A stretch of 64,000 nucleotides of DNA from Hyphomicrobiales bacterium (lineage in GTDB: Bacteria; Pseudomonadota; Alphaproteobacteria; Rhizobiales; Aestuariivirgaceae), in contig JACPNZ010000042.1 of the NCBI GenBank assembly GCA_016185245.1, positions 1 through 64,000 on the forward strand, given 5' to 3'. The notes beneath the pieces were generated by a model that worked only from the letters and a program-made list of their open reading frames with translations, was not told the DNA's origin and ran no database searches. Positions 1-64,000 of the stretch are shown here, one piece after another (position 1 is the first letter of the stretch; each line of letters opens with the position of its first letter). Position numbers and translations under genes: made by a program.

Positions 1-94
1 AGCGGTCCCTGGTTAGGAAAGCGTCCGTCGCTCTCCACTTCAGGCCCCGCATCTTCTTCCCCGGTCTTCGACGGCTCGCGAACCGCCCCTCCAT
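1..94 (-). other. Possible 5' end of an unidentified gene, cut by window edge
   Basis: An open frame starts at an ATG whose first base is 94 and runs off the left edge; a second in-frame ATG at 52 is preceded by a purine-rich GGGGAAG stretch. It lies just downstream of the strong promoter-like pair at 113-140 on the same strand. The visible peptide is Arg/Lys-rich and resembles no family I recognise. The transcript could equally be non-coding. Confidence 0.25.
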
Positions 95-112
95 GGGAAG
101 GAGACAGGATCG

Positions 113-140
113 AATATACATCATAGGAAAACAGTGTCAA
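113..140 (-). promoter_or_regulatory. Sigma70-type promoter reading left
   Basis: On the minus strand TTGACA (140-135) is followed after 16 nt by TATATT (118-113), close to the sigma70 consensus. It lies downstream of the phaR stop and points away from it, so it should drive whatever lies beyond the left edge rather than phaR. Initiation would fall near 105. Confidence 0.5.
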
Positions 141-173
141 GGGGAAAAGAGGGCAAGTGGGGAAGGGCCGGGC

Positions 174-767
174 TTACTTGTTGGCGATGGTATCGAGCTT
201 CTGCTGCATGGCGGAGAGCTGGTCCTTGAGGGCCTGCAGATCGTCCTTGCCCGGCGCCCCGGACGATTGCGGCGCGGCGGGTTTCTGGCCGGCGGCCCCC
301 ATGGCGGCGGCGAAGGGGTTGAACACCCGCATGGCGTCGCCGAACATGCTCATGTTGCGCTGGGCCGCATCCTGCACCGCCTTGAACGGGTCGGCCCCCC
401 AGGCCTCGAGCATCTGACTGCGGAACTTCTCCTGCTCCTTGCCGAGATTGTCCAGCGAGAATTCCAGGAAGCCGGGCACGAAGGCCTCCATCGAGTCGCC
501 ATAGAAGCGGATGAGCTGGCGGAGAAAATTGATCGGCAGCAGATTGGTGCCCTTGTTCTCCTCCTCGAAGATAATCTGGGTCAAAACCGAGCGGGTGATT
601 TCCTCGCCGCTCTTGGCATCATAGACCACGAAATCGGTACCGGCCTTGACCATGGTCGCGAGGTCGTCGAGCGTCACATAGGTGCTGGTCGACGTGTTGT
701 AGAGGCGGCGGTTGGCGTATTTCTTGATGACCACCGCGCCCTGGGGCGCTGCCTTGTCCTCGCTCAA
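174..767 (-). CDS. phaR: Polyhydroxyalkanoate synthesis repressor PhaR
   Basis: A 197-residue cytoplasmic regulator that binds DNA and nascent PHA granules and represses phasin and PHA genes. The N-terminal PHB/PHA accumulation regulator domain is clear at residues 14-36 (KYANRRLYNTSTSTYVTL), followed by the granule-associated region with its hydrophobic FLRQLIRFYG segment near 81-90. The last 20 residues form a leucine-spaced coiled coil. The start is TTG at 767, chosen because GGAG lies six bases upstream and the family motif follows directly. It is divergent from phaA-phaB across a spacer with TTGCA palindromes, which fits control of both itself and the pha operon. In rhizobia the same gene is called aniA or phaR. 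Confidence 0.95.
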   Translation of the reverse strand: MSEDKAAPQGAVVIKKYANRRLYNTSTSTYVTLDDLATMVKAGTDFVVYDAKSGEEITRSVLTQIIFEEENKGTNLLPINFLRQLIRFYGDSMEAFVPGFLEFSLDNLGKEQEKFRSQMLEAWGADPFKAVQDAAQRNMSMFGDAMRVFNPFAAAMGAAGQKPAAPQSSGAPGKDDLQALKDQLSAMQQKLDTIANK

Positions 768-823
768 CGCTCACTCCTCGATTCCGCTCCGCTTGCCCCC
801 GGGGGCTCAAGCGGAAATTCCAA

Positions 824-870
824 TTGCAATGCAAAAACTTGCGCTCCGCAGTGCACAATTGCAAGTGCAA
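824..870. promoter_or_regulatory. Candidate PhaR operator (paired TTGCA palindromes)
   Basis: Two inverted repeats lie in the phaR/phaA divergent spacer: TTGCAATGCAA at 824-834 and TTGCAAGTGCAA at 859-870, with a further GTGCAC between them at 851-856. Their centres are about 36 nt apart, roughly three and a half helical turns. Known PhaR sites in Paracoccus and Rhodobacter are TGC-rich, so these are the obvious operators. No footprint exists for this organism. Confidence 0.6.
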
Positions 871-962
871 AAATTTCGGCGCTGCCCCTCGCCAACTCTG
901 TCGCATCGCACAAAAAGTGCTATGGAGGGCATATGCGGTCTTAATGGTTAGAAGGAGGCATC

Positions 963-2147
963 ATGGCCAGTTCGCACAATGGAGTTGTCGTCGTTTCCGC
1001 GGCGCGCACACCAGTGGGTTCCTTCAATGGATCGCTGTCGTCTGTCCCGGCCTCCTACCTCGGCACCGTGGCGCTGAAGGCGGCCATGGCGAGAGCCATG
1101 GTCGAAGCGGCCGAAGTCGACGAGGTGATCCTCGGCCAGGTGCTCGCCGCCGGCCAGGGCCAGAACCCGGCCCGCCAGGCCGCCGTCAATGCCGGCATTC
1201 CGGTGGGTTCGCCCGCCTGGGGCGTGAACCAGCTGTGCGGCTCGGGGCTGCGGGCGGTAGCCCTCGGCATGCAGCAGATCGTCAATGGCGACGCCAAAAT
1301 CGTCGCCACCGGCGGCCAGGAATCGATGAGCAAGGCGCCCCATGTGGCGCATCTTCGCGATGGCGTGAAGATGGGCGACTGGTCGCTGGTCGACACCATG
1401 ATCAAGGACGGGTTGTGGGATGCCTTCAACGGCTACCACATGGGTGCGACCGCCGAGAACGTGGCCAAGCAGTGGCAAATCACCCGCGACACCCAGGACG
1501 CCTTTGCGGTTGCTTCCCAGAACAAGGCGGAGAAAGCACAAGGTGCTGGCCGCTTCAAGGACGAGATCGTCCCCGTGACCATCGCCACCCGCAAGGGCGA
1601 CGTGGTGGTGGCCGACGACGAATACATCAAGAAGGGTGTCACCCTCGACCAGGTCGGCAAGCTCAAGCCCGCCTTCGCCAAGGATGGCTCGGTGACCGCC
1701 GCCAATGCGTCCGGCATCAATGACGGTGCCGCCGCGGTCATTTTGATGAGCGCCAAGGAAGCCGAAAAACGCGGGCTGACGCCGCTCGCCCGCATCGCCT
1801 CGTGGGCAAGTGTCGGGGTCGATCCGGCGATCATGGGCTCGGGTCCGATCCCGGCCTCGCGCGCCGCCCTCACCAAGGCCGGCTGGAAGGTCGAGAACCT
1901 CGATCTGGTGGAGGCCAACGAGGCCTTCGCCGCCCAGGCCTGCGCCGTCAACAAGGACATGGGCTGGAACCCCGACATCGTCAACGTCAACGGCGGTGCC
2001 ATCGCCATCGGTCATCCGATCGGTGCTTCCGGCGCAAGGGTGCTGACCACGCTCTTGCACGAGATGCAGAAGCGCAACGCCAAGAAGGGTCTCGCCACCC
2101 TGTGTATCGGTGGCGGTATGGGCATCGCCATGTGCGTCGAACGTTAA
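963..2147 (+). CDS. phaA: Acetyl-CoA acetyltransferase (beta-ketothiolase) PhaA
   Basis: A 394-residue thiolase that condenses two acetyl-CoA into acetoacetyl-CoA, the first step of polyhydroxybutyrate synthesis. The nucleophilic cysteine lies in NQLCGSGLRAV (Cys92), the catalytic histidine in GGAIAIGHPIGASGAR, and the proton-relay cysteine in LCIGGGMGIAMC (about residue 381), all intact. Length is standard for biosynthetic thiolases. A strong GAAGGAGG Shine-Dalgarno precedes the ATG. It is followed 24 nt later by phaB in the same direction, forming a phaAB operon opposite phaR. The same enzyme can feed the ethylmalonyl-CoA pathway, genes of which lie near 45 kb. Confidence 0.97.
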   Translation: MASSHNGVVVVSAARTPVGSFNGSLSSVPASYLGTVALKAAMARAMVEAAEVDEVILGQVLAAGQGQNPARQAAVNAGIPVGSPAWGVNQLCGSGLRAVALGMQQIVNGDAKIVATGGQESMSKAPHVAHLRDGVKMGDWSLVDTMIKDGLWDAFNGYHMGATAENVAKQWQITRDTQDAFAVASQNKAEKAQGAGRFKDEIVPVTIATRKGDVVVADDEYIKKGVTLDQVGKLKPAFAKDGSVTAANASGINDGAAAVILMSAKEAEKRGLTPLARIASWASVGVDPAIMGSGPIPASRAALTKAGWKVENLDLVEANEAFAAQACAVNKDMGWNPDIVNVNGGAIAIGHPIGASGARVLTTLLHEMQKRNAKKGLATLCIGGGMGIAMCVER

Positions 2148-2171
2148 AACGACAGATCGGGAGACACCAGA

Positions 2172-2897
2172 ATGGCACGTGTTGCAGTGGTGACCGGCGG
2201 CAGCCGCGGCATCGGAGCGGCGATCTCGAAGGCCCTGAAGGCTTCGGGCTACAAGGTCGCCGCCATCTATGCCGGCAATGACGAGGCCGCCGCCAAGTTC
2301 AAGGCCGAGACCGGCATTCCGGTCTACAAGTGGGATGTCTCCAACTACGAGGCCTGCATCGCTGGTCTCAAGCAGGTCGAAGCCGATCTCGGTCCCGTCG
2401 AAGTGCTGGTCAACAATGCCGGCATTACCCGCGACGGCATGTTCCACAAGATGACGGTGGAGCAATGGTATGCGGTCATCAACACCAATCTCAATTCGCT
2501 GTTCAACATGTGCCGGCCGGTGATCGAGGGCATGCGAGCCAGGAAATTCGGGCGAATCGTCAATATCTCCTCGATCAACGGCCAGAAGGGCCAGATGGGG
2601 CAGACGAATTATTCCGCCTCCAAGGCCGGCGACATCGGCTTCACCAAGGCACTGGCCCAGGAGAGTGCCAAGTCCGGCATCACCGTCAACGTCATCTGCC
2701 CGGGCTACATCGCCACCGAAATGGTCATGGCGGTGCCCCTGGAGGTGCGGGAAAAGAACATCATTCCGCAGATCGCCGTGGGCCGCCTGGGCGAGCCCGA
2801 GGAAATCGCCCGCTGCGTGGTGTTTCTGGCCAGCGACGAGGCGGGCTTCATCACCGGCTCGACGCTCTCGGCCAATGGCGGCCAGTACATGGCGTGA
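2172..2897 (+). CDS. phaB: Acetoacetyl-CoA reductase PhaB
   Basis: A 241-residue short-chain dehydrogenase that reduces acetoacetyl-CoA to (R)-3-hydroxybutyryl-CoA with NADPH, supplying PHA synthase. The Rossmann motif TGGSRGIG sits at residues 8-15, NNAG near residue 80, and the catalytic Ser-Tyr-Lys set in ISSINGQKGQMGQTNYSASK. The C-terminal GGQYMA ending is typical of PhaB. It is the second gene of the phaAB operon. PHA synthase phaC is not in the window, as is usual in rhizobia where phaC is unlinked. Confidence 0.96.
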   Translation: MARVAVVTGGSRGIGAAISKALKASGYKVAAIYAGNDEAAAKFKAETGIPVYKWDVSNYEACIAGLKQVEADLGPVEVLVNNAGITRDGMFHKMTVEQWYAVINTNLNSLFNMCRPVIEGMRARKFGRIVNISSINGQKGQMGQTNYSASKAGDIGFTKALAQESAKSGITVNVICPGYIATEMVMAVPLEVREKNIIPQIAVGRLGEPEEIARCVVFLASDEAGFITGSTLSANGGQYMA

Positions 2898-2907
2898 GGA
2901 AGCCACC

Positions 2908-2957
2908 AATAGCGAATGGTTGCATTCTATTCGCCATTCGCTATTCGCTATTCGCCG
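2908..2957. repeat. CTATTCGC-type palindromic intergenic repeat
   Basis: Between phaB and ccmA, AATAGCGAATGG (2908-2919) is perfectly complementary to CCATTCGCTATT (2934-2945), a 12-bp stem with a 14-nt loop. It continues into further copies of the octamer CTATTCGC up to base 2956. This simple repeat occupies the place of the ccmA ribosome-binding site. Confidence 0.6.
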
Positions 2958-3557
2958 ATGCAGATCATCGGCCAGGATCTCGTTTGCGAACGCGGCGGAC
3001 GCACCGTGTTTCATGATGTGAGCTTCATGGTGAACCGCCATGAGCTTCTGCAACTCACCGGCCCCAACGGCTCGGGCAAGTCGTCGCTGCTTCGTATGAT
3101 CGCCGGGCTCAACGATCCGGCGGCGGGAACGCTCAACCTCGATGGCGGCCATGCCGACCTCACGATCGGCCAGCAGGCCCATCTGATCGCCCACCAGGAG
3201 GCGGTGAAGCTGGCCCTGACGGTCGCCGAGAACCTCGCCTTCTGGGCCGGCTTCCTCGGCGGCGGCGATGTCGGCAACGCCCTTGCCGCTCTCGATCTCA
3301 CCCGGCTCGCCCACTACCCGGCAGGACTTCTCTCGGCCGGCCAGAAGCGCCGCCTATCGCTCGCCCGCCTGGTGCTGGTGCCGCGGCTCCTGTGGTTGCT
3401 CGACGAACCGACCGTGGGACTCGATACCGCTTCGCAGCAGCGCCTTGCCGGCATGATGACCGAGCATCTGGCGAAGGGCGGCATGATCATCGCCGCCACC
3501 CATGTGGCCCTCGGCCTCGAACCGGCCCGCCGTCTCGATCTGGGGCCACGGGCATGA
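2958..3557 (+). CDS. ccmA: Heme exporter ATP-binding protein CcmA
   Basis: A 199-residue ABC ATPase of the cytochrome c maturation machinery. With CcmB it forms the transporter that uses ATP to release heme-loaded CcmE from CcmC in the inner membrane. Walker A is GPNGSGKSS (residues 35-43), the signature LSAGQKRRLSLAR, and Walker B LLWLLDEP. The ATG at 2958 is preferred over an in-frame ATG at 2916, because the extra 14 residues would be encoded by the CTATTCGC repeat. No clear Shine-Dalgarno precedes it. The stop overlaps the ccmB start (ATGA). Confidence 0.93.
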   Translation: MQIIGQDLVCERGGRTVFHDVSFMVNRHELLQLTGPNGSGKSSLLRMIAGLNDPAAGTLNLDGGHADLTIGQQAHLIAHQEAVKLALTVAENLAFWAGFLGGGDVGNALAALDLTRLAHYPAGLLSAGQKRRLSLARLVLVPRLLWLLDEPTVGLDTASQQRLAGMMTEHLAKGGMIIAATHVALGLEPARRLDLGPRA

Positions 3558-4222
3558 GCCTCATCCTGGCGCTCATTCGCCGCGACCTGACGCTGGCCTT
3601 CCGCCAGGGCGGCGGGGTGGGCACCGCGCTGGGCTTCTTCCTGACCGTCGTGGTGCTCCTGCCCATTGGCCTCGGCCCCGACCAGGCGCTCCTGCAGCGG
3701 CTGGCGCCCGGCGCCCTGTGGATAGCACTGCTTCTCGCCGTGCTGCTCTCGGCCGACCGCATCTTCCAGCAGGATTACGAGGATGGCTCCCTCGACATCA
3801 TGGCCATGGGGCCGATGCCGCTGGAGCTGGTGGCGCTCGCCAAGGCCATTGCCCATTGGCTGGCGAGCAGCCTGCCGCTCGCCGTCGCCGCCCCCCTGCT
3901 CGGCTTCCTCATCAATCTCGATCCGGCGGCGATCTTGCCGCTGGCGCTTGCCATGGGGTTGGGCTCGGTCGCCCTGTCGCTGCTTGCCTCGATCGGGGCG
4001 GCAGTGACCGTCGGATTACGCCGCGGCGGGCTTCTCGTCTCGCTTCTGATACTTCCACTCTATGTGCCGGTGCTGATCTTCGGCGTCTCCGCCTCGACCG
4101 CCCCAGGCGCCGGCCCCGATATCGCCACACCGTCGTTGCTCATACTCTCGGCCATGGCGCTGGCCAGCCTGGTGCTCTCCCCCCTCGCCGCGGCTGCGGC
4201 ACTCAGGTCCTATCTCAAGTGA
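3554..4222 (+). CDS. ccmB: Heme exporter membrane protein CcmB
   Basis: A 222-residue polytopic inner-membrane protein with about six hydrophobic segments, starting MSLILALIRRDLTLAF as in other CcmB proteins. It partners CcmA in the ABC-type complex needed to recycle the heme chaperone CcmE. The start ATG overlaps the ccmA stop by four bases, so translation is probably coupled. ccmC follows four bases after its stop. Confidence 0.93.
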   Translation: MSLILALIRRDLTLAFRQGGGVGTALGFFLTVVVLLPIGLGPDQALLQRLAPGALWIALLLAVLLSADRIFQQDYEDGSLDIMAMGPMPLELVALAKAIAHWLASSLPLAVAAPLLGFLINLDPAAILPLALAMGLGSVALSLLASIGAAVTVGLRRGGLLVSLLILPLYVPVLIFGVSASTAPGAGPDIATPSLLILSAMALASLVLSPLAAAAALRSYLK

Positions 4223-4226
4223 AGCC

Positions 4227-4970
4227 ATGCGGATAAAAGCCCAGCCGATGCAGACCCTCGCCAACCCCGCCCGCTTCGTCGGCCTCGCCAATGCGGTGCT
4301 GCCCTTCGTCTGGGTGGCGACTATCATTCTCTTCGCCATCGGGCTCTATGGCGCCATCGTCACTTCGCCTCCCGACTATCAGCAGGGAGAGACGGTGCGC
4401 ATCATGTTCGTCCATGTGCCGGCCGCCTGGCTGGCGCTCATGGTCTATACGGTGATGGCGCTGGCCAGTGCGGTTGCCATCGTCTTTCGCCACCCTCTCG
4501 CTGACGTCGCGGCCAAGACCGCCGCTCCCATCGGCGCCACCTTCACTTTCCTTGCGCTGGCTACCGGCTCGCTGTGGGGCAAGCCCATGTGGGGCGCCTG
4601 GTGGGTGTGGGATGCCAGGCTCACTTCGATGTTCGTGCTGTTCCTGCTTTACATCGGCTACATGGCCGTATGGCAGGCGATCGACGAGCCGCACCGGGCA
4701 GCCCTGGTGGCCCGGATCGTGGCCCTCGTCGGCTTCGTCAACATTCCGATCGTCAAGTTCTCGGTGACCTGGTGGAACTCGCTCCATCAACCGGCCAGCG
4801 TCTTCCGCATCGATGGCCCGACCATTGCGCCTTCGATGCTGTGGCCGCTCCTGGTCATGGGGCTCGCCTATACGCTGTTGTTCCTGGCGCTGCATCTCGT
4901 TTCGATCCGGGCCGAGGTCACCGCCCGCAAGATCCGTCAGATGCGCCTTGCCGAGATCGGAGAACGCTAA
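4227..4970 (+). CDS. ccmC: Heme lyase/exporter CcmC
   Basis: A 247-residue six-helix membrane protein that presents heme to CcmE in the periplasm. The diagnostic tryptophan-rich WWD motif, GAWWVWDAR, is at residues 123-131. The two heme-ligand histidines are present in FVHVPAAW (about His63) and NSLHQP. The last base of its TAA is the first base of the ccmD ATG (TAATG), indicating re-initiation. Confidence 0.95.
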   Translation: MRIKAQPMQTLANPARFVGLANAVLPFVWVATIILFAIGLYGAIVTSPPDYQQGETVRIMFVHVPAAWLALMVYTVMALASAVAIVFRHPLADVAAKTAAPIGATFTFLALATGSLWGKPMWGAWWVWDARLTSMFVLFLLYIGYMAVWQAIDEPHRAALVARIVALVGFVNIPIVKFSVTWWNSLHQPASVFRIDGPTIAPSMLWPLLVMGLAYTLLFLALHLVSIRAEVTARKIRQMRLAEIGER

Positions 4971-5116
4971 TGGATTTCGCCGCAGCGCATGTGAGTTTCG
5001 TGATCGGTGCCTACGCATTGTCGGCGATCGCACTGGTCGGTCTGACGATCCAGGTGATCACCCGCGACCGCGCCCTCAAGGCCGAGCTGCGGCGCCTCGA
5101 GGAGCACCGCCGGTGA
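4970..5116 (+). CDS. ccmD: Heme exporter subunit CcmD
   Basis: A 48-residue single-pass membrane protein: a hydrophobic helix at about residues 8-29 followed by a basic and acidic cytoplasmic tail ending LEEHRR. CcmD is poorly conserved but always has this size, topology and position between ccmC and ccmG. It helps release holo-CcmE from the CcmABC complex. The start overlaps the ccmC stop (TAATG) and its TGA overlaps the ccmG GTG. Confidence 0.9.
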   Translation: MDFAAAHVSFVIGAYALSAIALVGLTIQVITRDRALKAELRRLEEHRR

Positions 5117-5670
5117 CGTCGCCCGGCCGCGCCATCATCACCGCCCTGCCGGTCATCCTGTTTGCCTCCCTGGCGCTGTTGTTCTGGCGCGGCCTGTCGG
5201 GCGATCCTTCCCTAATTCCCTCGGCCCTGATCGGCCGGCCCGCCCCGGAAGTGACGCTGCCGCCGATCACCGGCTCCGACATACCCGCTTTCGACAGCGC
5301 CAGCCTCAAGGCCGGGAACGTGACCGTCATCAACGTCTGGGCTTCCTGGTGCGTGCCGTGCCGTACCGAAAATCCCCTGCTCATGGAACTGGCCAAGCGC
5401 GGCGACATCCGCCTCGTCGGCATCAACTACAAGGACGATCCCGAGAACGCCCGGCGCTTTCTCGGCACCCTGGGCAATCCTTTCGCGGCAATCGTCGCCG
5501 ACGAACAGGGCCGCGCCGCCGTCGACTGGGGCGTCTATGGCGTGCCCGAGACCTTCGTGGTCGATGGCCAGGGCATCATCCGCTTCAAATGGATCGGGCC
5601 GCTCACCCCCGAGGCGCTGGCCGGCACTTTGAAAACCGAAATCGACAAGGCCAAGTCGCCGCTCAAGTAG
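5113..5670 (+). CDS. ccmG: Thiol:disulfide oxidoreductase CcmG/DsbE
   Basis: A 185-residue membrane-anchored periplasmic thioredoxin-fold protein that keeps apocytochrome c cysteines reduced for heme attachment. An uncleaved N-terminal signal anchor (about residues 7-24) precedes the thioredoxin domain with active site WASWCVPC, and the GVYGVPETF cis-proline loop is present. Translation starts at GTG 5113, overlapping the ccmD stop (GTGA). The remaining maturation genes (ccmE, F, H, I) are absent here and must be elsewhere, as in many rhizobia. Confidence 0.94.
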   Translation: MTSPGRAIITALPVILFASLALLFWRGLSGDPSLIPSALIGRPAPEVTLPPITGSDIPAFDSASLKAGNVTVINVWASWCVPCRTENPLLMELAKRGDIRLVGINYKDDPENARRFLGTLGNPFAAIVADEQGRAAVDWGVYGVPETFVVDGQGIIRFKWIGPLTPEALAGTLKTEIDKAKSPLK

Positions 5671-5820
5671 CGCACGGCGCCGGGCCATCGCAAATTGGCC
5701 AGGGATTGATTGCGCTTAGCCGACAGCACCCGTCCCATCTATTGAGTTGACAAGGACTTCCGAACCCGGCGAAACAGGACATTCTATTCGGGCCGGGTGG
5801 AGTGAGCTACGGATCAGGCG

Positions 5821-6696
5821 ATGCGCGGAATCATACTGGCGGGCGGCAGCGGCACGCGGCTTTATCCGCTCACCCTGGCGATGTCGAAGCAGCTCCTGCC
5901 GGTCTACGACAAGCCGATGATCTACTATCCGATGTCGGTGCTGATGCTGGCCGGCATCCGCGACATCCTGGTGATCTCGACGCCGCACGACCTGCCGCTG
6001 TTCCGCCATCTCCTCGGCGACGGCAGTATCTTCGGCCTCAACCTGTCCTTTGCCGAACAACCCCATCCGGGTGGCCTGGCCCAGGCTTTCCTGATCGGCG
6101 AGAGGTTCCTCGACGGCGGCCCCGGCGCCCTGGTACTCGGCGACAATATCTTCCACGGCGACAAGCTGCAGGACCGTTGCCGGGCGGCGGCGATGCGAAG
6201 TCGCGGCGCCACCATCTTCGCCTATCATGTGTCGGATCCCGAACGCTATGGCGTTGTCTCTTTCGACAAGAACCGAAGGGCGACCGCAATCGAGGAAAAG
6301 CCGAAGGAACCCAAATCGAACTGGGCCGTCACCGGCCTCTATTTCTACGATGCCGACGTGGTCGAGATCGCCAAGGCGGTGCGGCCCTCGGCCCGCGGCG
6401 AGCTCGAGATCACCGATGTCAACCGCACCTATCTGGAGCGCGGCGACCTGTCGGTGGAGATGCTGGGGCGGGGCTTCGCCTGGCTCGACACCGGCACCCA
6501 TGACAGCCTGCACGATGCCAGTTCCTATATCCGCACCATCGAAACCCGCACCGGCGAGAAGATCTGCTGCCCCGAGGAGATCGCCTTCAACTGCGGCTTC
6601 ATCGACGCAGACGCGGTGCTGCGCCGCGCCGCCAGCCTCGGCAAGACCGACTATGCCGCCTATCTGCGCCGCGTCGTGGCCGAGCGCGGGGCCTGA
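5821..6696 (+). CDS. rfbA: Glucose-1-phosphate thymidylyltransferase RfbA
   Basis: A 291-residue nucleotidyltransferase that makes dTDP-glucose from dTTP and glucose-1-phosphate, the first step to dTDP-L-rhamnose. The pyrophosphorylase signature [13 protein letters not shown] spans residues 6-18, with [15 protein letters not shown] just after and the LVLGDN metal/sugar site near residue 110. It heads a tight rfbA-C-B-D operon; rfbC begins three bases after the stop. Confidence 0.96.
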
Positions 6697-6699
6697 GCC

Positions 6700-7254
6700 A
6701 TGGACATCCGCCCGCTCGGCCTCGACGGGGTCGTCGAAATCGTGCCGAAGAAATTCGGCGACGCAAGGGGCTTTTTCTCCGAGACCTGGTCGAAGAAGAG
6801 TTTCGCCGCCGCAGGGCTTGCCATCGACTGGGTCCAGGACAACTTGTCGTTCTCGGCCGAGGCCGGCGTGCTGCGCGGGCTGCATTTCCAGGTGGCACCT
6901 TTCGCCCAGGACAAGCTCATACGGGTGTTGCGCGGGGCGATCTTCGACGTCGCCGTCGATCTGCGCCAAGCTTCGCCAAGCTACGGCCGCTGGGTCTCCT
7001 GCGTGCTGACGCCGGAAGCCTGGAACGGGCTCTTGATCCCCAGGGGATTTGCCCACGGCTTTCTGACCCTTCAGCCGGCGACCGAAGTCTTCTACAAGGT
7101 CTCGGCCCCCTATGCGCAGCAATGCGACCGCTCGATTCGCTGGGACGATCCGGCAATCGCCGTCGACTGGCCGGTGGGCGACCGCGCCCCCATCCTCTCC
7201 GACAAGGACCGCGTGGCACCGCTCCTGTCGGAGGCGGGCGACATCTCGTTCTGA
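6700..7254 (+). CDS. rfbC: dTDP-4-dehydrorhamnose 3,5-epimerase RfbC
   Basis: A 184-residue cupin-fold epimerase that inverts C3 and C5 of dTDP-4-keto-6-deoxyglucose. The catalytic base lies in VLRGLHFQ, and RGFAHGFLTL plus VFYKVSAPY, containing the conserved active-site tyrosine, are present. Length is typical. The gene sits between rfbA and rfbB with short spacers, so all four rhamnose genes are probably co-transcribed. Confidence 0.95.
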   Translation: MDIRPLGLDGVVEIVPKKFGDARGFFSETWSKKSFAAAGLAIDWVQDNLSFSAEAGVLRGLHFQVAPFAQDKLIRVLRGAIFDVAVDLRQASPSYGRWVSCVLTPEAWNGLLIPRGFAHGFLTLQPATEVFYKVSAPYAQQCDRSIRWDDPAIAVDWPVGDRAPILSDKDRVAPLLSEAGDISF

Positions 7255-7266
7255 CGGAGACTGGCG

Positions 7267-8325
7267 ATGAAAGTGATGGTGACGGGCGGATCGGGTTTCA
7301 TCGGATCGGCCGTCTGCCGCCACCTGGTGCGCGATCTGGGTTTCGCCGTGGTCAATGTCGACAAGCTCACCTATGCGGCGAGTGCCGCTTCGACCGCCGA
7401 GATCGCCGGCAATCCGCGCTACGGCTTCCGCCGCCTCGACATCTGCGACCGCGAGGCGATGCTGCGGGCGATGCGCGAGGAAGAGATCGACGCCGTCATG
7501 CATCTGGCCGCCGAAAGCCACGTCGATCGCTCGATCGACGCTCCCGGCGAATTCGTCCAGACCAATATTCTCGGCACCTTCTCGCTCCTCCAGGCGGCGC
7601 GCGCCTATCATGGCTCGCTTGCCGAGCCCCGGCGTTCAAAATTCCGTTTCCACCACATCTCGACCGACGAGGTGTTCGGCGACCTGCCGTTTGACGGTGG
7701 CTTTTTCACCGAGGACACGCCCTATGCGCCATCCTCGCCCTATTCGGCCTCGAAAGCCGCCTCCGATCATCTGGCGATGGCCTGGCACAAGACCTATGGC
7801 CTACCGGTGGTGCTGTCCAACTGCTCCAACAACTACGGCCCTTTCCACTTTCCCGAGAAGCTCATTCCGCTGATGATCATCAACGGTCTCGAGGGCAAGG
7901 AATTGCCGGTCTATGGCACCGGCCAGAACGTCCGCGACTGGCTGCATGTGGAGGACCACGCCCGGGCGCTCGTTTTGGTGATGACCAGGGGCCGGACCGG
8001 CCAGTCCTACAATATCGGCAGCCGCAACGAGCGCAGCAATCTGGCGGTGGTCGAAACCATTGCCGATCTTCTCGACGAAATGGTGCCGCTCAATTCGGGC
8101 TCGCGCCGGGCCCTCATCCGCTTTGTCGGCGACCGGCCCGGACACGATCTCCGCTATGCCGTCGATGCCGGCAAGATCGAGCGCGAACTCGGTTGGCGGG
8201 CCAGGGAGACTTTCGATACCGGGCTGCGCAAGACGGTCGAATGGTACCTCGCCAACCGCGACTGGTGGCAGCCCTTGCGCCAAGCCCGTTACGGCGGCCA
8301 GCGGCTTGGTACGCTCGGGCGATGA
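7267..8325 (+). CDS. rfbB: dTDP-glucose 4,6-dehydratase RfbB
   Basis: A 352-residue extended short-chain dehydrogenase that converts dTDP-glucose to dTDP-4-keto-6-deoxyglucose with bound NAD. The dinucleotide motif GGSGFIG is at residues 7-13, [12 protein letters not shown] near 80, [10 protein letters not shown] carries the catalytic Thr-Asp-Glu, and [10 protein letters not shown] carries the Tyr-Lys pair. Its stop overlaps the rfbD start (ATGA). Confidence 0.96.
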
Positions 8326-9209
8326 TCCGGCTTCTGGTCACCGGCAGGAACGGTCAGGTTGCCACCTCGCTTGCCGTCCGGGCTGCCGGTTTTCCGGAGA
8401 TCGAGGTCGTGGCCGCAGGCCGGCCCGAGCTCGATCTCGAAGTACCGGAGCAAGTCAAATCGGCGATCGCTGCCGCCCGGCCCGATATCGTGGTCAATGC
8501 CGCCGCCTACACCGCCGTCGACAAGGCCGAGCACGACGAGGCCCGCGCCTTCGCCGTCAACTGCGATGGCGCCGGGGCGGTTGCCGCCGCGGCCGCTGAC
8601 CTTGGCGTGCCGCTTGTCCAGCTGTCGACCGACTATGTCTATTCCGGCAGCAAGCCGGGTGAATACGTCGAGAGCGATGCCACCGGACCGCTCGGCGTCT
8701 ATGGCGCCTCGAAGCTTGCCGGCGAGCTAGCGGTGCGCGCCGCCCACGCCCGCGCCCTCGTTCTACGGACCTCCTGGGTCTACAGCCCCTATGGCGCCAA
8801 CTTCGTCCGCACCATGCTGCGCCTTGGCAGCGAGCGCCCGCTGATCCGGGTGGTCGACGATCAGCAGGGCAATCCGACCGGCGCCCTCGATATCGCCGAT
8901 GCCATTCTGCGTATTGCGCCGGGCCTGGTGGCAATGGGCGGTAGGGCCGAGACCTACCACTTGGCCGGCACCGGCAATACCTCCTGGTATGGCTTCGCCC
9001 GGGAGATATTTAGCGTGAGCAGCAAACTCGGCGGCCCCAGCCCGGAGCTCCAGCCGATCGGCACGGCGGATTATCCAACACCGGCCCGGCGGCCGGCCAA
9101 TTCGCGACTGTCGACGGCGGCCTTCGAACAGAGCTTCGGCTTTGCCTTGCGGCCCTGGCCGGAAGCCCTTGCCGAAACCGTGCATCTGCTCCTCAGGCCG
9201 CCATCGTGA
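8322..9209 (+). CDS. rfbD: dTDP-4-dehydrorhamnose reductase RfbD
   Basis: A 295-residue reductase for the last step to dTDP-L-rhamnose, using NAD(P)H. It has the N-terminal GRNGQVA nucleotide loop, the STDYVYSGS motif, and YGASKLAGE with the Tyr/Lys pair. The ATG at 8322 overlaps the rfbB stop by four bases, and homologues start at this MIRLLVTG segment. Its own TGA overlaps the GTG of the next gene, tying the glycosyltransferase to the rhamnose operon. Confidence 0.95.
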
Positions 9210-10222
9210 CTAGCCCGCGCGAGTGGGGATCGCGGATCGCTCGGACGCTTGCCGCGCGGCGTCCCGGCCAGACGCCGACGTCCGCCATGTATTTCACCGG
9301 ACCCCTTGCCGACCTGATCGGCGAGGACCGGCCGATCCGCAGGCTTGCCGGCGCCCTGTTCGCCGGTGGCGACGTGGCGGTGATCCTGCGCCATGCCGAT
9401 CGCCGCCACCTCGATCTGTTCGGCGAGCAGCGGTTTCGGCGGGTCTATTTCCTGATCGATGACGATCTCTTTGCCCTGGGCGAGGGTGACGGCCTTCCCG
9501 CCGACTATCGCCGGCGGCTGCTTCGCTACCGCGACGGGCTCCTGCGCCAACTGCTGCCCCGGGTGACCCATGTGGTGGCGCCATCCGACCAAATTCTCGC
9601 GGCCTATGGGGACAAGATCGGGCTGCGGCTCGACCCGGCCCAGTGCTACCCCCTCGGGAGCCTTAGGCATCACGACGGGGCCGGAAGATTTGAGGTAGTC
9701 TTCTCCGGAACCCGCTCGCACCTTGAAGACCTTGCCGCTGTCGCCGGCGGGGTTGCGGAGTTCCTGCGCAAGCGGCCCGAAGCCCGATTGACCACCTTTC
9801 TCGGTGGCCACGCGCCGAAGGCGCTACAGCGCCTCGCCAATGTCCGGCACCTGCCACCCATGGCCTGGGAGGATTATCGCCGCTTCGCCGCCGGTAACCG
9901 CTTTCATGCGGCGATCGCGCCGGCGCTTGACACCGGCTTCAACCGGGCGCGGTCGTTCAGCAAGCTCCTCGATCATGCCGGTTTCGGCGCTGCCGGCATT
10001 TACAGCCGCCAGCCGCCCTTTACCGGGCTGATCGAGGCGGGAAAGTCGGGGCTCCTGCTGCCCAACGAGCCAGCATCCTGGCGCGATGCGCTTGCCGGTC
10101 TTGCCCAGAACTACCAGCAATCCCGGGACCTTGCGACGGGCGCCCAGAAGCTGGCGCAACATGTTGGCGACCCCGGCAGGGTGCGCCAGTTCTGGGTGCG
10201 AGAGTTGGGCGTAAAGATTTGA
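9206..10222 (+). CDS. Putative glycosyltransferase in rhamnose operon
   Basis: A 338-residue protein with no signal peptide or membrane segment. The C-terminal half has the look of a GT-B nucleotide-sugar domain: VVFSGTRSHLEDL resembles the region joining the domains, followed by TTFLGGHAP, an acidic-site-like FSKLLDHAGFGAAGIYS and ESGLL-like AGKSGLLLPNEP. The N-terminal half is not recognisable. It starts at GTG 9206, overlapping the rfbD stop, so it is co-translated with dTDP-rhamnose synthesis and may be a rhamnosyltransferase. That assignment is contextual; donor and acceptor are unknown. Confidence 0.6.
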   Translation: MTSPREWGSRIARTLAARRPGQTPTSAMYFTGPLADLIGEDRPIRRLAGALFAGGDVAVILRHADRRHLDLFGEQRFRRVYFLIDDDLFALGEGDGLPADYRRRLLRYRDGLLRQLLPRVTHVVAPSDQILAAYGDKIGLRLDPAQCYPLGSLRHHDGAGRFEVVFSGTRSHLEDLAAVAGGVAEFLRKRPEARLTTFLGGHAPKALQRLANVRHLPPMAWEDYRRFAAGNRFHAAIAPALDTGFNRARSFSKLLDHAGFGAAGIYSRQPPFTGLIEAGKSGLLLPNEPASWRDALAGLAQNYQQSRDLATGAQKLAQHVGDPGRVRQFWVRELGVKI

Positions 10223-10400
10223 CGTTTACGTTAAGATAAACACTACCAATTAACTATGCCAGCGAACAAATTTATTGCACATTCTTGCTATTGAAGCATG
10301 TTAACCGCTTGTTTCGCCAAATGGGCAAAAACTGTACTAGTAGAACCGCGGTGCGCGGCCAGTGATTCGCGACAAGTAAGAATTGCCCGGAGTTCCGCAG
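10223..10400 (+). promoter_or_regulatory. AT-rich promoter region before export gene
   Basis: This 178-bp spacer is distinctly more A+T-rich than its surroundings. It starts with an inverted repeat GTTTA/TAAAC (about 10225-10242) immediately after the glycosyltransferase stop and contains several -10-like hexamers such as TACTAG near 10335. It probably contains an independent promoter for the polysaccharide export gene; I cannot single out one -35/-10 pair. Confidence 0.4.
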
Positions 10401-11564
10401 ATGGGGTGGCGGGGGCCGAGGCCGAAGAGGGGATTCGAGGGTTTGGCGACGTCTGCTTTTTTGAGCCGGCTGCTGCTCGTCAGCACCTTGGGGCTGTTGG
10501 CCGGATGCGCCGGCATTCCTCGCGCCGGTCCTGCGGAAATGGCGATTACCGCCAAATCGGCCGATCTGGCCGGCTTCACCCTGGTCGAGGTGACCGCCGA
10601 GAACGTCGCAAATTACCGGGTCAGCGCCAGCAACGACTCGGCCGGGACCGGCGGCATTCCAGGAGCCCCGCGGGTTTCGCTATCGCCGGGCGATGTGATC
10701 AATGTGCGGATTGCCGAAAGCAAGGAAGGCGGCCTGTTCGCTCCGCTTGCCACCGGCGGCACCTCCTTCGCCAACGTGCGGGTGGACTACAAAGGCAATA
10801 TTTCGCTGCCCTACGCCGGACAGCTCAAGGTTGAGGGCCTCGACCCCAACGCTGTCGGAGAGCAGATCAAGGCCAAGCTCAACGGCGTCACCTTCCAGCC
10901 CCAGGTCTATGTCGAGCTGGTTTCCGACCGCGGCTCCAGCGTGCTGGTTGCCGGCGATGTCAAGGCGCCGGGCCGGTTTTCCATGATGGACGGGCCGATG
11001 ACCCTGATCGACGCGGTGAACCGCGCCGGCGGTCCGGTTCGCGCACCCCACCAGGAGGATGTAATCGTCCGCCGCGGCGGCAAGGTGATGCGGGTTTCCT
11101 ACGCCAAGATTCTCGACGGCCGCAACGCCCAGCTCCGGGCCGGCGATGAGGTTCTGCTCGAACCCAACCTGAAAGTGTTCAATGCCCTCGGCGCCGTCAC
11201 CAAGACCGGCCAGGTGGAGTTCACCAAGCCCAATCTGACGCTGCTTGATGCTCTGTCCCAGGTGGGCGGTCTCGACAATGCCAATTCCAGCAACCGCGGG
11301 GTGTTCGTCTTCCGCCTGCGCGAGCCGAAGGCCTGGCTCGATGGCAGCAACAAGTGGCAGCAGGGTCCGGCCATCTTCCAGTTCGACATGTCGGTGCCCG
11401 AGACCATGTTCCTCGCCCAGGCCTTTGGCATGCGGCCCGACGACACCATCTACGTGACCAACGCTCCGTCGGTCGAATGGCTGCGGTCGCTCGCACCCAT
11501 CGCTACGACTCTGTCGGCGATGAAGAGCGCCTATTCGTTAGGCAAGACCGCCTCCGGGCTGTGA
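10401..11564 (+). CDS. Polysaccharide export outer-membrane lipoprotein (Wza/ExoF-like)
   Basis: A 387-residue protein with an N-terminal lipoprotein signal (LLVSTLGLLAGC, lipobox LAGC), a Poly_export domain with LSPGDVINVRIAE, and SLBB-type repeats around VLVAGDVKAPG and FNALGAVTKTGQV. Such proteins form the outer-membrane channel for exported polysaccharide. The ATG at 10401 has GGAG eight bases upstream and is preferred over an in-frame TTG at 10383. No tyrosine kinase/Wzc partner, Wzx or Wzy is adjacent. Its position after the rhamnose operon suggests export of a rhamnose-containing polymer. Confidence 0.88.
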   Translation: MGWRGPRPKRGFEGLATSAFLSRLLLVSTLGLLAGCAGIPRAGPAEMAITAKSADLAGFTLVEVTAENVANYRVSASNDSAGTGGIPGAPRVSLSPGDVINVRIAESKEGGLFAPLATGGTSFANVRVDYKGNISLPYAGQLKVEGLDPNAVGEQIKAKLNGVTFQPQVYVELVSDRGSSVLVAGDVKAPGRFSMMDGPMTLIDAVNRAGGPVRAPHQEDVIVRRGGKVMRVSYAKILDGRNAQLRAGDEVLLEPNLKVFNALGAVTKTGQVEFTKPNLTLLDALSQVGGLDNANSSNRGVFVFRLREPKAWLDGSNKWQQGPAIFQFDMSVPETMFLAQAFGMRPDDTIYVTNAPSVEWLRSLAPIATTLSAMKSAYSLGKTASGL

Positions 11565-11594
11565 GCCGGTGGTTCGGCGCGGACAAGTGAGGCC

Positions 11595-12515
11595 ATGACG
11601 GTCGCCGTCTTCGGCAGCATCAACATGGATGTGACTGCCTACATGGACCGGCTGCCCCAGCCCGGCGAAACCCTGCACGGCCGCGACTACAAGCTGGGCC
11701 TTGGCGGCAAGGGCGCCAACCAGGCGGTGGCGGCCCGCCGGCTCGGCAGCGAAGTTGCCTTCATCGCCAGACTGGGAGCCGACGATTTCGCCGCCGCCGC
11801 CGCTCGCGAACTGGCCTCCTACGATGTCGACCGATCGCTGATCCTGAACGATGCCGGGGGCGCCACCGGCATCGCCATCATCAATGTCGGCGAGAGCGGC
11901 GAGAACTTCATCTCGCTCATCGGCGGCAGCAACCTGCGGGTCGATACCAGCGACGTGGAGCGCGGGCGCGCCGCCCTGGGGAAGGCGCAGGTGTTGCTGT
12001 TGCAGCTCGAGGTGCCGCTGGCGGCTTCGCTGGCTGCGGCGGCTGTGACCCGTGCAAGCGGCGGCATGGTGATCCTCGATCCGGCCCCGGCTCCGGCGAA
12101 TGGCCTGGCAAGAGAGACGCTTGCCGCCGTCGATCTCATTACTCCCAATGAAACCGAAACCGCACAAATTCTCGGCTGGCGGCCTTCAACTTTGCAAGAG
12201 GGCCTCAAAGCCGCCCGAGAATTGCGCGGGGCAGGCGTTGCCGGGGCCATCGTCAAGCTCGGCGCCAGGGGCCTTGCGGTTGCTTCGGCGAACGGCGAAG
12301 GCATGATCGAGGCCTTCAAGGTCGCGGCCATCGATACGGTTGCGGCGGGAGATTGCTTCAACGGCGGCCTCGCCAATGCACTCGAACGGGGCTTGCCAAT
12401 TCTCGAAGCCGCCCGCTTCGCCGCCGCCTGCGGGGCGCTCTCGACCACCAAAAAAGGCGCCGCCGCCGCCGCACCCACGCGCGCCGAGGTCGAGGCGTTT
12501 CTGGCCGAAAGGTAA
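11595..12515 (+). CDS. rbsK: Ribokinase (PfkB family)
   Basis: A 306-residue PfkB-family sugar kinase, probably phosphorylating ribose at O5. The first PfkB signature with GGKGANQAVAARRLG (residues 37-51) and the second, DTVAAGDCFNGGLA, carrying the catalytic aspartate and anion hole, are intact, as is the NETE element (LITPNETE). In the catalytic motif the common Thr-Gly-Ala is Val-Ala-Ala, still within PfkB variation. No ribose transporter adjoins it, so another pentose or nucleoside-derived substrate is possible. The BMP-type transporter near 50 kb is not linked. Confidence 0.85.
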   Translation: MTVAVFGSINMDVTAYMDRLPQPGETLHGRDYKLGLGGKGANQAVAARRLGSEVAFIARLGADDFAAAAARELASYDVDRSLILNDAGGATGIAIINVGESGENFISLIGGSNLRVDTSDVERGRAALGKAQVLLLQLEVPLAASLAAAAVTRASGGMVILDPAPAPANGLARETLAAVDLITPNETETAQILGWRPSTLQEGLKAARELRGAGVAGAIVKLGARGLAVASANGEGMIEAFKVAAIDTVAAGDCFNGGLANALERGLPILEAARFAAACGALSTTKKGAAAAAPTRAEVEAFLAER

Positions 12516-12524
12516 AGTGGCCAT

Positions 12525-12931
12525 ATGACCCGCATACTTGCGGTGGTGCTGTCGATTGTTTCCGCCCTCGGCCTATCGGCCTGCACGCGGGACTTCAGCT
12601 GGCATCAGAAGCTCACGGTCACGGTGGTGACACCGGCGGGCGAGCGTTCTGGCTCGGCGGTGCTGGCTGTTTATGTCAACAGTGGCAAGCCGTTCCTCAC
12701 CCCCAACGTCTCGCCGCCAGCTTCGGCCCGGGCTTTGCCCTCAAATCCATCACCCTCGAAATCACCGACGAGCCGGTGACCGAGGGCAGAGTGGAGAGTG
12801 TGCTGCCGTGGATATTCTCGTTACACACCCGCCTCATTCCAACCCAAAAGAAATTCGCCAAGGACTACCTGCCGATCGAAAATATTGGCCCCGAATACTT
12901 CATCACACCCTATCACACGAGGAGCGACTAA
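12525..12931 (+). pseudogene. Frameshifted and shortened lipoprotein gene
   Basis: The frame opening at ATG 12525 gives a lipoprotein signal (IVSALGLSACTRDF) followed by LTVTVVTPAGERSGSAVL, then loses sense after about residue 62. A second frame continues from about 12713 with LAASFGPGFALKSITLEITD and VLPW and ends at TAA 12931. Both halves resemble one family of hypothetical alphaproteobacterial lipoproteins that, from memory, are about 200 residues long. The joined remnant is only about 135 codons, so a central part seems deleted as well as the frame shifted. Function of the family is unknown to me. Confidence 0.6.
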
Positions 12932-12932
12932 C

Positions 12933-13358
12933 ATGACTGTAAGTAAGGAGTTGTTTCTCGCGATCCTTTCAATGGATTCTTACAATCACGGATACGGCGC
13001 GGGCCTCAACATCGACGCGACGCAAATTGGTGCGGCGAGCCTTCAAGGGCCTTCTGATGGCATGCCTGAAGACGCTAATTTGAAAGCAGACTGGCAAACG
13101 GCCGGCTTCTACGCCGCCGCCTACACCCTCAATGACACAGTCGGCACCGGCGACAACCAGATCGCTTCGGGCACCACGATCATTTCCTATCGCGGCACCG
13201 ACAATCCCGGAATAACCTCGACGATCGATTCGATTTCCGGCGCCTCGGACATTTTCAATGGCTGGATTGCCGGGGCCGGCGGTGCAGCGATCCCCCTCCG
13301 TCACGCGCCGAAGGCGGCGCGCGCCACCTCCCCCGCCCCAAGGGGCGGAGGAGGATAA
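12933..13358 (+). pseudogene. Truncated lipase-like protein (N-terminal fragment)
   Basis: A 141-codon frame one base after the broken lipoprotein. Residues 1-118 resemble the N-terminus of secreted lipase-like alpha/beta hydrolases: SKELFLAILSMDSYNHGYG, then AGFYAAAYTL-type sequence and the strand TIISYRGTDNP. Similarity stops at DIFNGWIAGAGG; the remainder (from about 13285) is translated from a palindromic C-rich repeat and ends in the pnp terminator. The nucleophile elbow and the rest of the hydrolase fold are missing, so the gene is a fragment. Confidence 0.6.
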
Positions 13359-13389
13359 AGAAAGGCGCGGGAAGTTTCCTTCCCGCGCC
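13355..13389 (-). terminator. Rho-independent terminator of the infB-pnp operon
   Basis: On the minus strand GGCGCGGGAAG (13389-13379) pairs perfectly with CTTCCCGCGCC (13374-13364) across a GAAA loop and is followed by TTTCTTTAT. It lies 26 bp beyond the pnp stop, in the right orientation to end the long rimP-to-pnp transcript. Confidence 0.85.
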
Positions 13390-13415
13390 CTCAAACCCGT
13401 CAGCCTGCGGAGCGA

Positions 13416-15572
13416 TTACTCGCCCTGGGCGGCGGCTTCCGTCTGGGCTTCCGCCGCCTGCTTCTTCGACAGGTCTTCGCCGGTGGCCTGATCGACCTGC
13501 TTCATCGACAGCCGCACCTTGCCGCGGTTGTCGAAGCCCAAGAGCTTCACCTTGACGATGTCGCCCTCGTTGACCACGTCGCTGACTTTGTTAACCCGGC
13601 GGGGGGCCAGTTCCGAGACATGGACCAACCCGTCCTTGGCGCCGAAGAAGTTGACGAAGGCGCCGAAGTCGACGACCTTGACCACCTTGCCCTCGTAGAT
13701 TTCGCCAAGCTCGGGCTCGGAGACGATGCCCTTGATCCATTTGAGCGCCGCGGCGATCGCCGTCCCTGAGGCCGAGGCGATCTTCACCGTGCCGTCGTCC
13801 TGGATGTCGATCTTGGCGCCGGTCTTCTCGACGATCTCGCGGATCACCTTGCCGCCGGTGCCGATTACTTCGCGGATCTTGTCGGTCGGGATCTTGATCG
13901 TCTCGATGCGCGGGGCGTGCTCGCCGAGGCTGGTTCGCGACTTGTCGAGTGCCTCCGCCATCTTGCCGAGAATGTGCATGCGGCCGTCCTTGGCCTGCCA
14001 CAGGGCGACCTTCATGATCTCCTCGGTGATGCCGGTGATCTTGATGTCCATCTGCAGCGAAGTCACACCCTCGGAGGTTCCGGCCACCTTGAAGTCCATG
14101 TCGCCGAGGTGGTCCTCGTCGCCGAGGATATCGGAAAGGACGGCGAAGCGCTCACCCTCCTTGATCAGCCCCATGGCGATGCCGGCGCAGGGCGCCTTCA
14201 ACGGCACGCCCGCATCCATCAGGGAGAGCGACGAGCCACACACCGTGGCCATCGACGAGGAGCCGTTCGATTCGGTGATCTCCGAGACGACGCGGATGGT
14301 GTAGGGAAACTGGTCGGCCGGCGGCAGCAGCGGATGGATGGCCCGCCAGGCGAGCTTGCCGTGGCCGATTTCGCGGCGCCCGGTTGCTCCCATGCGGCCG
14401 GTTTCGCCGACCGAGAAGGGCGGGAAGTTGTAGTGCAGCAGGAAAGTTCCCTTGGTGGTGCCGTCGAGGGAGTCGATATACTGCTCGTCCTCGCCGGTGC
14501 CCAGGGTGGTGACCACCAGGGCCTGGGTCTCGCCGCGGGTGAACAGGGCCGAGCCGTGGGTGCGCGGCAGAACGCTCGCTTCCGCCACGATCATGCGCAC
14601 CGTCTTGGTGTCGCGGCCGTCGATGCGCAGACCGGTATCGAGGATCGAATTGCGCACCACATCCTTTTCGAGATGCTTGAACACCTCGTTGATCTTGGCC
14701 GGCGTCGGCGCTTCGGGCTTGTCGGCAACCACAAGTGCTGCCAGCACCTTGTCCTTGGCCTTGGCCACCGCCTCGTGGCGGGCTTCCTTGGTGGGGATGG
14801 CATAGCCGGTGCGGACGTCCGCCTCGGCAATGGCCTGCACCTTGGCGTAGAGGGCATCATCGTCGGGCGGCGTGAAGTCGCGGGGCGGCCTCGCCGAACG
14901 CTCGGCCAGGCGGATGATCGCCTCAATGACCGGCTGGAAGCCGCGGTGGCCGAACATCACGGCCCCCAGCATGATTTCCTCCGAGAGCTCCTTGGCTTCC
15001 GATTCGACCATCAGCACCGCATCCTGGGTACCGGCGACAACGAGATCAAGCGCCGAGAGCTTCTGCTGCTCGATCGTAGGGTTGAGAACGTATTCGCCGT
15101 CGATAAAGCCGACCCGCGCCGCTCCGACCGGTCCCATGAAGGGGATGCCCGAGAGGGTGAGCGCCGCCGAGGAGGCGACCAGCGCCAGGATGTCGGTGTC
15201 ATTTTCGAGGTCATAGGAGAGCACCGTGGCGATCACCTGGGTCTCGTTGCGAAAACCCTGGGGGAACAACGGCCGGATCGGCCGGTCGATGAGGCGCGAG
15301 ATCAGCGTCTCGCGCTCGGTGGGCCGGCCTTCGCGCTTGAAATAGCCGCCGGGAATCTTGCCGGCCGCATAGGTTTTTTCCTGGTAGTTGACGGTCAGCG
15401 GAAAGAAGTCGATGCCGGGCTTGGCGGCGCGTTCGGCAACGGCGGTGGCGAGCACCGTGGTTTCGCCAATGGCGGCCAGAACCGCTCCATCGGCCTGTCT
15501 TGCCAAGCGGCCGGTTTCAAGGCGCAGCTTCTGCCCGCCCCATTCGATTTCTTCGACGTCGATATTGAACAT
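13416..15572 (-). CDS. pnp: Polyribonucleotide nucleotidyltransferase (PNPase)
   Basis: A 718-residue 3'-5' phosphorolytic exoribonuclease and core RNA degradosome enzyme. Order of domains: first RNase PH domain (about 10-140), alpha-helical linker, second catalytic RNase PH domain with [20 protein letters not shown] domain with [15 protein letters not shown] (about 560-575), and C-terminal S1 domain with [17 protein letters not shown]. The ATG at 15572 ([13 protein letters not shown]) has GAAGAGGA upstream. It is the last gene of the rimP-nusA-infB-rpsO-pnp block. Confidence 0.97.
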
Positions 15573-15685
15573 GTGATGATCCTCTTCGCCCTTCGCCGCC
15601 GCTTGAATCGCGTCACCACACCTGGACGGCATCCCCTTTGGGCTTGTCGAAACCCGGCCCCATTGCCGGACTCCGTCGCGGGGAC

Positions 15686-15713
15686 GCGGGCGGCAATTCG
15701 GTGATCCGCCCGC
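15686..15713 (-). promoter_or_regulatory. Stem-loop in the rpsO-pnp spacer
   Basis: GCGGGCGG (15686-15693) and CCGCCCGC (15706-15713) form a perfect 8-bp stem with a 12-nt loop, about 20 bases after the rpsO stop and 114 bases before pnp. There is no U-tract, so it is unlikely to be a terminator. In E. coli a stem in this position is cut by RNase III during pnp autoregulation; a similar role here is inferred. Confidence 0.5.
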
Positions 15714-15732
15714 TCATGCTTTGCGTGTCCGC

Positions 15733-16002
15733 CTACCGGCGGATATCGAGACGCTTGATCAGCGCCTGGTAGCGCGCCTCGTCCTTCGACTTGAGATAGT
15801 CGAGAAGCGTACGGCGCGTGCTCACCATGGTGAGCAGCCCACGACGGGAATGATTGTCCTTCTTATGGGTCTTGAAGTGGTCGGTCAGGCCATTGATGCG
15901 TTCCGTCAGGATCGCGACCTGAACTTCCGGCGAGCCTGTGTCGCCGGCCTTGGTGGCATATTCCTTCACGAGCGCGTTCTTGCGCTCCGCAGTCATCGTC
16001 AT
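15733..16002 (-). CDS. rpsO: 30S ribosomal protein S15
   Basis: An 89-residue primary 16S rRNA-binding protein of the small-subunit platform. The family motifs [28 protein letters not shown] and RRTLLDYLK are all present, and the protein ends LIKRLDIRR. The ATG at 16002 gives the canonical 89 residues; an upstream in-frame start would add five atypical residues. It sits between truB and pnp, the order conserved across Proteobacteria. Confidence 0.97.
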
Positions 16003-16023
16003 TCGGCCATCTCCCAAACGGGG

Positions 16024-16938
16024 TTACAGGTTAAACAGACGCTTCGGCTTGAGCGTTCCCCCGCTGATGCTGGCGAGGCCCAAGGGCTTTCCCGCCCAAC
16101 TGGCCAGAACCGCATCGTGTGCACCGGGAGCGTTCGCGCCTCCGAGCAGGACATCTTGTCCCTGCCTCAGGCGTTGGGCTTGATCGTCGTCCAAGGCCAG
16201 TGCCGGGATGCCGTCCAGCACGGTCTCAATCGGGAGCAGAGCCCCTTCCATGGCGTTGCCGCCGGCGGCCTTATGGCGCAACTCCTCGATCATTGCCAGT
16301 GAAATCATGTGGTCCTCGGTGAACGGGCCTACGGCGGTGCGGCGGAGCGCCGTCACATGGCCGAGGCAGGATAGCCGCCGCCCCAGGTCGCGGGCGAGCG
16401 AGCGCACATAGGTGCCCTTGCCGCACACGACCTCGAAATCGGCATGATCGGGGTCCGCGATGGCTATAAGGCGCAATTTCTCGATCGAGACGGGCCGCGG
16501 CGGAAGCACCACCGCCTGCCCGGCGCGAGCTAGGTCATAGGCCCGCTCGCCGGCCAGCTTGATCGCCGAATAGGCCGGCGGCGCCTGGAGAATTTCACCT
16601 TCGAAGCAGGATAGTATCGACTCGATATCGTTTTTGGATGGACGGGCAGCAGAGCTGCGCGTCACCTCGCCTTCCAGATCGTCGGTGGCACGCTCCTCGC
16701 CCCATTTGACGGTGAAGCGATAGGTTTTCCGGCCATCCATGGCATAAGAGACGGTCTTGGTCGCCTCGCCGAGAGCGATCGGCAACAGCCCGGTGGCGAG
16801 GGGATCGAGAGTTCCGCCATGGCCCGCCTTGTCGGCGTCGAACAGCCGGCGGATTTTCCCCACCGCCTGGGTCGAGGTCATACCCAGCGGCTTGTCCAAT
16901 GCGACCCAGCCGTGGACGGGATTGCCGCGCCGTTTCAG
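16024..16938 (-). CDS. truB: tRNA pseudouridine(55) synthase TruB
   Basis: Modifies U55 in the T-loop of tRNAs. The catalytic aspartate is in GHGGTLDPLATGLLPI, with RTYRFTVKWG-type (KTYRFTVKWG) and APPAYSAIK motifs behind it. The first standard start codon, TTG at 16899, lies inside the conserved N-terminal segment HGWVALDKPLGM and would remove about 13 residues that align with other TruB proteins. The only plausible start upstream is CTG at 16938, seven bases after CGGAGG and overlapping the stop codon of the toxin gene (CTGA). I therefore give the 304-residue form; the function is secure, the start is inferred. Confidence 0.9.
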   Translation of the reverse strand: MKRRGNPVHGWVALDKPLGMTSTQAVGKIRRLFDADKAGHGGTLDPLATGLLPIALGEATKTVSYAMDGRKTYRFTVKWGEERATDDLEGEVTRSSAARPSKNDIESILSCFEGEILQAPPAYSAIKLAGERAYDLARAGQAVVLPPRPVSIEKLRLIAIADPDHADFEVVCGKGTYVRSLARDLGRRLSCLGHVTALRRTAVGPFTEDHMISLAMIEELRHKAAGGNAMEGALLPIETVLDGIPALALDDDQAQRLRQGQDVLLGGANAPGAHDAVLASWAGKPLGLASISGGTLKPKRLFNL

Positions 16939-17219
16939 AACAGTTCCTCCGGGTCACGGCGCTGATCGAATACCGCAAATATCTCGATATCGTTCGCCGT
17001 GACCTTGTAGGGCAGCACATAGGGCAGGCCGGTGATCTGCAGCAGGCGAACGCCGGCCCTGTCCGATGCCTGCCCGATATTCGGATATTGCTCGACGCGG
17101 CGTGTCGCGGCGAGGATTCTGGCGACGACGTGGTCGGCGGCCTGAGGGTCGCGTCTCGAAATGTAGCTGCGGATCTGCTTCAATTCGCGGCGCGCCCGCA
17201 TCGACCAACGCAGCTTCAT
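16935..17219 (-). CDS. ParE/RelE-superfamily toxin
   Basis: A 94-residue basic protein with the type II toxin fold pattern of ParE: SMRARRELKQIRSYI at the start, DPQAADHVVARILAATRRV in the helical hairpin, PNIGQ, and the C-terminal strands YVLPYKVTANDIEIFAVF ending QRRDPEEL. ParE toxins poison gyrase; RelE relatives cut mRNA. The Asp-Pro-Gln-Ala-Ala and Pro-Asn-Ile-Gly elements favour ParE. The start overlaps the antitoxin stop by four bases, the classic order. Its own stop overlaps the apparent start of truB, so the pair is embedded in an essential operon. Confidence 0.85.
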   Translation of the reverse strand: MKLRWSMRARRELKQIRSYISRRDPQAADHVVARILAATRRVEQYPNIGQASDRAGVRLLQITGLPYVLPYKVTANDIEIFAVFDQRRDPEELF

Positions 17220-17503
17220 TTCTTCTTCTTGAAAATATCGGGCTCAGGGGGCGGCAATTCATCTGGCTTTCCCCACGATAAGAGCCATGCCGACATTCTT
17301 TCGTGGGAAATCCACTCGCCGCTCTCGTCGGCTTCCTTCACCGCCGCATCGATTTCCCGGACCAGCCAAGCCTGGCGCCTGACATAGTCTTCCAGCGCCT
17401 CGGTCACCAGGAAGGCCTTGGAACGGCGGGTGGCTTCGGCAAGGGCTTCAAGCTCTTCACCCAGCTTTTCCGGAATTCGGGCGGAAATCATCGTCTTGAC
17501 CAT
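17216..17503 (-). CDS. Ribbon-helix-helix antitoxin (ParD/CopG-like)
   Basis: A 95-residue antitoxin: the N-terminal ribbon-helix-helix DNA-binding domain (MISARIPEKLGEELEALAEA, then SKAFLVTEAL) is followed by a charged tail that should wrap the toxin. The ATG at 17503 is preferred over 17521 because CAGGTG lies five bases upstream, and 17521 abuts the operator palindrome. The protein is expected to repress its own promoter together with the toxin. Confidence 0.85.
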   Translation of the reverse strand: MVKTMISARIPEKLGEELEALAEATRRSKAFLVTEALEDYVRRQAWLVREIDAAVKEADESGEWISHERMSAWLLSWGKPDELPPPEPDIFKKKK

Positions 17504-17522
17504 GACAGCACCTGTTTTCATG

Positions 17523-17539
17523 TGATTACAATGTAATCA
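17523..17539 (-). promoter_or_regulatory. Palindromic operator of the toxin-antitoxin pair
   Basis: TGATTAC (17523-17529) and GTAATCA (17533-17539) flank a 3-nt centre, immediately upstream of the antitoxin. Inside it, TGTAAT on the minus strand resembles a -10 box. TGATTAC/GTAATCA palindromes are typical of ribbon-helix-helix autorepressors, so binding here would block the module's own promoter. Confidence 0.7.
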
Positions 17540-17559
17540 TCGGTGCCGATTTGTCCAGC

Positions 17560-17946
17560 TCAATCCTCGTGCTTTAAATCCCGCGCCACTTCCGGCCGGT
17601 GCAAGAGCTCGTCGATCTTGCTGGCGTAGTCGAGGGCCGTGTCGATCCGATAGCGGACCTCGGGCATGAAGCGGAGATCGACCTTCCGGGCCAGAAGCCC
17701 GCGAATGTATTTCTTGTTGCGGTCGATCGCCTTGAGCGCCTTGTCATCGGCCCCCTGCACCAGGGTGCGGACGAAGGCGGTGGCAATCTTGAGATCGGGC
17801 GAGACCTGCACCTCGTGCACCGAGACGGCCAGGCGTTCCAGTTCCGGATCGCCGGTCTCGCCGCGCATGAAGATGTCGGCGAGCGCGTGGCGGATCAGTT
17901 CGCCGGCCCGCAGCTGGCGCTGGGAGGGACCTTTGGCCGTGACCAT
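17560..17946 (-). CDS. rbfA: 30S ribosome-binding factor RbfA
   Basis: A 128-residue KH-like late 30S assembly factor. The family pattern is visible: SQRQLRAGELIRHALADI at the N-terminus, VSVHEVQVSPDLKIATAFV in the middle and KYIRGLLARKVDLRFMPEVRYRID. It starts six bases after the infB stop. Downstream, truB would normally be next, but the toxin-antitoxin pair has been inserted. Confidence 0.96.
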   Translation of the reverse strand: MVTAKGPSQRQLRAGELIRHALADIFMRGETGDPELERLAVSVHEVQVSPDLKIATAFVRTLVQGADDKALKAIDRNKKYIRGLLARKVDLRFMPEVRYRIDTALDYASKIDELLHRPEVARDLKHED

Positions 17947-17952
17947 CGCCGA

Positions 17953-20505
17953 TCAATCCAGCTTGCGCTGGATCTTCTCCACCCGGAAGCACTCGATCAC
18001 GTCGCCGGCCCGCATGTCCTGGTAGTTCTCGAAGGCCATGCCGCATTCCTGGCCGACCTGGACCTCTTTCACCTCGTCCTTGAAGCGCTTGAGAGTCGAC
18101 AGCGTGCCTTCGTGGACCACCACATTGTCGCGAATGAGCCGCACCCTGGCGCCGCGCTGCACCGAGCCTTCGGTCACCTGGCAGCCAGCCACCTTGCCGA
18201 CCTTGGTGATATTGAAGATCTCGAGAATCTTGGCGTTGCCGAGGAAGGTTTCGCGCAGTTCCGGCGCGAGCTTGCCCGACATCGCCGCCTTGATGTCATC
18301 GACCAGGTCGTAAATGATGTTGTAGTAGCGGACTTCGATGCCGGCCCGCTCGGCCGCGTCGCGCGCCTGGCCCGAGGCACGGACGTTGAAGCCCAGCACC
18401 ACCGCACCCGAGGCGGTGGCAAGACCGATGTCGCTCTCGTTGATGCCGCCCACCGCGTAGTGAACGACACGGCTGCGGATCTCGGCGTTGCCGATCTTTT
18501 CCAGCGCCTGGACGATCGCTTCGGCCGAACCCTGCACATCGGCCTTGACCAGGATCGGGAACTCCTTGACGTTCCCCTCCTTCATCTGCGCCATCATCTG
18601 CTCAAGCGACGAGCGGCCCGAGGAGGTTCCACGAGTGTCGCGGCGCTTCCTCTCGCGGTAGTCGGTGACCTCGCGGGCCCGGGCTTCGTTCGGAACCACG
18701 TCGAATTGGTCGCCGGCTTCCGGCGCCGAATTGAGACCCAGCACCTCGACCGGCGCCGAGGGACCGGCTTCCTTCACCTGCTCGCCCTTGTCGTCGATCA
18801 GCGCCCTGACCCGGCCCCAGGCCGAACCGGCCACAAAGATATCGCCGAGCCGCAGCGTGCCGCGCTGCACCAGCACTGTCGCCACAGGGCCCCGGCCCTT
18901 GTCGAGCTGGGCTTCGACCACCATGCCGCCCGCCTCGCGGTTGGGATTGGCCTTGAGGTCGAGCACTTCCGCCTGCAGCAGAATGGTATCGAGCAGCTTG
19001 TCGAGATTGGTGCCCTTCAGCGCCGAGACTTCGACATCGAGGGTGTCGCCGCCCATGCTTTCGACCACGATCTCGTGCTGCAGAAGCTCGCGCCGCACCC
19101 GGTTGGCATCGGCCGCCGGCTTGTCGATTTTGTTGATCGCCACGATGATCGGCACTTGCGCCGCGCGGGCATGATTGATCGCTTCCACCGTCTGCGGCAT
19201 GACGCCGTCGTCGGCGGCGACCACCAGGACCACGATGTCGGTGGCCTTGGCGCCGCGGGCCCGCATCGACGTGAAGGCCTCGTGGCCCGGCGTGTCGATG
19301 AAGGTGATGAGGCCGTTCTTGGTCAGAACCTGATAGGCGCCGATGTGCTGGGTGATGCCGCCGGCTTCGCCCGAGACCACATTGGTCTTGCGGATGGCGT
19401 CGAGCAGCGAGGTCTTGCCGTGGTCGACATGGCCCATGATGGTGACGACCGGCGGCCGGCTGCGCAGCATCTCCGCCGTGTCGGTTTCGCCGGCCAGGCC
19501 CTCGATCACGTCGGATTCGGAGACGCGCCTGACCTTGTGGCCCATCTCCTCGGCGATCAGCTGAGCGGTATCGGCATCGATCACGTCGTTGATCGTATGC
19601 ATGTCGCCCTGCTTCATCAGAAACTTGATGATGTCGACGGCGCGCTCGGCCATGCGGTTGGCGAGTTCCTGGATGGTGATCGCCTCGGGCACGACAATCT
19701 CGCGGGCCACCTTCTCGGTCGGCATCTGGAAGCCCTGGGCCTGCTTCTTCAGGCGCTCGGTGCGGCGGCGGAAAGCGGCGACCGACCGGCTGCGTTCGCT
19801 CTCGTCGTCGGAGAGCGCATTGGCGAGCGTCAGCTTGCCGCGGCGCTTGTCGACATCGGCCTTGGCGCGGGTGGGAGCGGGAATCTTGACGCCGCTCTTC
19901 AGGCGGATGGTCTTGCCCGCACTTTCTTCTTCCTCCTCGGCCTTGACGGCCTTCGCCGTAAGGGTGGGAGCGGCGGTCTTGGGAGCGAGCTTCTTGGCGG
20001 CTTCCTCGGCCTTGCGCTTGCCTTCCTCCTCGACCCGGTGGCGGGCATCGTCCTCGGCCTTGCGCTTGGCGGCGGCCTCGCGCTCGCGGTGCTCCTGTTC
20101 CTCGTGATCCTGGCGGCGGCGGGCTTCGACCTCGTGACGCTTGCGCTCCTCGGCCTCGCGCACCCGGGAATCGGCAAGGGCCCGGTCGCGGGCTTCCTTC
20201 TCTTCCGGCGACAGGGTGCGCAGCACCACGCCAGACCGGCCGGCCGGAGGGGTGGCGGCACGAGCCTGGCTCCCCGCCGGGACTGCAACCTTGGGCTGCA
20301 CATGGAACTGAGACTTGGCCTCGGGGGCGGCCGGCTTGTCGTCGCCCATGCGCTTGCGCCGGGTTTCGACCACCACCGTCTTGGTGCGGCCATGGGCGAA
20401 GCTCTGCTTAACCTTGCTCTGTTCGACCGACGGCCGTTTCAGGGTCAGGGTACCGCCGCCCCGCTGGGCTTCGGACTTTCGGTCGTTATCGTTGGTATCG
20501 CTCAT
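17953..20505 (-). CDS. infB: Translation initiation factor IF-2
   Basis: An 850-residue GTPase that places initiator tRNA on the 30S subunit. A long charged Ala/Lys/Glu/Arg-rich N-terminal region (about 1-250) contains the IF2-N segment, followed by the G domain with [10 protein letters not shown] (G1), DTPGHEAF (G3) and NKIDKP (G4), then the beta-barrel and C-terminal fMet-tRNA-binding domains. The ATG at 20505 overlaps the stop of the YlxR gene (ATGA). Confidence 0.98.
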
Positions 20506-21116
20506 GCTCTCTCTTCAGTACCCTTGAACCCCGGCGGGGCCCCGTAAGTTTCGATCCGCCGCAAGCCAATGCGGAGCTTGTCGGCAAGCCCCCCCTTGGC
20601 CACGGCAGCATGTACCACATTTGCCCGGGCAAACGCCAAATCCAATTCATCGCCGCGAAACGCCCGGACAATCTCGGTTTCCGGCGCCACCATGCGATCG
20701 AGCTTCCGGCAGCCGTCGGGCTGGGCTTCCACCGCATGGATGAGCAGGCTTACCCGGCCGCGGCCCAGCATGTCCTCGACCTTCATGAAGCCGGCCACCG
20801 CCTCGCCCGCCTTGCGCGCCAGGGAGATATAGGAAAGGGCAGCCTGCCGGAGAAGCCCATCCACCCGGTCGGCGAGATCGGCAGGCGCGGTGGTCTCCAT
20901 CCCGAAACCCTTCGAGAACAGCCGGCGGGACTGGGCTTCGGCGACAAGATCGCGGCTCAGTCCCACCCACACGCCACGGCCCGGTAGCTTGCGCGCCAGA
21001 TCGGGCACCGCCTCACCGGTGGGGGAGCGCACGAAGCGGATCAGCGCCTCCTCGTCGCGGCACTGGCGTGTCACGATGCACATGCGCTCGGCCAACTCGG
21101 TATCGTCCTCCGTCAA
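20502..21116 (-). CDS. RNA-binding protein, YlxR (DUF448) plus L7Ae-like domain
   Basis: A 204-residue protein with an N-terminal YlxR/DUF448 domain ([20 protein letters not shown] and [13 protein letters not shown]) and a C-terminal L7Ae-like RNA-binding domain ([22 protein letters not shown] onward). This two-domain form is standard between nusA and infB in alphaproteobacteria. Translation most likely starts at TTG 21116, 14 nt after the nusA stop, with GGAG upstream; ATG 21083 is a less likely alternative because it would cut into the domain. Role in RNA metabolism is inferred from the domains. Confidence 0.9.
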
Positions 21117-21130
21117 CGCTTGGGTTCTCC

Positions 21131-22735
21131 TCAGGCGTCGGCTTCGGCTTGCGCTTCCGCCGCCACTTCGGCTGCGGCCGGCGCTTCGATCCAGCCGGCC
21201 CTGACGCGGGCCGCCATGATCAGGGCGTTGGCTTCCTCGGCCGATATTTCGAGATCGGTGAAGGCGCCCTTGTGCTTGACTGTCTCGCCGGCCTTGCGCT
21301 CGGTCCAGCCGATCAGATCGTCGCTGGCGCAACCGGCCAGATCCTCGATCGACTTGATGCCGGCTTCGCCCAGCGCCACCAGCATGGCGGGGCTGAGCCC
21401 ATCGATCTCCTTGATCTCGTCGAGGACGCCCAACTCGATGCGCCTGGCGTCCAGTTCGGCCGCCACGCGATCCAGATAGTCGCGGGCCCTTGTCTGCAGC
21501 TCGTCCGCCGTCTGCTCGTCGAGACCTCCGATCGTGGCGATCTCGTGGGCATCGACATAAGCGACCTCCTCGACCGAAACGAAACCTTCCGAGGCAAGAA
21601 GCTGGGCCAGCGTCTCGTCGACGTCGAGAGCCTCGATGAAACGCTGGGTGCGGGCGGCGAATTCCTTCTGGCGGCGCTCCGATTCCTCGGCTTCGGTCAT
21701 GATGTCGATGTCCCAGCCGCTGAGCTGGGAGGCGAGCCGGACATTCTGGCCGCGCCGGCCGATGGCCAGCGACAATTGCTCGTCGGGAACCACCACCTCG
21801 ATCCTTTCGGCCTCTTCGTCGAGCACCACCTTGGTGACTTCGGCGGGAGCCAAGGCATTGACCACGAAGGAGGCAACGTCGGGCGACCACTGGATGATGT
21901 CGATCTTCTCGCCCTGCAACTCGTTGACCACCGCCTGGACGCGGCTGCCGCGCATGCCGACGCAGGCGCCGACCGGATCGATCGAGCCGTCCTTCGATCT
22001 GACGGCGATCTTGGCGCGGCTGCCCGGATCGCGGGCAACCGACACGACCTCGACCACGCCGTCATAGATTTCCGGCACTTCCTGGCCGAACAGGCGGGCC
22101 ATGAATTCAGGGTGGGTGCGGGAGAGGAAGATCTGGGGCCCACGCTGCTCGCGACGCACGTCATAGACATAGGCGCGGATGCGGTCGCCGGGCCGGAAAG
22201 TTTCGCGCGGCAGCGACTCGTCGCGCCTGACGATGCCTTCGCCGCGGCCCAGATCGACAATGACATTGCCGTATTCGACCCGCTTCACCGCCCCATGGAC
22301 GATCTCGCCGATGCGGTCCTTGTACTCCTCGTACATGCGCTCGCGCTCGGCATCACGCACCTTTTGCACGATCACCTGCTTGGCGTTCTGGGCGGCGATG
22401 CGGCCGAAATCGACCGGCGGCAGGGGCTCGGCGATGAAGTCGCCGAGCGTTGCCGCCGGATTGCGGCGCGAGGCCTCGGCCAGGCTGATCTCGGTTGCCT
22501 CGTTCTCGACCTTCTCGACCACCAGAAGCAGGCGGTTGAGCCTGGTTTCGCCGGTCTTGGCATCGATCTCGGCGCGGATTTCGTTCTCGGCCCCGTAGCG
22601 GGCCTTGGCGGCGCGGGTAATCGCATCCTCCATGGCGGTGAGCACCACGGATTTGTCGATCGATTTCTCTCGCGCCACCGCATCGGCGATTTGCAGAAGC
22701 TCGATCCTGTTGGCGCTCACTGCCGGTTCAGCCAT
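21131..22735 (-). CDS. nusA: Transcription termination/antitermination protein NusA
   Basis: A 534-residue RNA polymerase-associated factor. The N-terminal polymerase-binding domain ([24 protein letters not shown]), the S1 domain, the KH domains ([20 protein letters not shown]) and two C-terminal helix-hairpin-helix acidic repeats (residues about 380-510) are present in order. The ATG at 22735 lies eight bases after GGAGGA and is preferred over the ATG at 22741. The start lies inside the end of rimP, so the two are coupled. Confidence 0.97.
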
Positions 22736-23324
22736 GGTCATTGTCCTCCACAGAGAGTTTGTCTTCGTCGATTTCGGCCCCGTCGCCATAGCCCTTGTGG
22801 GGCAGACGGCCACGGGCCGCGACAATCAGTTCATCGGTCAGGACGAGGCGCGCCTCGCCGATATCGGCAAAGGGCACGCCGACCAGCACCGGTTCCTTCG
22901 AGGCCCCTTCCGGGTCCTCGATAAAGAGCCGCACCTCGCCGTCGTGGTAGCCTTCCAGCATGCCCTTGAAGCGTTTGCGTCCGGCCACCGGCACCGCCAT
23001 CTCGATCTTGACCTCGTGGCCCGCCCAGCTTTCGAAGTCGGTGGCGCGCACCAGCGGCCGGTCGATCCCCGGCGAAGAGACTTCGAGATGGTAGCGCGTG
23101 GCGATCACATCGGCCACGTCGAGCATCGGCGAAATCTGCCGGCTGACCGTGGCGCAGTCATCGATCGAAAAGGTGCCGTCGGGCCGCTCGGCCATGATTT
23201 GCAAAGTCGGCCCGCTCAATTTGACCCGCACCAGCCGGAAACCCATGTCGGCCAGCATTGGCTCGACAAGGGCGGCAACCCGCAGGGCGGGTCCGGTTTC
23301 GCGGGTCAGTCTGTCTTCGGTCAT
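22728..23324 (-). CDS. rimP: Ribosome maturation factor RimP
   Basis: A 198-residue 30S assembly factor. [12 protein letters not shown], the RimP hallmark, and GHEVKIEM-type N-terminal/C-terminal domain boundary sequence are visible, with the SH3-like C-terminal domain following. The ATG at 23324 gives the usual N-terminus ([11 protein letters not shown]). It heads the rimP-nusA-ylxR-infB-rbfA operon, and a terminator-like hairpin ends only 16 nt before its start codon. Confidence 0.95.
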
Positions 23325-23340
23325 CGGTCTTTCAGGCAAC

Positions 23341-23394
23341 AAAAAAAGCGGGTCCCGGGCTGGGACCCACTCTCATGAGGGCCACCGAAGTGGC
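23341..23394 (-). promoter_or_regulatory. Tandem hairpins with U-tract before rimP (possible attenuator)
   Basis: Reading the minus strand, a UUCG-capped hairpin GCCAC-TTCG-GTGGC (23394-23381) is followed by a 9-bp stem GTGGGTCCC/GGGACCCGC (23370-23348, one U-G pair, 5-nt loop) and seven T residues (23347-23341). This is a textbook intrinsic terminator. It may end trmB/metK transcripts, but rimP starts at 23324, leaving no room for a promoter downstream of it; conditional read-through controlling nusA-infB is the alternative. Confidence 0.8.
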
Positions 23395-23454
23395 TATGTG
23401 AGTGAACCTAAGTTGAGGGGGATATAGCCCCGCAAAGGCCCTTCTGCAAGGGGG

Positions 23455-24102
23455 TCAGGGAAGCCGCCGGAACCGCAGGTAAACCGCCGCCCGCCCCCCG
23501 CGGCGGGCCTTGGCTTCGTAGCGGGTCTCGATCCAGTTGTCGAAGGGTTCGGCGGCGTTTCCCTCCTCGGCGAAACCGCCGTGCGCGGTGACGTGCTGAC
23601 GAGTCCACACCACATAGTCGGCGCTGTCGCTGGCGAACAGGAACAGTCCTCCCAGAACCAGCAGGCGGTGGAAGTGGGTCAGCGTCTCGTCATTCACCAG
23701 GCGTCGCCGGGCGTGCCGCGCCTTGGGCCAGGGGTCGGGATAAAGGAGATAGATGCGCTCGAAGGAGCGATCGGGCAAAGCTTCGAGAAGATCGCGGGCA
23801 TCGCCGTCGTGGATGCGGATGTTGGAAAGCTTCTTCTCCTCGATGAGCGCAAGCAGCTTGGCGACACCGTTGACGAAGGGCTCGGCGCCGACGAACGACA
23901 CATCGGGATGCTGTTGCGCCTGCTGCGCCAGGTGTTCGCCGCCGCCGAAACCCACTTCCAGCCAGCGCGGCGGCGGGGACAGCTCTCCGCTGAAACGCAG
24001 CCTGGGCAGCAGGTCTTCGATCAGCTGCAAATGGTGACGGCGCAAGGCATGTCCCTTGCGCCGTCCGTAGAACTGGTGCTTCCGCCGTTCAGATTCGCTC
24101 AC
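23455..24102 (-). CDS. trmB: tRNA (guanine-N7-)-methyltransferase TrmB
   Basis: A 215-residue SAM-dependent methyltransferase that makes m7G46 in tRNA. The SAM loop LEVGFGGGEHL is near residue 48 and the TrmB signature YLLYPDPWPKARHARRRLV near 120. Translation starts at GTG 24102 with GGAG seven bases upstream. It follows metK, whose product makes its methyl donor, with a palindromic repeat between the two. Confidence 0.95.
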   Translation of the reverse strand: MSESERRKHQFYGRRKGHALRRHHLQLIEDLLPRLRFSGELSPPPRWLEVGFGGGEHLAQQAQQHPDVSFVGAEPFVNGVAKLLALIEEKKLSNIRIHDGDARDLLEALPDRSFERIYLLYPDPWPKARHARRRLVNDETLTHFHRLLVLGGLFLFASDSADYVVWTRQHVTAHGGFAEEGNAAEPFDNWIETRYEAKARRGGRAAVYLRFRRLP

Positions 24103-24118
24103 GGACCCGCTCCCCCTT

Positions 24119-24187
24119 TCTCTCCATGACCGCCCTTGAGGCGGTCATCCAGGTTAGATGGCCGGGTCAAGCCCGGCCATGGAGAGA
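24119..24187. repeat. Three-stem palindromic intergenic repeat (copy 1)
   Basis: An outer stem TCTCTCCATG/CATGGAGAGA (24119-24128, 24178-24187) encloses two perfect hairpins, GACCGCC/GGCGGTC (24128-24146) and ATGGCCGGG/CCCGGCCAT (24158-24180). The same architecture and flanking bases occur at 50745-50830, so this is a dispersed repeat family. Here it separates metK from trmB. Confidence 0.8.
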
Positions 24188-24196
24188 ATTGGGTAT

Positions 24197-25390
24197 TCAC
24201 TTCACCGCGGCTTTGAGGGCCTTGACCAGATCGATCCGCTCCCAGGAGAAGCCGCCGTCCTGATCGGGCGGGCGGCCGAAATGGCCGTAGGCCGAGGTGC
24301 GGGCATAGATCGGCCGGTTGAGGTTCAAGTGCTTGCGAATGCCGCGGGGGCTGAGGTCCATCACCTTGGCGATGGCCTTCTCGAGCTTTGCCTCGGACAC
24401 TTTGCCGGTGCCATGGGTGTCGACATAGATCGAGAGCGGCTGGGCCACGCCGATGGCATAGGAGAGCTGGATGGTGCAGCGCTTGGCGAGCTTGGCCGCC
24501 ACCACGTTCTTGGCGAGATAGCGCGCCGCGTAGGCGGCCGAGCGGTCGACCTTGGTCGGGTCCTTGCCCGAGAAGGCGCCGCCGCCGTGGGGGGCGGCAC
24601 CGCCATAGGTGTCGACAATGATCTTGCGGCCGGTAAGCCCGGCATCGCCGTCGGGTCCGCCGATGAAGAACTTGCCGGTCGGGTTCACGTGCCAGACCGT
24701 GTGTTTGGTGATCCAGCCCTTGGGCAGGGCCTTCTTCACATAGGGCTTGACCAGCTTGAGCATGTCCTTGGAGGTGAGGCTCTCGTCCACATGCTGGTGC
24801 GAGACGACGATCTGGGTCGCCGCCACCGGCTTGCCGTTGCGATACTCCACCGTGACCTGGCTCTTCGAGTCGGGGCCGAGCGCCTTCTCGGCGCCGCTGT
24901 GGCGGGCCTCGGCCAAGAGTTTCAGGATGCGCTGCGCATAATAGATCGGCGCCGGCATCAGCTCCGGCGTCTCGTCGCAGGCATAGCCGAACATGATGCC
25001 CTGGTCGCCAGCCCCTTCGTCCTTCTTTTCGCCGCCGTCCACACCCTGGGCGATATCGGCAGACTGGGCATGCAACAGGATTTCCACCTTGGCGGTGTTC
25101 CAGTGGAAGCCCGCCTGTTCATAGCCGATGGCCTTGATCGCATGACGGGCCGCCGCCTCGATCTTGGCGGTGGTGACCGAGGCGGGCCCGCGGTATTCGC
25201 CGGCGATCACCACCCGGTTGGTGGTGGCAAGGGTTTCGCAGGCAACCCGCACCGCCGAGGGGTCGAAGCCCTGCTCCAGCGCCTCGCGGTAAAAGAGGTC
25301 AACGACCTCGTCGGAAATTCGGTCGCAGACCTTGTCCGGGTGACCTTCGGACACGGATTCGCTGGTGAAGTGATAGTGTTTGCGTGCCAT
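24197..25390 (-). CDS. metK: S-adenosylmethionine synthase MetK
   Basis: A 397-residue enzyme making S-adenosylmethionine from methionine and [20 protein letters not shown] at the N-terminus, the [15 protein letters not shown] signature and the P-loop-like [19 protein letters not shown] are intact. It follows the Xre-family regulator by about 90 bp and precedes trmB, the common rhizobial order. I looked for known SAM riboswitch cores in the upstream 90 bp and did not recognise one. Confidence 0.97.
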
Positions 25391-25481
25391 TGTGGATGAG
25401 CCTTTGTGCGCGGATAAACCCCGCGGCGCTTTTGACAGCGAAGCCGTGTCCGGTCAAGCGGCGGCGATCGGTTCGGCCAGG

Positions 25482-25883
25482 CTAGCCCTTGGAGTCGGCA
25501 ATCAGCCGGGCCAGCGTGGCGATGAGCTTGCGCTTGCCGCTGCTGTCGGCATCGCGAAAGGCCTTGGCCAAGGTTACCCCGTCGGCATTCATCAGCGCCG
25601 CCATCACGGTGTCGGAATCGCGCGATTCGCCGAAGCCCGCCGCCTCGTCCATGCCCGGCAGATCGTCGTAGAAGAACTGCACCGGAACGCCCAGCGTCTT
25701 GGCCGCATAATAGAGACGGCTGGCACTGATGCGGTTCGAGCCCTTCTCGTATTTCTGCACCTGCTGGAAGGTGATGCCGAGCAATTCGCCAAGTTTTTCC
25801 TGGCTCATGCCAATGATTTGACGGCGCATGCGGATGCGATTGCCCACATGGACATCGATGAAGTTCGGATCGCGTCTAGCCAT
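25482..25883 (-). CDS. Xre-family transcriptional regulator (PraR/PhrR-like)
   Basis: A 133-residue regulator with one HTH_3 domain: VGNRIRMRRQIIGMSQEKLGELLGI then TFQQVQKYEKGSNRISASRLYYAA (residues about 15-70), followed by a variable helical C-terminus. Position between lnt and metK matches the rhizobial regulator known as PraR or PhrR, which controls surface, biofilm and quorum-sensing genes. The ATG at 25883 has GAGGAG upstream. Two palindromes in the 165-bp spacer upstream are candidate autoregulatory sites. Confidence 0.87.
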   Translation of the reverse strand: MARRDPNFIDVHVGNRIRMRRQIIGMSQEKLGELLGITFQQVQKYEKGSNRISASRLYYAAKTLGVPVQFFYDDLPGMDEAAGFGESRDSDTVMAALMNADGVTLAKAFRDADSSGKRKLIATLARLIADSKG

Positions 25884-25966
25884 AATCTCCTCAGACCAAT
25901 CTGCCCCCGGTCTGGGCATCGCCAAGCTTGCTACGAAGGCAGGTCCGAACCCTCTCCGCAACTAGC

Positions 25967-26011
25967 TCACGATTTCGTGATCAATAGTATGTTTGCCGGG
26001 AGGAGGCAAAC
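25967..26011. promoter_or_regulatory. Two palindromes upstream of the Xre regulator
   Basis: TCACGA-TT-TCGTGA (25967-25980) and GTTTGCC-N7-GGCAAAC (25991-26011) lie side by side between lnt and the regulator gene. Neither is followed by a T-run. The first is a compact operator-like dyad suited to a dimeric HTH protein; the second could be either an operator or an RNA hairpin. Confidence 0.45.
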
Positions 26012-26048
26012 GAATTGCGACTGAATTCAACCTTTACGCTCACCATGC

Positions 26049-27617
26049 TTACCCGAACCTTTTGCGCCGCCGCCCCGGCATGGCTCCGGCGAGTGCGAGA
26101 AGAACAAGTCCCGCCAGCCCCCAGTCGCCGAACCGGCTGTAAATCGTGGGCTCGCCCGCCGGGGGAAGGCCTGAATCGATCACGCCCTGCCGGCCCACCG
26201 CCAGGCTCTGCAGGATTTTGCCGCGCGAATCGATGACCGCCGAGATGCCGGTATTGGCCACGCGGACGACCGGCAGTCCCTGTTCGATCGTCCTGAGCCG
26301 CGCTTGCGCCAGGTGCTGATAGGGACCGGCCGAGCGGCCGAACCAGCCGTCATTGGTGACGTTGATAATCCAGCCGGGGCGCTTGCCCGGTTCGATCAGA
26401 TCGTGCGGGAAGATCGCTTCGTAGCAGATCAGCATGGCGGCGTCTGGCGCTCCCGGCACGGTGATGGTGACCGGGCCCGGACCGGTGGCGAAGCTCCCCG
26501 GCACGATCACCACCTTGCGGAAGCCCAGAGGCTCCAGGAGCCAGGCGAAGGGCAGGAATTCCCCGCCCGGCACCAGCCGCCACTTGTCATAGCGCGCCAC
26601 CACTTGCGCCGCACCGTTGAAGGTGATCATCGAATTGTAGACGAGGGGCTCGCCGTCGCTGTCCTTCTTGTTCGCATCGCGACGGATGGCGCCGGTAATC
26701 AGCGTCGCCTTGCCCGCCAGCAGGCGCGAAAGCTCCTCCTTGGCCACCGGGCTCTCGTCGATCAGGAACGGCACCGCCGATTCCGGCCAGATCACAACCG
26801 CGCCGCTGTCGATACCGGGGCGGCCATCGGCGCCAGGCTCCGCCGACAGGGTCTTGAGGGTATCGAAGATGCTGCGGGCATTGTCCGCGCGCCATTTCTC
26901 GTCCTGGGAAATGTTGGGTTGAACCAGCCGCAATTTCACCCCGGCAACGTCGGTGCCCATGGGTTCGGCGAGCCGCATCATGCCAAAGGTCAGGCCCAGC
27001 GGCATCAGCGCCAGGAGCCCGAGTGCCGCCAGCCGCTGCCGCCAGGCGCCGGTCTCGAACAGCACCAGCGGCAGGCCCGCCCACAACACGATCAGCAGCG
27101 TCAGCCCGGTCATGCCGATGAGCGAAGCGGTCTGCGCCAGGGGACCCATGCCGTCGACTGCGAGACCAGGCACCGCCCATGGAAAGCCGGTGAACAGCCG
27201 GCCGCGCAGGTCCTCGGCCACCGCCAACATAGCAGCAAAGCCCAACACCTGCGGGAGGCCGCGGGTCGCGATCAATCCGGTCAGAGCGGCGGCAAGTCCC
27301 CAATAGAGGGCCGCAACGGCGGCGAGCCCTCCCACCGCGAAGGGCATCATCCACAGATAGGTTGCGGCATCGACGAAGAAGGCCGCCCCGATCCAGTGCA
27401 AAGCAACGATGAAGTAGCCGAGGCCGAACAGCCAGCCGAGCAGGAAACGGGCGCGCATGCTCGTTACGCTTCCCAGCACCATGAGGAAGGCCGGCACCGC
27501 CAGAAAAAGAAGAGGCCACAGATCTACCGGCGGCAGCGCCAGCGCCGCCACCGCTCCGGCAAGCAGTGCGACGAGCCCGCGCCGCCAGCCGGTCAGGTCT
27601 TGAAGCAAGCGAATCAT
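26049..27617 (-). CDS. lnt: Apolipoprotein N-acyltransferase
   Basis: A 522-residue inner-membrane enzyme that N-acylates mature lipoproteins. About six to eight hydrophobic helices in the first 230 residues are followed by a periplasmic nitrilase-type domain with the catalytic set: Glu in VVIWPESAVPF, Lys in YDKWRLVPGGEFLPF and Cys in LICYEAIFP. A final hydrophobic helix precedes the basic end. The ATG at 27617 (MIRLLQDLTGW) is chosen because upstream sequence belongs to the divergent gene. The usual partners ybeY and corC are absent. Confidence 0.95.
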   Translation of the reverse strand: MIRLLQDLTGWRRGLVALLAGAVAALALPPVDLWPLLFLAVPAFLMVLGSVTSMRARFLLGWLFGLGYFIVALHWIGAAFFVDAATYLWMMPFAVGGLAAVAALYWGLAAALTGLIATRGLPQVLGFAAMLAVAEDLRGRLFTGFPWAVPGLAVDGMGPLAQTASLIGMTGLTLLIVLWAGLPLVLFETGAWRQRLAALGLLALMPLGLTFGMMRLAEPMGTDVAGVKLRLVQPNISQDEKWRADNARSIFDTLKTLSAEPGADGRPGIDSGAVVIWPESAVPFLIDESPVAKEELSRLLAGKATLITGAIRRDANKKDSDGEPLVYNSMITFNGAAQVVARYDKWRLVPGGEFLPFAWLLEPLGFRKVVIVPGSFATGPGPVTITVPGAPDAAMLICYEAIFPHDLIEPGKRPGWIINVTNDGWFGRSAGPYQHLAQARLRTIEQGLPVVRVANTGISAVIDSRGKILQSLAVGRQGVIDSGLPPAGEPTIYSRFGDWGLAGLVLLALAGAMPGRRRKRFG

Positions 27618-27684
27618 CGGACCGGCACTATAGGTGCCGGGCCGCTTCTCTGGTACAAAAGCCGCAGCCGAGGGAGTAACGCCC

Positions 27685-28491
27685 ATGAATGAAGCCCCGC
27701 GCAATCTCAAGCCCGCCCCGGAGATGATTCTCATCGAGCATCTGCCCTTTGTGACCGACGGCGGCATCGCCAGCCGGGCCCGTATCGGGCTCATGGTGCT
27801 CGCCACCGACTTCACCATCGAGCACGAATGGCGCCAGATCATGGCGGGACTTGCCGGTGTCGCCCTCTATCAAAGCCGCATTCTCAACGACAGTCAGATC
27901 ACCCCTGAGACGCTGCGCGCCATGGACCCGCGCAGCGCCGCCGCCACCGATGTGCTCCGGCCGGGCTCCCCTCTCGACGTGGTAGCCTATGGCTGCACTT
28001 CGGCCTCCATGGCGATCGGCGAGGAGAAAGTGTTCGAGAAGATTCGCTCGGTGCGCCCCGGTGTCAGCTGCACCACGCCGATTACCGCCGCCTTCGCCGC
28101 TTTCCGGGCACTCGGCGCCAAGCGCATCGGCGTGCTGACCCCCTATCGGGCGGATGTGAACCGGATCGTTGCCGACTACATCCGCGCCCGCGGTTTCGAG
28201 GTGCCGGTATTCGGCTCATTCAGCGAGCAGGACGACGGCATCGTCGCCCGCATCGCGCCCGCCTCGATCAAAGAGGGCATTGCGGCAATCATGGCCAAGG
28301 CGCCGATCGATGCGGTGTTCGTCTCCTGCACGTCGGTGCGGCTTGCCGAGGCGGCAGCGGCGATCGAGGCGGCGATCGGCGTGCCCGTCACCTCGTCCAA
28401 TCATGCCATGGCCTGGCACGCGCTGCGTCTGGCTGGCGTTGCCGACGCGATGCCGCAATGGGGCAGGCTCTTTACGCGTCCCCTGGCCTGA
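27685..28491 (+). CDS. Asp/Glu racemase-superfamily protein (maleate isomerase/EutA-like)
   Basis: A 268-residue cytoplasmic enzyme of the aspartate/glutamate racemase fold. Two catalytic cysteines are present in matching contexts, YGCTSAS (Cys104) and VSCTSVR (Cys215), the pattern of maleate cis-trans isomerases, arylmalonate decarboxylases and the ectoine-utilisation protein EutA. The substrate cannot be told; no ectoine or nicotinate genes adjoin it. ATG 27685 has GGAG upstream. It is divergent from lnt and its 3' end overlaps the convergent rimM by 20 bp. Confidence 0.8.
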   Translation: MNEAPRNLKPAPEMILIEHLPFVTDGGIASRARIGLMVLATDFTIEHEWRQIMAGLAGVALYQSRILNDSQITPETLRAMDPRSAAATDVLRPGSPLDVVAYGCTSASMAIGEEKVFEKIRSVRPGVSCTTPITAAFAAFRALGAKRIGVLTPYRADVNRIVADYIRARGFEVPVFGSFSEQDDGIVARIAPASIKEGIAAIMAKAPIDAVFVSCTSVRLAEAAAAIEAAIGVPVTSSNHAMAWHALRLAGVADAMPQWGRLFTRPLA

Positions 28492-28999
28492 CGCCCTCGT
28501 CGAGATAATCCTCGGGCAGGTCGACCACCACGCGGGCCTCTTCCACCGCCGTGACGAAGGGCGGCGCCAGGGGAATGAGTGCGGTGTCGCGGCGCCCTGC
28601 GATCTTCACGTCGAGAAGATCGCCGGCGCCGTAGTTCGCCACACCCGCGACCTCGCCCAGAATCGTGCCGTCTGGCCTGACGACCGGCAGACCGACGAGA
28701 TCGTTCACATAGAACTCGCCCGCGGCGGGATCGGGCAATCGCGTCCGGGCCACGAACAGTTCGGCCCCCTTCAGTGCCTCGGCGGCATTGCGGTCGGCAA
28801 CGCCATCGAGACTGGCGATGAAGTGATCCTTCTGTGGGCGGAGCTTCACGATGACGATCCTGCCGCCCGCCGCGGTCGAAAGCGGCGAGTAGGACGCGAT
28901 CGCCGCGGGCTCGGCGGTGAAGCTCAAGAGCTTCACCTCGCCCTTGATGCCATGGGCGCCGGCAATGACGCCGACGCGGACCGGAGTGTCCCGCGCCAT
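28472..28999 (-). CDS. rimM: 16S rRNA processing protein RimM
   Basis: A 175-residue 30S maturation factor that binds S19. VGVIAGAHGIKGEVKLLSF at the start and the C-terminal PRC-barrel with FYVNDLVGLPVV identify it; the C-terminus looks complete. ATG 28999 lies 14 nt after the rpsP stop. In most alphaproteobacteria trmD and rplS follow; here the operon ends and runs into a convergent racemase-like gene. Confidence 0.94.
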   Translation of the reverse strand: MARDTPVRVGVIAGAHGIKGEVKLLSFTAEPAAIASYSPLSTAAGGRIVIVKLRPQKDHFIASLDGVADRNAAEALKGAELFVARTRLPDPAAGEFYVNDLVGLPVVRPDGTILGEVAGVANYGAGDLLDVKIAGRRDTALIPLAPPFVTAVEEARVVVDLPEDYLDEGVRPGDA

Positions 29000-29012
29000 G
29001 GCCCCCCGACCC

Positions 29013-29354
29013 CTAGACCGCGGCCTTGGCGGCGGCGGCCTTCTCGCGCTCCAGACGCTTCTTGCCGGGCAGCGCCTTGATCGGATTGTTACGGGCCTCG
29101 CGCTTGGCCAGTCCTGCCTTGTCGAGGAAGCGCAGCACCCGGTCGGTTGCCTGGGCGCCCTTCTTGAGCCAGGCAGCGGCCTTCTCGGCGTCGAGCTGGA
29201 CGCGCTTTTCGTCGGCCTTGCCCAGCATCGGGTTGAACGAGCCCACCACGTCGATGAACTTGCCGTCGCGGGGCGAACCCGCATCGGCGATCACGATATG
29301 ATAATAGGGGCGCTTCTTGGTGCCCGCCCGGGCGAGCCTCATCTTCACGGCCAT
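29013..29354 (-). CDS. rpsP: 30S ribosomal protein S16
   Basis: A 113-residue ribosomal protein: [20 protein letters not shown] and [14 protein letters not shown] are the S16 core, with an Ala/Lys-rich tail of about 30 residues as is common in rhizobia. It lies in the order ffh-rpsP-rimM, spaced 33 bp after ffh. Confidence 0.96.
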
Positions 29355-29387
29355 GTCTTTCTCCTTTTGATCCGTATGCAGACTAAT

Positions 29388-30950
29388 TCATTTCTTCCTG
29401 CCGAGGCCCGGCAGGCCGCCGAAGGGCTGGCCACCCAGACCCGGCAAGCCGCCGCGGCCGGGGAGCTTCGCTCCGCCCAGCCCCGGCAGTCCGCCCGCCG
29501 GAAGCTGCGGCGCGGCACTGCCCTTCATCATCTCTTTCAACTCCTCCGGCACCGCATCCGGGTTCATCCGGGCGAGTTCCGTCTGCATCCGCTCGATCTC
29601 GGCTGCATCGGGGGCCGCTTTGCCGCCCATCATCTTGCCGAACAGGCCCTTGCCCTGGCCCATCTGCTTCATCATGTCGGCCATCTGCAGGTGCATCTTG
29701 AGCAGGCGATTGATCTCCTCGACCCTGGTGCCGGAGCCCGCCGCCACGCGTTTCTTGCGGCTGGCGTTCAAGACCTTGGGATGGCGCCGCTCATAAGGCG
29801 TGAGCGACTGGATGATGGCGAGCTGGCGCTTCAGCACCTTGTTGTCGAGGTCGGCGCCCTCGAGCTGCTTCTTGATCTTGCCCATGCCGGGCAGCAGATT
29901 CATCATGCCGCCCATGCCGCCGAGCTTCTGCAACTGCTTCAGTTGCTCGGCCAGATCCTCGAGGTCGAAGGATCCTTTCCGCATCCGTTCGGCGATCTTC
30001 CTGGCCTTGTCGGCATCGATTTCCAGGGCCGCCTTCTCGACCAGGCCGACGACGTCGCCCATGCCGAGGATGCGGCCGGCGATGCGCTCGGGATGGAAAT
30101 CCTCGAGCCCGTCGAGCTTTTCGCCGGTCCCCATCAGCTTGATCGGCTTGCCGGTGACGGCCCGCATGGAAAGTGCGGCACCACCACGCCCGTCGCCGTC
30201 GATGCGGGTCAGCACGATGCCGGAAATGCCGATCTTCTCGTCGAAGGCGCGAGCGAGGTTGACGGCATCCTGGCCGGTCAAGGCATCGGCCACCAAGAGC
30301 GTCTCGTTGGGCTTGGCGATGTCGCGCACTGCGGCCGCCTCGGCCAAAAGCTCTTCGTCGATGTGAAGCCGCCCCGCCGTGTCGAGCATGACCACGTCAT
30401 AGCCGCCCTTCCGCGCTTCCGACATGGCGCGGCGGGCGATCTGCGGTGGCGTTTCGCCGGCAACGATGGCAAGGGTGTCGACCTTCACCTGCTTGCCGAG
30501 GATGGCGAGCTGTTCCTGGGCGGCGGGCCGCCTGGTGTCGAGCGAGGCCATCAGAACCTTGCGCTTGTCGCGCTCGGTGAGGCGCTTGGCGAGCTTGGCG
30601 GTGGTGGTGGTTTTGCCCGAACCCTGCAGACCAACCATCAGGATCGGCACCGGTGGCGAAGCCCGCAGGTTCAGCCCAATGGCATCGGAACCCAGAGTCT
30701 CGACCAACACGTCATGGACGATCTTCACCACCATCTGGCCGGGCTTGATCGACTTGACGATCTCAGCCCCCACCGCTCTGGCTTTGACCTTGTCGGTAAA
30801 GCTCCGCACCACGTCGAGGGCCACATCGGCCTCGAGCAGGGCCCGGCGAACCTCGCGGAGCGCCTCGTCGACGTCGGCGTCCGACAGGGCACCGCGACCG
30901 GTGATCTTGTCCAGAATGCCGGCGAGGCGCTCGCTTAAGCTATCGAACAT
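29388..30950 (-). CDS. ffh: Signal recognition particle protein Ffh
   Basis: A 520-residue GTPase that, with 4.5S RNA, targets nascent membrane proteins to FtsY and SecYEG. The N domain, G domain (GLQGSGKTTTTAKLA; DTRRPAAQEQL; DTAGR) and methionine-rich M domain (LPGMGKIKKQL; MNPDAVPEEL) are complete. The tail carries about four tandem GGLPGLGG-like units in its last 45 residues. The ATG at 30950 is preferred over the TTG directly before it. The SRP RNA gene was not seen nearby. Confidence 0.97.
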   Translation of the reverse strand: MFDSLSERLAGILDKITGRGALSDADVDEALREVRRALLEADVALDVVRSFTDKVKARAVGAEIVKSIKPGQMVVKIVHDVLVETLGSDAIGLNLRASPPVPILMVGLQGSGKTTTTAKLAKRLTERDKRKVLMASLDTRRPAAQEQLAILGKQVKVDTLAIVAGETPPQIARRAMSEARKGGYDVVMLDTAGRLHIDEELLAEAAAVRDIAKPNETLLVADALTGQDAVNLARAFDEKIGISGIVLTRIDGDGRGGAALSMRAVTGKPIKLMGTGEKLDGLEDFHPERIAGRILGMGDVVGLVEKAALEIDADKARKIAERMRKGSFDLEDLAEQLKQLQKLGGMGGMMNLLPGMGKIKKQLEGADLDNKVLKRQLAIIQSLTPYERRHPKVLNASRKKRVAAGSGTRVEEINRLLKMHLQMADMMKQMGQGKGLFGKMMGGKAAPDAAEIERMQTELARMNPDAVPEELKEMMKGSAAPQLPAGGLPGLGGAKLPGRGGLPGLGGQPFGGLPGLGRKK

Positions 30951-31236
30951 CAATTCCTTCCTTGCTGGTTCCCCGGGTCAAGCCCGGGGATGACAACTCG
31001 CATTGTCACCGCCCAAACGCCAATCGCACCCGGGGGCGAAACTCGCTGCCGGATGCTGGCCGCCGCACCTCCCGGGAAGATACCCATGTGTACGGTGGCC
31101 CGAGAGCGTTCAAGCGTCTCAGGTAATGGCAGGCGAGATAGGCGAAAGGCCGGGCAAAGTCAAATCGCCCCATTGACGGCGATCAAGGCCGCTTCCCATT
31201 TGAATACTTAATGATCATGTCGATTGGAGGACGGCC
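30951..31236. other. 286-bp spacer between ffh and the DUF3775 gene
   Basis: A divergent spacer. At 30971-30990 it holds a short palindrome, CCCCGGG-TCAAG-CCCGGGG, resembling the arms of the 24119 repeat. The middle contains two short open frames on opposite strands (30990-31211 plus; 31006-31173 minus, 55 codons), neither with a convincing ribosome site or codon bias. The 5' end of ffh and the downstream gene must be transcribed from here, but no promoter stands out. Confidence 0.4.
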
Positions 31237-31668
31237 ATGGTCAAGCGCGAGCCCTTAGAAGTTGAGCTTTCGATTGCCACCGATCAGGTCTGCTTCATCA
31301 TCGTCAAGGCCCGCGAGTTCGAAGCCAAGGACTGGCCGGCGGGGCTACAGGACGGCTCCAACAGTGCCGACGACAACATGATCGCGGTACTCGAATCCCG
31401 CCGCGACGATCCGGTCTTCGACGAGCTGCGGAGCTTCATCAATGCTTTGGATGTGGACCAGCAGATCGACCTGGTGGCGCTCGCCTGGGTGGGGCGCGGC
31501 GATTTCGACATCGACGAATGGGACGAGGCCCGAGCCGAAGCCGAAGCAGCACGCTCTACCCCCACCGCCGATTATCTCCTCGGCATGCCGCTTATCTCGG
31601 AATTCCTCGAGGAAGGTCTCGCCGCCGCCGGGCGTTCCTGTGCCGAAGAAGAAAAGGAGCACCTGTAG
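31237..31668 (+). CDS. DUF3775 domain protein
   Basis: A 143-residue acidic cytoplasmic protein. ISTDQVCFIIVKAREFEAKD-like opening (SIATDQVCFIIVKAREFE), then LRSFINALDVDQQIDLVALAWVGRGD and LGMPLISEFLEEGLAA match DUF3775, a small family common in rhizobia with unknown function. Start ATG has GGAGGA eight bases upstream. It reads toward rplU but is separated from it by a strong promoter, so it is probably an independent unit. Confidence 0.75.
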   Translation: MVKREPLEVELSIATDQVCFIIVKAREFEAKDWPAGLQDGSNSADDNMIAVLESRRDDPVFDELRSFINALDVDQQIDLVALAWVGRGDFDIDEWDEARAEAEAARSTPTADYLLGMPLISEFLEEGLAAAGRSCAEEEKEHL

Positions 31669-31670
31669 GC

Positions 31671-31699
31671 TTGACACCTCCCCGGCATTTCCCTAGAAC
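31671..31699 (+). promoter_or_regulatory. Sigma70 promoter of rplU-rpmA
   Basis: TTGACA (31671-31676), a 17-nt spacer and TAGAAC (31694-31699) lie directly after the DUF3775 stop and 148 bp before rplU. Spacing is ideal and the -35 is a consensus match. The resulting leader of about 140 nt carries a hairpin at 31761-31778. Confidence 0.75.
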
Positions 31700-31760
31700 C
31701 CGCCAGCCGCGTGGAACATTTATTTTCGCGCGTTTTGCGCTGTCCGAGGCAACTCGAATT

Positions 31761-31778
31761 CGTCTGATTTATCAGACG
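31761..31778 (+). promoter_or_regulatory. Hairpin in the rplU leader
   Basis: CGTCTGA-TTTA-TCAGACG forms a perfect 7-bp stem, followed downstream by GCGCC-ACAG-GGCGC near 31812-31825. There is no U-tract, so it is not a terminator. Ribosomal protein leaders often bind their own product; whether L21 binds here is untested. Confidence 0.45.
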
Positions 31779-31846
31779 CTTAAAGTCCGCTGGTTGAGCG
31801 AGTTTCCAGCGGCGCCACAGGGCGCGGCATAACAAGGACGAAACAC

Positions 31847-32287
31847 ATGTACGCAGTCATCAAGACCGGCGGCAAGCAGTACCGCGTTGCCGCCGACCAG
31901 AAAATCCAGATCGAGAAGCTCACCGGCGCGCCCGGCGACCAGGTCGAGTTCACCGACGTTCTGATGGTGTCGAACGACGGCACGATCGACGTCGGCGCCC
32001 CCTTCGTGGCCGGCGCCACGGTAGTGGGCGAAATCGCCTCCCAGGACCGCGGTCCCCACATCATCATCTTCAAGAAGCGCCGCCGCAAGCACTACCGCCG
32101 GCGCAACGGCCACCGCCAGGACTTGACCTCGGTCACCATCCGCGAAATCCTCACCGGCGGCGCCAAGTCCGCCAAGACGGCGGAAACGGAACCCGAAGCT
32201 GTCGCCGCCGCGCCGGCAGACGCCAAGCCGAAGAAGGCCCCCGCCAAGCCGCGCAAGGCCAAGACCACCGACGCCGACAAGGAGTAA
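31847..32287 (+). CDS. rplU: 50S ribosomal protein L21
   Basis: A 146-residue 23S rRNA-binding protein. The core ([33 protein letters not shown]) occupies the first 103 residues. The rest is an Ala/Lys/Pro-rich extension of about 40 residues, absent from the E. coli protein but common in rhizobia. It is followed five bases later by rpmA. RBS AAGGA precedes the ATG. Confidence 0.97.
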
Positions 32288-32292
32288 GACCC

Positions 32293-32559
32293 ATGGCCCA
32301 CAAGAAAGCAGGCGGATCATCCCGCAACGGACGCGACACGGCGGGCCGCCGTCTCGGCGTCAAGCATTTCGGTGGTGAGTCCGTCATCCCCGGCAACATC
32401 ATCGTGCGCCAGCGCGGCACGGTCGTTCATCCCGGCAAGGGCGTCGGCCTCGGCCGCGATCACACGATCTTCGCAACCGTCGCCGGCACCGTCACCTTCC
32501 GCAAGACCAAAGACGACCGGCAGACCGTTTCCGTCGTCCCGCCGGCCGTCGCGGAGTAG
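32293..32559 (+). CDS. rpmA: 50S ribosomal protein L27
   Basis: An 88-residue ribosomal protein whose N-terminal tail reaches the peptidyl-transferase centre. [20 protein letters not shown] and [18 protein letters not shown] are hallmark sequences. It begins MAHKKAGG with no cleavable leader of the Firmicutes type. A strong terminator lies 55 bp beyond the stop. Confidence 0.97.
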
Positions 32560-32613
32560 CGGCGGGCTCTCGACATCACCGCCGGACCCATCGATCCGGC
32601 ACATGAAAATTGA

Positions 32614-32650
32614 AGCGGAGAGGTGGGACGCCACCTCTCCGCTTTCATTT
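32614..32650 (+). terminator. Terminator after rpmA (bidirectional)
   Basis: AGCGGAGAGGTGG (32614-32626) pairs perfectly over 13 bp with CCACCTCTCCGCT (32631-32643) across a GACG loop, followed by TTCATTT. On the other strand it is followed by TCAATTTTC, so it can also serve the convergent transglycosylase gene. Confidence 0.85.
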
Positions 32651-32688
32651 GGGCAATTGCCATGGCCACGATAACCGCAAACGCCTCC

Positions 32689-33228
32689 TCAGAACACCGC
32701 GGCCACGTAGCTTGGCACCAGGCTGCGCCGGCCGAGCCCGCCATTGTGCTTGGAAGCGGCAAGCCGCAGATTGCCGGCGGAAGAACGGATTGCCAGCTGC
32801 AGATGCCGCAGCCCCACTTCAACCCCGGTCGAGGCGTTGAGCAGGCCGTCGCAGGGGCCGCGGTAGCCGATACCGCGGGCCGTCTGGCACTTCACCTGGA
32901 ACACGCCCAACTCGCCCTGGCTGCCGCGGGCCCGCGGATTGTAGCCCGACTCGATCTTGGCGATGCGCAGCGCAAACCAGGTGGGAACCCCGTAGCGCGG
33001 CGCCATGGACGAGATCAACGCCACCACGTTGCCCTGCTGGGCCCCGGACGGAGCCGCCGCCACGGCCCGTTGCCGACGGACCGAGTGCGCACCTTTGGCA
33101 GCCGATTGCCGGTGGAGGGTCTGAATCCTGCAGCTATCGTTGTCGCCGCAGCTAGCTTGTGCCGGGCCAGCAAATACAGCACCAGACAAGCCAAGACATG
33201 TAATCCCTGCAAAGAGCATCTTCTTCAT
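32689..33228 (-). CDS. Secreted lytic transglycosylase (SLT domain)
   Basis: A 179-residue exported protein: Sec signal peptide (MKKMLFAGITCLGLSGAVFA, cleavage near AQA-S), a basic linker, then a small goose-type lysozyme-like domain. The catalytic glutamate is in IAKIESGYNPRARGS, followed by GELGVFQVK and later KHNGG. Two cysteines in the mature N-terminus (ASCGDNDSC) could form a disulfide. Substrate is peptidoglycan. It lies on the opposite strand between rpmA and obgE, where acetyltransferase genes are often found in relatives. Confidence 0.88.
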   Translation of the reverse strand: MKKMLFAGITCLGLSGAVFAGPAQASCGDNDSCRIQTLHRQSAAKGAHSVRRQRAVAAAPSGAQQGNVVALISSMAPRYGVPTWFALRIAKIESGYNPRARGSQGELGVFQVKCQTARGIGYRGPCDGLLNASTGVEVGLRHLQLAIRSSAGNLRLAASKHNGGLGRRSLVPSYVAAVF

Positions 33229-33416
33229 GACAATCCTTCCTTATGCTGTGAGCGGGCGCTCCATGACTTCCAGTTGACCGGAACTCAACTTCACACGACC
33301 GCCGATGTCAGGGCGAAGGCCCGCGATAAACTTGCGGAATGTGGTCTCAATAAGGGGAAATTGTGCATTGCAACTGGAAACGCTTGCGGTTGCGTGGCGG
33401 CAAGCCCCGGGGCTAG

Positions 33417-35583
<2,167 letters not shown>

Positions 35584-35587
<4 letters not shown>

Positions 35588-36858
35588 AGCCTGCGACAAG
35601 CGACAATCGCCAGGTCATGCTGGCACTGGGCCAGGCGGCGCGCCGGGCGGCACGGGCGCTGGCGCTGGCGGCGACCGGGCAGAAGAACGCCGCCCTCCAC
35701 GCCATGGCGGCCGACATTCGCAAGCATGCGAACGAAATCGCATCGGAAAATGCCACCGATGTCGATGCGGCAAGGGCCAAGAACCTGAAGGACAGCTTCA
35801 TCGACCGGCTGACCCTGACGCCGGCGCACATCGAGGCCATGGCCAAGGGCCTCGAAGACATCGCCGCCCTGCCCGATCCGGTGGGGGCGGTCATGGCGCA
35901 ATGGGCCAGGCCCAACGGCATGGTGATTTCGCGGGTCAGGGTTCCGATCGGCGTCATCGGTATCATCTACGAAAGCCGGCCCAACGTGACGGCGGATGCG
36001 GGAGCCCTGTGCATGAAATCCGGCAATGCCGCGATCCTGCGCGGCGGTTCCGACGGCTTCCGCTCCTCCGCCGCGATCGCCGCCTGCCTGCAAAGGGGCC
36101 TGGCGGCGGCCGGTCTTCCTGAAACAGCAATTCAGATGGCGCCCACCACCGACCGCGACAGCGTCGGGCTGATGCTCGAAGGGCTCGGCGGCACCATCGA
36201 CCTGATCGTGCCGCGTGGCGGCAAGAACCTCGTCGGCCGGGTGCGGAGCGAAGCGCGCGTCCCGGTATTCAGCCACCTGGAAGGCGTTTGCCATGTCTAT
36301 GTCGACCGGGCCGCCGATCTCGAGATGGCAAAGAAGATCGTGCTCAACGCCAAGATGCGGCGTACCGGCGTCTGCGGGGCGGCCGAAACGATCCTCATCG
36401 ACCGGGCCGGCGCGGCGGCGAACCTCAGGCCGATCATCGGTACGCTGATCGACGCCGGCTGCGAAGTGCGCGGCGACGCCGCCGCCCAGGCTGCCGACCT
36501 TCGCGTCAAGCCGGCTCGCGAAGCGGATTGGTCCACCGAATACCTCGATGCCATCGTCTCGTTGCGCCTCGTCGATGGCGTCGATGAAGCCATGCGCCAT
36601 ATCGCGACTTATGGCTCGCAGCACACCGACGCCATTGTCACCGAGGATCGCGCCGCCGCCGAACGCTTCTTGAGCGAGGTCGACAGCGCCATCGTGCTGC
36701 ACAATGCCTCGACGCAATTCGCCGATGGTGGCGAGTTCGGTTTCGGCGCCGAGATCGGCATCGCCACGGGAAAGCTCCATGCCAGGGGACCCGTCGGACT
36801 CGAACAGCTCACCACCTTCAAGTACCAGGTGCGCGGCACGGGGCAGACTCGCCCGTGA
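35584..36858 (+). CDS. proA: Gamma-glutamyl phosphate reductase ProA
   Basis: A 424-residue aldehyde-dehydrogenase-fold enzyme reducing gamma-glutamyl phosphate to the semialdehyde. The catalytic cysteine is in [14 protein letters not shown], with [21 protein letters not shown] (nucleotide-site region) and the ending TTFKYQVRG characteristic of ProA. GTG 35584 overlaps the proB stop; the stop in turn overlaps the nadD GTG. Confidence 0.96.
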
Positions 36859-37475
36859 TCCGTCCCCCGCCCTTCGGTGACGGTCAGCGGATCGGGCTGT
36901 TCGGCGGGTCGTTCAATCCGGCCCATCGCGGCCACTACATGGTGGCGCTATTTGCCCTGAAAAACCTGAAACTCGACTGGGTGTGGTGGCTCGTTTCGCC
37001 GCAGAATCCGCTGAAGGACCCTTCCGAAACTGGCGAGTACGCTACGAGGCTGGCATTCACCGGGAAGATTGCCCGCCATCCGCGCTTCGTCGTCAGCGAC
37101 CTCGAGCAACAGGTCGGCTCGCGCACCACGGCCGAGACTCTTCGCCGCCTGAAGCCGGTGCTGGCGCGGGCCCATTTCGTCTGGATCATGGGAGCCGACA
37201 GTTTCGCCAATCTGCATCATTGGCATGACTGGCTGGAAATCCCCGAGACCTTGCCGCTTGCCATCCTGGCGCGGCCCGGCTATTCGCTGCGCGCCCTCAA
37301 CGGCCCTGCCGCCACCCGCTTGGACGACTTCCAGGTCCCGGCCGCCGTCGCCCCATCGCTCCTCACCCGCACCCCACCGGCCTGGGCCTTCATCCCCATG
37401 CCGCTGCGCCCCGAAAGTTCGACGGCAATCCGCCGTCGCCGCGACGTAATCGTCATGACACGCAAGTCCCCTTGA
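36855..37475 (+). CDS. nadD: Nicotinate-nucleotide adenylyltransferase NadD
   Basis: A 206-residue enzyme adenylating nicotinate mononucleotide in NAD synthesis. [14 protein letters not shown] holds the HxGH-type nucleotide motif, [15 protein letters not shown] binds the nicotinate moiety, and SSTAIR replaces the usual ISSTxIR. GTG 36855 overlaps the proA stop. It is followed by a short spacer and rsfS. Confidence 0.93.
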
Positions 37476-37699
37476 AGAGAGGGGCCAAAAGCCCTAGTTT
37501 AAGCCGTTGTCATACCAAAGGGACTTGACCAGCAGTCTGATGCAGACGTGCCTGACACAGAAGGACAGACCCCCTGAAAGCACCAGCGAAGAAAGCCGCT
37601 GCGCCTAAAGCCGCAGCGAAGCCGAAGGCTGCCGCCAACGATGCGGCAACCGCGACGAAAAAACCGGCGAGGGCCAGAAGCGCCCGAACCTCGAAACCC

Positions 37700-38044
37700 G
37701 TGAAGCCAGACCTGCTCAAGGCCGTCCTCGACCAGCTCGATGACGCCAAGGCGGAAGCCATCGTCACCATCAGCCTCGACGGCAAGGCGGCGATCGCCGA
37801 CACCATGGTGGTCGCCTCCGGCCGCTCCAACCGTCATGTCGGCGCCATCGCCGACCAACTGGTCGAGAAACTCAAGGCGGCGGGCCATCGCAATCTTCGG
37901 GTCGAAGGCCTGCCGCAATGCGACTGGGTGCTGGTCGACGCCGGCGACGTAGTGGTGCATGTCTTCCGCCCCGAGGTCAGGAGCTTCTACAATCTCGAGA
38001 AGCTGTGGTCGGAACATGCGCCCCAGGAGCGCCTCGCGGTCTAG
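37700..38044 (+). CDS. rsfS: Ribosome silencing factor RsfS
   Basis: A 114-residue (from GTG 37700) factor that binds L14 and blocks subunit joining in slow growth. SGRSNRHVGAIADQLVEKL, DWVLVDAGDVVVHVFRPE and FYNLEKLW are diagnostic, and the whole domain is covered. The GTG has no ribosome site. The same frame stays open upstream for 42 codons of Ala/Lys/Pro-rich sequence back to CTG 37574, which has AAGGA nine bases upstream, so the true protein may be 156 residues with a basic tail. nadD-rsfS-rlmH order is conserved. Confidence 0.92.
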   Translation: MKPDLLKAVLDQLDDAKAEAIVTISLDGKAAIADTMVVASGRSNRHVGAIADQLVEKLKAAGHRNLRVEGLPQCDWVLVDAGDVVVHVFRPEVRSFYNLEKLWSEHAPQERLAV

Positions 38045-38160
38045 AGCATCGGACCCAAAAGTGGACACCGCTTTTGGGAAGAATCCGATGCTCAAGCAAA
38101 TGAACTGGCGCAACTTTTCGCCCGCAAGTGGATTCCACTTGAGGGCCCGTTGCGCTAGAC
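38040..38160. repeat. RIME-like 120-bp palindromic repeat
   Basis: Starts at the very end of rsfS and ends one base before rlmH. A 10-bp stem GAGCATCGGA/TCCGATGCTC (38044-38053, 38084-38093) encloses CCAAAAG/CTTTTGG. A second hairpin CAAGTGGA/TCCACTTG lies at 38125-38141, and the ends (TCTAG.../...CTAGA) are themselves inverted. Bipartite palindromes containing this GAGCAT...AAAAGTGG pattern are dispersed through many Rhizobiales genomes. Confidence 0.75.
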
Positions 38161-38161
38161 G

Positions 38162-38644
38162 ATGAAGGTCGCCATCCTCGCCGTCGGCCGGCTGAAACCC
38201 GGCCCCGAAAAGATTCTGGCCGAGGATTACCAATCGCGTGCCGCGGGGCTTGGCCAGCGGGCCGGTATCACCCGCCTCACCGTTTCCGAACGGGCCGAAT
38301 CGCCGGCCGCTGCAGCGGCGGCCCGCCAGATCGAGGAAGCCCGTTTCTTCGCGCGCCATCTGCCGCCCCGGGCCTTCACCGTGGTCCTCGACGAGCGCGG
38401 CAAGGAATTCTCGAGTGCCGCGCTCGCCGACTTTCTGCGCCGCCATATCGACAGCGGCACCGCCGACATGGCCTTCCTGATCGGCGGACCCGATGGCCAT
38501 GCCGAGGAAACCCGCAAGCCGGCCGGACTTCTCCTCTCCCTGGGGCCCATGACCTGGCCGCACCGGCTGGTGCGCGTCATGCTGCTTGAACAAATTTACC
38601 GGGCGGTGACGATTATGGTTAATCATCCCTATCACCGGGCCTGA
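38162..38644 (+). CDS. rlmH: 23S rRNA (pseudouridine(1915)-N3)-methyltransferase RlmH
   Basis: A 160-residue SPOUT-fold methyltransferase acting on assembled 70S ribosomes. The trefoil-knot SAM site FLIGGPDGHAEETR, then LGPMTWPHRLVRVMLLEQIYRA and the C-terminal NHPYHR signature are intact. It starts directly after the RIME-like repeat, which may decouple it from rsfS. Confidence 0.95.
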   Translation: MKVAILAVGRLKPGPEKILAEDYQSRAAGLGQRAGITRLTVSERAESPAAAAAARQIEEARFFARHLPPRAFTVVLDERGKEFSSAALADFLRRHIDSGTADMAFLIGGPDGHAEETRKPAGLLLSLGPMTWPHRLVRVMLLEQIYRAVTIMVNHPYHRA

Positions 38645-38702
38645 CCGGCGCGGCAGTCCCGGCCGCAATTCGACCACCGAACGCCGCTAACCACCGGTTC
38701 CG

Positions 38703-39959
38703 ATGCTTCTCACCCGCTGTTCGAGCTTGGCCCTCTTGCTTGCCGTCCTGACGCTGGCAGGCCCGCCGGCCCGCGCCGGCAACGCCGACCGGAGCCAGGA
38801 ACTGTCGACCGTCGAGCAGGAGCTGCAGTCGTCGCAATCGGCCCAAGACCGCATCAGCGCCGATCTCGCCGCCACCCGGAATGAACAGGACGACATTGCT
38901 GCCCGCCTGGTCGACCTGTCGCAGAAGATCCAGTCCGCCGAGGCCGCCATTTCCGGCAGCGAGGGCAAACTCGCCAAGCTCGGCAAGGAGAAGGTCACCA
39001 TCCTCGCTCGCCTGGCCGAAAAGCAGGATGTGATCTCCGAGCTCCTTGCCGGCCTGCAGCGCCTCGAGCAGGACCCGCCGCCAGCCCTGGTGGTGGAGCC
39101 CAGCGACGTACTGGCGGCACTGCGCGGCGCCATGATGTTCGGCGTCATCGTGCCGGAACTGCGCGACGAGGCCGATAGGCTCGCCGCCGATCTCGCCCGC
39201 CTCGACCGGCTGAGCGCCGGCATTCAGGCGAACCGGAAGGCCATCGCCGCCGATATCGCCCGGCTCGCTGCTGCCCGCACCGAGCTGGCGCGGCTCATCG
39301 ACCGCAAGAAGGCAACGCTGGTCGAAGGAAACGCCCGGCTCGGCCAGGAGCGCCAGCGCGCCGCCGATCTCGCGGCCAGGGCCCAGAGCCTCAAGCAGCT
39401 GATGGCCGCCTTGACGGCCGAGCGCCAGCGCACCGAAGCCGAACAGGCAAAGCAGACTGCCTTGGCGGAAACCGAGCGCCACCGGCGCGAAGCCCTGGCG
39501 CAGCAACCAAGGCTCGCCTTCAGCGACACCAGGGGCCGCCTCGCCTATCCGGCCCAGGGCCAGATTCTCAAACGTTTTGGGGATGATGACGGGCTTGGCG
39601 GCACTGTTCAAGGGACCGTTATCGCTACCCGCCAAGAGGCCCAGGTGACCGCCCCCTCCGACGCCCGGGTCGAGTTCGCCGGCCCTTTCCGCTCCTACGG
39701 CCAGGTGGTGATCCTCAATCCCGGCGGCGGCTATCGTATTCTTCTGGCGGGGATGGGCACCATTACCGCTGGAACCGGCGAATTCCTGCGGGCCGGTGAA
39801 CCTGTGGGCCAGATGGGAAACGGCCCCTCTTCGGTCACACTTTTGGGTGATTTGATACAGGACAGCCGCCCGGTCCTATATATAGAATTCCGTAACAACA
39901 CCGAGGCTATCGATTCGGCGCCATGGTGGATCGGCGGCACAAAAGAGGCACGTGGATGA
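38703..39959 (+). CDS. EnvC-like murein hydrolase activator
   Basis: A 418-residue periplasmic protein: signal peptide (residues 1-25, ending ARAG), long coiled coil (about 30-270, rich in Leu, Ala, Glu, Arg) and a C-terminal LytM/M23 fold (LAYPAQGQILKRFGD to YIEFRNNTEAIDSAPWW). The zinc-binding histidines of active LytM peptidases are not conserved (ILLAGM and YIEFR where HxxH/HxH would be), so it is probably a non-catalytic activator of amidases at division. The stop overlaps the ctpA start. Confidence 0.9.
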   Translation: MLLTRCSSLALLLAVLTLAGPPARAGNADRSQELSTVEQELQSSQSAQDRISADLAATRNEQDDIAARLVDLSQKIQSAEAAISGSEGKLAKLGKEKVTILARLAEKQDVISELLAGLQRLEQDPPPALVVEPSDVLAALRGAMMFGVIVPELRDEADRLAADLARLDRLSAGIQANRKAIAADIARLAAARTELARLIDRKKATLVEGNARLGQERQRAADLAARAQSLKQLMAALTAERQRTEAEQAKQTALAETERHRREALAQQPRLAFSDTRGRLAYPAQGQILKRFGDDDGLGGTVQGTVIATRQEAQVTAPSDARVEFAGPFRSYGQVVILNPGGGYRILLAGMGTITAGTGEFLRAGEPVGQMGNGPSSVTLLGDLIQDSRPVLYIEFRNNTEAIDSAPWWIGGTKEARG

Positions 39960-41308
39960 CGATGAAGACGCAAGTACGTAATGTTGGCCTGGTTCTGGCG
40001 GGCGCCGTCTCGGCGACCGTTCTGTGGCACGCTTTCGGCTCCGCCGGTGCGGCCTCCAATGCCGATACCTACAAGGTTCTCAACCTGTTCGGCGACGTGT
40101 TCGACCGGGTCAGGGCCGACTATGTCGAGCAGCCCAACGAACAACAGATGATCGAAGCCGCGATCAACGGCATGCTGGCCTCGCTCGACCCCCATTCGAG
40201 CTACATGAATGCCAAGCAGTACGAAGAGATGAGCGTTCAGACCAAGGGCGAGTTCGGTGGCCTCGGCATCGAAGTGACCATGGAGAATGGCCTGATCAAG
40301 GTGGTCTCGCCGATCGACGATACGCCCGCCGCCAAGGCCGGCCTCATGGCCAACGACCTGATCGTCAAGCTCGACGGCCAGCAGGTGCAGGGCATGACGC
40401 TCAATGAAGCGGTCGACAAGATGCGCGGCAAGATCGGCGCCCCTATCGTTCTCACCATCCAGCGCGACAACAAGGACCCCTTCGACGTCAAGCTCAACCG
40501 CGACCGGATCAAAGTGCAGTCGGTAAAATCCAGCGTCGAGAGCACCGACATCGGCTATATCCGCATTTCATCCTTCACCGAACAGACCCAGGAAGGCCTG
40601 GATAAGGCCATAGCGGATTTCCGCGCCAAGCTCGGCGACAAGGTCAAGGGCTATATCCTCGACCTGCGCAACGATCCGGGCGGTCTGCTCGACATGGCGA
40701 TCTCGGTTTCCGACAGCTTCCTCGACCGCGGCGAGATCGTCTCGACCCGCGGCCGCCGTGCCGACGAGACCCAGCGCTTCACCGCCCAGAAGGGCGACCT
40801 GGCCAACGGCAAGCCGGTGGTGGTGCTGATCAACGGCGGTTCGGCCTCGGCTTCGGAAATCGTCGCCGGCGCCTTGCAGGACCAGAAGCGCGCCACATTG
40901 ATCGGTACACGGAGCTTCGGCAAGGGTTCGGTGCAGACCATCATTCCGCTCTCCGGCCAGGGCGCGCTCAGGCTGACCACGGCGCGCTACTATACGCCGT
41001 CCGGCCGCTCGATCCAGGCCAAGGGTATCGACGCCGACATCGTGATCGAGGAAGAGTTGCCGCCGGAACTGCAGGGCAAGAACGTCTCGACCGAAGGCGA
41101 GGCGAGCCTAAGAGGTCACCTCAGCAACGAGACGGGCGGTACCGAGGGCGGCGGTTCGTCGGCCTATGTGCCCGAAGACAAGTCCAAGGATCTCCAGCTC
41201 AAGGCGGCGGTCGACCTTCTGCATGGCGTCAAGGTCGTGTCCAACGCCAAGCCCAAGGACACCAATCCGGCGATCAATGGCGGCAAGGCGACGACCACGC
41301 CGAACTGA
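39956..41308 (+). CDS. ctpA: Carboxy-terminal processing serine protease CtpA
   Basis: A 450-residue periplasmic S41 protease. An N-terminal hydrophobic segment (about 8-30) is followed by DPHSSYMN, a PDZ domain (GGLGIEVTMENGLIKVVSP) and the protease core with the Ser in INGGSASASEIVAGAL and Lys in RSFGKGSVQT. The C-terminal 70 residues are Gly/Ser/Lys-rich. ATG 39956 overlaps the envC-like stop. Co-translation with the amidase activator fits a shared role in envelope remodelling. Confidence 0.95.
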   Translation: MTMKTQVRNVGLVLAGAVSATVLWHAFGSAGAASNADTYKVLNLFGDVFDRVRADYVEQPNEQQMIEAAINGMLASLDPHSSYMNAKQYEEMSVQTKGEFGGLGIEVTMENGLIKVVSPIDDTPAAKAGLMANDLIVKLDGQQVQGMTLNEAVDKMRGKIGAPIVLTIQRDNKDPFDVKLNRDRIKVQSVKSSVESTDIGYIRISSFTEQTQEGLDKAIADFRAKLGDKVKGYILDLRNDPGGLLDMAISVSDSFLDRGEIVSTRGRRADETQRFTAQKGDLANGKPVVVLINGGSASASEIVAGALQDQKRATLIGTRSFGKGSVQTIIPLSGQGALRLTTARYYTPSGRSIQAKGIDADIVIEEELPPELQGKNVSTEGEASLRGHLSNETGGTEGGGSSAYVPEDKSKDLQLKAAVDLLHGVKVVSNAKPKDTNPAINGGKATTTPN

Positions 41309-41332
41309 GTCGTCGATCCACATGAATTCCAC

Positions 41333-41364
41333 GACGCCGGGCTGTTCGCCCGGCGTCTTCGTTC
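41333..41364 (+). terminator. Terminator after ctpA
   Basis: GACGCCGGGC (41333-41342) pairs perfectly with GCCCGGCGTC (41348-41357) across TGTTC, followed by TTCGTTC. It lies 24 bp after the ctpA stop and just before the convergent dehydratase gene. Confidence 0.75.
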
Positions 41365-41376
41365 GGCTGGTCGATT

Positions 41377-42312
41377 TCAGGCGAACAGGGCCGAGAAAGC
41401 CTCGAGCGTGGTATTGGCGCCGCATAGAAGCACGCCGACGCGCTCATCCTTTTCCGGACGATAGGCGCCGGAGAGAAGTGCCGCGAAAGCGGTGGCTCCG
41501 CCCGGTTCGGTGACAAGCTGCAGCCTGTGCCACAGGTAGCGCTGGGCCGCGCCGATATCCTCGTCGCCGACCAGCGCCACATGATCGACATGGGCCCGGG
41601 CGATCGGGAACATGAGGCTTCCCACCATGCTGGCCCCAAGGGAATCGACAGCAACGCCCGACGGCTTGACCCCAACACGGTCTCCGGCGGCGAGGGCTGC
41701 ATGCAGGGTGTTGCAGGTCTCGGGCTCGATACCCACGATCTTGATGCTCGACTGGTACCAGGCGGCGATGCCGCCGATCAATCCGCCGCCGCCAACCGCG
41801 ACAAGAAGCGTATCGAGGTCTGGCGCCTGGTCCTCGATCTCGCGGCCGAGCGTGCCCTGGCCTTCGAGGGTTTCGATGGCGTCATAGGCGTGAACGCCGA
41901 GCGCACCAGTTGCGGCGATGTGAGCCTCGCAGTGCGCCAGGGCCTCGTAGTAGTTGGCGCCCTTCTGCACGATCGCAGCACCGTAGGAGGCGATGCGCGC
42001 GACCTTGGCGGGCGAGGCAGTTTCCGGAACGAAAATGCGCGCCCGGTGACCCAGGGCCTGGGCGGCAAAGGCGACCGCCGCGCCATGGTTGCCGCCCGAG
42101 GCCGCCGCCACACCCGGCCCGGCGGGGTTGCGTCCCACCAGATTGTTGAAAGCGCCGCGCGGCTTGAAGCTGCCGGAGTGTTGCAAGAGTTCGAGCTTCA
42201 AGGTGACCGGCCTGCCGACGCCGTCGACTGAAATGCCGATGACTGGCGTCCGCCTGATATATGGGGCAATACGCTGGGCGGCTGCGGCTATGGCCTGGCG
42301 AGTAATCGTCAT
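41377..42312 (-). CDS. PLP-dependent threonine/serine dehydratase-like enzyme
   Basis: A 311-residue fold-type II PLP enzyme. The Schiff-base lysine is in HSGSFKPRGAFNN, the phosphate loop is VGGGGLIGG and the substrate loop ASGGNHG. It lacks the C-terminal ACT domain of biosynthetic threonine deaminase, so it is catabolic: threonine/serine dehydratase, serine racemase or 3-hydroxyaspartate dehydratase are candidates. Its ATG overlaps the stop of the pyridoxal kinase gene (ATGA), coupling the PLP enzyme to a PLP-making kinase. Confidence 0.87.
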   Translation of the reverse strand: MTITRQAIAAAAQRIAPYIRRTPVIGISVDGVGRPVTLKLELLQHSGSFKPRGAFNNLVGRNPAGPGVAAASGGNHGAAVAFAAQALGHRARIFVPETASPAKVARIASYGAAIVQKGANYYEALAHCEAHIAATGALGVHAYDAIETLEGQGTLGREIEDQAPDLDTLLVAVGGGGLIGGIAAWYQSSIKIVGIEPETCNTLHAALAAGDRVGVKPSGVAVDSLGASMVGSLMFPIARAHVDHVALVGDEDIGAAQRYLWHRLQLVTEPGGATAFAALLSGAYRPEKDERVGVLLCGANTTLEAFSALFA

Positions 42313-43109
42313 AGGCGGAAATTCCCCCAGCTATGCAAGGTCCCGGCAATATCGAGCACGGTAGAGCCGGCACTTGCCTCAATGGCATCCCGCAGGATGA
42401 GCATGGTGGCGGGCAATGCCTCGGCGGGTGGGTGGGCGAGGCGCTCCGCCAGATAGAGGCCAGCAAGAAAATCTCCGGTGCCGTGCGGGACAGTCGGGCG
42501 CAATGGCGTGACGGACGATGAAACAGTGTCCGCCGCGATCGCCAGCGTGGCGAGCTTGCCCTCGCCAGCCGGAATCGATGTCGCCAGAACTTCCGGAACC
42601 GGAAGGCGGCGGGCCGCCGCAACGCCCGCCTCGATGGTGCCGGCCCGCAAGCCCGACAGCCATTCGAGCTCGAAGCGATTGGGCGTCAGGCAATCGGCCA
42701 AGGGAACCAGATGGTCGCGGATCGCTTCGGCCACCGCCTGGGGCACATAGAGGCGATCGCCGTCGCCGATGACCGGATCGACGAGAACGTAGAGGCCGGA
42801 GTTGGCGGCCTTCATCGACCGGATCGTGCGGGCGGTGATTTCGACCTGCTCGGGAGTGGCGAAGTAGCCCGTCATCACTGCGCTACAACGCCCGAGCACG
42901 CCAAGAGTTTCGAGCCGCCGCAGGATCGCCGCGAGATCCGAAGGCTCGGTTCGGAAGCCGGCCGGCGCCCCATGCCCCGGGTGATTGGAGAGCGTGACCG
43001 TCGGCACCGCCAGCACCTCGTGGCCCCTGGCCTGCAGCGCCGGCACCGCGGCACTGTTGCCCACCGGCCCATAGGCCACCTGAGAGGAGACGGCGAGGAT
43101 GCGCGCCAT
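42309..43109 (-). CDS. Pyridoxal kinase
   Basis: A 266-residue PfkB-superfamily vitamin B6 kinase of the PdxK/PdxY type. VSSQVAYGPVGNSAAVPALQ at the start, VTLSNHPGHG (flap/substrate), LVDPVIGDGDRLYV, LTPNRFELEWLSG and HGTGDFLAGL with the catalytic Asp are present. It starts one base after the stop of the FAD oxidoreductase gene. Makes pyridoxal 5'-phosphate, probably by salvage. Confidence 0.92.
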   Translation of the reverse strand: MARILAVSSQVAYGPVGNSAAVPALQARGHEVLAVPTVTLSNHPGHGAPAGFRTEPSDLAAILRRLETLGVLGRCSAVMTGYFATPEQVEITARTIRSMKAANSGLYVLVDPVIGDGDRLYVPQAVAEAIRDHLVPLADCLTPNRFELEWLSGLRAGTIEAGVAAARRLPVPEVLATSIPAGEGKLATLAIAADTVSSSVTPLRPTVPHGTGDFLAGLYLAERLAHPPAEALPATMLILRDAIEASAGSTVLDIAGTLHSWGNFRL

Positions 43110-43110
43110 G

Positions 43111-44283
43111 TCAGATCACGTTCTTCTCGAACAATGGCGCCTTGGCAACGATGCGACCATAGCCGAAGCGCACCAGATCGATGGTCCGATAGCCGCCGTG
43201 AACGATCAGCTCGGCAATGGCATTGCCGGCCGCCGGGCCCTGCTGCAACCCATGGCCGGAGAAACCGTTGGCGAAATAGAAGTTGCCGATTTCGGGATGA
43301 GGTCCGATCACCGCGTTCTGGTCGAGGGTGTTGTAGTCATAGTGGCCGACCCAGGCGTTGATCACCTTGATCGCCTCGAAGGCGGGCACCCGCTCGGCCA
43401 GCACCGGCCAGATGCGCTCTTCGAACCAGTTGTAGTCGACCTCCCAGTCCATGACCTGCGGCTCCTCGTGTTCTTCGGGCGACAGGCCGCAGATGAAGTG
43501 CCGACCTTCGGGGCGGAAATAGACACCGGTGGGCTCCACCGTAAGGGGCGCGAGATGCATAGCCTCGCCGGCCGCCGGGCAGTCGAGCACATAGACATAG
43601 CGCTTGGCGGGACCCACCGGCAGGGAAATGCCGGCAAGCGCGGCAAGCGCACCGGCCCCGGATCCCGCCGCATTGACGAGACTGCCGCAGCCAAGTCTCT
43701 CACCCGTGGCGAGACTCACCGAATTCACCGCCGACGCCGATATCCCGATCCCGACGATTTCGCCGCGGACGATCGTCGCACCCCTCGCCGCCGCCGCCTT
43801 GCGGAACAGGCTCATCAGCGAATAGGGATCGAGCCAGCCTTCGCCGGAAAGGCCGAAGCAGCCGCCGGCCAGACCGTCGCCCGTGAGCCAGGGAAACCGT
43901 GCCGCGAGGTCGCTTCCTTGCAGAAGCACATTGTCGGCGCCGTTGGCGAGCTGGGTGCGGTGATTTTCGGCCAGGATCGGCAGGCCCTGTTCGGAAGCGA
44001 GAATGAGGTAGCCCTGCTCCCTGAAGCCGACATCGGCACCCGTACCGAATTCCGCTGTAAGGTTGCGGATGAGCCTCAGGCCGAACATCGAGAGGGCGAT
44101 ATTTTCGGGTGTCGAGAACTGCTGGCGGATGCCGCCGGCCGAGCGCGCCGTGCAGGAGAACTGGTAGGTCGTGTCTTTCTCGACGATGGCGATCGAACCG
44201 GTGAAACCGTGCTTCTGCAGGTAATAGGCGGTGGCGGAACCGACGACGCCGCCGCCGGCGATGATCACGTCAAAATGCTGCAT
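43111..44283 (-). CDS. FAD-dependent oxidoreductase (DAO family, FOXRED1-like)
   Basis: A 390-residue cytoplasmic flavoenzyme. The N-terminal Rossmann motif IIAGGGVVGSATAYYL (residues 7-22) is followed by an amine-oxidising DAO fold with LVNAAGSGAG, GVYFRPEGRHFICGLSPEE and the C-terminal NGFSGHGLQQGPAAG, typical of FOXRED1/sarcosine oxidase-like proteins. ATG 44283 (MQHFDVIIAGGG) is chosen by the motif position. Substrate is likely an N-methyl or secondary amino acid. First gene of a three-gene unit with the kinase and PLP enzyme. Confidence 0.88.
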   Translation of the reverse strand: MQHFDVIIAGGGVVGSATAYYLQKHGFTGSIAIVEKDTTYQFSCTARSAGGIRQQFSTPENIALSMFGLRLIRNLTAEFGTGADVGFREQGYLILASEQGLPILAENHRTQLANGADNVLLQGSDLAARFPWLTGDGLAGGCFGLSGEGWLDPYSLMSLFRKAAAARGATIVRGEIVGIGISASAVNSVSLATGERLGCGSLVNAAGSGAGALAALAGISLPVGPAKRYVYVLDCPAAGEAMHLAPLTVEPTGVYFRPEGRHFICGLSPEEHEEPQVMDWEVDYNWFEERIWPVLAERVPAFEAIKVINAWVGHYDYNTLDQNAVIGPHPEIGNFYFANGFSGHGLQQGPAAGNAIAELIVHGGYRTIDLVRFGYGRIVAKAPLFEKNVI

Positions 44284-44394
44284 GGTGGCCGCACAATGCC
44301 TAACCCCCCACATCCCGACAAGGGCTCAGGCAGAAGTGGGCTTCACATGTTGCAGCGCACAAGCTAGCTTCGCGGTCCGCCATGAGAGGGTTCC

Positions 44395-45261
44395 ATGACC
44401 ATACGTCCACGCCGCAGCGTTCTCTACATGCCGGGCGCCAATGCGCGCGCCCTCGAGAAGGCCAAATCCATCGCCGCCGATGCCCTGATTCTCGACCTCG
44501 AGGATTCGGTTGCCCCCGACGCCAAGGCCGAAGCCCGCGCCAATGTGGCCGAGGCGATCGGCTCGGGCGGCTATGGCGGCCGCGAACTGGTGATCCGCAT
44601 CAACGGGCTCGACACGCCCTGGGGGGTGGACGATCTCAAGATGGCGGCCCAGGTGTCGCCCCATGCGGTGCTGGTGCCCAAGGTGGCGCGGCCCGGCGAT
44701 ATCATCGGCGTGTCGCGCATCTACGGCGGCCTGGGCGGAGCGCCCGCCACCCGCATGTGGGCGATGATGGAAACCCCCATCGCCATCTTCAACGTGCGCG
44801 AGATCGCCTCGGTGCATGAGGTGGCGAGACTGGCGTGTCTGGTGCTCGGCACCAACGATCTCCTGAAGGAATCGCGGGCCCGCGCCTCGGGCGGGCGCTT
44901 TGCCATCCTGTCGTGGCTGTCGATAACGCTGCTGGCAGCGCGTGCCTATGGCCTCGACGTGATCGACGGAGTGTACAATGATTTCCGCGACGAGGCGGGC
45001 TTCCGCGCCGAATGCGAGCAGGGCCGCACCCTCGGCATGGACGGCAAGACCCTAATCCATCCCTCGCAGGTGGCGGTGTGCAACGAACTGTTCTCGCCCG
45101 CGCCCGAGGAAGTCGCCTGGTCGCGCAAGGTGATCGAGGCCTTTGCCCGGCCGGAACATGCCGGCAAGGGTGTCATCACCGTCGAAGGCCGCATGGTCGA
45201 GCGGCTGCATTTGGCCATGGCCGAGCGGATGGTCGCCATCGCCGAGGCGATCGCCCCATGA
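44395..45261 (+). CDS. CitE-family malyl-CoA lyase/thioesterase-like protein
   Basis: A 288-residue HpcH/HpaI-CitE family enzyme. RRSVLYMPGANARALEKA, LDLEDSV (acidic site), VIRINGLDTPWG (Arg), METP (catalytic Glu) and LGTNDL, followed by VIDGVYNDFRDE and GKTLIHPSQV. The GTNDL element and length fit (3S)-malyl-CoA thioesterase (Mcl2) better than the longer malyl-CoA lyase Mcl1. It is coupled by ATGA overlap to mesaconyl-CoA hydratase, placing it in the ethylmalonyl-CoA route of acetate/C1 assimilation. Confidence 0.85.
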   Translation: MTIRPRRSVLYMPGANARALEKAKSIAADALILDLEDSVAPDAKAEARANVAEAIGSGGYGGRELVIRINGLDTPWGVDDLKMAAQVSPHAVLVPKVARPGDIIGVSRIYGGLGGAPATRMWAMMETPIAIFNVREIASVHEVARLACLVLGTNDLLKESRARASGGRFAILSWLSITLLAARAYGLDVIDGVYNDFRDEAGFRAECEQGRTLGMDGKTLIHPSQVAVCNELFSPAPEEVAWSRKVIEAFARPEHAGKGVITVEGRMVERLHLAMAERMVAIAEAIAP

Positions 45262-46307
45262 GCAAGGCGACAGCCGGAAACTTCTTCGAGGATTTCCGCC
45301 TGGGCCAGGTGTTGCGCCATGCCACGCCGCGCACCGTTACAGCCGGCGACCAGGCGCTCTACGCCGCCCTCTATGGCTCGCGTTTCGCGGTGCAGTCGGC
45401 CGACAGCTTTGCGCAAGGCCTGGGCTACCCGCGCGCCCCGCTCGACGATCTCCTGGTCTTCCACATGGTGTTCGGCAAGACGGTGCCCGACGTCTCGCTC
45501 AACGCCGTGGCCAATCTCGGCTATGCCGATTGCCGGTTTCTCGCTGCCGTCTATCCGGGCGATACGCTGTCGACCGTCTCCGAGGCGATCGGCCTCAAGG
45601 AGAACTCCACAGGCAAGACCGGGACCGTCTATGTGCGTTCGACCGGCTTCAACCAGCGTGGCGAGGAGGTGCTCTCCTTCGTGCGCTGGGTGATGGTGAA
45701 AAAGCGCAACGAAGCGTCCCCTGCCCCCGATGCGGCGGTTCCGCACTTGCCGAAGCACGTCGACCCGCGCGGGCTCGGGCGCGCTGTGCCGTGGCTGGCG
45801 CTCGCGGCATGGGACAACGCCCTTGCCGGCTCGCCCTACCGGTTCGGCGATTATCGCATCGGCGAAAGGATCGACCACGTCGACGGCATGACCGTCGAGG
45901 AGACCGAGCATCAGCTGGCGACCCGCCTCTACCAGAATACCGCGAGAGTCCATTTCAATGCCTTCGCCGAGGCCACCGGCCGCTTCGGCAGGCGGCTCGT
46001 CTATGGCGGGCATGCAATGTCGCTGGCCCGCGCCTTGTCCTTCAACGGGCTGGGCAACGCCTTTCATATCGCCGCCATCAACTCCGGCCGCCATGTGGCG
46101 CCGCTGTTTGCCGGCGGCACGGTATTCGCCTGGTCGGAGGTCGTGGGCAAGGCCGAGATTGCCGGCCGCGACGATGTCGGCGCCTTGCGCATCGTGACCA
46201 GGGCGACGCGCAATCTGCCGTGTACGGAGCATCCCGTGACCGACGGCACCGTCGAAACCCCGGGCGTCATCCTCGAACTCGACTACTGGGCGGTGCTGCC
46301 GCGCTGA
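45258..46307 (+). CDS. mch: Mesaconyl-CoA hydratase (MaoC family)
   Basis: A 349-residue double-hotdog MaoC dehydratase. GNFFEDFRLGQVLRHATPRTVT at the start and LLVFHMVFGKTVPDVSLNAVANLGYADCRF closely resemble mesaconyl-CoA hydratase of Rhodobacter and Methylobacterium, which interconverts mesaconyl-CoA and beta-methylmalyl-CoA. Translation from ATG 45258 overlaps the preceding stop. Crotonyl-CoA carboxylase/reductase and ethylmalonyl-CoA mutase, the pathway's other enzymes, are not in the window. Confidence 0.9.
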   Translation: MSKATAGNFFEDFRLGQVLRHATPRTVTAGDQALYAALYGSRFAVQSADSFAQGLGYPRAPLDDLLVFHMVFGKTVPDVSLNAVANLGYADCRFLAAVYPGDTLSTVSEAIGLKENSTGKTGTVYVRSTGFNQRGEEVLSFVRWVMVKKRNEASPAPDAAVPHLPKHVDPRGLGRAVPWLALAAWDNALAGSPYRFGDYRIGERIDHVDGMTVEETEHQLATRLYQNTARVHFNAFAEATGRFGRRLVYGGHAMSLARALSFNGLGNAFHIAAINSGRHVAPLFAGGTVFAWSEVVGKAEIAGRDDVGALRIVTRATRNLPCTEHPVTDGTVETPGVILELDYWAVLPR

Positions 46308-46344
46308 AATTTCATTTGCCTTCCCAGGGATTTACCGACCGGTT

Positions 46345-47289
46345 ATGAGTGCCGGACCCATTGCGGGGCAGGACGGCGAATCGATGAAACCTGCGGAACA
46401 GAGCTATTCGGCGGGAGTACTCTATGTGCTCCTCGCCGAACTGGGCTGGAGTCTCTCGGGCCTCTTCGTCCGCCTGATGCCCGGTCTCGACGGCTGGCAG
46501 ATCAACACCTGGCGCGGCTACTGGATGTCGGTAGCCCTCCTCTGCTACCTGATCGCCCGCTATGGCCGCGATACGACCGGCAAATTCGCCGAAATCCCGC
46601 TGGTGGCGCTGATTACCTCGGCCGGATTCTTTGCCCTCGGCTCAACCCTCTATGTCACCTCGCTCACCCTGGTCAGCACCGCCACCATCTCGGTGATCGG
46701 CGCCTCTTCGCCGATCTTCACCGGCCTCTTGAGCCCGTGGATCACCGGCGAGCGGCCGGGGCTTGCCGCCTGGGGGGCCGCTCTTCTCGCCATGCTGGGT
46801 GTCGGCATCATTGCCTGGGATGGCCTCGAGGCGGGCAAGCTTATCGGCATTGTGGTATCGGTATTCGTTCCCATATCCTTCGCCGGCCAGACCCTGACGC
46901 TGCGCCGCTACCGCGGTTACGACATGGTGCCGGCGATCTGCGTCGGCGGCTTTGCCACCTTCTTCATCGCCGGCATTCTGGGCTTCGTGGCGGGAGGCCA
47001 TGCCGGCGGCGGCTTCGAGGTTTCGCCCGGCAATCTGGCCCTGCTGGCGGTGATGGGACCGGTCCAGCTCGCCGTGCCGCTCATCTACTATGCCCGTGGC
47101 GCCAAATCGGTGCCGGCGGTGACCATTTCGCTGATCGTCATGCTCGATGCGGTTTTGAACCCCCTGTGGCCATGGCTCTTCCTCGGCGAAACGCCGAACC
47201 GTGCGGCTTTCATCGGCGGCACCATCATCGTCGGCGCCGTCATCATCTCGATTTTCGGCGGCCGCTGGATGGCCCGCGCCGCGCCATGA
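46345..47289 (+). CDS. EamA/DMT-family transporter
   Basis: A 314-residue membrane protein with about ten hydrophobic helices in two EamA repeats (first LYVLLAELGWSLSGLFVRL; second near IGIVVSVFVPISFAGQTLTL). Drug/metabolite-family exporters expel amino acids or small metabolites; the substrate is not predictable. ATG 46345 is listed; M14 at 46384 is possible. It ends three bases before the convergent ABC permease. Confidence 0.88.
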   Translation: MSAGPIAGQDGESMKPAEQSYSAGVLYVLLAELGWSLSGLFVRLMPGLDGWQINTWRGYWMSVALLCYLIARYGRDTTGKFAEIPLVALITSAGFFALGSTLYVTSLTLVSTATISVIGASSPIFTGLLSPWITGERPGLAAWGAALLAMLGVGIIAWDGLEAGKLIGIVVSVFVPISFAGQTLTLRRYRGYDMVPAICVGGFATFFIAGILGFVAGGHAGGGFEVSPGNLALLAVMGPVQLAVPLIYYARGAKSVPAVTISLIVMLDAVLNPLWPWLFLGETPNRAAFIGGTIIVGAVIISIFGGRWMARAAP

Positions 47290-47292
47290 GGA

Positions 47293-48237
47293 TCAGCGTT
47301 CCTCCTTGCGGAACGGCTTGAGCAGCGCCGGCGGGGCGGCGGCGTTGCGCGACATCACCGCCATGGCGGCAATGGTGAAGACGAAGGGCAGGACGAGGAA
47401 GGCCTCATAGGGGATGTGGCCGATGCCGGCCGCCTGCAGTCTGAGCTGCACCGCATCGACGAAAGCGAAAAGCAGGGCTGCTCCGGCGCAGCGCCAGGGA
47501 TCCCAGCGTCCGAACACCACCAGCGCAATGGCGATCCAGCCGCGCCCCGAGATCACCCCGAAGGTGAAGGTGTTGAACTGGGCCATGGTGAGAAAGGCGC
47601 CGGCCACTCCCATCAGCGCGCCGCCCAGGATCACCGCCTGGAAGCGCGTGGCCATCACGCTGACCCCGGCCGCGTCGGCGGCCCGCGGATTTTCCCCCGC
47701 CATGCGCAGATTGAGCCCCCAGGGCGTGCGGTACAGGACGACGGCGATGACCGGCACGGCGATCACCGTGAGATAAGTAAGAGTAAACTGGTTGAACAAC
47801 ACCGGCCCGAGGATCGGAATGGCGGAAAGAAGCGGCAGACTCACTGCGGCGAAGCTTTCGACCGTCGGCGGACGGGAGGAATCGACGAAGATCAGGCGGA
47901 AGAAGAAGAAGGCCAGCCCGGTGCAGAAGAGCGTAATGCCGATGCCGCAGACATGCTGGCTCAGGCCCAGCCCGACGGTGAACAGGGCATGCAGTGCGGC
48001 CATCGCCGCGCCCGTCGCCGCCGCGGCCAGGACCCCCAGCCACAGGTTTCCCGAATAATAGGCGGCGGTGAAGCCGGTCATCGCCGAGAGCAGCATGATG
48101 CCCTCGATGCCGAGGTTGAGAACACCGGAACGTTCGGAAATCATCTCGCCCAGGGTCGCCAGCGCCAGCGGCGTCGCGATGCGGATGATCGCCGCAAAAA
48201 AACCCACTTGCAGCAATTGTTCGAGGACGGCGTTCAT
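47293..48237 (-). CDS. ABC permease, BMP-type nucleoside/sugar importer (second)
   Basis: A 314-residue permease of the BPD_transp_2 family, with about eight to ten helices. LATLGEMISERSGVLNLGIEGIMLL near residue 28 is the family hallmark, and GENPRAADAAGVSV the cytoplasmic coupling region. Its start overlaps the stop of the partner permease. This is the last gene of a BMP lipoprotein-ATPase-permease-permease operon for nucleosides or simple sugars. Confidence 0.92.
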   Translation of the reverse strand: MNAVLEQLLQVGFFAAIIRIATPLALATLGEMISERSGVLNLGIEGIMLLSAMTGFTAAYYSGNLWLGVLAAAATGAAMAALHALFTVGLGLSQHVCGIGITLFCTGLAFFFFRLIFVDSSRPPTVESFAAVSLPLLSAIPILGPVLFNQFTLTYLTVIAVPVIAVVLYRTPWGLNLRMAGENPRAADAAGVSVMATRFQAVILGGALMGVAGAFLTMAQFNTFTFGVISGRGWIAIALVVFGRWDPWRCAGAALLFAFVDAVQLRLQAAGIGHIPYEAFLVLPFVFTIAAMAVMSRNAAAPPALLKPFRKEER

Positions 48238-49313
48238 CGCCCCGCCCCGCTGAAACGCAGCCGGTAGCCGGTGAACAGCAGCGCCACCAGCATCATAAGC
48301 AGTGCGGTTCCCTGAATGACGTCACCGAGAAAGGTCGGAACTCCGGTTGCCCGCGACATGGCGGCGGAGCCGGTCATCACCGCCGACAGGAAAATAGCCG
48401 CCGGGACGACACCCAGGGGATTGAGCCGTGCCAGCATGGCGATGACGATCCCCGAATAGCCGAAGCCCGGCGAAATCTCGCTCATCACCTGGTAATGCAC
48501 GCCGCCCACCTCGCCCACGCCGGCAAGGCCTGCGAGCGCCCCCGACAAGAGCGCCGTCGACAGCAGCACGCGCTCGACTCGGATGCCGGCATAGCGGGCG
48601 GCTTCAGGATTTTCGCCAGTGACCCGGATGGAGAAGCCGAGCACCGTGCGGGCGATGACAAACCACACTATTGGCGCTGCCAGAAGCGCCACGATCACCC
48701 CGAGATGCAGCCTGGTACCTTCGAGAAAGACCGGAAAGTTGGCGCTATCCTGGATGGGCGGCGAAATCGGATAACCGCTCAGGGGATCCTTCCACGGACC
48801 CTCGATCAGCGCCATCAGGCCGTAATAGACGACGGAGTTGAGAAGCAGCGAACTCACCACATCGTCGACCTTGAGCCGGACCCGGAGCCAGGCCGGAACC
48901 AGCGCTACCGCGCCGCCGGCGATGCCGCCAGCGGCCGCCATCGCCAGCATGGCGAGCGCTCCCGGCATGGGGATGGTCCCCACCACGCCGCCGGCGATCG
49001 CTCCGGCAAGGAGCTGGCCCTCGGCGCCGATGTTCCAGAACTTGGCGCGGAAGGCGACTGCCACGGCAAGTCCGGTGAAGATCATCGGTGCGGCCCGCAC
49101 CAGGGTCTCGGTGATGGCGTAGAAATCACCCTCACGCAGCGCCTGAAGGTCGCCGAACGCCGCCTGCAGCATGATGCCATAGGACTCGAAGATCGAGGCC
49201 CCGGCGATGGCGATGAGTCCACTGCACAGAATGAGGGTGGCAAGGATGGCCGCCAGCGGCAGGGCCAGGTTGAACCAGGCCGGCGTCGAGCTTCTCGCTT
49301 CCAGCCTGATCAT
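48234..49313 (-). CDS. ABC permease, BMP-type nucleoside/sugar importer (first)
   Basis: A 359-residue BPD_transp_2 permease with about ten helices. NIGAEGQLLAGAIAGGVVG and VTGENPEAARYAGI (coupling helix) are typical of the YufP/NupB subfamily. ATG overlaps the end of the ATPase gene; the stop overlaps the next permease start. The frame is intact even though the ATPase upstream is not. Confidence 0.92.
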   Translation of the reverse strand: MIRLEARSSTPAWFNLALPLAAILATLILCSGLIAIAGASIFESYGIMLQAAFGDLQALREGDFYAITETLVRAAPMIFTGLAVAVAFRAKFWNIGAEGQLLAGAIAGGVVGTIPMPGALAMLAMAAAGGIAGGAVALVPAWLRVRLKVDDVVSSLLLNSVVYYGLMALIEGPWKDPLSGYPISPPIQDSANFPVFLEGTRLHLGVIVALLAAPIVWFVIARTVLGFSIRVTGENPEAARYAGIRVERVLLSTALLSGALAGLAGVGEVGGVHYQVMSEISPGFGYSGIVIAMLARLNPLGVVPAAIFLSAVMTGSAAMSRATGVPTFLGDVIQGTALLMMLVALLFTGYRLRFSGAGR

Positions 49314-50732
49314 GCAGCGCGCTCCCTGGCTCCGCTCATGAGGAGACCGAGGCGGGCGACCGTCGCGTCTGCGGCATCGACGATGCCGGCAATGGCGCCT
49401 TCATACATGACGGCGATGCGGTCCGAGAGCGTGAGAAGCTCTTCGAGGTCCTCGCTGATAACCAGAAGCCCGCAACCCGCCGACCGCAGCCCCAGGAACT
49501 TCTCGTGGACGAAGCGCGTTGCCCCGATGTCGAGACCGCGGGTCGGCTGGGCGGCGATCAGCACTCTTGGATGAAAGGCGAGTTCGCGCGCCAGCAATGC
49601 TTTCTGCAGATTGCCGCCGGAGAGCGTGCCGGTGCGGGCCTGCGGCCCCTGGCAGCGGATGTCGAATTCCTTGATTTGGGCTGTGGCGAAATCGGCGATC
49701 GCCGCCGGCTGCAGCAGTCCGTTGCGGCTGAACGGCGCCTGGCCGATGCGCGGCAGCGCCATGCTGTCGGCAAGCGGCAGGGCGCCGACGAGGCCCGAGG
49801 CCAGCCGGTCTTCCGGAATGCGCCCGAGCCCCTTGGCCTGCACGCCGCGCGGCGAACGATCGCGCACCTCTTCGCCGCCGATCCGTAGCTTGCCACGTGT
49901 CGGCACCAGCATGCCGGCGATCACATCGGCAAGCGCCCGCTGGCCGTTGCCCGAAACGCCGGCCACGCCGACGATCTCGCTTTCGCGCACCGCGAGGTTC
50001 ACGTCCTTCAGCGCCATGCCGGGATGGCCGTTTGTGGCGACGCCGTCAAGCTCGAGCACCACACGGCCCGCCGTGACCTTCGGACGCGATGGCGTGACGA
50101 TTTCCTGGCCGCACATGAGACGAGCCATTTCGCGGGCAGCGGTGGCAGCCGGATCGGCAATGTCGCCGGCCAGCCTGCCGTGGCGCAGCACCACGCAACG
50201 GCTGGTGAGGGCCCGCACTTCATTGAGCTTGTGGGAGATGAAGATGATGCCGAGGCCCTTGCCGGCGATGGCGCGAAGGGCGGCGAACAGTCCTTCCACA
50301 TCCTGCGGCGCCAGCACCGCCGTCGGCTCGTCGAGGATGAGAAGCCTGGCGCCGCGGAACAACGCCTTGATGATTTCCAGGCGCTGCTGCTCGCCCACCG
50401 CCAGCGACGAAACCAGCCGGTTGGGATCGAGCTTCAGGCCAAAGCTGCGGCCGATTTCGGCGAGCCGCTGGCGCCCGCCCGCGGCATCGAGCCGTCCGCC
50501 CTTGCCGGGCATGCCGACCAGCAGGTTGTCGAGCACGCTGAGCCTGGGCATAGGCGCCGAACAGAATGTTCATCAGCGTCGTCTTGCCGGCCCCGTTCTC
50601 GCCGAGGAGGCCGAGAATCTCGCCCGGCGCCACCGACAGGCTCACCCCGTCATTGGCGAGGACGGCGCCGAAGCGCTTCGAGATGCCGCGCATCTCTACC
50701 AGGGGCGGGGTGGAATTCATCTCGACGGCCAT
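49310..50732 (-). pseudogene. Broken ABC ATPase of the BMP-type importer
   Basis: A two-domain sugar-importer ATPase in two frames. The first opens at ATG 50732 ([14 protein letters not shown]), contains Walker [11 protein letters not shown] and reaches ILFGAYA. From ATG 50551 another frame continues with [11 protein letters not shown], the first signature/Walker B ([27 protein letters not shown]) and an entire second domain. About 35-40 residues expected between, containing the Q-loop (GIGMVHQHF), are missing and the frame is shifted. If not a sequencing artefact, the transporter is not functional from this locus. Confidence 0.85.
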
Positions 50733-50744
50733 GCAATTCCCGAT

Positions 50745-50830
50745 CTCTCTCCATGGCCGGGCCCGACCCGGCCATCCAGCAGCGCGTGGCAAAGGCTGGA
50801 TGGCCGCCTCACGGGCGGCCATGGAGAGAT
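50745..50830. repeat. Three-stem palindromic intergenic repeat (copy 2)
   Basis: TCTCTCCATGG...CCATGGAGAGA ends (50745-50755, 50819-50829) enclose GGCCGGG/CCCGGCC, CCATCCAGC/GCTGGATGG and GGCCGCC/GGGCGGCC stems. It shares ends and inner arms with the copy at 24119-24187, plus an extra middle stem. It lies between the binding-protein gene and the broken ATPase gene. Confidence 0.8.
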
Positions 50831-50843
50831 TGGAGCGAAGGCC

Positions 50844-51857
50844 TCAGTCCGAGACCGGCGTGTTTTCGTCGACGTCGACGCGGAAGTTGCCGTCGAGGAT
50901 CTCCGCCTTCTTCTTCTCCACCATGTCCTTCACCTCGGCGGGAAGGATGGTCTCGAATTTGTGGTAGGGGGCGAGGTAGGAGCCGCCCTTCACCATGCGC
51001 GAGAAGTCGCCGTAGTCCATGGCGGTGAACACCCCGGCCTTGACCAGCTTGATCGCCTGATGGACCGTCGGATACATGTCCCAGACGGGTCCGGTGATCA
51101 CCGTGTCGGGGGCGAGGCTCGACTGGTCCGACATGTTGGAGATGGCGAGCTTGCCCTTCTCCTTGGCCGCCTCGATGACGCCGAAGCGCTCGGCGTAGAT
51201 TACATCGACACCGGCGTCGATCTGGGCGATCGCCGCTTCCTTGGCCTTGGGCGGATCGAAGAACGAGCCGATGAAGGCAACCTTCTTTTTCACCTTGGGG
51301 TTGGCTTCCCTGGCTCCGGCGAAGAAGGCATTGACCAGCCGATTCACTTCCGGAATGCCCATGGCGGCAACCGCACCGACGACGCCCGACTTCGACATCT
51401 TGCCGGCAATCAGGCCGGAAAGATAAGCGGGCTCGTGAATCCAGTTGTCGAAGACGCCGAAATTGGGCTCGGCCGGGCCGGAGCCCGAGCCGAACAGGAA
51501 GGCCGTCTTGGGGAACTGCTTGGCGGTGCGGCGCGACTCGCGCTCGGCGGCGAAGGCATCGCCCAGCACCAACTGGTAGCCACCCTTGGCATATTCCGTC
51601 ATGACCCGGCTAAAGTCGGCAGCCTCGACCTTTTCCGACCACTTGTACTCGATGCCCAGTTCCTTGACCGCCTTCTGCAGGGCCACATGAATCTGGTTGT
51701 CCCACGGCTCCTCGATGGGCGTTGCAAAGATCGACGCGACCTTGAGTTTGGCCGCCTCGGCACCGCCCGCCGAAAGCCCCGTCGCCGCGGCCGCCGCCGC
51801 CGTGGCCAGCAATGACCGGCGTGTCACCACGCCCGTCGAATTGTTCCTGTCCGACAT
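50844..51857 (-). CDS. BMP-family ABC transporter substrate-binding protein
   Basis: A 337-residue periplasmic binding protein of the Med/PnrA family. A twin-arginine-like signal (TRRSLLATAAAAAATGL) ends near AEAA; the mature part has SIFATPIEEPWDNQIHVAL, FGSGSGPAEPNFGVFDNWIHEPAYLSG and GVDVIYAERFGV. It probably binds a nucleoside or related purine/simple sugar. ATG 51857 has GGAGGA upstream. It is the promoter-proximal gene of the importer operon. Confidence 0.9.
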   Translation of the reverse strand: MSDRNNSTGVVTRRSLLATAAAAAATGLSAGGAEAAKLKVASIFATPIEEPWDNQIHVALQKAVKELGIEYKWSEKVEAADFSRVMTEYAKGGYQLVLGDAFAAERESRRTAKQFPKTAFLFGSGSGPAEPNFGVFDNWIHEPAYLSGLIAGKMSKSGVVGAVAAMGIPEVNRLVNAFFAGAREANPKVKKKVAFIGSFFDPPKAKEAAIAQIDAGVDVIYAERFGVIEAAKEKGKLAISNMSDQSSLAPDTVITGPVWDMYPTVHQAIKLVKAGVFTAMDYGDFSRMVKGGSYLAPYHKFETILPAEVKDMVEKKKAEILDGNFRVDVDENTPVSD

Positions 51858-51969
51858 CTTGTCCTCCACCTGGATCCAGTTCTTGTTCATTACCGGCGGT
51901 GATGACGCCACAAGCCGCCGCCCGGGTAAATTAGACCAGATGGTAAAAAAGTCCAGTGTCCATGGTGGC

Positions 51970-52767
51970 TCAGCCCGCCAGGAGCGGGAACTCGGGCGCC
52001 TCCATGACCGCGCCATGGGCCAGCCTCACACCGCGAAACGGCGGCGAGGTGTTGATGCCATCGCGCCGGGCGAAGCGCACATCGTCACCCATGAGCCGGA
52101 ACGAGAAAGCGCGGCGCTGCTCGCTTTGCGAGGTGTTGGCGGGCGCGCCATGGAGCGTCAGGTAGTTGAAGGCGACGGCATCCCCCGGCTCCAAAGCCCA
52201 GCCGAGGATGTTGTACCGGTCGCGGTGGCCGTTGATATCGGGCACCGGTTCCAGCCCGTCGTTCTCGTTGAGTGCGGTCTTGTTGAAGCGCTCGGGGCGG
52301 AAATATTTGCCCCACTTGTGCGAGCCGCCGACGAATTCCAGGGTGCGCTCGCGCGGCACCCGGTCGAGCGGAATCCACAGGGAAACCGTGTCGCCGCCAT
52401 CGACGCAGTAATAGGGCTGGTCCTGGTGCCAGGGGGTGGGCACGTCGGCGCCCGGTTCCTTCACCAGGACATGCTCGTGGAACAGCCGCACCGTCTTGGT
52501 GCCCATAAGAGCCCGGCCAACCGCCGCGGCAGGGGAGTTGAAGATGAAATCGCGATATTCGGCGATGCGGTCCCAGTTGCAGTAGTCGCCGAAAAACCGC
52601 CCCTGGCCGTTTTGGCCCTGGTAGATTTTCACGTCGGCGCTGGGTTCCGTCATGTTGCGGGCAACGCCCGCCCGCAGCGTCTCGATCCAGTCGGTGAACG
52701 GCCCGCGCAGCACACAGGCACCGTCGCGGCAAAAGGATTCGACGGCTTCGGGGGCGATTTTGACCAT
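51970..52767 (-). CDS. Phytanoyl-CoA dioxygenase-family protein (PhyH)
   Basis: A 265-residue Fe(II)/2-oxoglutarate oxygenase. The metal facial triad is visible: TPWHQDQPYY (His-x-Asp) and LTLHGAPANT (distal His), with an arginine for 2-oxoglutarate in RRAFSFRLMGDD. Length and the FHEHVLVKEPG segment are typical of bacterial PhyH proteins, many of which act on small carboxylic or amino acids. It precedes the BMP operon on the same strand and is divergent from dppA. Confidence 0.88.
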   Translation of the reverse strand: MVKIAPEAVESFCRDGACVLRGPFTDWIETLRAGVARNMTEPSADVKIYQGQNGQGRFFGDYCNWDRIAEYRDFIFNSPAAAVGRALMGTKTVRLFHEHVLVKEPGADVPTPWHQDQPYYCVDGGDTVSLWIPLDRVPRERTLEFVGGSHKWGKYFRPERFNKTALNENDGLEPVPDINGHRDRYNILGWALEPGDAVAFNYLTLHGAPANTSQSEQRRAFSFRLMGDDVRFARRDGINTSPPFRGVRLAHGAVMEAPEFPLLAG

Positions 52768-52923
52768 AATGCACTCCTGTAAACGACAGAATAGAACGGC
52801 CTACAGCGATCGCGCCAGCCGGTTTTGGCATCGAACATCGGAATTTTGATCATCCGGAAGAAACATGCTTAGATGCGGAACGCCCCGGCGGGGCGTTCAA
52901 AAAAGCCTATCAGGGAGATAATC

Positions 52924-54525
52924 ATGAAATTCAAGACACTCTTCGCCGCAGCTCTGCTCGCTTCCACCGTCTTGGGTGCGGGCGTGGCGCAAGCGAAGTC
53001 GCTGGTCTATTGCTCGGAGGGGTCGCCGGAAAACTTCACCCCCGCCATGAACACCACTGGCACCAGCCTCGATGCGGCGCGGCCGGTCTACAACAAACTC
53101 GTACAATTCGAGCCCGGCACTACGAAGGTTGAACCTGGCCTTGCCGAATCCTACGATGTCTCGGCCGATGGCAAGACCCTCACGTTCCATCTACGCAAGG
53201 GGGTCAAGTTCCACTCCGGCGTAAACGGCTTCACGCCCACCCGCGATTTCAACGCTGACGACGTGATCTGGTCCTTTGAGCGCCAGTGGAAGCCCCAGCA
53301 TCCCTACGCCAAGGTGTCCGGCGGCGCCTATGACTATTTCAACGACATGGGCATGCCCGACCTGCTCGATTCAATCACCAAGACCGACGACTCGACGGTC
53401 GTGATGAAGCTCAAGAAGCCCAACGCGCCGATCCTCGCCAATCTGGCCATGGACTTCGCCACCATCCAGTCGGCCGAATATGCCGACTATCTGATGAAGA
53501 AGGGAACGCCCGAACAGTTCGACCAGATTCCAGTGGGCACCGGCGCCTTCATCTTCGTCGCCTACCAGAAGGACGCGGTGATCCGCTTCAAGGCCAACCC
53601 GGATTACTGGGGCGGCAAGCCCAAGATCGACGATCTGGTTTACGCCATCACGCCGGACGCCACCTCGCGCTATGCCAAGCTGAAGGCCAATGAGTGTCAG
53701 GTGATGTTCGCGCCGAACCCGGCCGATCTCGCCGAAATAAAGAACAATCCCGACGTGAACCTCCTGTCGCAGGCCGGCCTCAACATCGGCTACATGGCCA
53801 TGAACGTGCAGAAGCCGCCCTTCGACAAGGTCGAAGTCCGCCAGGCCATCGCCATGGCCGTCGACCGGGATGCCATCCTGAAGGAGGTCTATCAAGGTGC
53901 CGGCCAGAAGGCCAAGAACCCGATCCCGCCGACCATGTGGTCCTACGACGATTCGACCGTCGATTATCCTTACGATCCCGCCAAGGCGGCCGAGATGCTG
54001 AAGGCGGCGGGCGTTACCTCGCTCGACACCGACTTGTGGTACATGCCGGTGCAGCGCCCCTATAACCCAAACGCCAAGCGCATGGGGGAAATGATTCAGG
54101 CCGACCTTGCCAAGGTGGGCATCAACGCCAAACTCGTGACCTACGAGTGGGGCGAATACCGCAAGCGTATGCAGGCCGGCGAGTACCAGATGGGCTTCCT
54201 CGGCTGGACCGGCGACAACGGCGACCCGGACAACTTTCTCGCGGTCCTTCTCGGCTGCGACAAGGACGGCAAGCCGAACGCCAACAACATCCCGAAGTGG
54301 TGTGACGCCAAGTTCCAGGAGGACATCACCAAGGCGGCGGAGATCTCCGACATCGCCGAGCGCACCAAGCTCTACAAGGATGCCCAGAAGATCGTGGCCG
54401 ACCAGGTGCCCTGGCTGAACATCGCCCATTCGACCGTCTTCGAACCGATCCGCAAGTCGGTCTCGGGCTACAAGGTCAGCCCGCTCGGCGCCCACGAGTT
54501 CCAGGACGTGGACGTGGCGGAGTAA
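52924..54525 (+). CDS. dppA: Dipeptide-type ABC transporter substrate-binding protein
   Basis: A 533-residue SBP_bac_5 protein: signal peptide MKFKTLFAAALLASTVLGAG ending AQA-K, then LVYCSEGSPENFTP, FHLRKGVKFHS and the family cluster MAMNVQKPPFDKVEVRQAI. The closest known type is DppA (dipeptides, also heme or delta-aminolevulinate). ATG 52924 has GGGAGATA upstream. A hairpin repeat after the gene separates it from the permease genes. Confidence 0.92.
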   Translation: MKFKTLFAAALLASTVLGAGVAQAKSLVYCSEGSPENFTPAMNTTGTSLDAARPVYNKLVQFEPGTTKVEPGLAESYDVSADGKTLTFHLRKGVKFHSGVNGFTPTRDFNADDVIWSFERQWKPQHPYAKVSGGAYDYFNDMGMPDLLDSITKTDDSTVVMKLKKPNAPILANLAMDFATIQSAEYADYLMKKGTPEQFDQIPVGTGAFIFVAYQKDAVIRFKANPDYWGGKPKIDDLVYAITPDATSRYAKLKANECQVMFAPNPADLAEIKNNPDVNLLSQAGLNIGYMAMNVQKPPFDKVEVRQAIAMAVDRDAILKEVYQGAGQKAKNPIPPTMWSYDDSTVDYPYDPAKAAEMLKAAGVTSLDTDLWYMPVQRPYNPNAKRMGEMIQADLAKVGINAKLVTYEWGEYRKRMQAGEYQMGFLGWTGDNGDPDNFLAVLLGCDKDGKPNANNIPKWCDAKFQEDITKAAEISDIAERTKLYKDAQKIVADQVPWLNIAHSTVFEPIRKSVSGYKVSPLGAHEFQDVDVAE

Positions 54526-54536
54526 GAATCCCATCG

Positions 54537-54652
54537 CCCCTTCCCCCTCGCGGGGGAAGGGGGCGCGTAGCGCCGGATGAGGGGGTGCCTGCCACACGGA
54601 CAGACCCCTCATCCCCGGCTTCGCCGGACCTTCTCCCGCAGCGGGGAGAAGG
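54537..54652. repeat. Palindromic repeat between dppA and dppB
   Basis: Three hairpins in tandem: CCCCTTCCCCC/GGGGGAAGGGG (54537-54562, loop TCGC), GGATGAGGGG/CCCCTCATCC (54575-54614) and CCTTCTCCC/GGGAGAAGG (54629-54652). Stable stems after a binding-protein gene commonly protect its mRNA and lower permease expression; that role is inferred. Confidence 0.75.
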
Positions 54653-54668
54653 AAGAGGTTTACGACCC

Positions 54669-55682
54669 ATGTTCCGCTTTCTTCTCAAACGTCTGGCCCT
54701 GACGCTGCCCACCTTCTTCGCTTTGATGGTCATCACCTTCATGATGATCCGCCTGGTGCCGGGCGATCCCATCGAAGTGAGGCGCGGCGAGCGCGGCATC
54801 AGTCCCGAACGCCTGGCGGAACTCCGCCACGAGATGGGCCTCGACCAGCCGGTGTGGAAGCAGTTCGCCGATTACGCCTGGGGCCTGATGCACGGCGATT
54901 TCGGCACCTCGATCATCTCCAAGACGCCGGTGATCAACGAATTCCTGACCCTGTTCCCGGCCACCCTCGAGCTCGCCTTCTGCGCCATGCTGTTCGCCAT
55001 CATTCTCGGCATTCCGGCCGGCGTCATCGCCGCCTCGCGGCGCGGCGGCGTCTACGACCAGACCCTGATGGGACTGGCGCTCACCGGCTATTCCATGCCG
55101 ATCTTCTGGTGGGGATTGATGCTGATCCTCCTCATGTCGAACACTCTCCAACTGACGCCGGTGTCGGGCCGCATCGACCTGGTGAAATACTACTTCGAGC
55201 CGGTCACCGGCTTCATGCTGATCGATGCGGCCCTCTCCGGCCAGAAGGGCGCCGTCCTCGATGCCGCGCGACATCTCGTCTTGCCCACGATCGTGCTCGG
55301 CACCGTGCCGCTGGCGGTCATTGCCCGCATGACCCGCTCGGCCATGCTGGAAGTTCTCGAAGAGGACTATATTCGCACCGCCCGTGCCAAGGGCCTGGCC
55401 GTCTGGCGGGTGATCGGCCTGCACGCCCTACGCAACGCCTTGATCCCGGTGGTGACAGTGATCGGCCTGTCGATCGGCGGACTCCTGGCCGGCGCCGTCC
55501 TCACCGAAACCATCTTCTCCTGGCCGGGAGTCGGCAAGTGGCTGATCGAATCGATCGGCCGGCGCGACTATCCCGCCCTGCAGGGCGGCATCATGCTGAT
55601 CTCGACCATGGTGATCGTCGTCAATCTCATCGTCGACCTGCTCTACGGCCTGATCAATCCGCGGATCCGCCATGGCCACTGA
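54669..55682 (+). CDS. dppB: Dipeptide-type ABC permease (DppB)
   Basis: A 337-residue membrane protein with six helices. MFRFLLKRLALTLPTFFALMVITFMMIRLVPGDP is the DppB/OppB N-terminal helix region (two fragments: FRFLLKRLALTLPTFF and IRLVPGDP); the EAA loop is DYIRTARAKGLAVWRVIGLHA. ATG 54669 is the first start after the repeat. It overlaps dppC by 11 bases. Confidence 0.94.
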   Translation: MFRFLLKRLALTLPTFFALMVITFMMIRLVPGDPIEVRRGERGISPERLAELRHEMGLDQPVWKQFADYAWGLMHGDFGTSIISKTPVINEFLTLFPATLELAFCAMLFAIILGIPAGVIAASRRGGVYDQTLMGLALTGYSMPIFWWGLMLILLMSNTLQLTPVSGRIDLVKYYFEPVTGFMLIDAALSGQKGAVLDAARHLVLPTIVLGTVPLAVIARMTRSAMLEVLEEDYIRTARAKGLAVWRVIGLHALRNALIPVVTVIGLSIGGLLAGAVLTETIFSWPGVGKWLIESIGRRDYPALQGGIMLISTMVIVVNLIVDLLYGLINPRIRHGH

Positions 55683-56583
55683 CGCGGCAATCACCGTCAC
55701 TTCATCGGCCGCCGCCGCGCTACCGGGGCCGCTCAGGGCCTTCTGGAATGCCTTCCGCGAGAACCGCGGCGCTGTCATGGGCCTCGTCGTGGTCACCGTC
55801 ATCATCGTCGTCGCTGTCGTCGCCGAAGTGATCACTCCATATAATCCTCTCGAACAGTATCGCGCCTTCACCAAACTGCCGCCGGCCTTTGTCGAGGGCG
55901 GCAACTGGAATTACATTCTCGGCACCGACGCGCTTGGCCGCGACATGCTTTCGCGCCTAATGGTCGGCGCCCGCATCTCGCTGTTCATCGGCTTCTCGGT
56001 GATGGTCGTGTCGATGGTCTTCGGCGTCTTGCTGGGACTTCTCGCGGCCCGCCTCGGCGGCCTCGTCGACGTGGTGATCCTGCGTATGATGGACCTCATC
56101 ATGTCGATCCCCAGCCTGGTGCTGGCCATCCTGATCATCGCCATAATCGGCCCCAATCTCACCAACACCATCGTCGCCGTCACCGTGGTGGGCCTGCCGA
56201 AATATGTCCGCCTGATGCGCGCTTCCGCCATGACCGAGCTGACCAAGGACTATGTGACGGCGGCGAAGGTGGCGGGCGTCGGCAATTTCCGCCTGATGAC
56301 CGTGACCGTTCTGCCCAACTGCCTCGCCCCCCTCATCGTGCAGGCAGCCCTTGGCATTTCCGATGCCATTCTCGAAGCGGCCGGTTTGGGCTTCCTGGGG
56401 CTCGGGGCCCAGCCGCCGACGCCGGAATGGGGCGCCATGCTGGCCGACAGCCGCGAATTCATCACCGCCGCCCCGTGGATCATGGCCTCGCCCGGCCTCG
56501 CCATTCTGATCACCGTCCTGTCGATCAACCTGATGGGCGACGGCCTGCGCGACGCCCTCGACCCGCGCTTGCGGCGGAGCTGA
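55672..56583 (+). CDS. dppC: Dipeptide-type ABC permease (DppC)
   Basis: A 303-residue permease with an N-terminal OppC-N segment (FWNAFRENRGAVMGLVVV) and the binding-protein-dependent transport domain, EAA loop DYVTAAKVAGVGNFRLM. The start lies within the end of dppB. The next gene, unusually, is not the ATPase but an unknown membrane-anchored protein. Confidence 0.94.
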   Translation: MATDAAITVTSSAAAALPGPLRAFWNAFRENRGAVMGLVVVTVIIVVAVVAEVITPYNPLEQYRAFTKLPPAFVEGGNWNYILGTDALGRDMLSRLMVGARISLFIGFSVMVVSMVFGVLLGLLAARLGGLVDVVILRMMDLIMSIPSLVLAILIIAIIGPNLTNTIVAVTVVGLPKYVRLMRASAMTELTKDYVTAAKVAGVGNFRLMTVTVLPNCLAPLIVQAALGISDAILEAAGLGFLGLGAQPPTPEWGAMLADSREFITAAPWIMASPGLAILITVLSINLMGDGLRDALDPRLRRS

Positions 56584-56586
56584 CCC

Positions 56587-57273
56587 ATGACCGACGCGGT
56601 CATCGGCGCGCTCGGAACCATAGCGGCCGCCTTCGTCGGCGTGCTCACCTGGTATCTCGCTTCAAGTGCCGACCGCCGGCGCGAGCGCGACGATCGCGAC
56701 GCCCAGCGCCGGGCCGACGCGCTGCAGCGCGACCAGCGCGTCCTCGACCTGGTGGTGGCGCTGCACTCGGAAATTCTCGCCGGCATCGTCGCCAACCGGC
56801 GCCAGCTCACCGCCGACGAGGCCGACTATGCCATGCACCAGGAAACCCCCTTCGCCACCGCCGACGAAACCGATTTCGTCTTCGATTCGGTGAAGGGCGA
56901 CCTGTCGATCCTGCCGGCCGAGGTCATCCATGCCGTGGTGCAATATTACCGCGCCGCCCGCCAGTCGAACCTGTTGACCCGCGACCTGCGCGATCCCTAT
57001 TTCCTGTCGCAAACGCCGGCCGAGAAGCGCCGTATCATAGCGCTCCTCCTGCAGATCGTGGAATTGCAGAAACTTCTCGGCGAGGCGGCGATCAAGGATC
57101 TGGCGGATTTTGCCGTGGCCCACGGCCTCGACCTCAATGCCAACGAGCGCCGCGCCGCCGCCCTGATCGAGCAGGCGCGCCACGACTTCAAGACCATCTT
57201 CAAGAAATCGGAACGATTGGACCCGTCATTAAAACCTCAGGCACGGTGCAAGCCACCGGCGCCCGCTTCCTAA
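56587..57273 (+). CDS. Unknown single-pass membrane protein in the dpp operon
   Basis: A 228-residue protein not recognised. One N-terminal helix (about residues 4-25, IGALGTIAAAFVGVLTWYL) is followed by a highly charged segment (RRRERDDRDAQRRADALQRD) likely to be a short coiled coil, then a helical soluble domain. No catalytic motif is visible. It begins three bases after dppC and ends 25 bp before dppD in the same direction, so it is co-transcribed. Being in the middle of a transporter operon it might assist the permease, but similar helix-plus-charged proteins also occur as unlinked unknowns. Confidence 0.7.
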   Translation: MTDAVIGALGTIAAAFVGVLTWYLASSADRRRERDDRDAQRRADALQRDQRVLDLVVALHSEILAGIVANRRQLTADEADYAMHQETPFATADETDFVFDSVKGDLSILPAEVIHAVVQYYRAARQSNLLTRDLRDPYFLSQTPAEKRRIIALLLQIVELQKLLGEAAIKDLADFAVAHGLDLNANERRAAALIEQARHDFKTIFKKSERLDPSLKPQARCKPPAPAS

Positions 57274-57298
57274 TATAGGCGAATTCGCAGGAATTTCC

Positions 57299-59271
<1,973 letters not shown>

Positions 59272-59272
59272 C

Positions 59273-60847
59273 ATGCCGACACGTGCCGAACTCTCGACTG
59301 GCGAAGCCCTCGTCGGTCTCCTCGAAGCCTACGGCGTCGCCACGATCTTCGGCATCCCCGGAGTCCACAATGTCGAAATGTACCGGGCCCTGCCGCGCTC
59401 GAAAATCAGGCATATCCTGACGCGCCACGAACAGGGCGCAGGGTTCATGGCCGACGGCTATGCCCGGGCGACCGGCAAGCCCGGCGTGTGCTTCACCATT
59501 ACCGGCCCCGGCCTCACCAACATTCTCACGCCTATGGGCCAGGCCTGGTCGGATTCGATCCCGATGCTGGTCATTTCCTCGTCCCTCGACATCGGCGACA
59601 GCGCCCAGGGCCGCGGCCGCCTGCATGAAATGATTGACCAACACGGTGCCGCGGCTTCGGTCACAAACCTCGCCATGCGCGCCTATACGCCCAAGGACGT
59701 ACGCGATGGGGTGGCGCGCGCCTTCGCCAATTTCGCCAGCCGGAGGCCGCGCCCGGCCTATCTCGAAATCCCGCTCGATCTCCTGAAGGAACCGGCGGGC
59801 GAGGGCTGGTGCCCCCGCGCCATTCCGCTTCCTCCGTCCCCCGATGCCAGGCTGATCGAGGCCGCGGCCAAGAAGCTGCAACGGGCGGAGCATCCTCTCA
59901 TCGTCCTCGGCGGTGGCGCGCTCGCCGCCGGAACCCCGGCCACGGCGATCGCCGAAAAGCTGAAGGCGCCGATCCTTACAACCACCGCCGGCAAGGGCGC
60001 GGTGCGCGCCGACCATCCTCTCTGTCTCGGCTATCGCCTTGCCCATCCCGAAATTTGGAAGATGCTGGCCGCCTCCGATGCGATTCTGGTGGCCGGCTCG
60101 GAACTCTCGGAGACCGACTTCTGGAACAACGTGGTGATCGAGCGCAACTTGATCCGCATCGACCTCGATCCCGATGTGCTGGCAAGGCCCCACGCGGCGG
60201 AGATCGCCATCCTCGGCGATGCGGCGCAGGCGCTTGCCGGGATCGACGGGAAACTCAAAGAGCGCAAGGTGCCCCCTCCCACACCCATGACGATTGGTAA
60301 GCCCGAGGGCGACAGGTCCAAACTGGCGCAGGTCCTGGCGGCGATTCGCCAGGCGCTGCCGGAGGAGACCTGCATCGTCTCCGACATGACCCAGATAGCT
60401 TATATGGCGAACGAGCTGTTGCCGATCCAACGCCCGCGCACCTGGCTTCACCCGGTGGGCTTCGGCACCTTGGGGTTTGCGCTTCCCGCCGGCATCGGCG
60501 CCAAGTTCGGCGTGGGCGAAATGCCGGCGGCGGTCATCATCGGCGATTATGGCATCCAGTACACCATCAACGAATTGGGCACCGCCGCCGAGCACAAACT
60601 GCCCCTGCCCATTCTGCTGTGGAACAACGAACTTCTCAGCGCCATCCACGACGACATGGTGAAAAAGGGCATCCAGCCCAATGCCGTGACCCTGAAGAAC
60701 CCCGATTTCCAGGCGCTGGCCCGCGCTTATGGCGCCCACGCCGAGAAGCCTGCCTCGCTCAAGGCATTGGCCACGGCAATCAAGGCGGCACTCAAGGCCG
60801 ACGGTCCGACCCTCATCGAGATGACGCCGCGCATGGTGGCCGGCTGA
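59273..60847 (+). CDS. Thiamine diphosphate-dependent enzyme (acetolactate synthase-like decarboxylase)
   Basis: A 524-residue ThDP enzyme with three domains. The cofactor-activating glutamate is in RHEQGAGFMADGYARATG (Glu53). The central domain has VLGGGALAAG. The C-terminal ThDP/Mg motif is GDYGIQYTINEL...LLWNN, with GDY instead of the usual GDG. The architecture matches 2-oxo-acid decarboxylases such as 5-guanidino-2-oxopentanoate decarboxylase (AruI) rather than biosynthetic acetolactate synthase. Starting one base after dppF, it probably acts on an amino-acid-derived oxo acid from the imported peptide or amino acid. Confidence 0.85.
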   Translation: MPTRAELSTGEALVGLLEAYGVATIFGIPGVHNVEMYRALPRSKIRHILTRHEQGAGFMADGYARATGKPGVCFTITGPGLTNILTPMGQAWSDSIPMLVISSSLDIGDSAQGRGRLHEMIDQHGAAASVTNLAMRAYTPKDVRDGVARAFANFASRRPRPAYLEIPLDLLKEPAGEGWCPRAIPLPPSPDARLIEAAAKKLQRAEHPLIVLGGGALAAGTPATAIAEKLKAPILTTTAGKGAVRADHPLCLGYRLAHPEIWKMLAASDAILVAGSELSETDFWNNVVIERNLIRIDLDPDVLARPHAAEIAILGDAAQALAGIDGKLKERKVPPPTPMTIGKPEGDRSKLAQVLAAIRQALPEETCIVSDMTQIAYMANELLPIQRPRTWLHPVGFGTLGFALPAGIGAKFGVGEMPAAVIIGDYGIQYTINELGTAAEHKLPLPILLWNNELLSAIHDDMVKKGIQPNAVTLKNPDFQALARAYGAHAEKPASLKALATAIKAALKADGPTLIEMTPRMVAG

Positions 60848-60887
60848 CCCTTTCTCCATCCGGTCCGCTCTGATACTGAGGTCTCCC

Positions 60888-63800
60888 ATGACCGAAACCG
60901 GCCAGCTGTCGCTGCTCAAGACCCGCAACTTCCTGCCGCTGTTCGTCACCCAGGCGATCGGGGCCTTCACCGACAATGCGTTGCGCAACGGCATCGCCGT
61001 GCTGATCACCTTCGACCTCGCTGCCAAGCAGGGCTGGAACCCCACCCTCTTCGTCCAGGCGGGCTCCGCTCTGTTCGTCTTGCCCTATCTTCTCTTCTCG
61101 GCGATCGCCGGCCAGCTCGCCGACAAGCTCGACAAGGCGGCGATGGCGAGAAAGGTCAAGATGGCGGAAGTCGCCGTCATGGCCTTCGGTGCCGCCGCCC
61201 TGTGGTTCGACAACGCCTTTATCGATCTTTTCGCCCTGTTCCTGGCGGGAACGCTCGCGGCTTTTTTCGGGCCGGTGAAATACGGCATCCTGCCGCAATA
61301 TCTGAGGCAGGACCAGCTCATCGCCGGCAACGCCCTGATCGAGATGGGCACCTTCGTCGCCATTCTGCTGGGAACCATCTTCGGCGGCGTGTTGGTGCTC
61401 GATCCTGTGGCGCGCTCGGTCTTGTCCCTGTCGGTTGCAGCCCTTGCGGTCATTGCCCTCCTTGCCGCCATGCGCATGCCCGCCGCTCCCGCCATGGCGC
61501 CCGACTTCAAGATCGACTGGAACGTGCCGCGCCAGACGCTGAAGATCATCGGCCAGGCGCGCGAGCGCTGGGATGTGTTCTATGCGGTCCTCGGCGCCTC
61601 GTGGTTCTGGTTTCTCGGACTTGCCATCCTCAACCAACTGCCGGTCTTCACCCGCGACGTGCTGCTCTCCAACCCGGACGTGTTCAATTTTTTCAACGCC
61701 ACCTTCACGGTTGGCGTTGGCGCCGGGTCGCTTCTTACCAACACCCTGCTCAAGGGCGAGATTTCCGCCAAATACGTGCCCGTCGCGGCGATCCTGATGA
61801 CCGTGTTCCTTATCGATTTCTACTTCACCTCGGGAACGATCCACGCGACCTTCGCAGGAACGGCGGACAACGGGCTAGGAGCCTTTTTCTCCATGTTGGC
61901 CGGCTGGCGCGCCATCGGCGACCTATTCGGCGTCGCCTTCGCCGGCGGCCTCTATGCCGTACCGCTCAACGCCATCATGCAGAACCGGGCGAGCCCGCCG
62001 AAGCGCTCGCGGGTGATCGCCGCCAACAATGTGGTGAACGCCATCTTCATGATCATGGCGACGGTTTTCTCGGTGCTGCTGCTGGAAGTCCTCGGCGTCT
62101 CGCAACGCGGTCTGTTCCTGGCCCTGGCCATCGCCAATGGCGTGGCGGCGATCCTCATCTGCCGCCTGCTGCCCCAGGAATTCGTGGCCTATGTGTCGCG
62201 CCAGATCTTCCGCCTCGTCTACCGGGTCGAGGTGAAGGGCATCGAAAATTTCCATGCCGCCGGGCGCAAGGCGGTGATCATAGCGAACCACGTGTCGCAC
62301 CTCGACGGGCCACTGCTTTCGGCCTTCCTGCCGGAGCGCGCGAGTTTTGCCATCAACACCTTCGTATCGCAGCGTCGGTGGGCGAGGCCCGCCTTCCATC
62401 TCTTCGACATGATTCCCATCGACCCCACCAATCCGATGGCGCTACGCAGCCTCGTCGACGAGTTGAAGAAAGGCAAGAAGATCGTCATCTTCCCGGAAGG
62501 CCGCCTCACCGTCACCGGCGCCCTGATGAAGGTCTACGAAGGCCCCGGCGCCATCGCCGAGATGGCCGGCGCCAAGGTTCTGCCGGTCAGGATCGAAGGA
62601 GCCCAATACACCATCTTCTCGCGCATGCGCGGCAAGCTCAGGCTGCGCTGGTTTCCGAAGATCGCTCTCACCTTCCTGGCGCCGGTCGAGTTCAATGCGC
62701 CCGAAGGCCTGCGCGGCTCGGCACTGCGCCATTACCAGGCCGACAAGCTCTACGACGTGATGACCGACATGGTGTTCCGCACCTCGAATATCGACCAGAC
62801 CCTGTTCGAGGCCCTGCTCGATGCCAGAGCCACCCACGGCGGCAAGCATCCGATCGTCGAGGACATCCAACGCCAGGCCGTGGGCTATGACCGGCTGGTA
62901 GCGGGAAGCTTTATCCTCGGCCGCCGCATCGCTGCCTTGACCAGGGGCGAGACCAATGTTGCCGTGCTGTTGCCAAACGCCATCGGCTGCCTGCTGACGA
63001 TCTTCGGCCTGCACGCCTTCGGCCGGGTGCCGGCGATGCTCAATTTCTCCACCGGCGCCACCAACATGGCGGCGGCCTGCATCGCGGCACAGGTTTCGAC
63101 CATCGTCACCTCGCGCCGCTTCATCGAGGCGGGCAACATGGAGGCCGACCTGGAGCTTCTCGGCCGTGGCCGCAAGGTGATCTATCTCGAGGACTTGCGT
63201 GAGGCCGTGGGCCTCTATGACAAACTCTATGGCCTTGTCGCCAGGACCTTCCCGAAATGGGCCCTCACCCGGGCAGGCGCCAACCGCGATCCCAATTCTC
63301 CCGCCGCGATCCTGTTCACCTCGGGTTCCGAGGGCGTGCCCAAGGGTGTGGTACTGTCGCATCGCAATTTGCACGCCAATCGCCACCAAGCCGGCGCCCG
63401 CATTGCCTTCACCGCCCAGGACATCGTGTTCAATGCGCTCCCCATGTTCCATTCCTTCGGCCTCACCGGCGGCACCCTGCTTCCGGTTCTGGCGGGCGTC
63501 AGGGTGTTCCTCTATCCCTCGCCGCTGCATTACAAGGTCGTGCCGGAACTTTGTTATGACACCAATGCCTCGATCGTTTTCGGCACCGATACTTTCCTGA
63601 TGGGTTATGCCCGCAATGCTCATCCTTATGATTTCTTCAACACCCGCCTGGTCGTCGCCGGCGCCGAACGGGTGAAGCCCGAGACCCGCGACATCTGGAT
63701 CGAGAAGTTCGGCCTGCGCATCCTCGAAGGCTATGGCGCCACCGAATGTTCGCCGGTGCTTGCCGTCAACACGCCGATGCATTTCAAGACGGGGACCGTG

Positions 63801-64000
63801 GGCCGCCTGCTCGACCGCATCGAATACCGTCTCGATCCGGTGCCGGGGATCGAGGACGGCGGCCGTCTCTTCGTGCGCGGCCCCAACATCATGCTGGGCT
63901 ATCTGCGCGCCGATAATCCCGGCGTCATCGAGCCGCCCACCGACGGCTGGTATGACACCGGCGATATCGTCAAGATCGATGACCACGGCTTCGTCACCAT
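60888..64000 (+). CDS. Acyl-ACP--phospholipid O-acyltransferase fusion (MFS + PlsC + AMP-ligase), incomplete
   Basis: An open frame of at least 1037 codons leaving the right edge. Residues about 1-430 form a 12-helix LplT-like MFS domain (LFVTQAIGAFTDNALRNGI). Residues about 440-640 are a PlsC acyltransferase with NHVSHLDGP (HX4D, near 466) and FPEGRLTVTG. From about 690 is an acyl-AMP ligase with LFTSGSEGVPKGVVLSH (near 810), YGATECSP and GWYDTGDIV. Together these flip lysophospholipid inward and re-acylate it, combining E. coli LplT and Aas. ATG 60888 has GAGG seven bases upstream. Confidence 0.93.
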   Translation, partial: MTETGQLSLLKTRNFLPLFVTQAIGAFTDNALRNGIAVLITFDLAAKQGWNPTLFVQAGSALFVLPYLLFSAIAGQLADKLDKAAMARKVKMAEVAVMAFGAAALWFDNAFIDLFALFLAGTLAAFFGPVKYGILPQYLRQDQLIAGNALIEMGTFVAILLGTIFGGVLVLDPVARSVLSLSVAALAVIALLAAMRMPAAPAMAPDFKIDWNVPRQTLKIIGQARERWDVFYAVLGASWFWFLGLAILNQLPVFTRDVLLSNPDVFNFFNATFTVGVGAGSLLTNTLLKGEISAKYVPVAAILMTVFLIDFYFTSGTIHATFAGTADNGLGAFFSMLAGWRAIGDLFGVAFAGGLYAVPLNAIMQNRASPPKRSRVIAANNVVNAIFMIMATVFSVLLLEVLGVSQRGLFLALAIANGVAAILICRLLPQEFVAYVSRQIFRLVYRVEVKGIENFHAAGRKAVIIANHVSHLDGPLLSAFLPERASFAINTFVSQRRWARPAFHLFDMIPIDPTNPMALRSLVDELKKGKKIVIFPEGRLTVTGALMKVYEGPGAIAEMAGAKVLPVRIEGAQYTIFSRMRGKLRLRWFPKIALTFLAPVEFNAPEGLRGSALRHYQADKLYDVMTDMVFRTSNIDQTLFEALLDARATHGGKHPIVEDIQRQAVGYDRLVAGSFILGRRIAALTRGETNVAVLLPNAIGCLLTIFGLHAFGRVPAMLNFSTGATNMAAACIAAQVSTIVTSRRFIEAGNMEADLELLGRGRKVIYLEDLREAVGLYDKLYGLVARTFPKWALTRAGANRDPNSPAAILFTSGSEGVPKGVVLSHRNLHANRHQAGARIAFTAQDIVFNALPMFHSFGLTGGTLLPVLAGVRVFLYPSPLHYKVVPELCYDTNASIVFGTDTFLMGYARNAHPYDFFNTRLVVAGAERVKPETRDIWIEKFGLRILEGYGATECSPVLAVNTPMHFKTGTVGRLLDRIEYRLDPVPGIEDGGRLFVRGPNIMLGYLRADNPGVIEPPTDGWYDTGDIVKIDDHGFVT

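Follow-up and report, generated by a model that had tools for sequence, protein, structure and literature searches.

Why toxin-antitoxin (TA) pairs persist on chromosomes is the subject of a long debate. Among solved structures, the best relative of the profile of the antitoxin described here is 7etr_A (6.7e-9), and the relatives of its toxin are 5cw7/5czf (the best), 5ceg, 6xrw, and 7etr_C, the best ones being named ParE. We take 7etr to be ParESO-CopASO of the Shewanella oneidensis prophage CP4So. Like the pair in our window, that is, the whole 64,000-nt stretch of DNA that was analyzed, ParESO-CopASO joins a CopG/RHH antitoxin to a ParE-fold toxin. The chains 5cw7/5czf and 5ceg are known here as solved structures, and 5ceg_B shares with the window toxin a D-x-R-R-D C-terminal tail that ends in LF. 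Translationally coupled overlapping genes, with ATGA, GTGA, or TGATG junctions, are a known class, and the same form of overlap is found at toxin-truB, at toxin-moeB, and at the pair-less junctions of relatives. Unlike usual coupled genes, however, the upstream partner here, a toxin, belongs to an inserted pair that carries a putative operator of its own, and truB apparently starts with CTG. As for ParESO-CopASO, the accessible part of PMC8706911 describes an antitoxin, CopASO, that binds inverted repeats in its own promoter and a toxicity of ParESO that requires the C-terminal residue His91. The same part describes features that the window pair does not share, namely a prophage location and an operator of GTANTAC repeats, and it mentions no coupling to a housekeeping gene, whereas the window toxin is apparently coupled to truB and has Asp in its tail region as against the required His91 of ParESO. 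Our full-text literature search, with most subscription papers outside its reach, found no report of a TA pair in the operons discussed below; the accessible part of PMC8522696 brings up infB only for E. coli tRNA.

The host genome (G000; 3.5 Mb, 58 contigs, 97% complete) carries an RHH antitoxin and a ParE-family toxin at 16935-17521 on the minus strand, flanked by rbfA and truB. The minus-strand gene order is infB, rbfA, antitoxin, toxin, truB, rpsO, and pnp, with infB and pnp named by inspection. Upstream lies rbfA (17560-17946, minus strand), which matched Pfam RBFA at 1.5e-25 and the NCBIfam RbfA equivalog. Downstream, truB (16024-16938, minus strand; Pfam TruB_N, 1.5e-51) was the sole truB match found in the genome, and it is followed by rpsO (15733-16017, minus strand, as the ORF is listed, with a first TTG and then an ATG; family match) and pnp. 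The RHH (CopG-type) antitoxin was placed at 17216-17503 within the minus-strand ORF 17216-17521; it scored 23.1 bits with RHH_1 (cut-off 20.5) and stayed below the cut-off of the NCBIfam model antitoxin_RelB_like (32.8 vs 50). An alternative ATG at 17521 would add six residues, but the start at 17503 is likelier because it has the better Shine-Dalgarno (SD) sequence and aligns with the start in a relative; it lies 56 nt from the rbfA stop. The 94-residue toxin (16935-17219, minus strand) matched Pfam ParE_toxin PF05016 strongly (E 1e-14, 55.3 bits, cut-off 23) and NCBIfam RelE_StbE marginally (28.3 bits vs a cut-off of 27.9), and its start shares ATGA with the antitoxin stop. The two models stand for different targets, ParE being a gyrase poison and RelE a ribosome-dependent RNase. 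Upon a repeat search of 16900-17650, neither terminal repeats nor a target-site duplication was found at the edges of the pair, as a transposon-type insertion would have them: direct repeats were of 8-10 nt only and had no edge-to-edge pairing, and the inverted pairs numbered 33, with 25 among the matches listed.

The 56-nt leader of the pair (17504-17559, minus strand) holds a promoter-like site and a palindrome. The former, TGGACA-16-TACATT (17530-17557, minus strand), is sigma-70-like with a -35 element starting 2 nt past the rbfA stop, and, as a consensus match, it is the sole site of this kind on both strands of 15400-18200 (shuffle mean 0.5). Its -10 element falls within a perfect 8-1-8 palindrome, TGATTACATTGTAATCA (17523-17539), with the arms TGATTACA-T-TGTAATCA, which is likely the antitoxin operator. 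This putative operator is a single match in the window at no more than three mismatches (chance mean 0.03) and the only exact match across the 3.5-Mb genome, and its arm score was matched by 4 of 1000 leader shuffles. A palindromic operator over the promoter, by which type II TA pairs are recognized, thus appears to be present. No terminator-like site was found in 15400-18200 (shuffles gave 2.6), so none lies between the pair and truB-rpsO-pnp or between rpsO and pnp. These results bear out what the sequence-only reading had proposed for the families, the coordinates, and the palindrome, namely a complete RHH antitoxin/ParE-like toxin pair with its own operator between rbfA and truB, and they agree with its placement of a putative promoter and operator upstream of truB-rpsO-pnp. 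In the one relative that has a pair at the same site (G008, L047), a promoter-like site, TCGACA-17-TAAATT (9/12), occupies the equivalent place, and the leader has no inverted repeat. That leader is also 56 nt long, with 23 of 56 bases alike, a value reached by 103 of 20000 shuffles.

We found no ATG, GTG, or TTG at the expected start of truB, where relatives have one of these three codons. The truB frame contains an in-frame stop six codons ahead of the expected start, and none of the five codons between this stop and a CTG at 16936-16938 (minus strand) is ATG, GTG, TTG, or ATN. This CTG aligns with the starts of relatives and overlaps the toxin stop as CTGA. Six nucleotides before it lies GGAGGA (16945-16950, minus strand), an SD sequence built of toxin codons, whose pairing energy of -9.5 kcal/mol was equalled at 0 of 300 random window positions. 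Going beyond the sequence-only reading, truB therefore appears to start at CTG within the stop of the toxin, behind an SD made of toxin codons. Since the CTG overlaps the toxin stop and the strong SD lies in toxin codons, toxin and truB look coupled; a stop/start overlap and an SD inside the upstream gene, the features by which translational coupling is recognized, are both there in the sequence. In G030, the nearest genome by TruB identity (75%), rbfA and truB overlap as ATGA, and we infer that the toxin may have taken the TGA of such an ancestral ATGA for its stop, leaving truB with CTG. The earlier concern that loss of the module would put truB at risk is strengthened, as both the apparent start codon and the SD of truB lie inside the toxin gene; its description of truB as essential needs a caveat, because truB in E. 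coli is not known to be strictly essential. Both truB-site toxins (G000 and G008) end in TTCTGA before truB; the G008 CTG is shifted by one base relative to the truB frame. We considered a programmed frameshift that would carry ribosomes from toxin into truB but set it aside, because G000 and G008 would need different shifts and inspection showed no evident slippery site. In G008, rpsO is also broken by a frame change (L047 2710-2987), which suggests indel errors in this assembly; because the same contig breaks the rpsO frame, the CTG offset is untrustworthy either way.

We consider it probable that a type II pair entered the infB operon at rbfA-truB with its own promoter and operator and became coupled to truB translation. 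An ancestor of this species would have received the pair between rbfA and truB, with the 56-nt leader bringing the pair's own promoter and operator. The antitoxin, alone or with the toxin, would then repress a promoter whose transcripts pass the toxin gene and continue into truB-rpsO-pnp. Where the toxin's 3′ end meets the truB start, the CTGA overlap and the SD within the last toxin codons suggest that truB is probably made by ribosomes that finish the toxin or load on that SD site. Such coupling, together with addiction to what would be an active toxin, may keep the pair in place. Because a housekeeping gene would take both its start and its ribosome-binding site from the 3′ end of the pair, the pair would not be cleanly deletable. 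If true, this offers a simple and testable cause of TA persistence, without any appeal to stress or phage defence. Sister-genome junctions with and without the pair constitute a natural experiment.

A related pair lies between trpB and trpA in the same genome (L002, G000:C35), where all genes are on the minus strand: trpB at 1824-3095, antitoxin at 1483-1773, toxin at 1196-1486, and trpA at 365-1183. Its antitoxin is 44% identical to the truB-site antitoxin. Among the 36 genus genomes with trpA, three have a related pair at this junction, G000, G008 (L219), and G011 (L236), with trpB-trpA gaps of +643 to +655. In the other 33, the genes overlap, with an extrapolated gap, counted from the last sense codon, of -1 in 30 and -4 in three; a GTGA overlap was seen in G030 and G035. 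The trp-site pairs are named by similarity and position, because Pfam gave no family for either G000 protein and values below cut-off for G008 (ParE_toxin 20.7, cut-off 23; RHH_5 25, cut-off 26). In the trpBA tree, G011 groups elsewhere, together with G006 (98/83), and monophyly of the three hosts was rejected (p-AU 2e-41), which implies that the junction was filled repeatedly, by a single entry followed by many losses, or through transfer. The trp-site antitoxins form one group (98/82) that also contains four pairs from other places and is hence no exclusive clade, and the trp-site toxins are likewise not one clade.

Further junctions showed a similar arrangement. The pair of G003 (L264 1437-2048) separates dut from a gene of the ThiF family, here named moeB, and its toxin stop re-forms TGATG with moeB. 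The dut gene is present in 36 genomes; of 30 loci examined, 27 have a 1-nt overlap, among them G005 with only 55 nt available, and one has the pair, while the gaps in G006 (+857) and G007 (+133) are without a homolog of the G003 pair. In G021 and G036 (L256 and L267), a pair lies between an S9 peptidase gene and an isochorismatase-family gene, as seen from these two carriers. Outside the family, ruvB and a 4HBT thioesterase gene of G046 (L079) are separated by a pair whose toxin stop shares 4 nt with the following start, as seen from the carrier alone. The evidence thus points to the truB-site placement not being a one-off and to such placement recurring in the genus.

When the eight genus cases were compared, all leaders measured 48-56 nt, and in seven cases the distance between toxin stop and next start is -4 to +12 nt, with the G008 truB case counted by analogy owing to its frame offset. 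Four leaders contain clear palindromes (G000 truB, G011 trp, G003 dut, and G036); in the other four, no palindrome beyond shuffles was found, the numbers out of 1000 being 766 for G008 truB, 293 for G000 trp, 352 for G008 trp, and 778 for G021. The SD before the next gene was -9.5 kcal/mol at G000 truB, -8.3 at G000 trpA, -7.3 at G003 moeB, and -5.9 at G008 trpA; it was weak at G011 trpA (-2.7) and at the isochorismatase junctions (-4.2 and -3.9), so coupling through an SD within the toxin does not hold for all junctions. In pair-less relatives, five starts had SD values of -5.9 to -10.9. We called a pair embedded if a same-strand ORF of at least 100 residues ended no more than 80 nt upstream and another started -40 to +20 nt from the toxin stop. 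By this rule alone, 7 of 23 places of related antitoxins in the family qualified; L258 was dropped because an ORF on the opposite strand is longer and looks more convincing, and the two truB sites were added by hand because their starts are not the NTG that the rule requires, giving, partly by hand, 8/23 vs 0/28 class loci. Most related pairs are thus outside such junctions (15/23 in the family and 28/28 class loci). A Fisher test gave p 0.001, although run on 26 class loci instead of 28; we read it as a hint and not as a test, because the eight places amount to four junctions, the ORFs are uncurated, and the class-locus count is off. The best reading of these cases is that type II pairs can slot into operon junctions and may take over the translation of the next gene. 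Only tentatively do we extend this to a habit of the genus, in which RHH/ParE pairs would recurrently enter overlapping or tight housekeeping junctions, re-form the fit with the toxin stop, and hold the cell by addiction and by taking the translation of the next gene hostage. On this reading, how strongly a pair is repressed would tune the gene that follows, tying TruB, RpsO, and Pnp output to antitoxin decay.

An alternative that we regard as possible but doubtful is that of a plain tolerated insertion, in which promoter and overlap are irrelevant to truB, which would owe its transcription to the upstream operon promoter and be translated independently. Relatives carry other genes as well in their infB-rbfA and rbfA-truB gaps, and since insertions within genes would be lost, junctions are where survivors are expected. 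Against it stand the stop-start overlap of truB, the very strong SD in toxin codons, and the similar end-to-start fit at other junctions, and no cargo other than a TA pair was seen at trpB-trpA in 36 genomes.

It is unlikely, in our view, that the pair is no longer an active TA system and has been kept as a translational ramp for truB. This idea draws on the toxin tail, where both truB-site toxins have Asp at a position that is His in 74 of 84 homologs. The accessible part of PMC8706911 makes His91 necessary for ParESO toxicity, but the alignment of the window toxin to the ParESO chain ends short of His91, so that Asp has no residue-level match to it. Asp is moreover found in 6 of the 84 homologs, and the tail of 5ceg_B, a solved ParE, DGRRDLNRLF, resembles the truB-site tail, Asp included; inactivity thus does not follow from Asp. 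Both frames are also intact at 41-48% identity, as is the palindrome in the window. Since this tail is unlike that of most homologs, we had also considered that it was remodelled by fusion to truB; this was dropped, as 5ceg_B has a like tail.

That truB is initiated at TTG 16899, a codon within the conserved N-terminus, with the CTG unused, seems improbable to us. CTG starts are generally weak; TTG belongs to the standard start codons and serves truB at the usual place in several relatives. Starting at 16899 would, however, cost 13 residues, including a PVHGW stretch kept in most relatives, and the SD there is -4.2 kcal/mol vs -9.5 before the CTG.

To place the pair in the genus, we compared junctions in the 34 of 37 genomes with rbfA and truB on one stretch (G011 has no truB match, and G005 and G031 lack rbfA on the stretch). 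The pair is present there in G000 and G008 alone; of the other 32 junctions, four (G007, G012, G020, and G027) carry 0.8 to 6.8 kb of other genes, and the rest are at most 192 nt. By tblastn, no homolog of the pair was found at the junction in any of 24 genomes that belong to the order's other families, including G046 (2595 nt) and G047 (669 nt) with their long rbfA-truB gaps. Among 30 named loci, the gap was readable in 24, and none of these has the pair; some of them belong to the same genomes as the outgroups. Judged by this junction comparison, the pair is an insertion and not an order-wide arrangement, in keeping with the earlier suggestion of an insertion between genes that are usually adjacent. 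That it is an old operon part across the order, as two genus members with the pair might hint, is hardly credible and already contradicted by 32/34 genus and 24/24 outgroup junctions without it. An assembly artefact is the least plausible reading of all, for although the genomes are drafts, the same arrangement occurs in two separate ones.

The insertion does not look recent, because the pair at the same site in G008 is only 41% (toxin) and 47-48% (antitoxin) identical. The two truB-site toxins are sisters in a tree of 60 toxins (100/87) and in another tree (92/84), and the antitoxins group at 92/86; in a 46-row toxin tree, the two toxins are joined by a long-branched third, the G008 trp-site toxin. 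The operon protein tree places G000 close to G008 without making them sisters, and one clade was not rejected (p-AU 0.28), which allows a single gain, with or without later losses, as well as two gains.

Other genes also occupy these gaps. Part of the genus has a glyoxalase/VOC-like gene, named by eye, between infB and rbfA (L036, L037, L038, L041, L044, L045, and L046), and the rbfA-truB gaps of L036, L038, and L041 are occupied by a gene resembling phosphoesterases in G007 and by a large related gene in G012 and G020. In G004 (L137, contig C3), a ParE-like toxin lies about 6 kb from truB and opposite to it, between genes that by eye are trmB-like and rimP-like.
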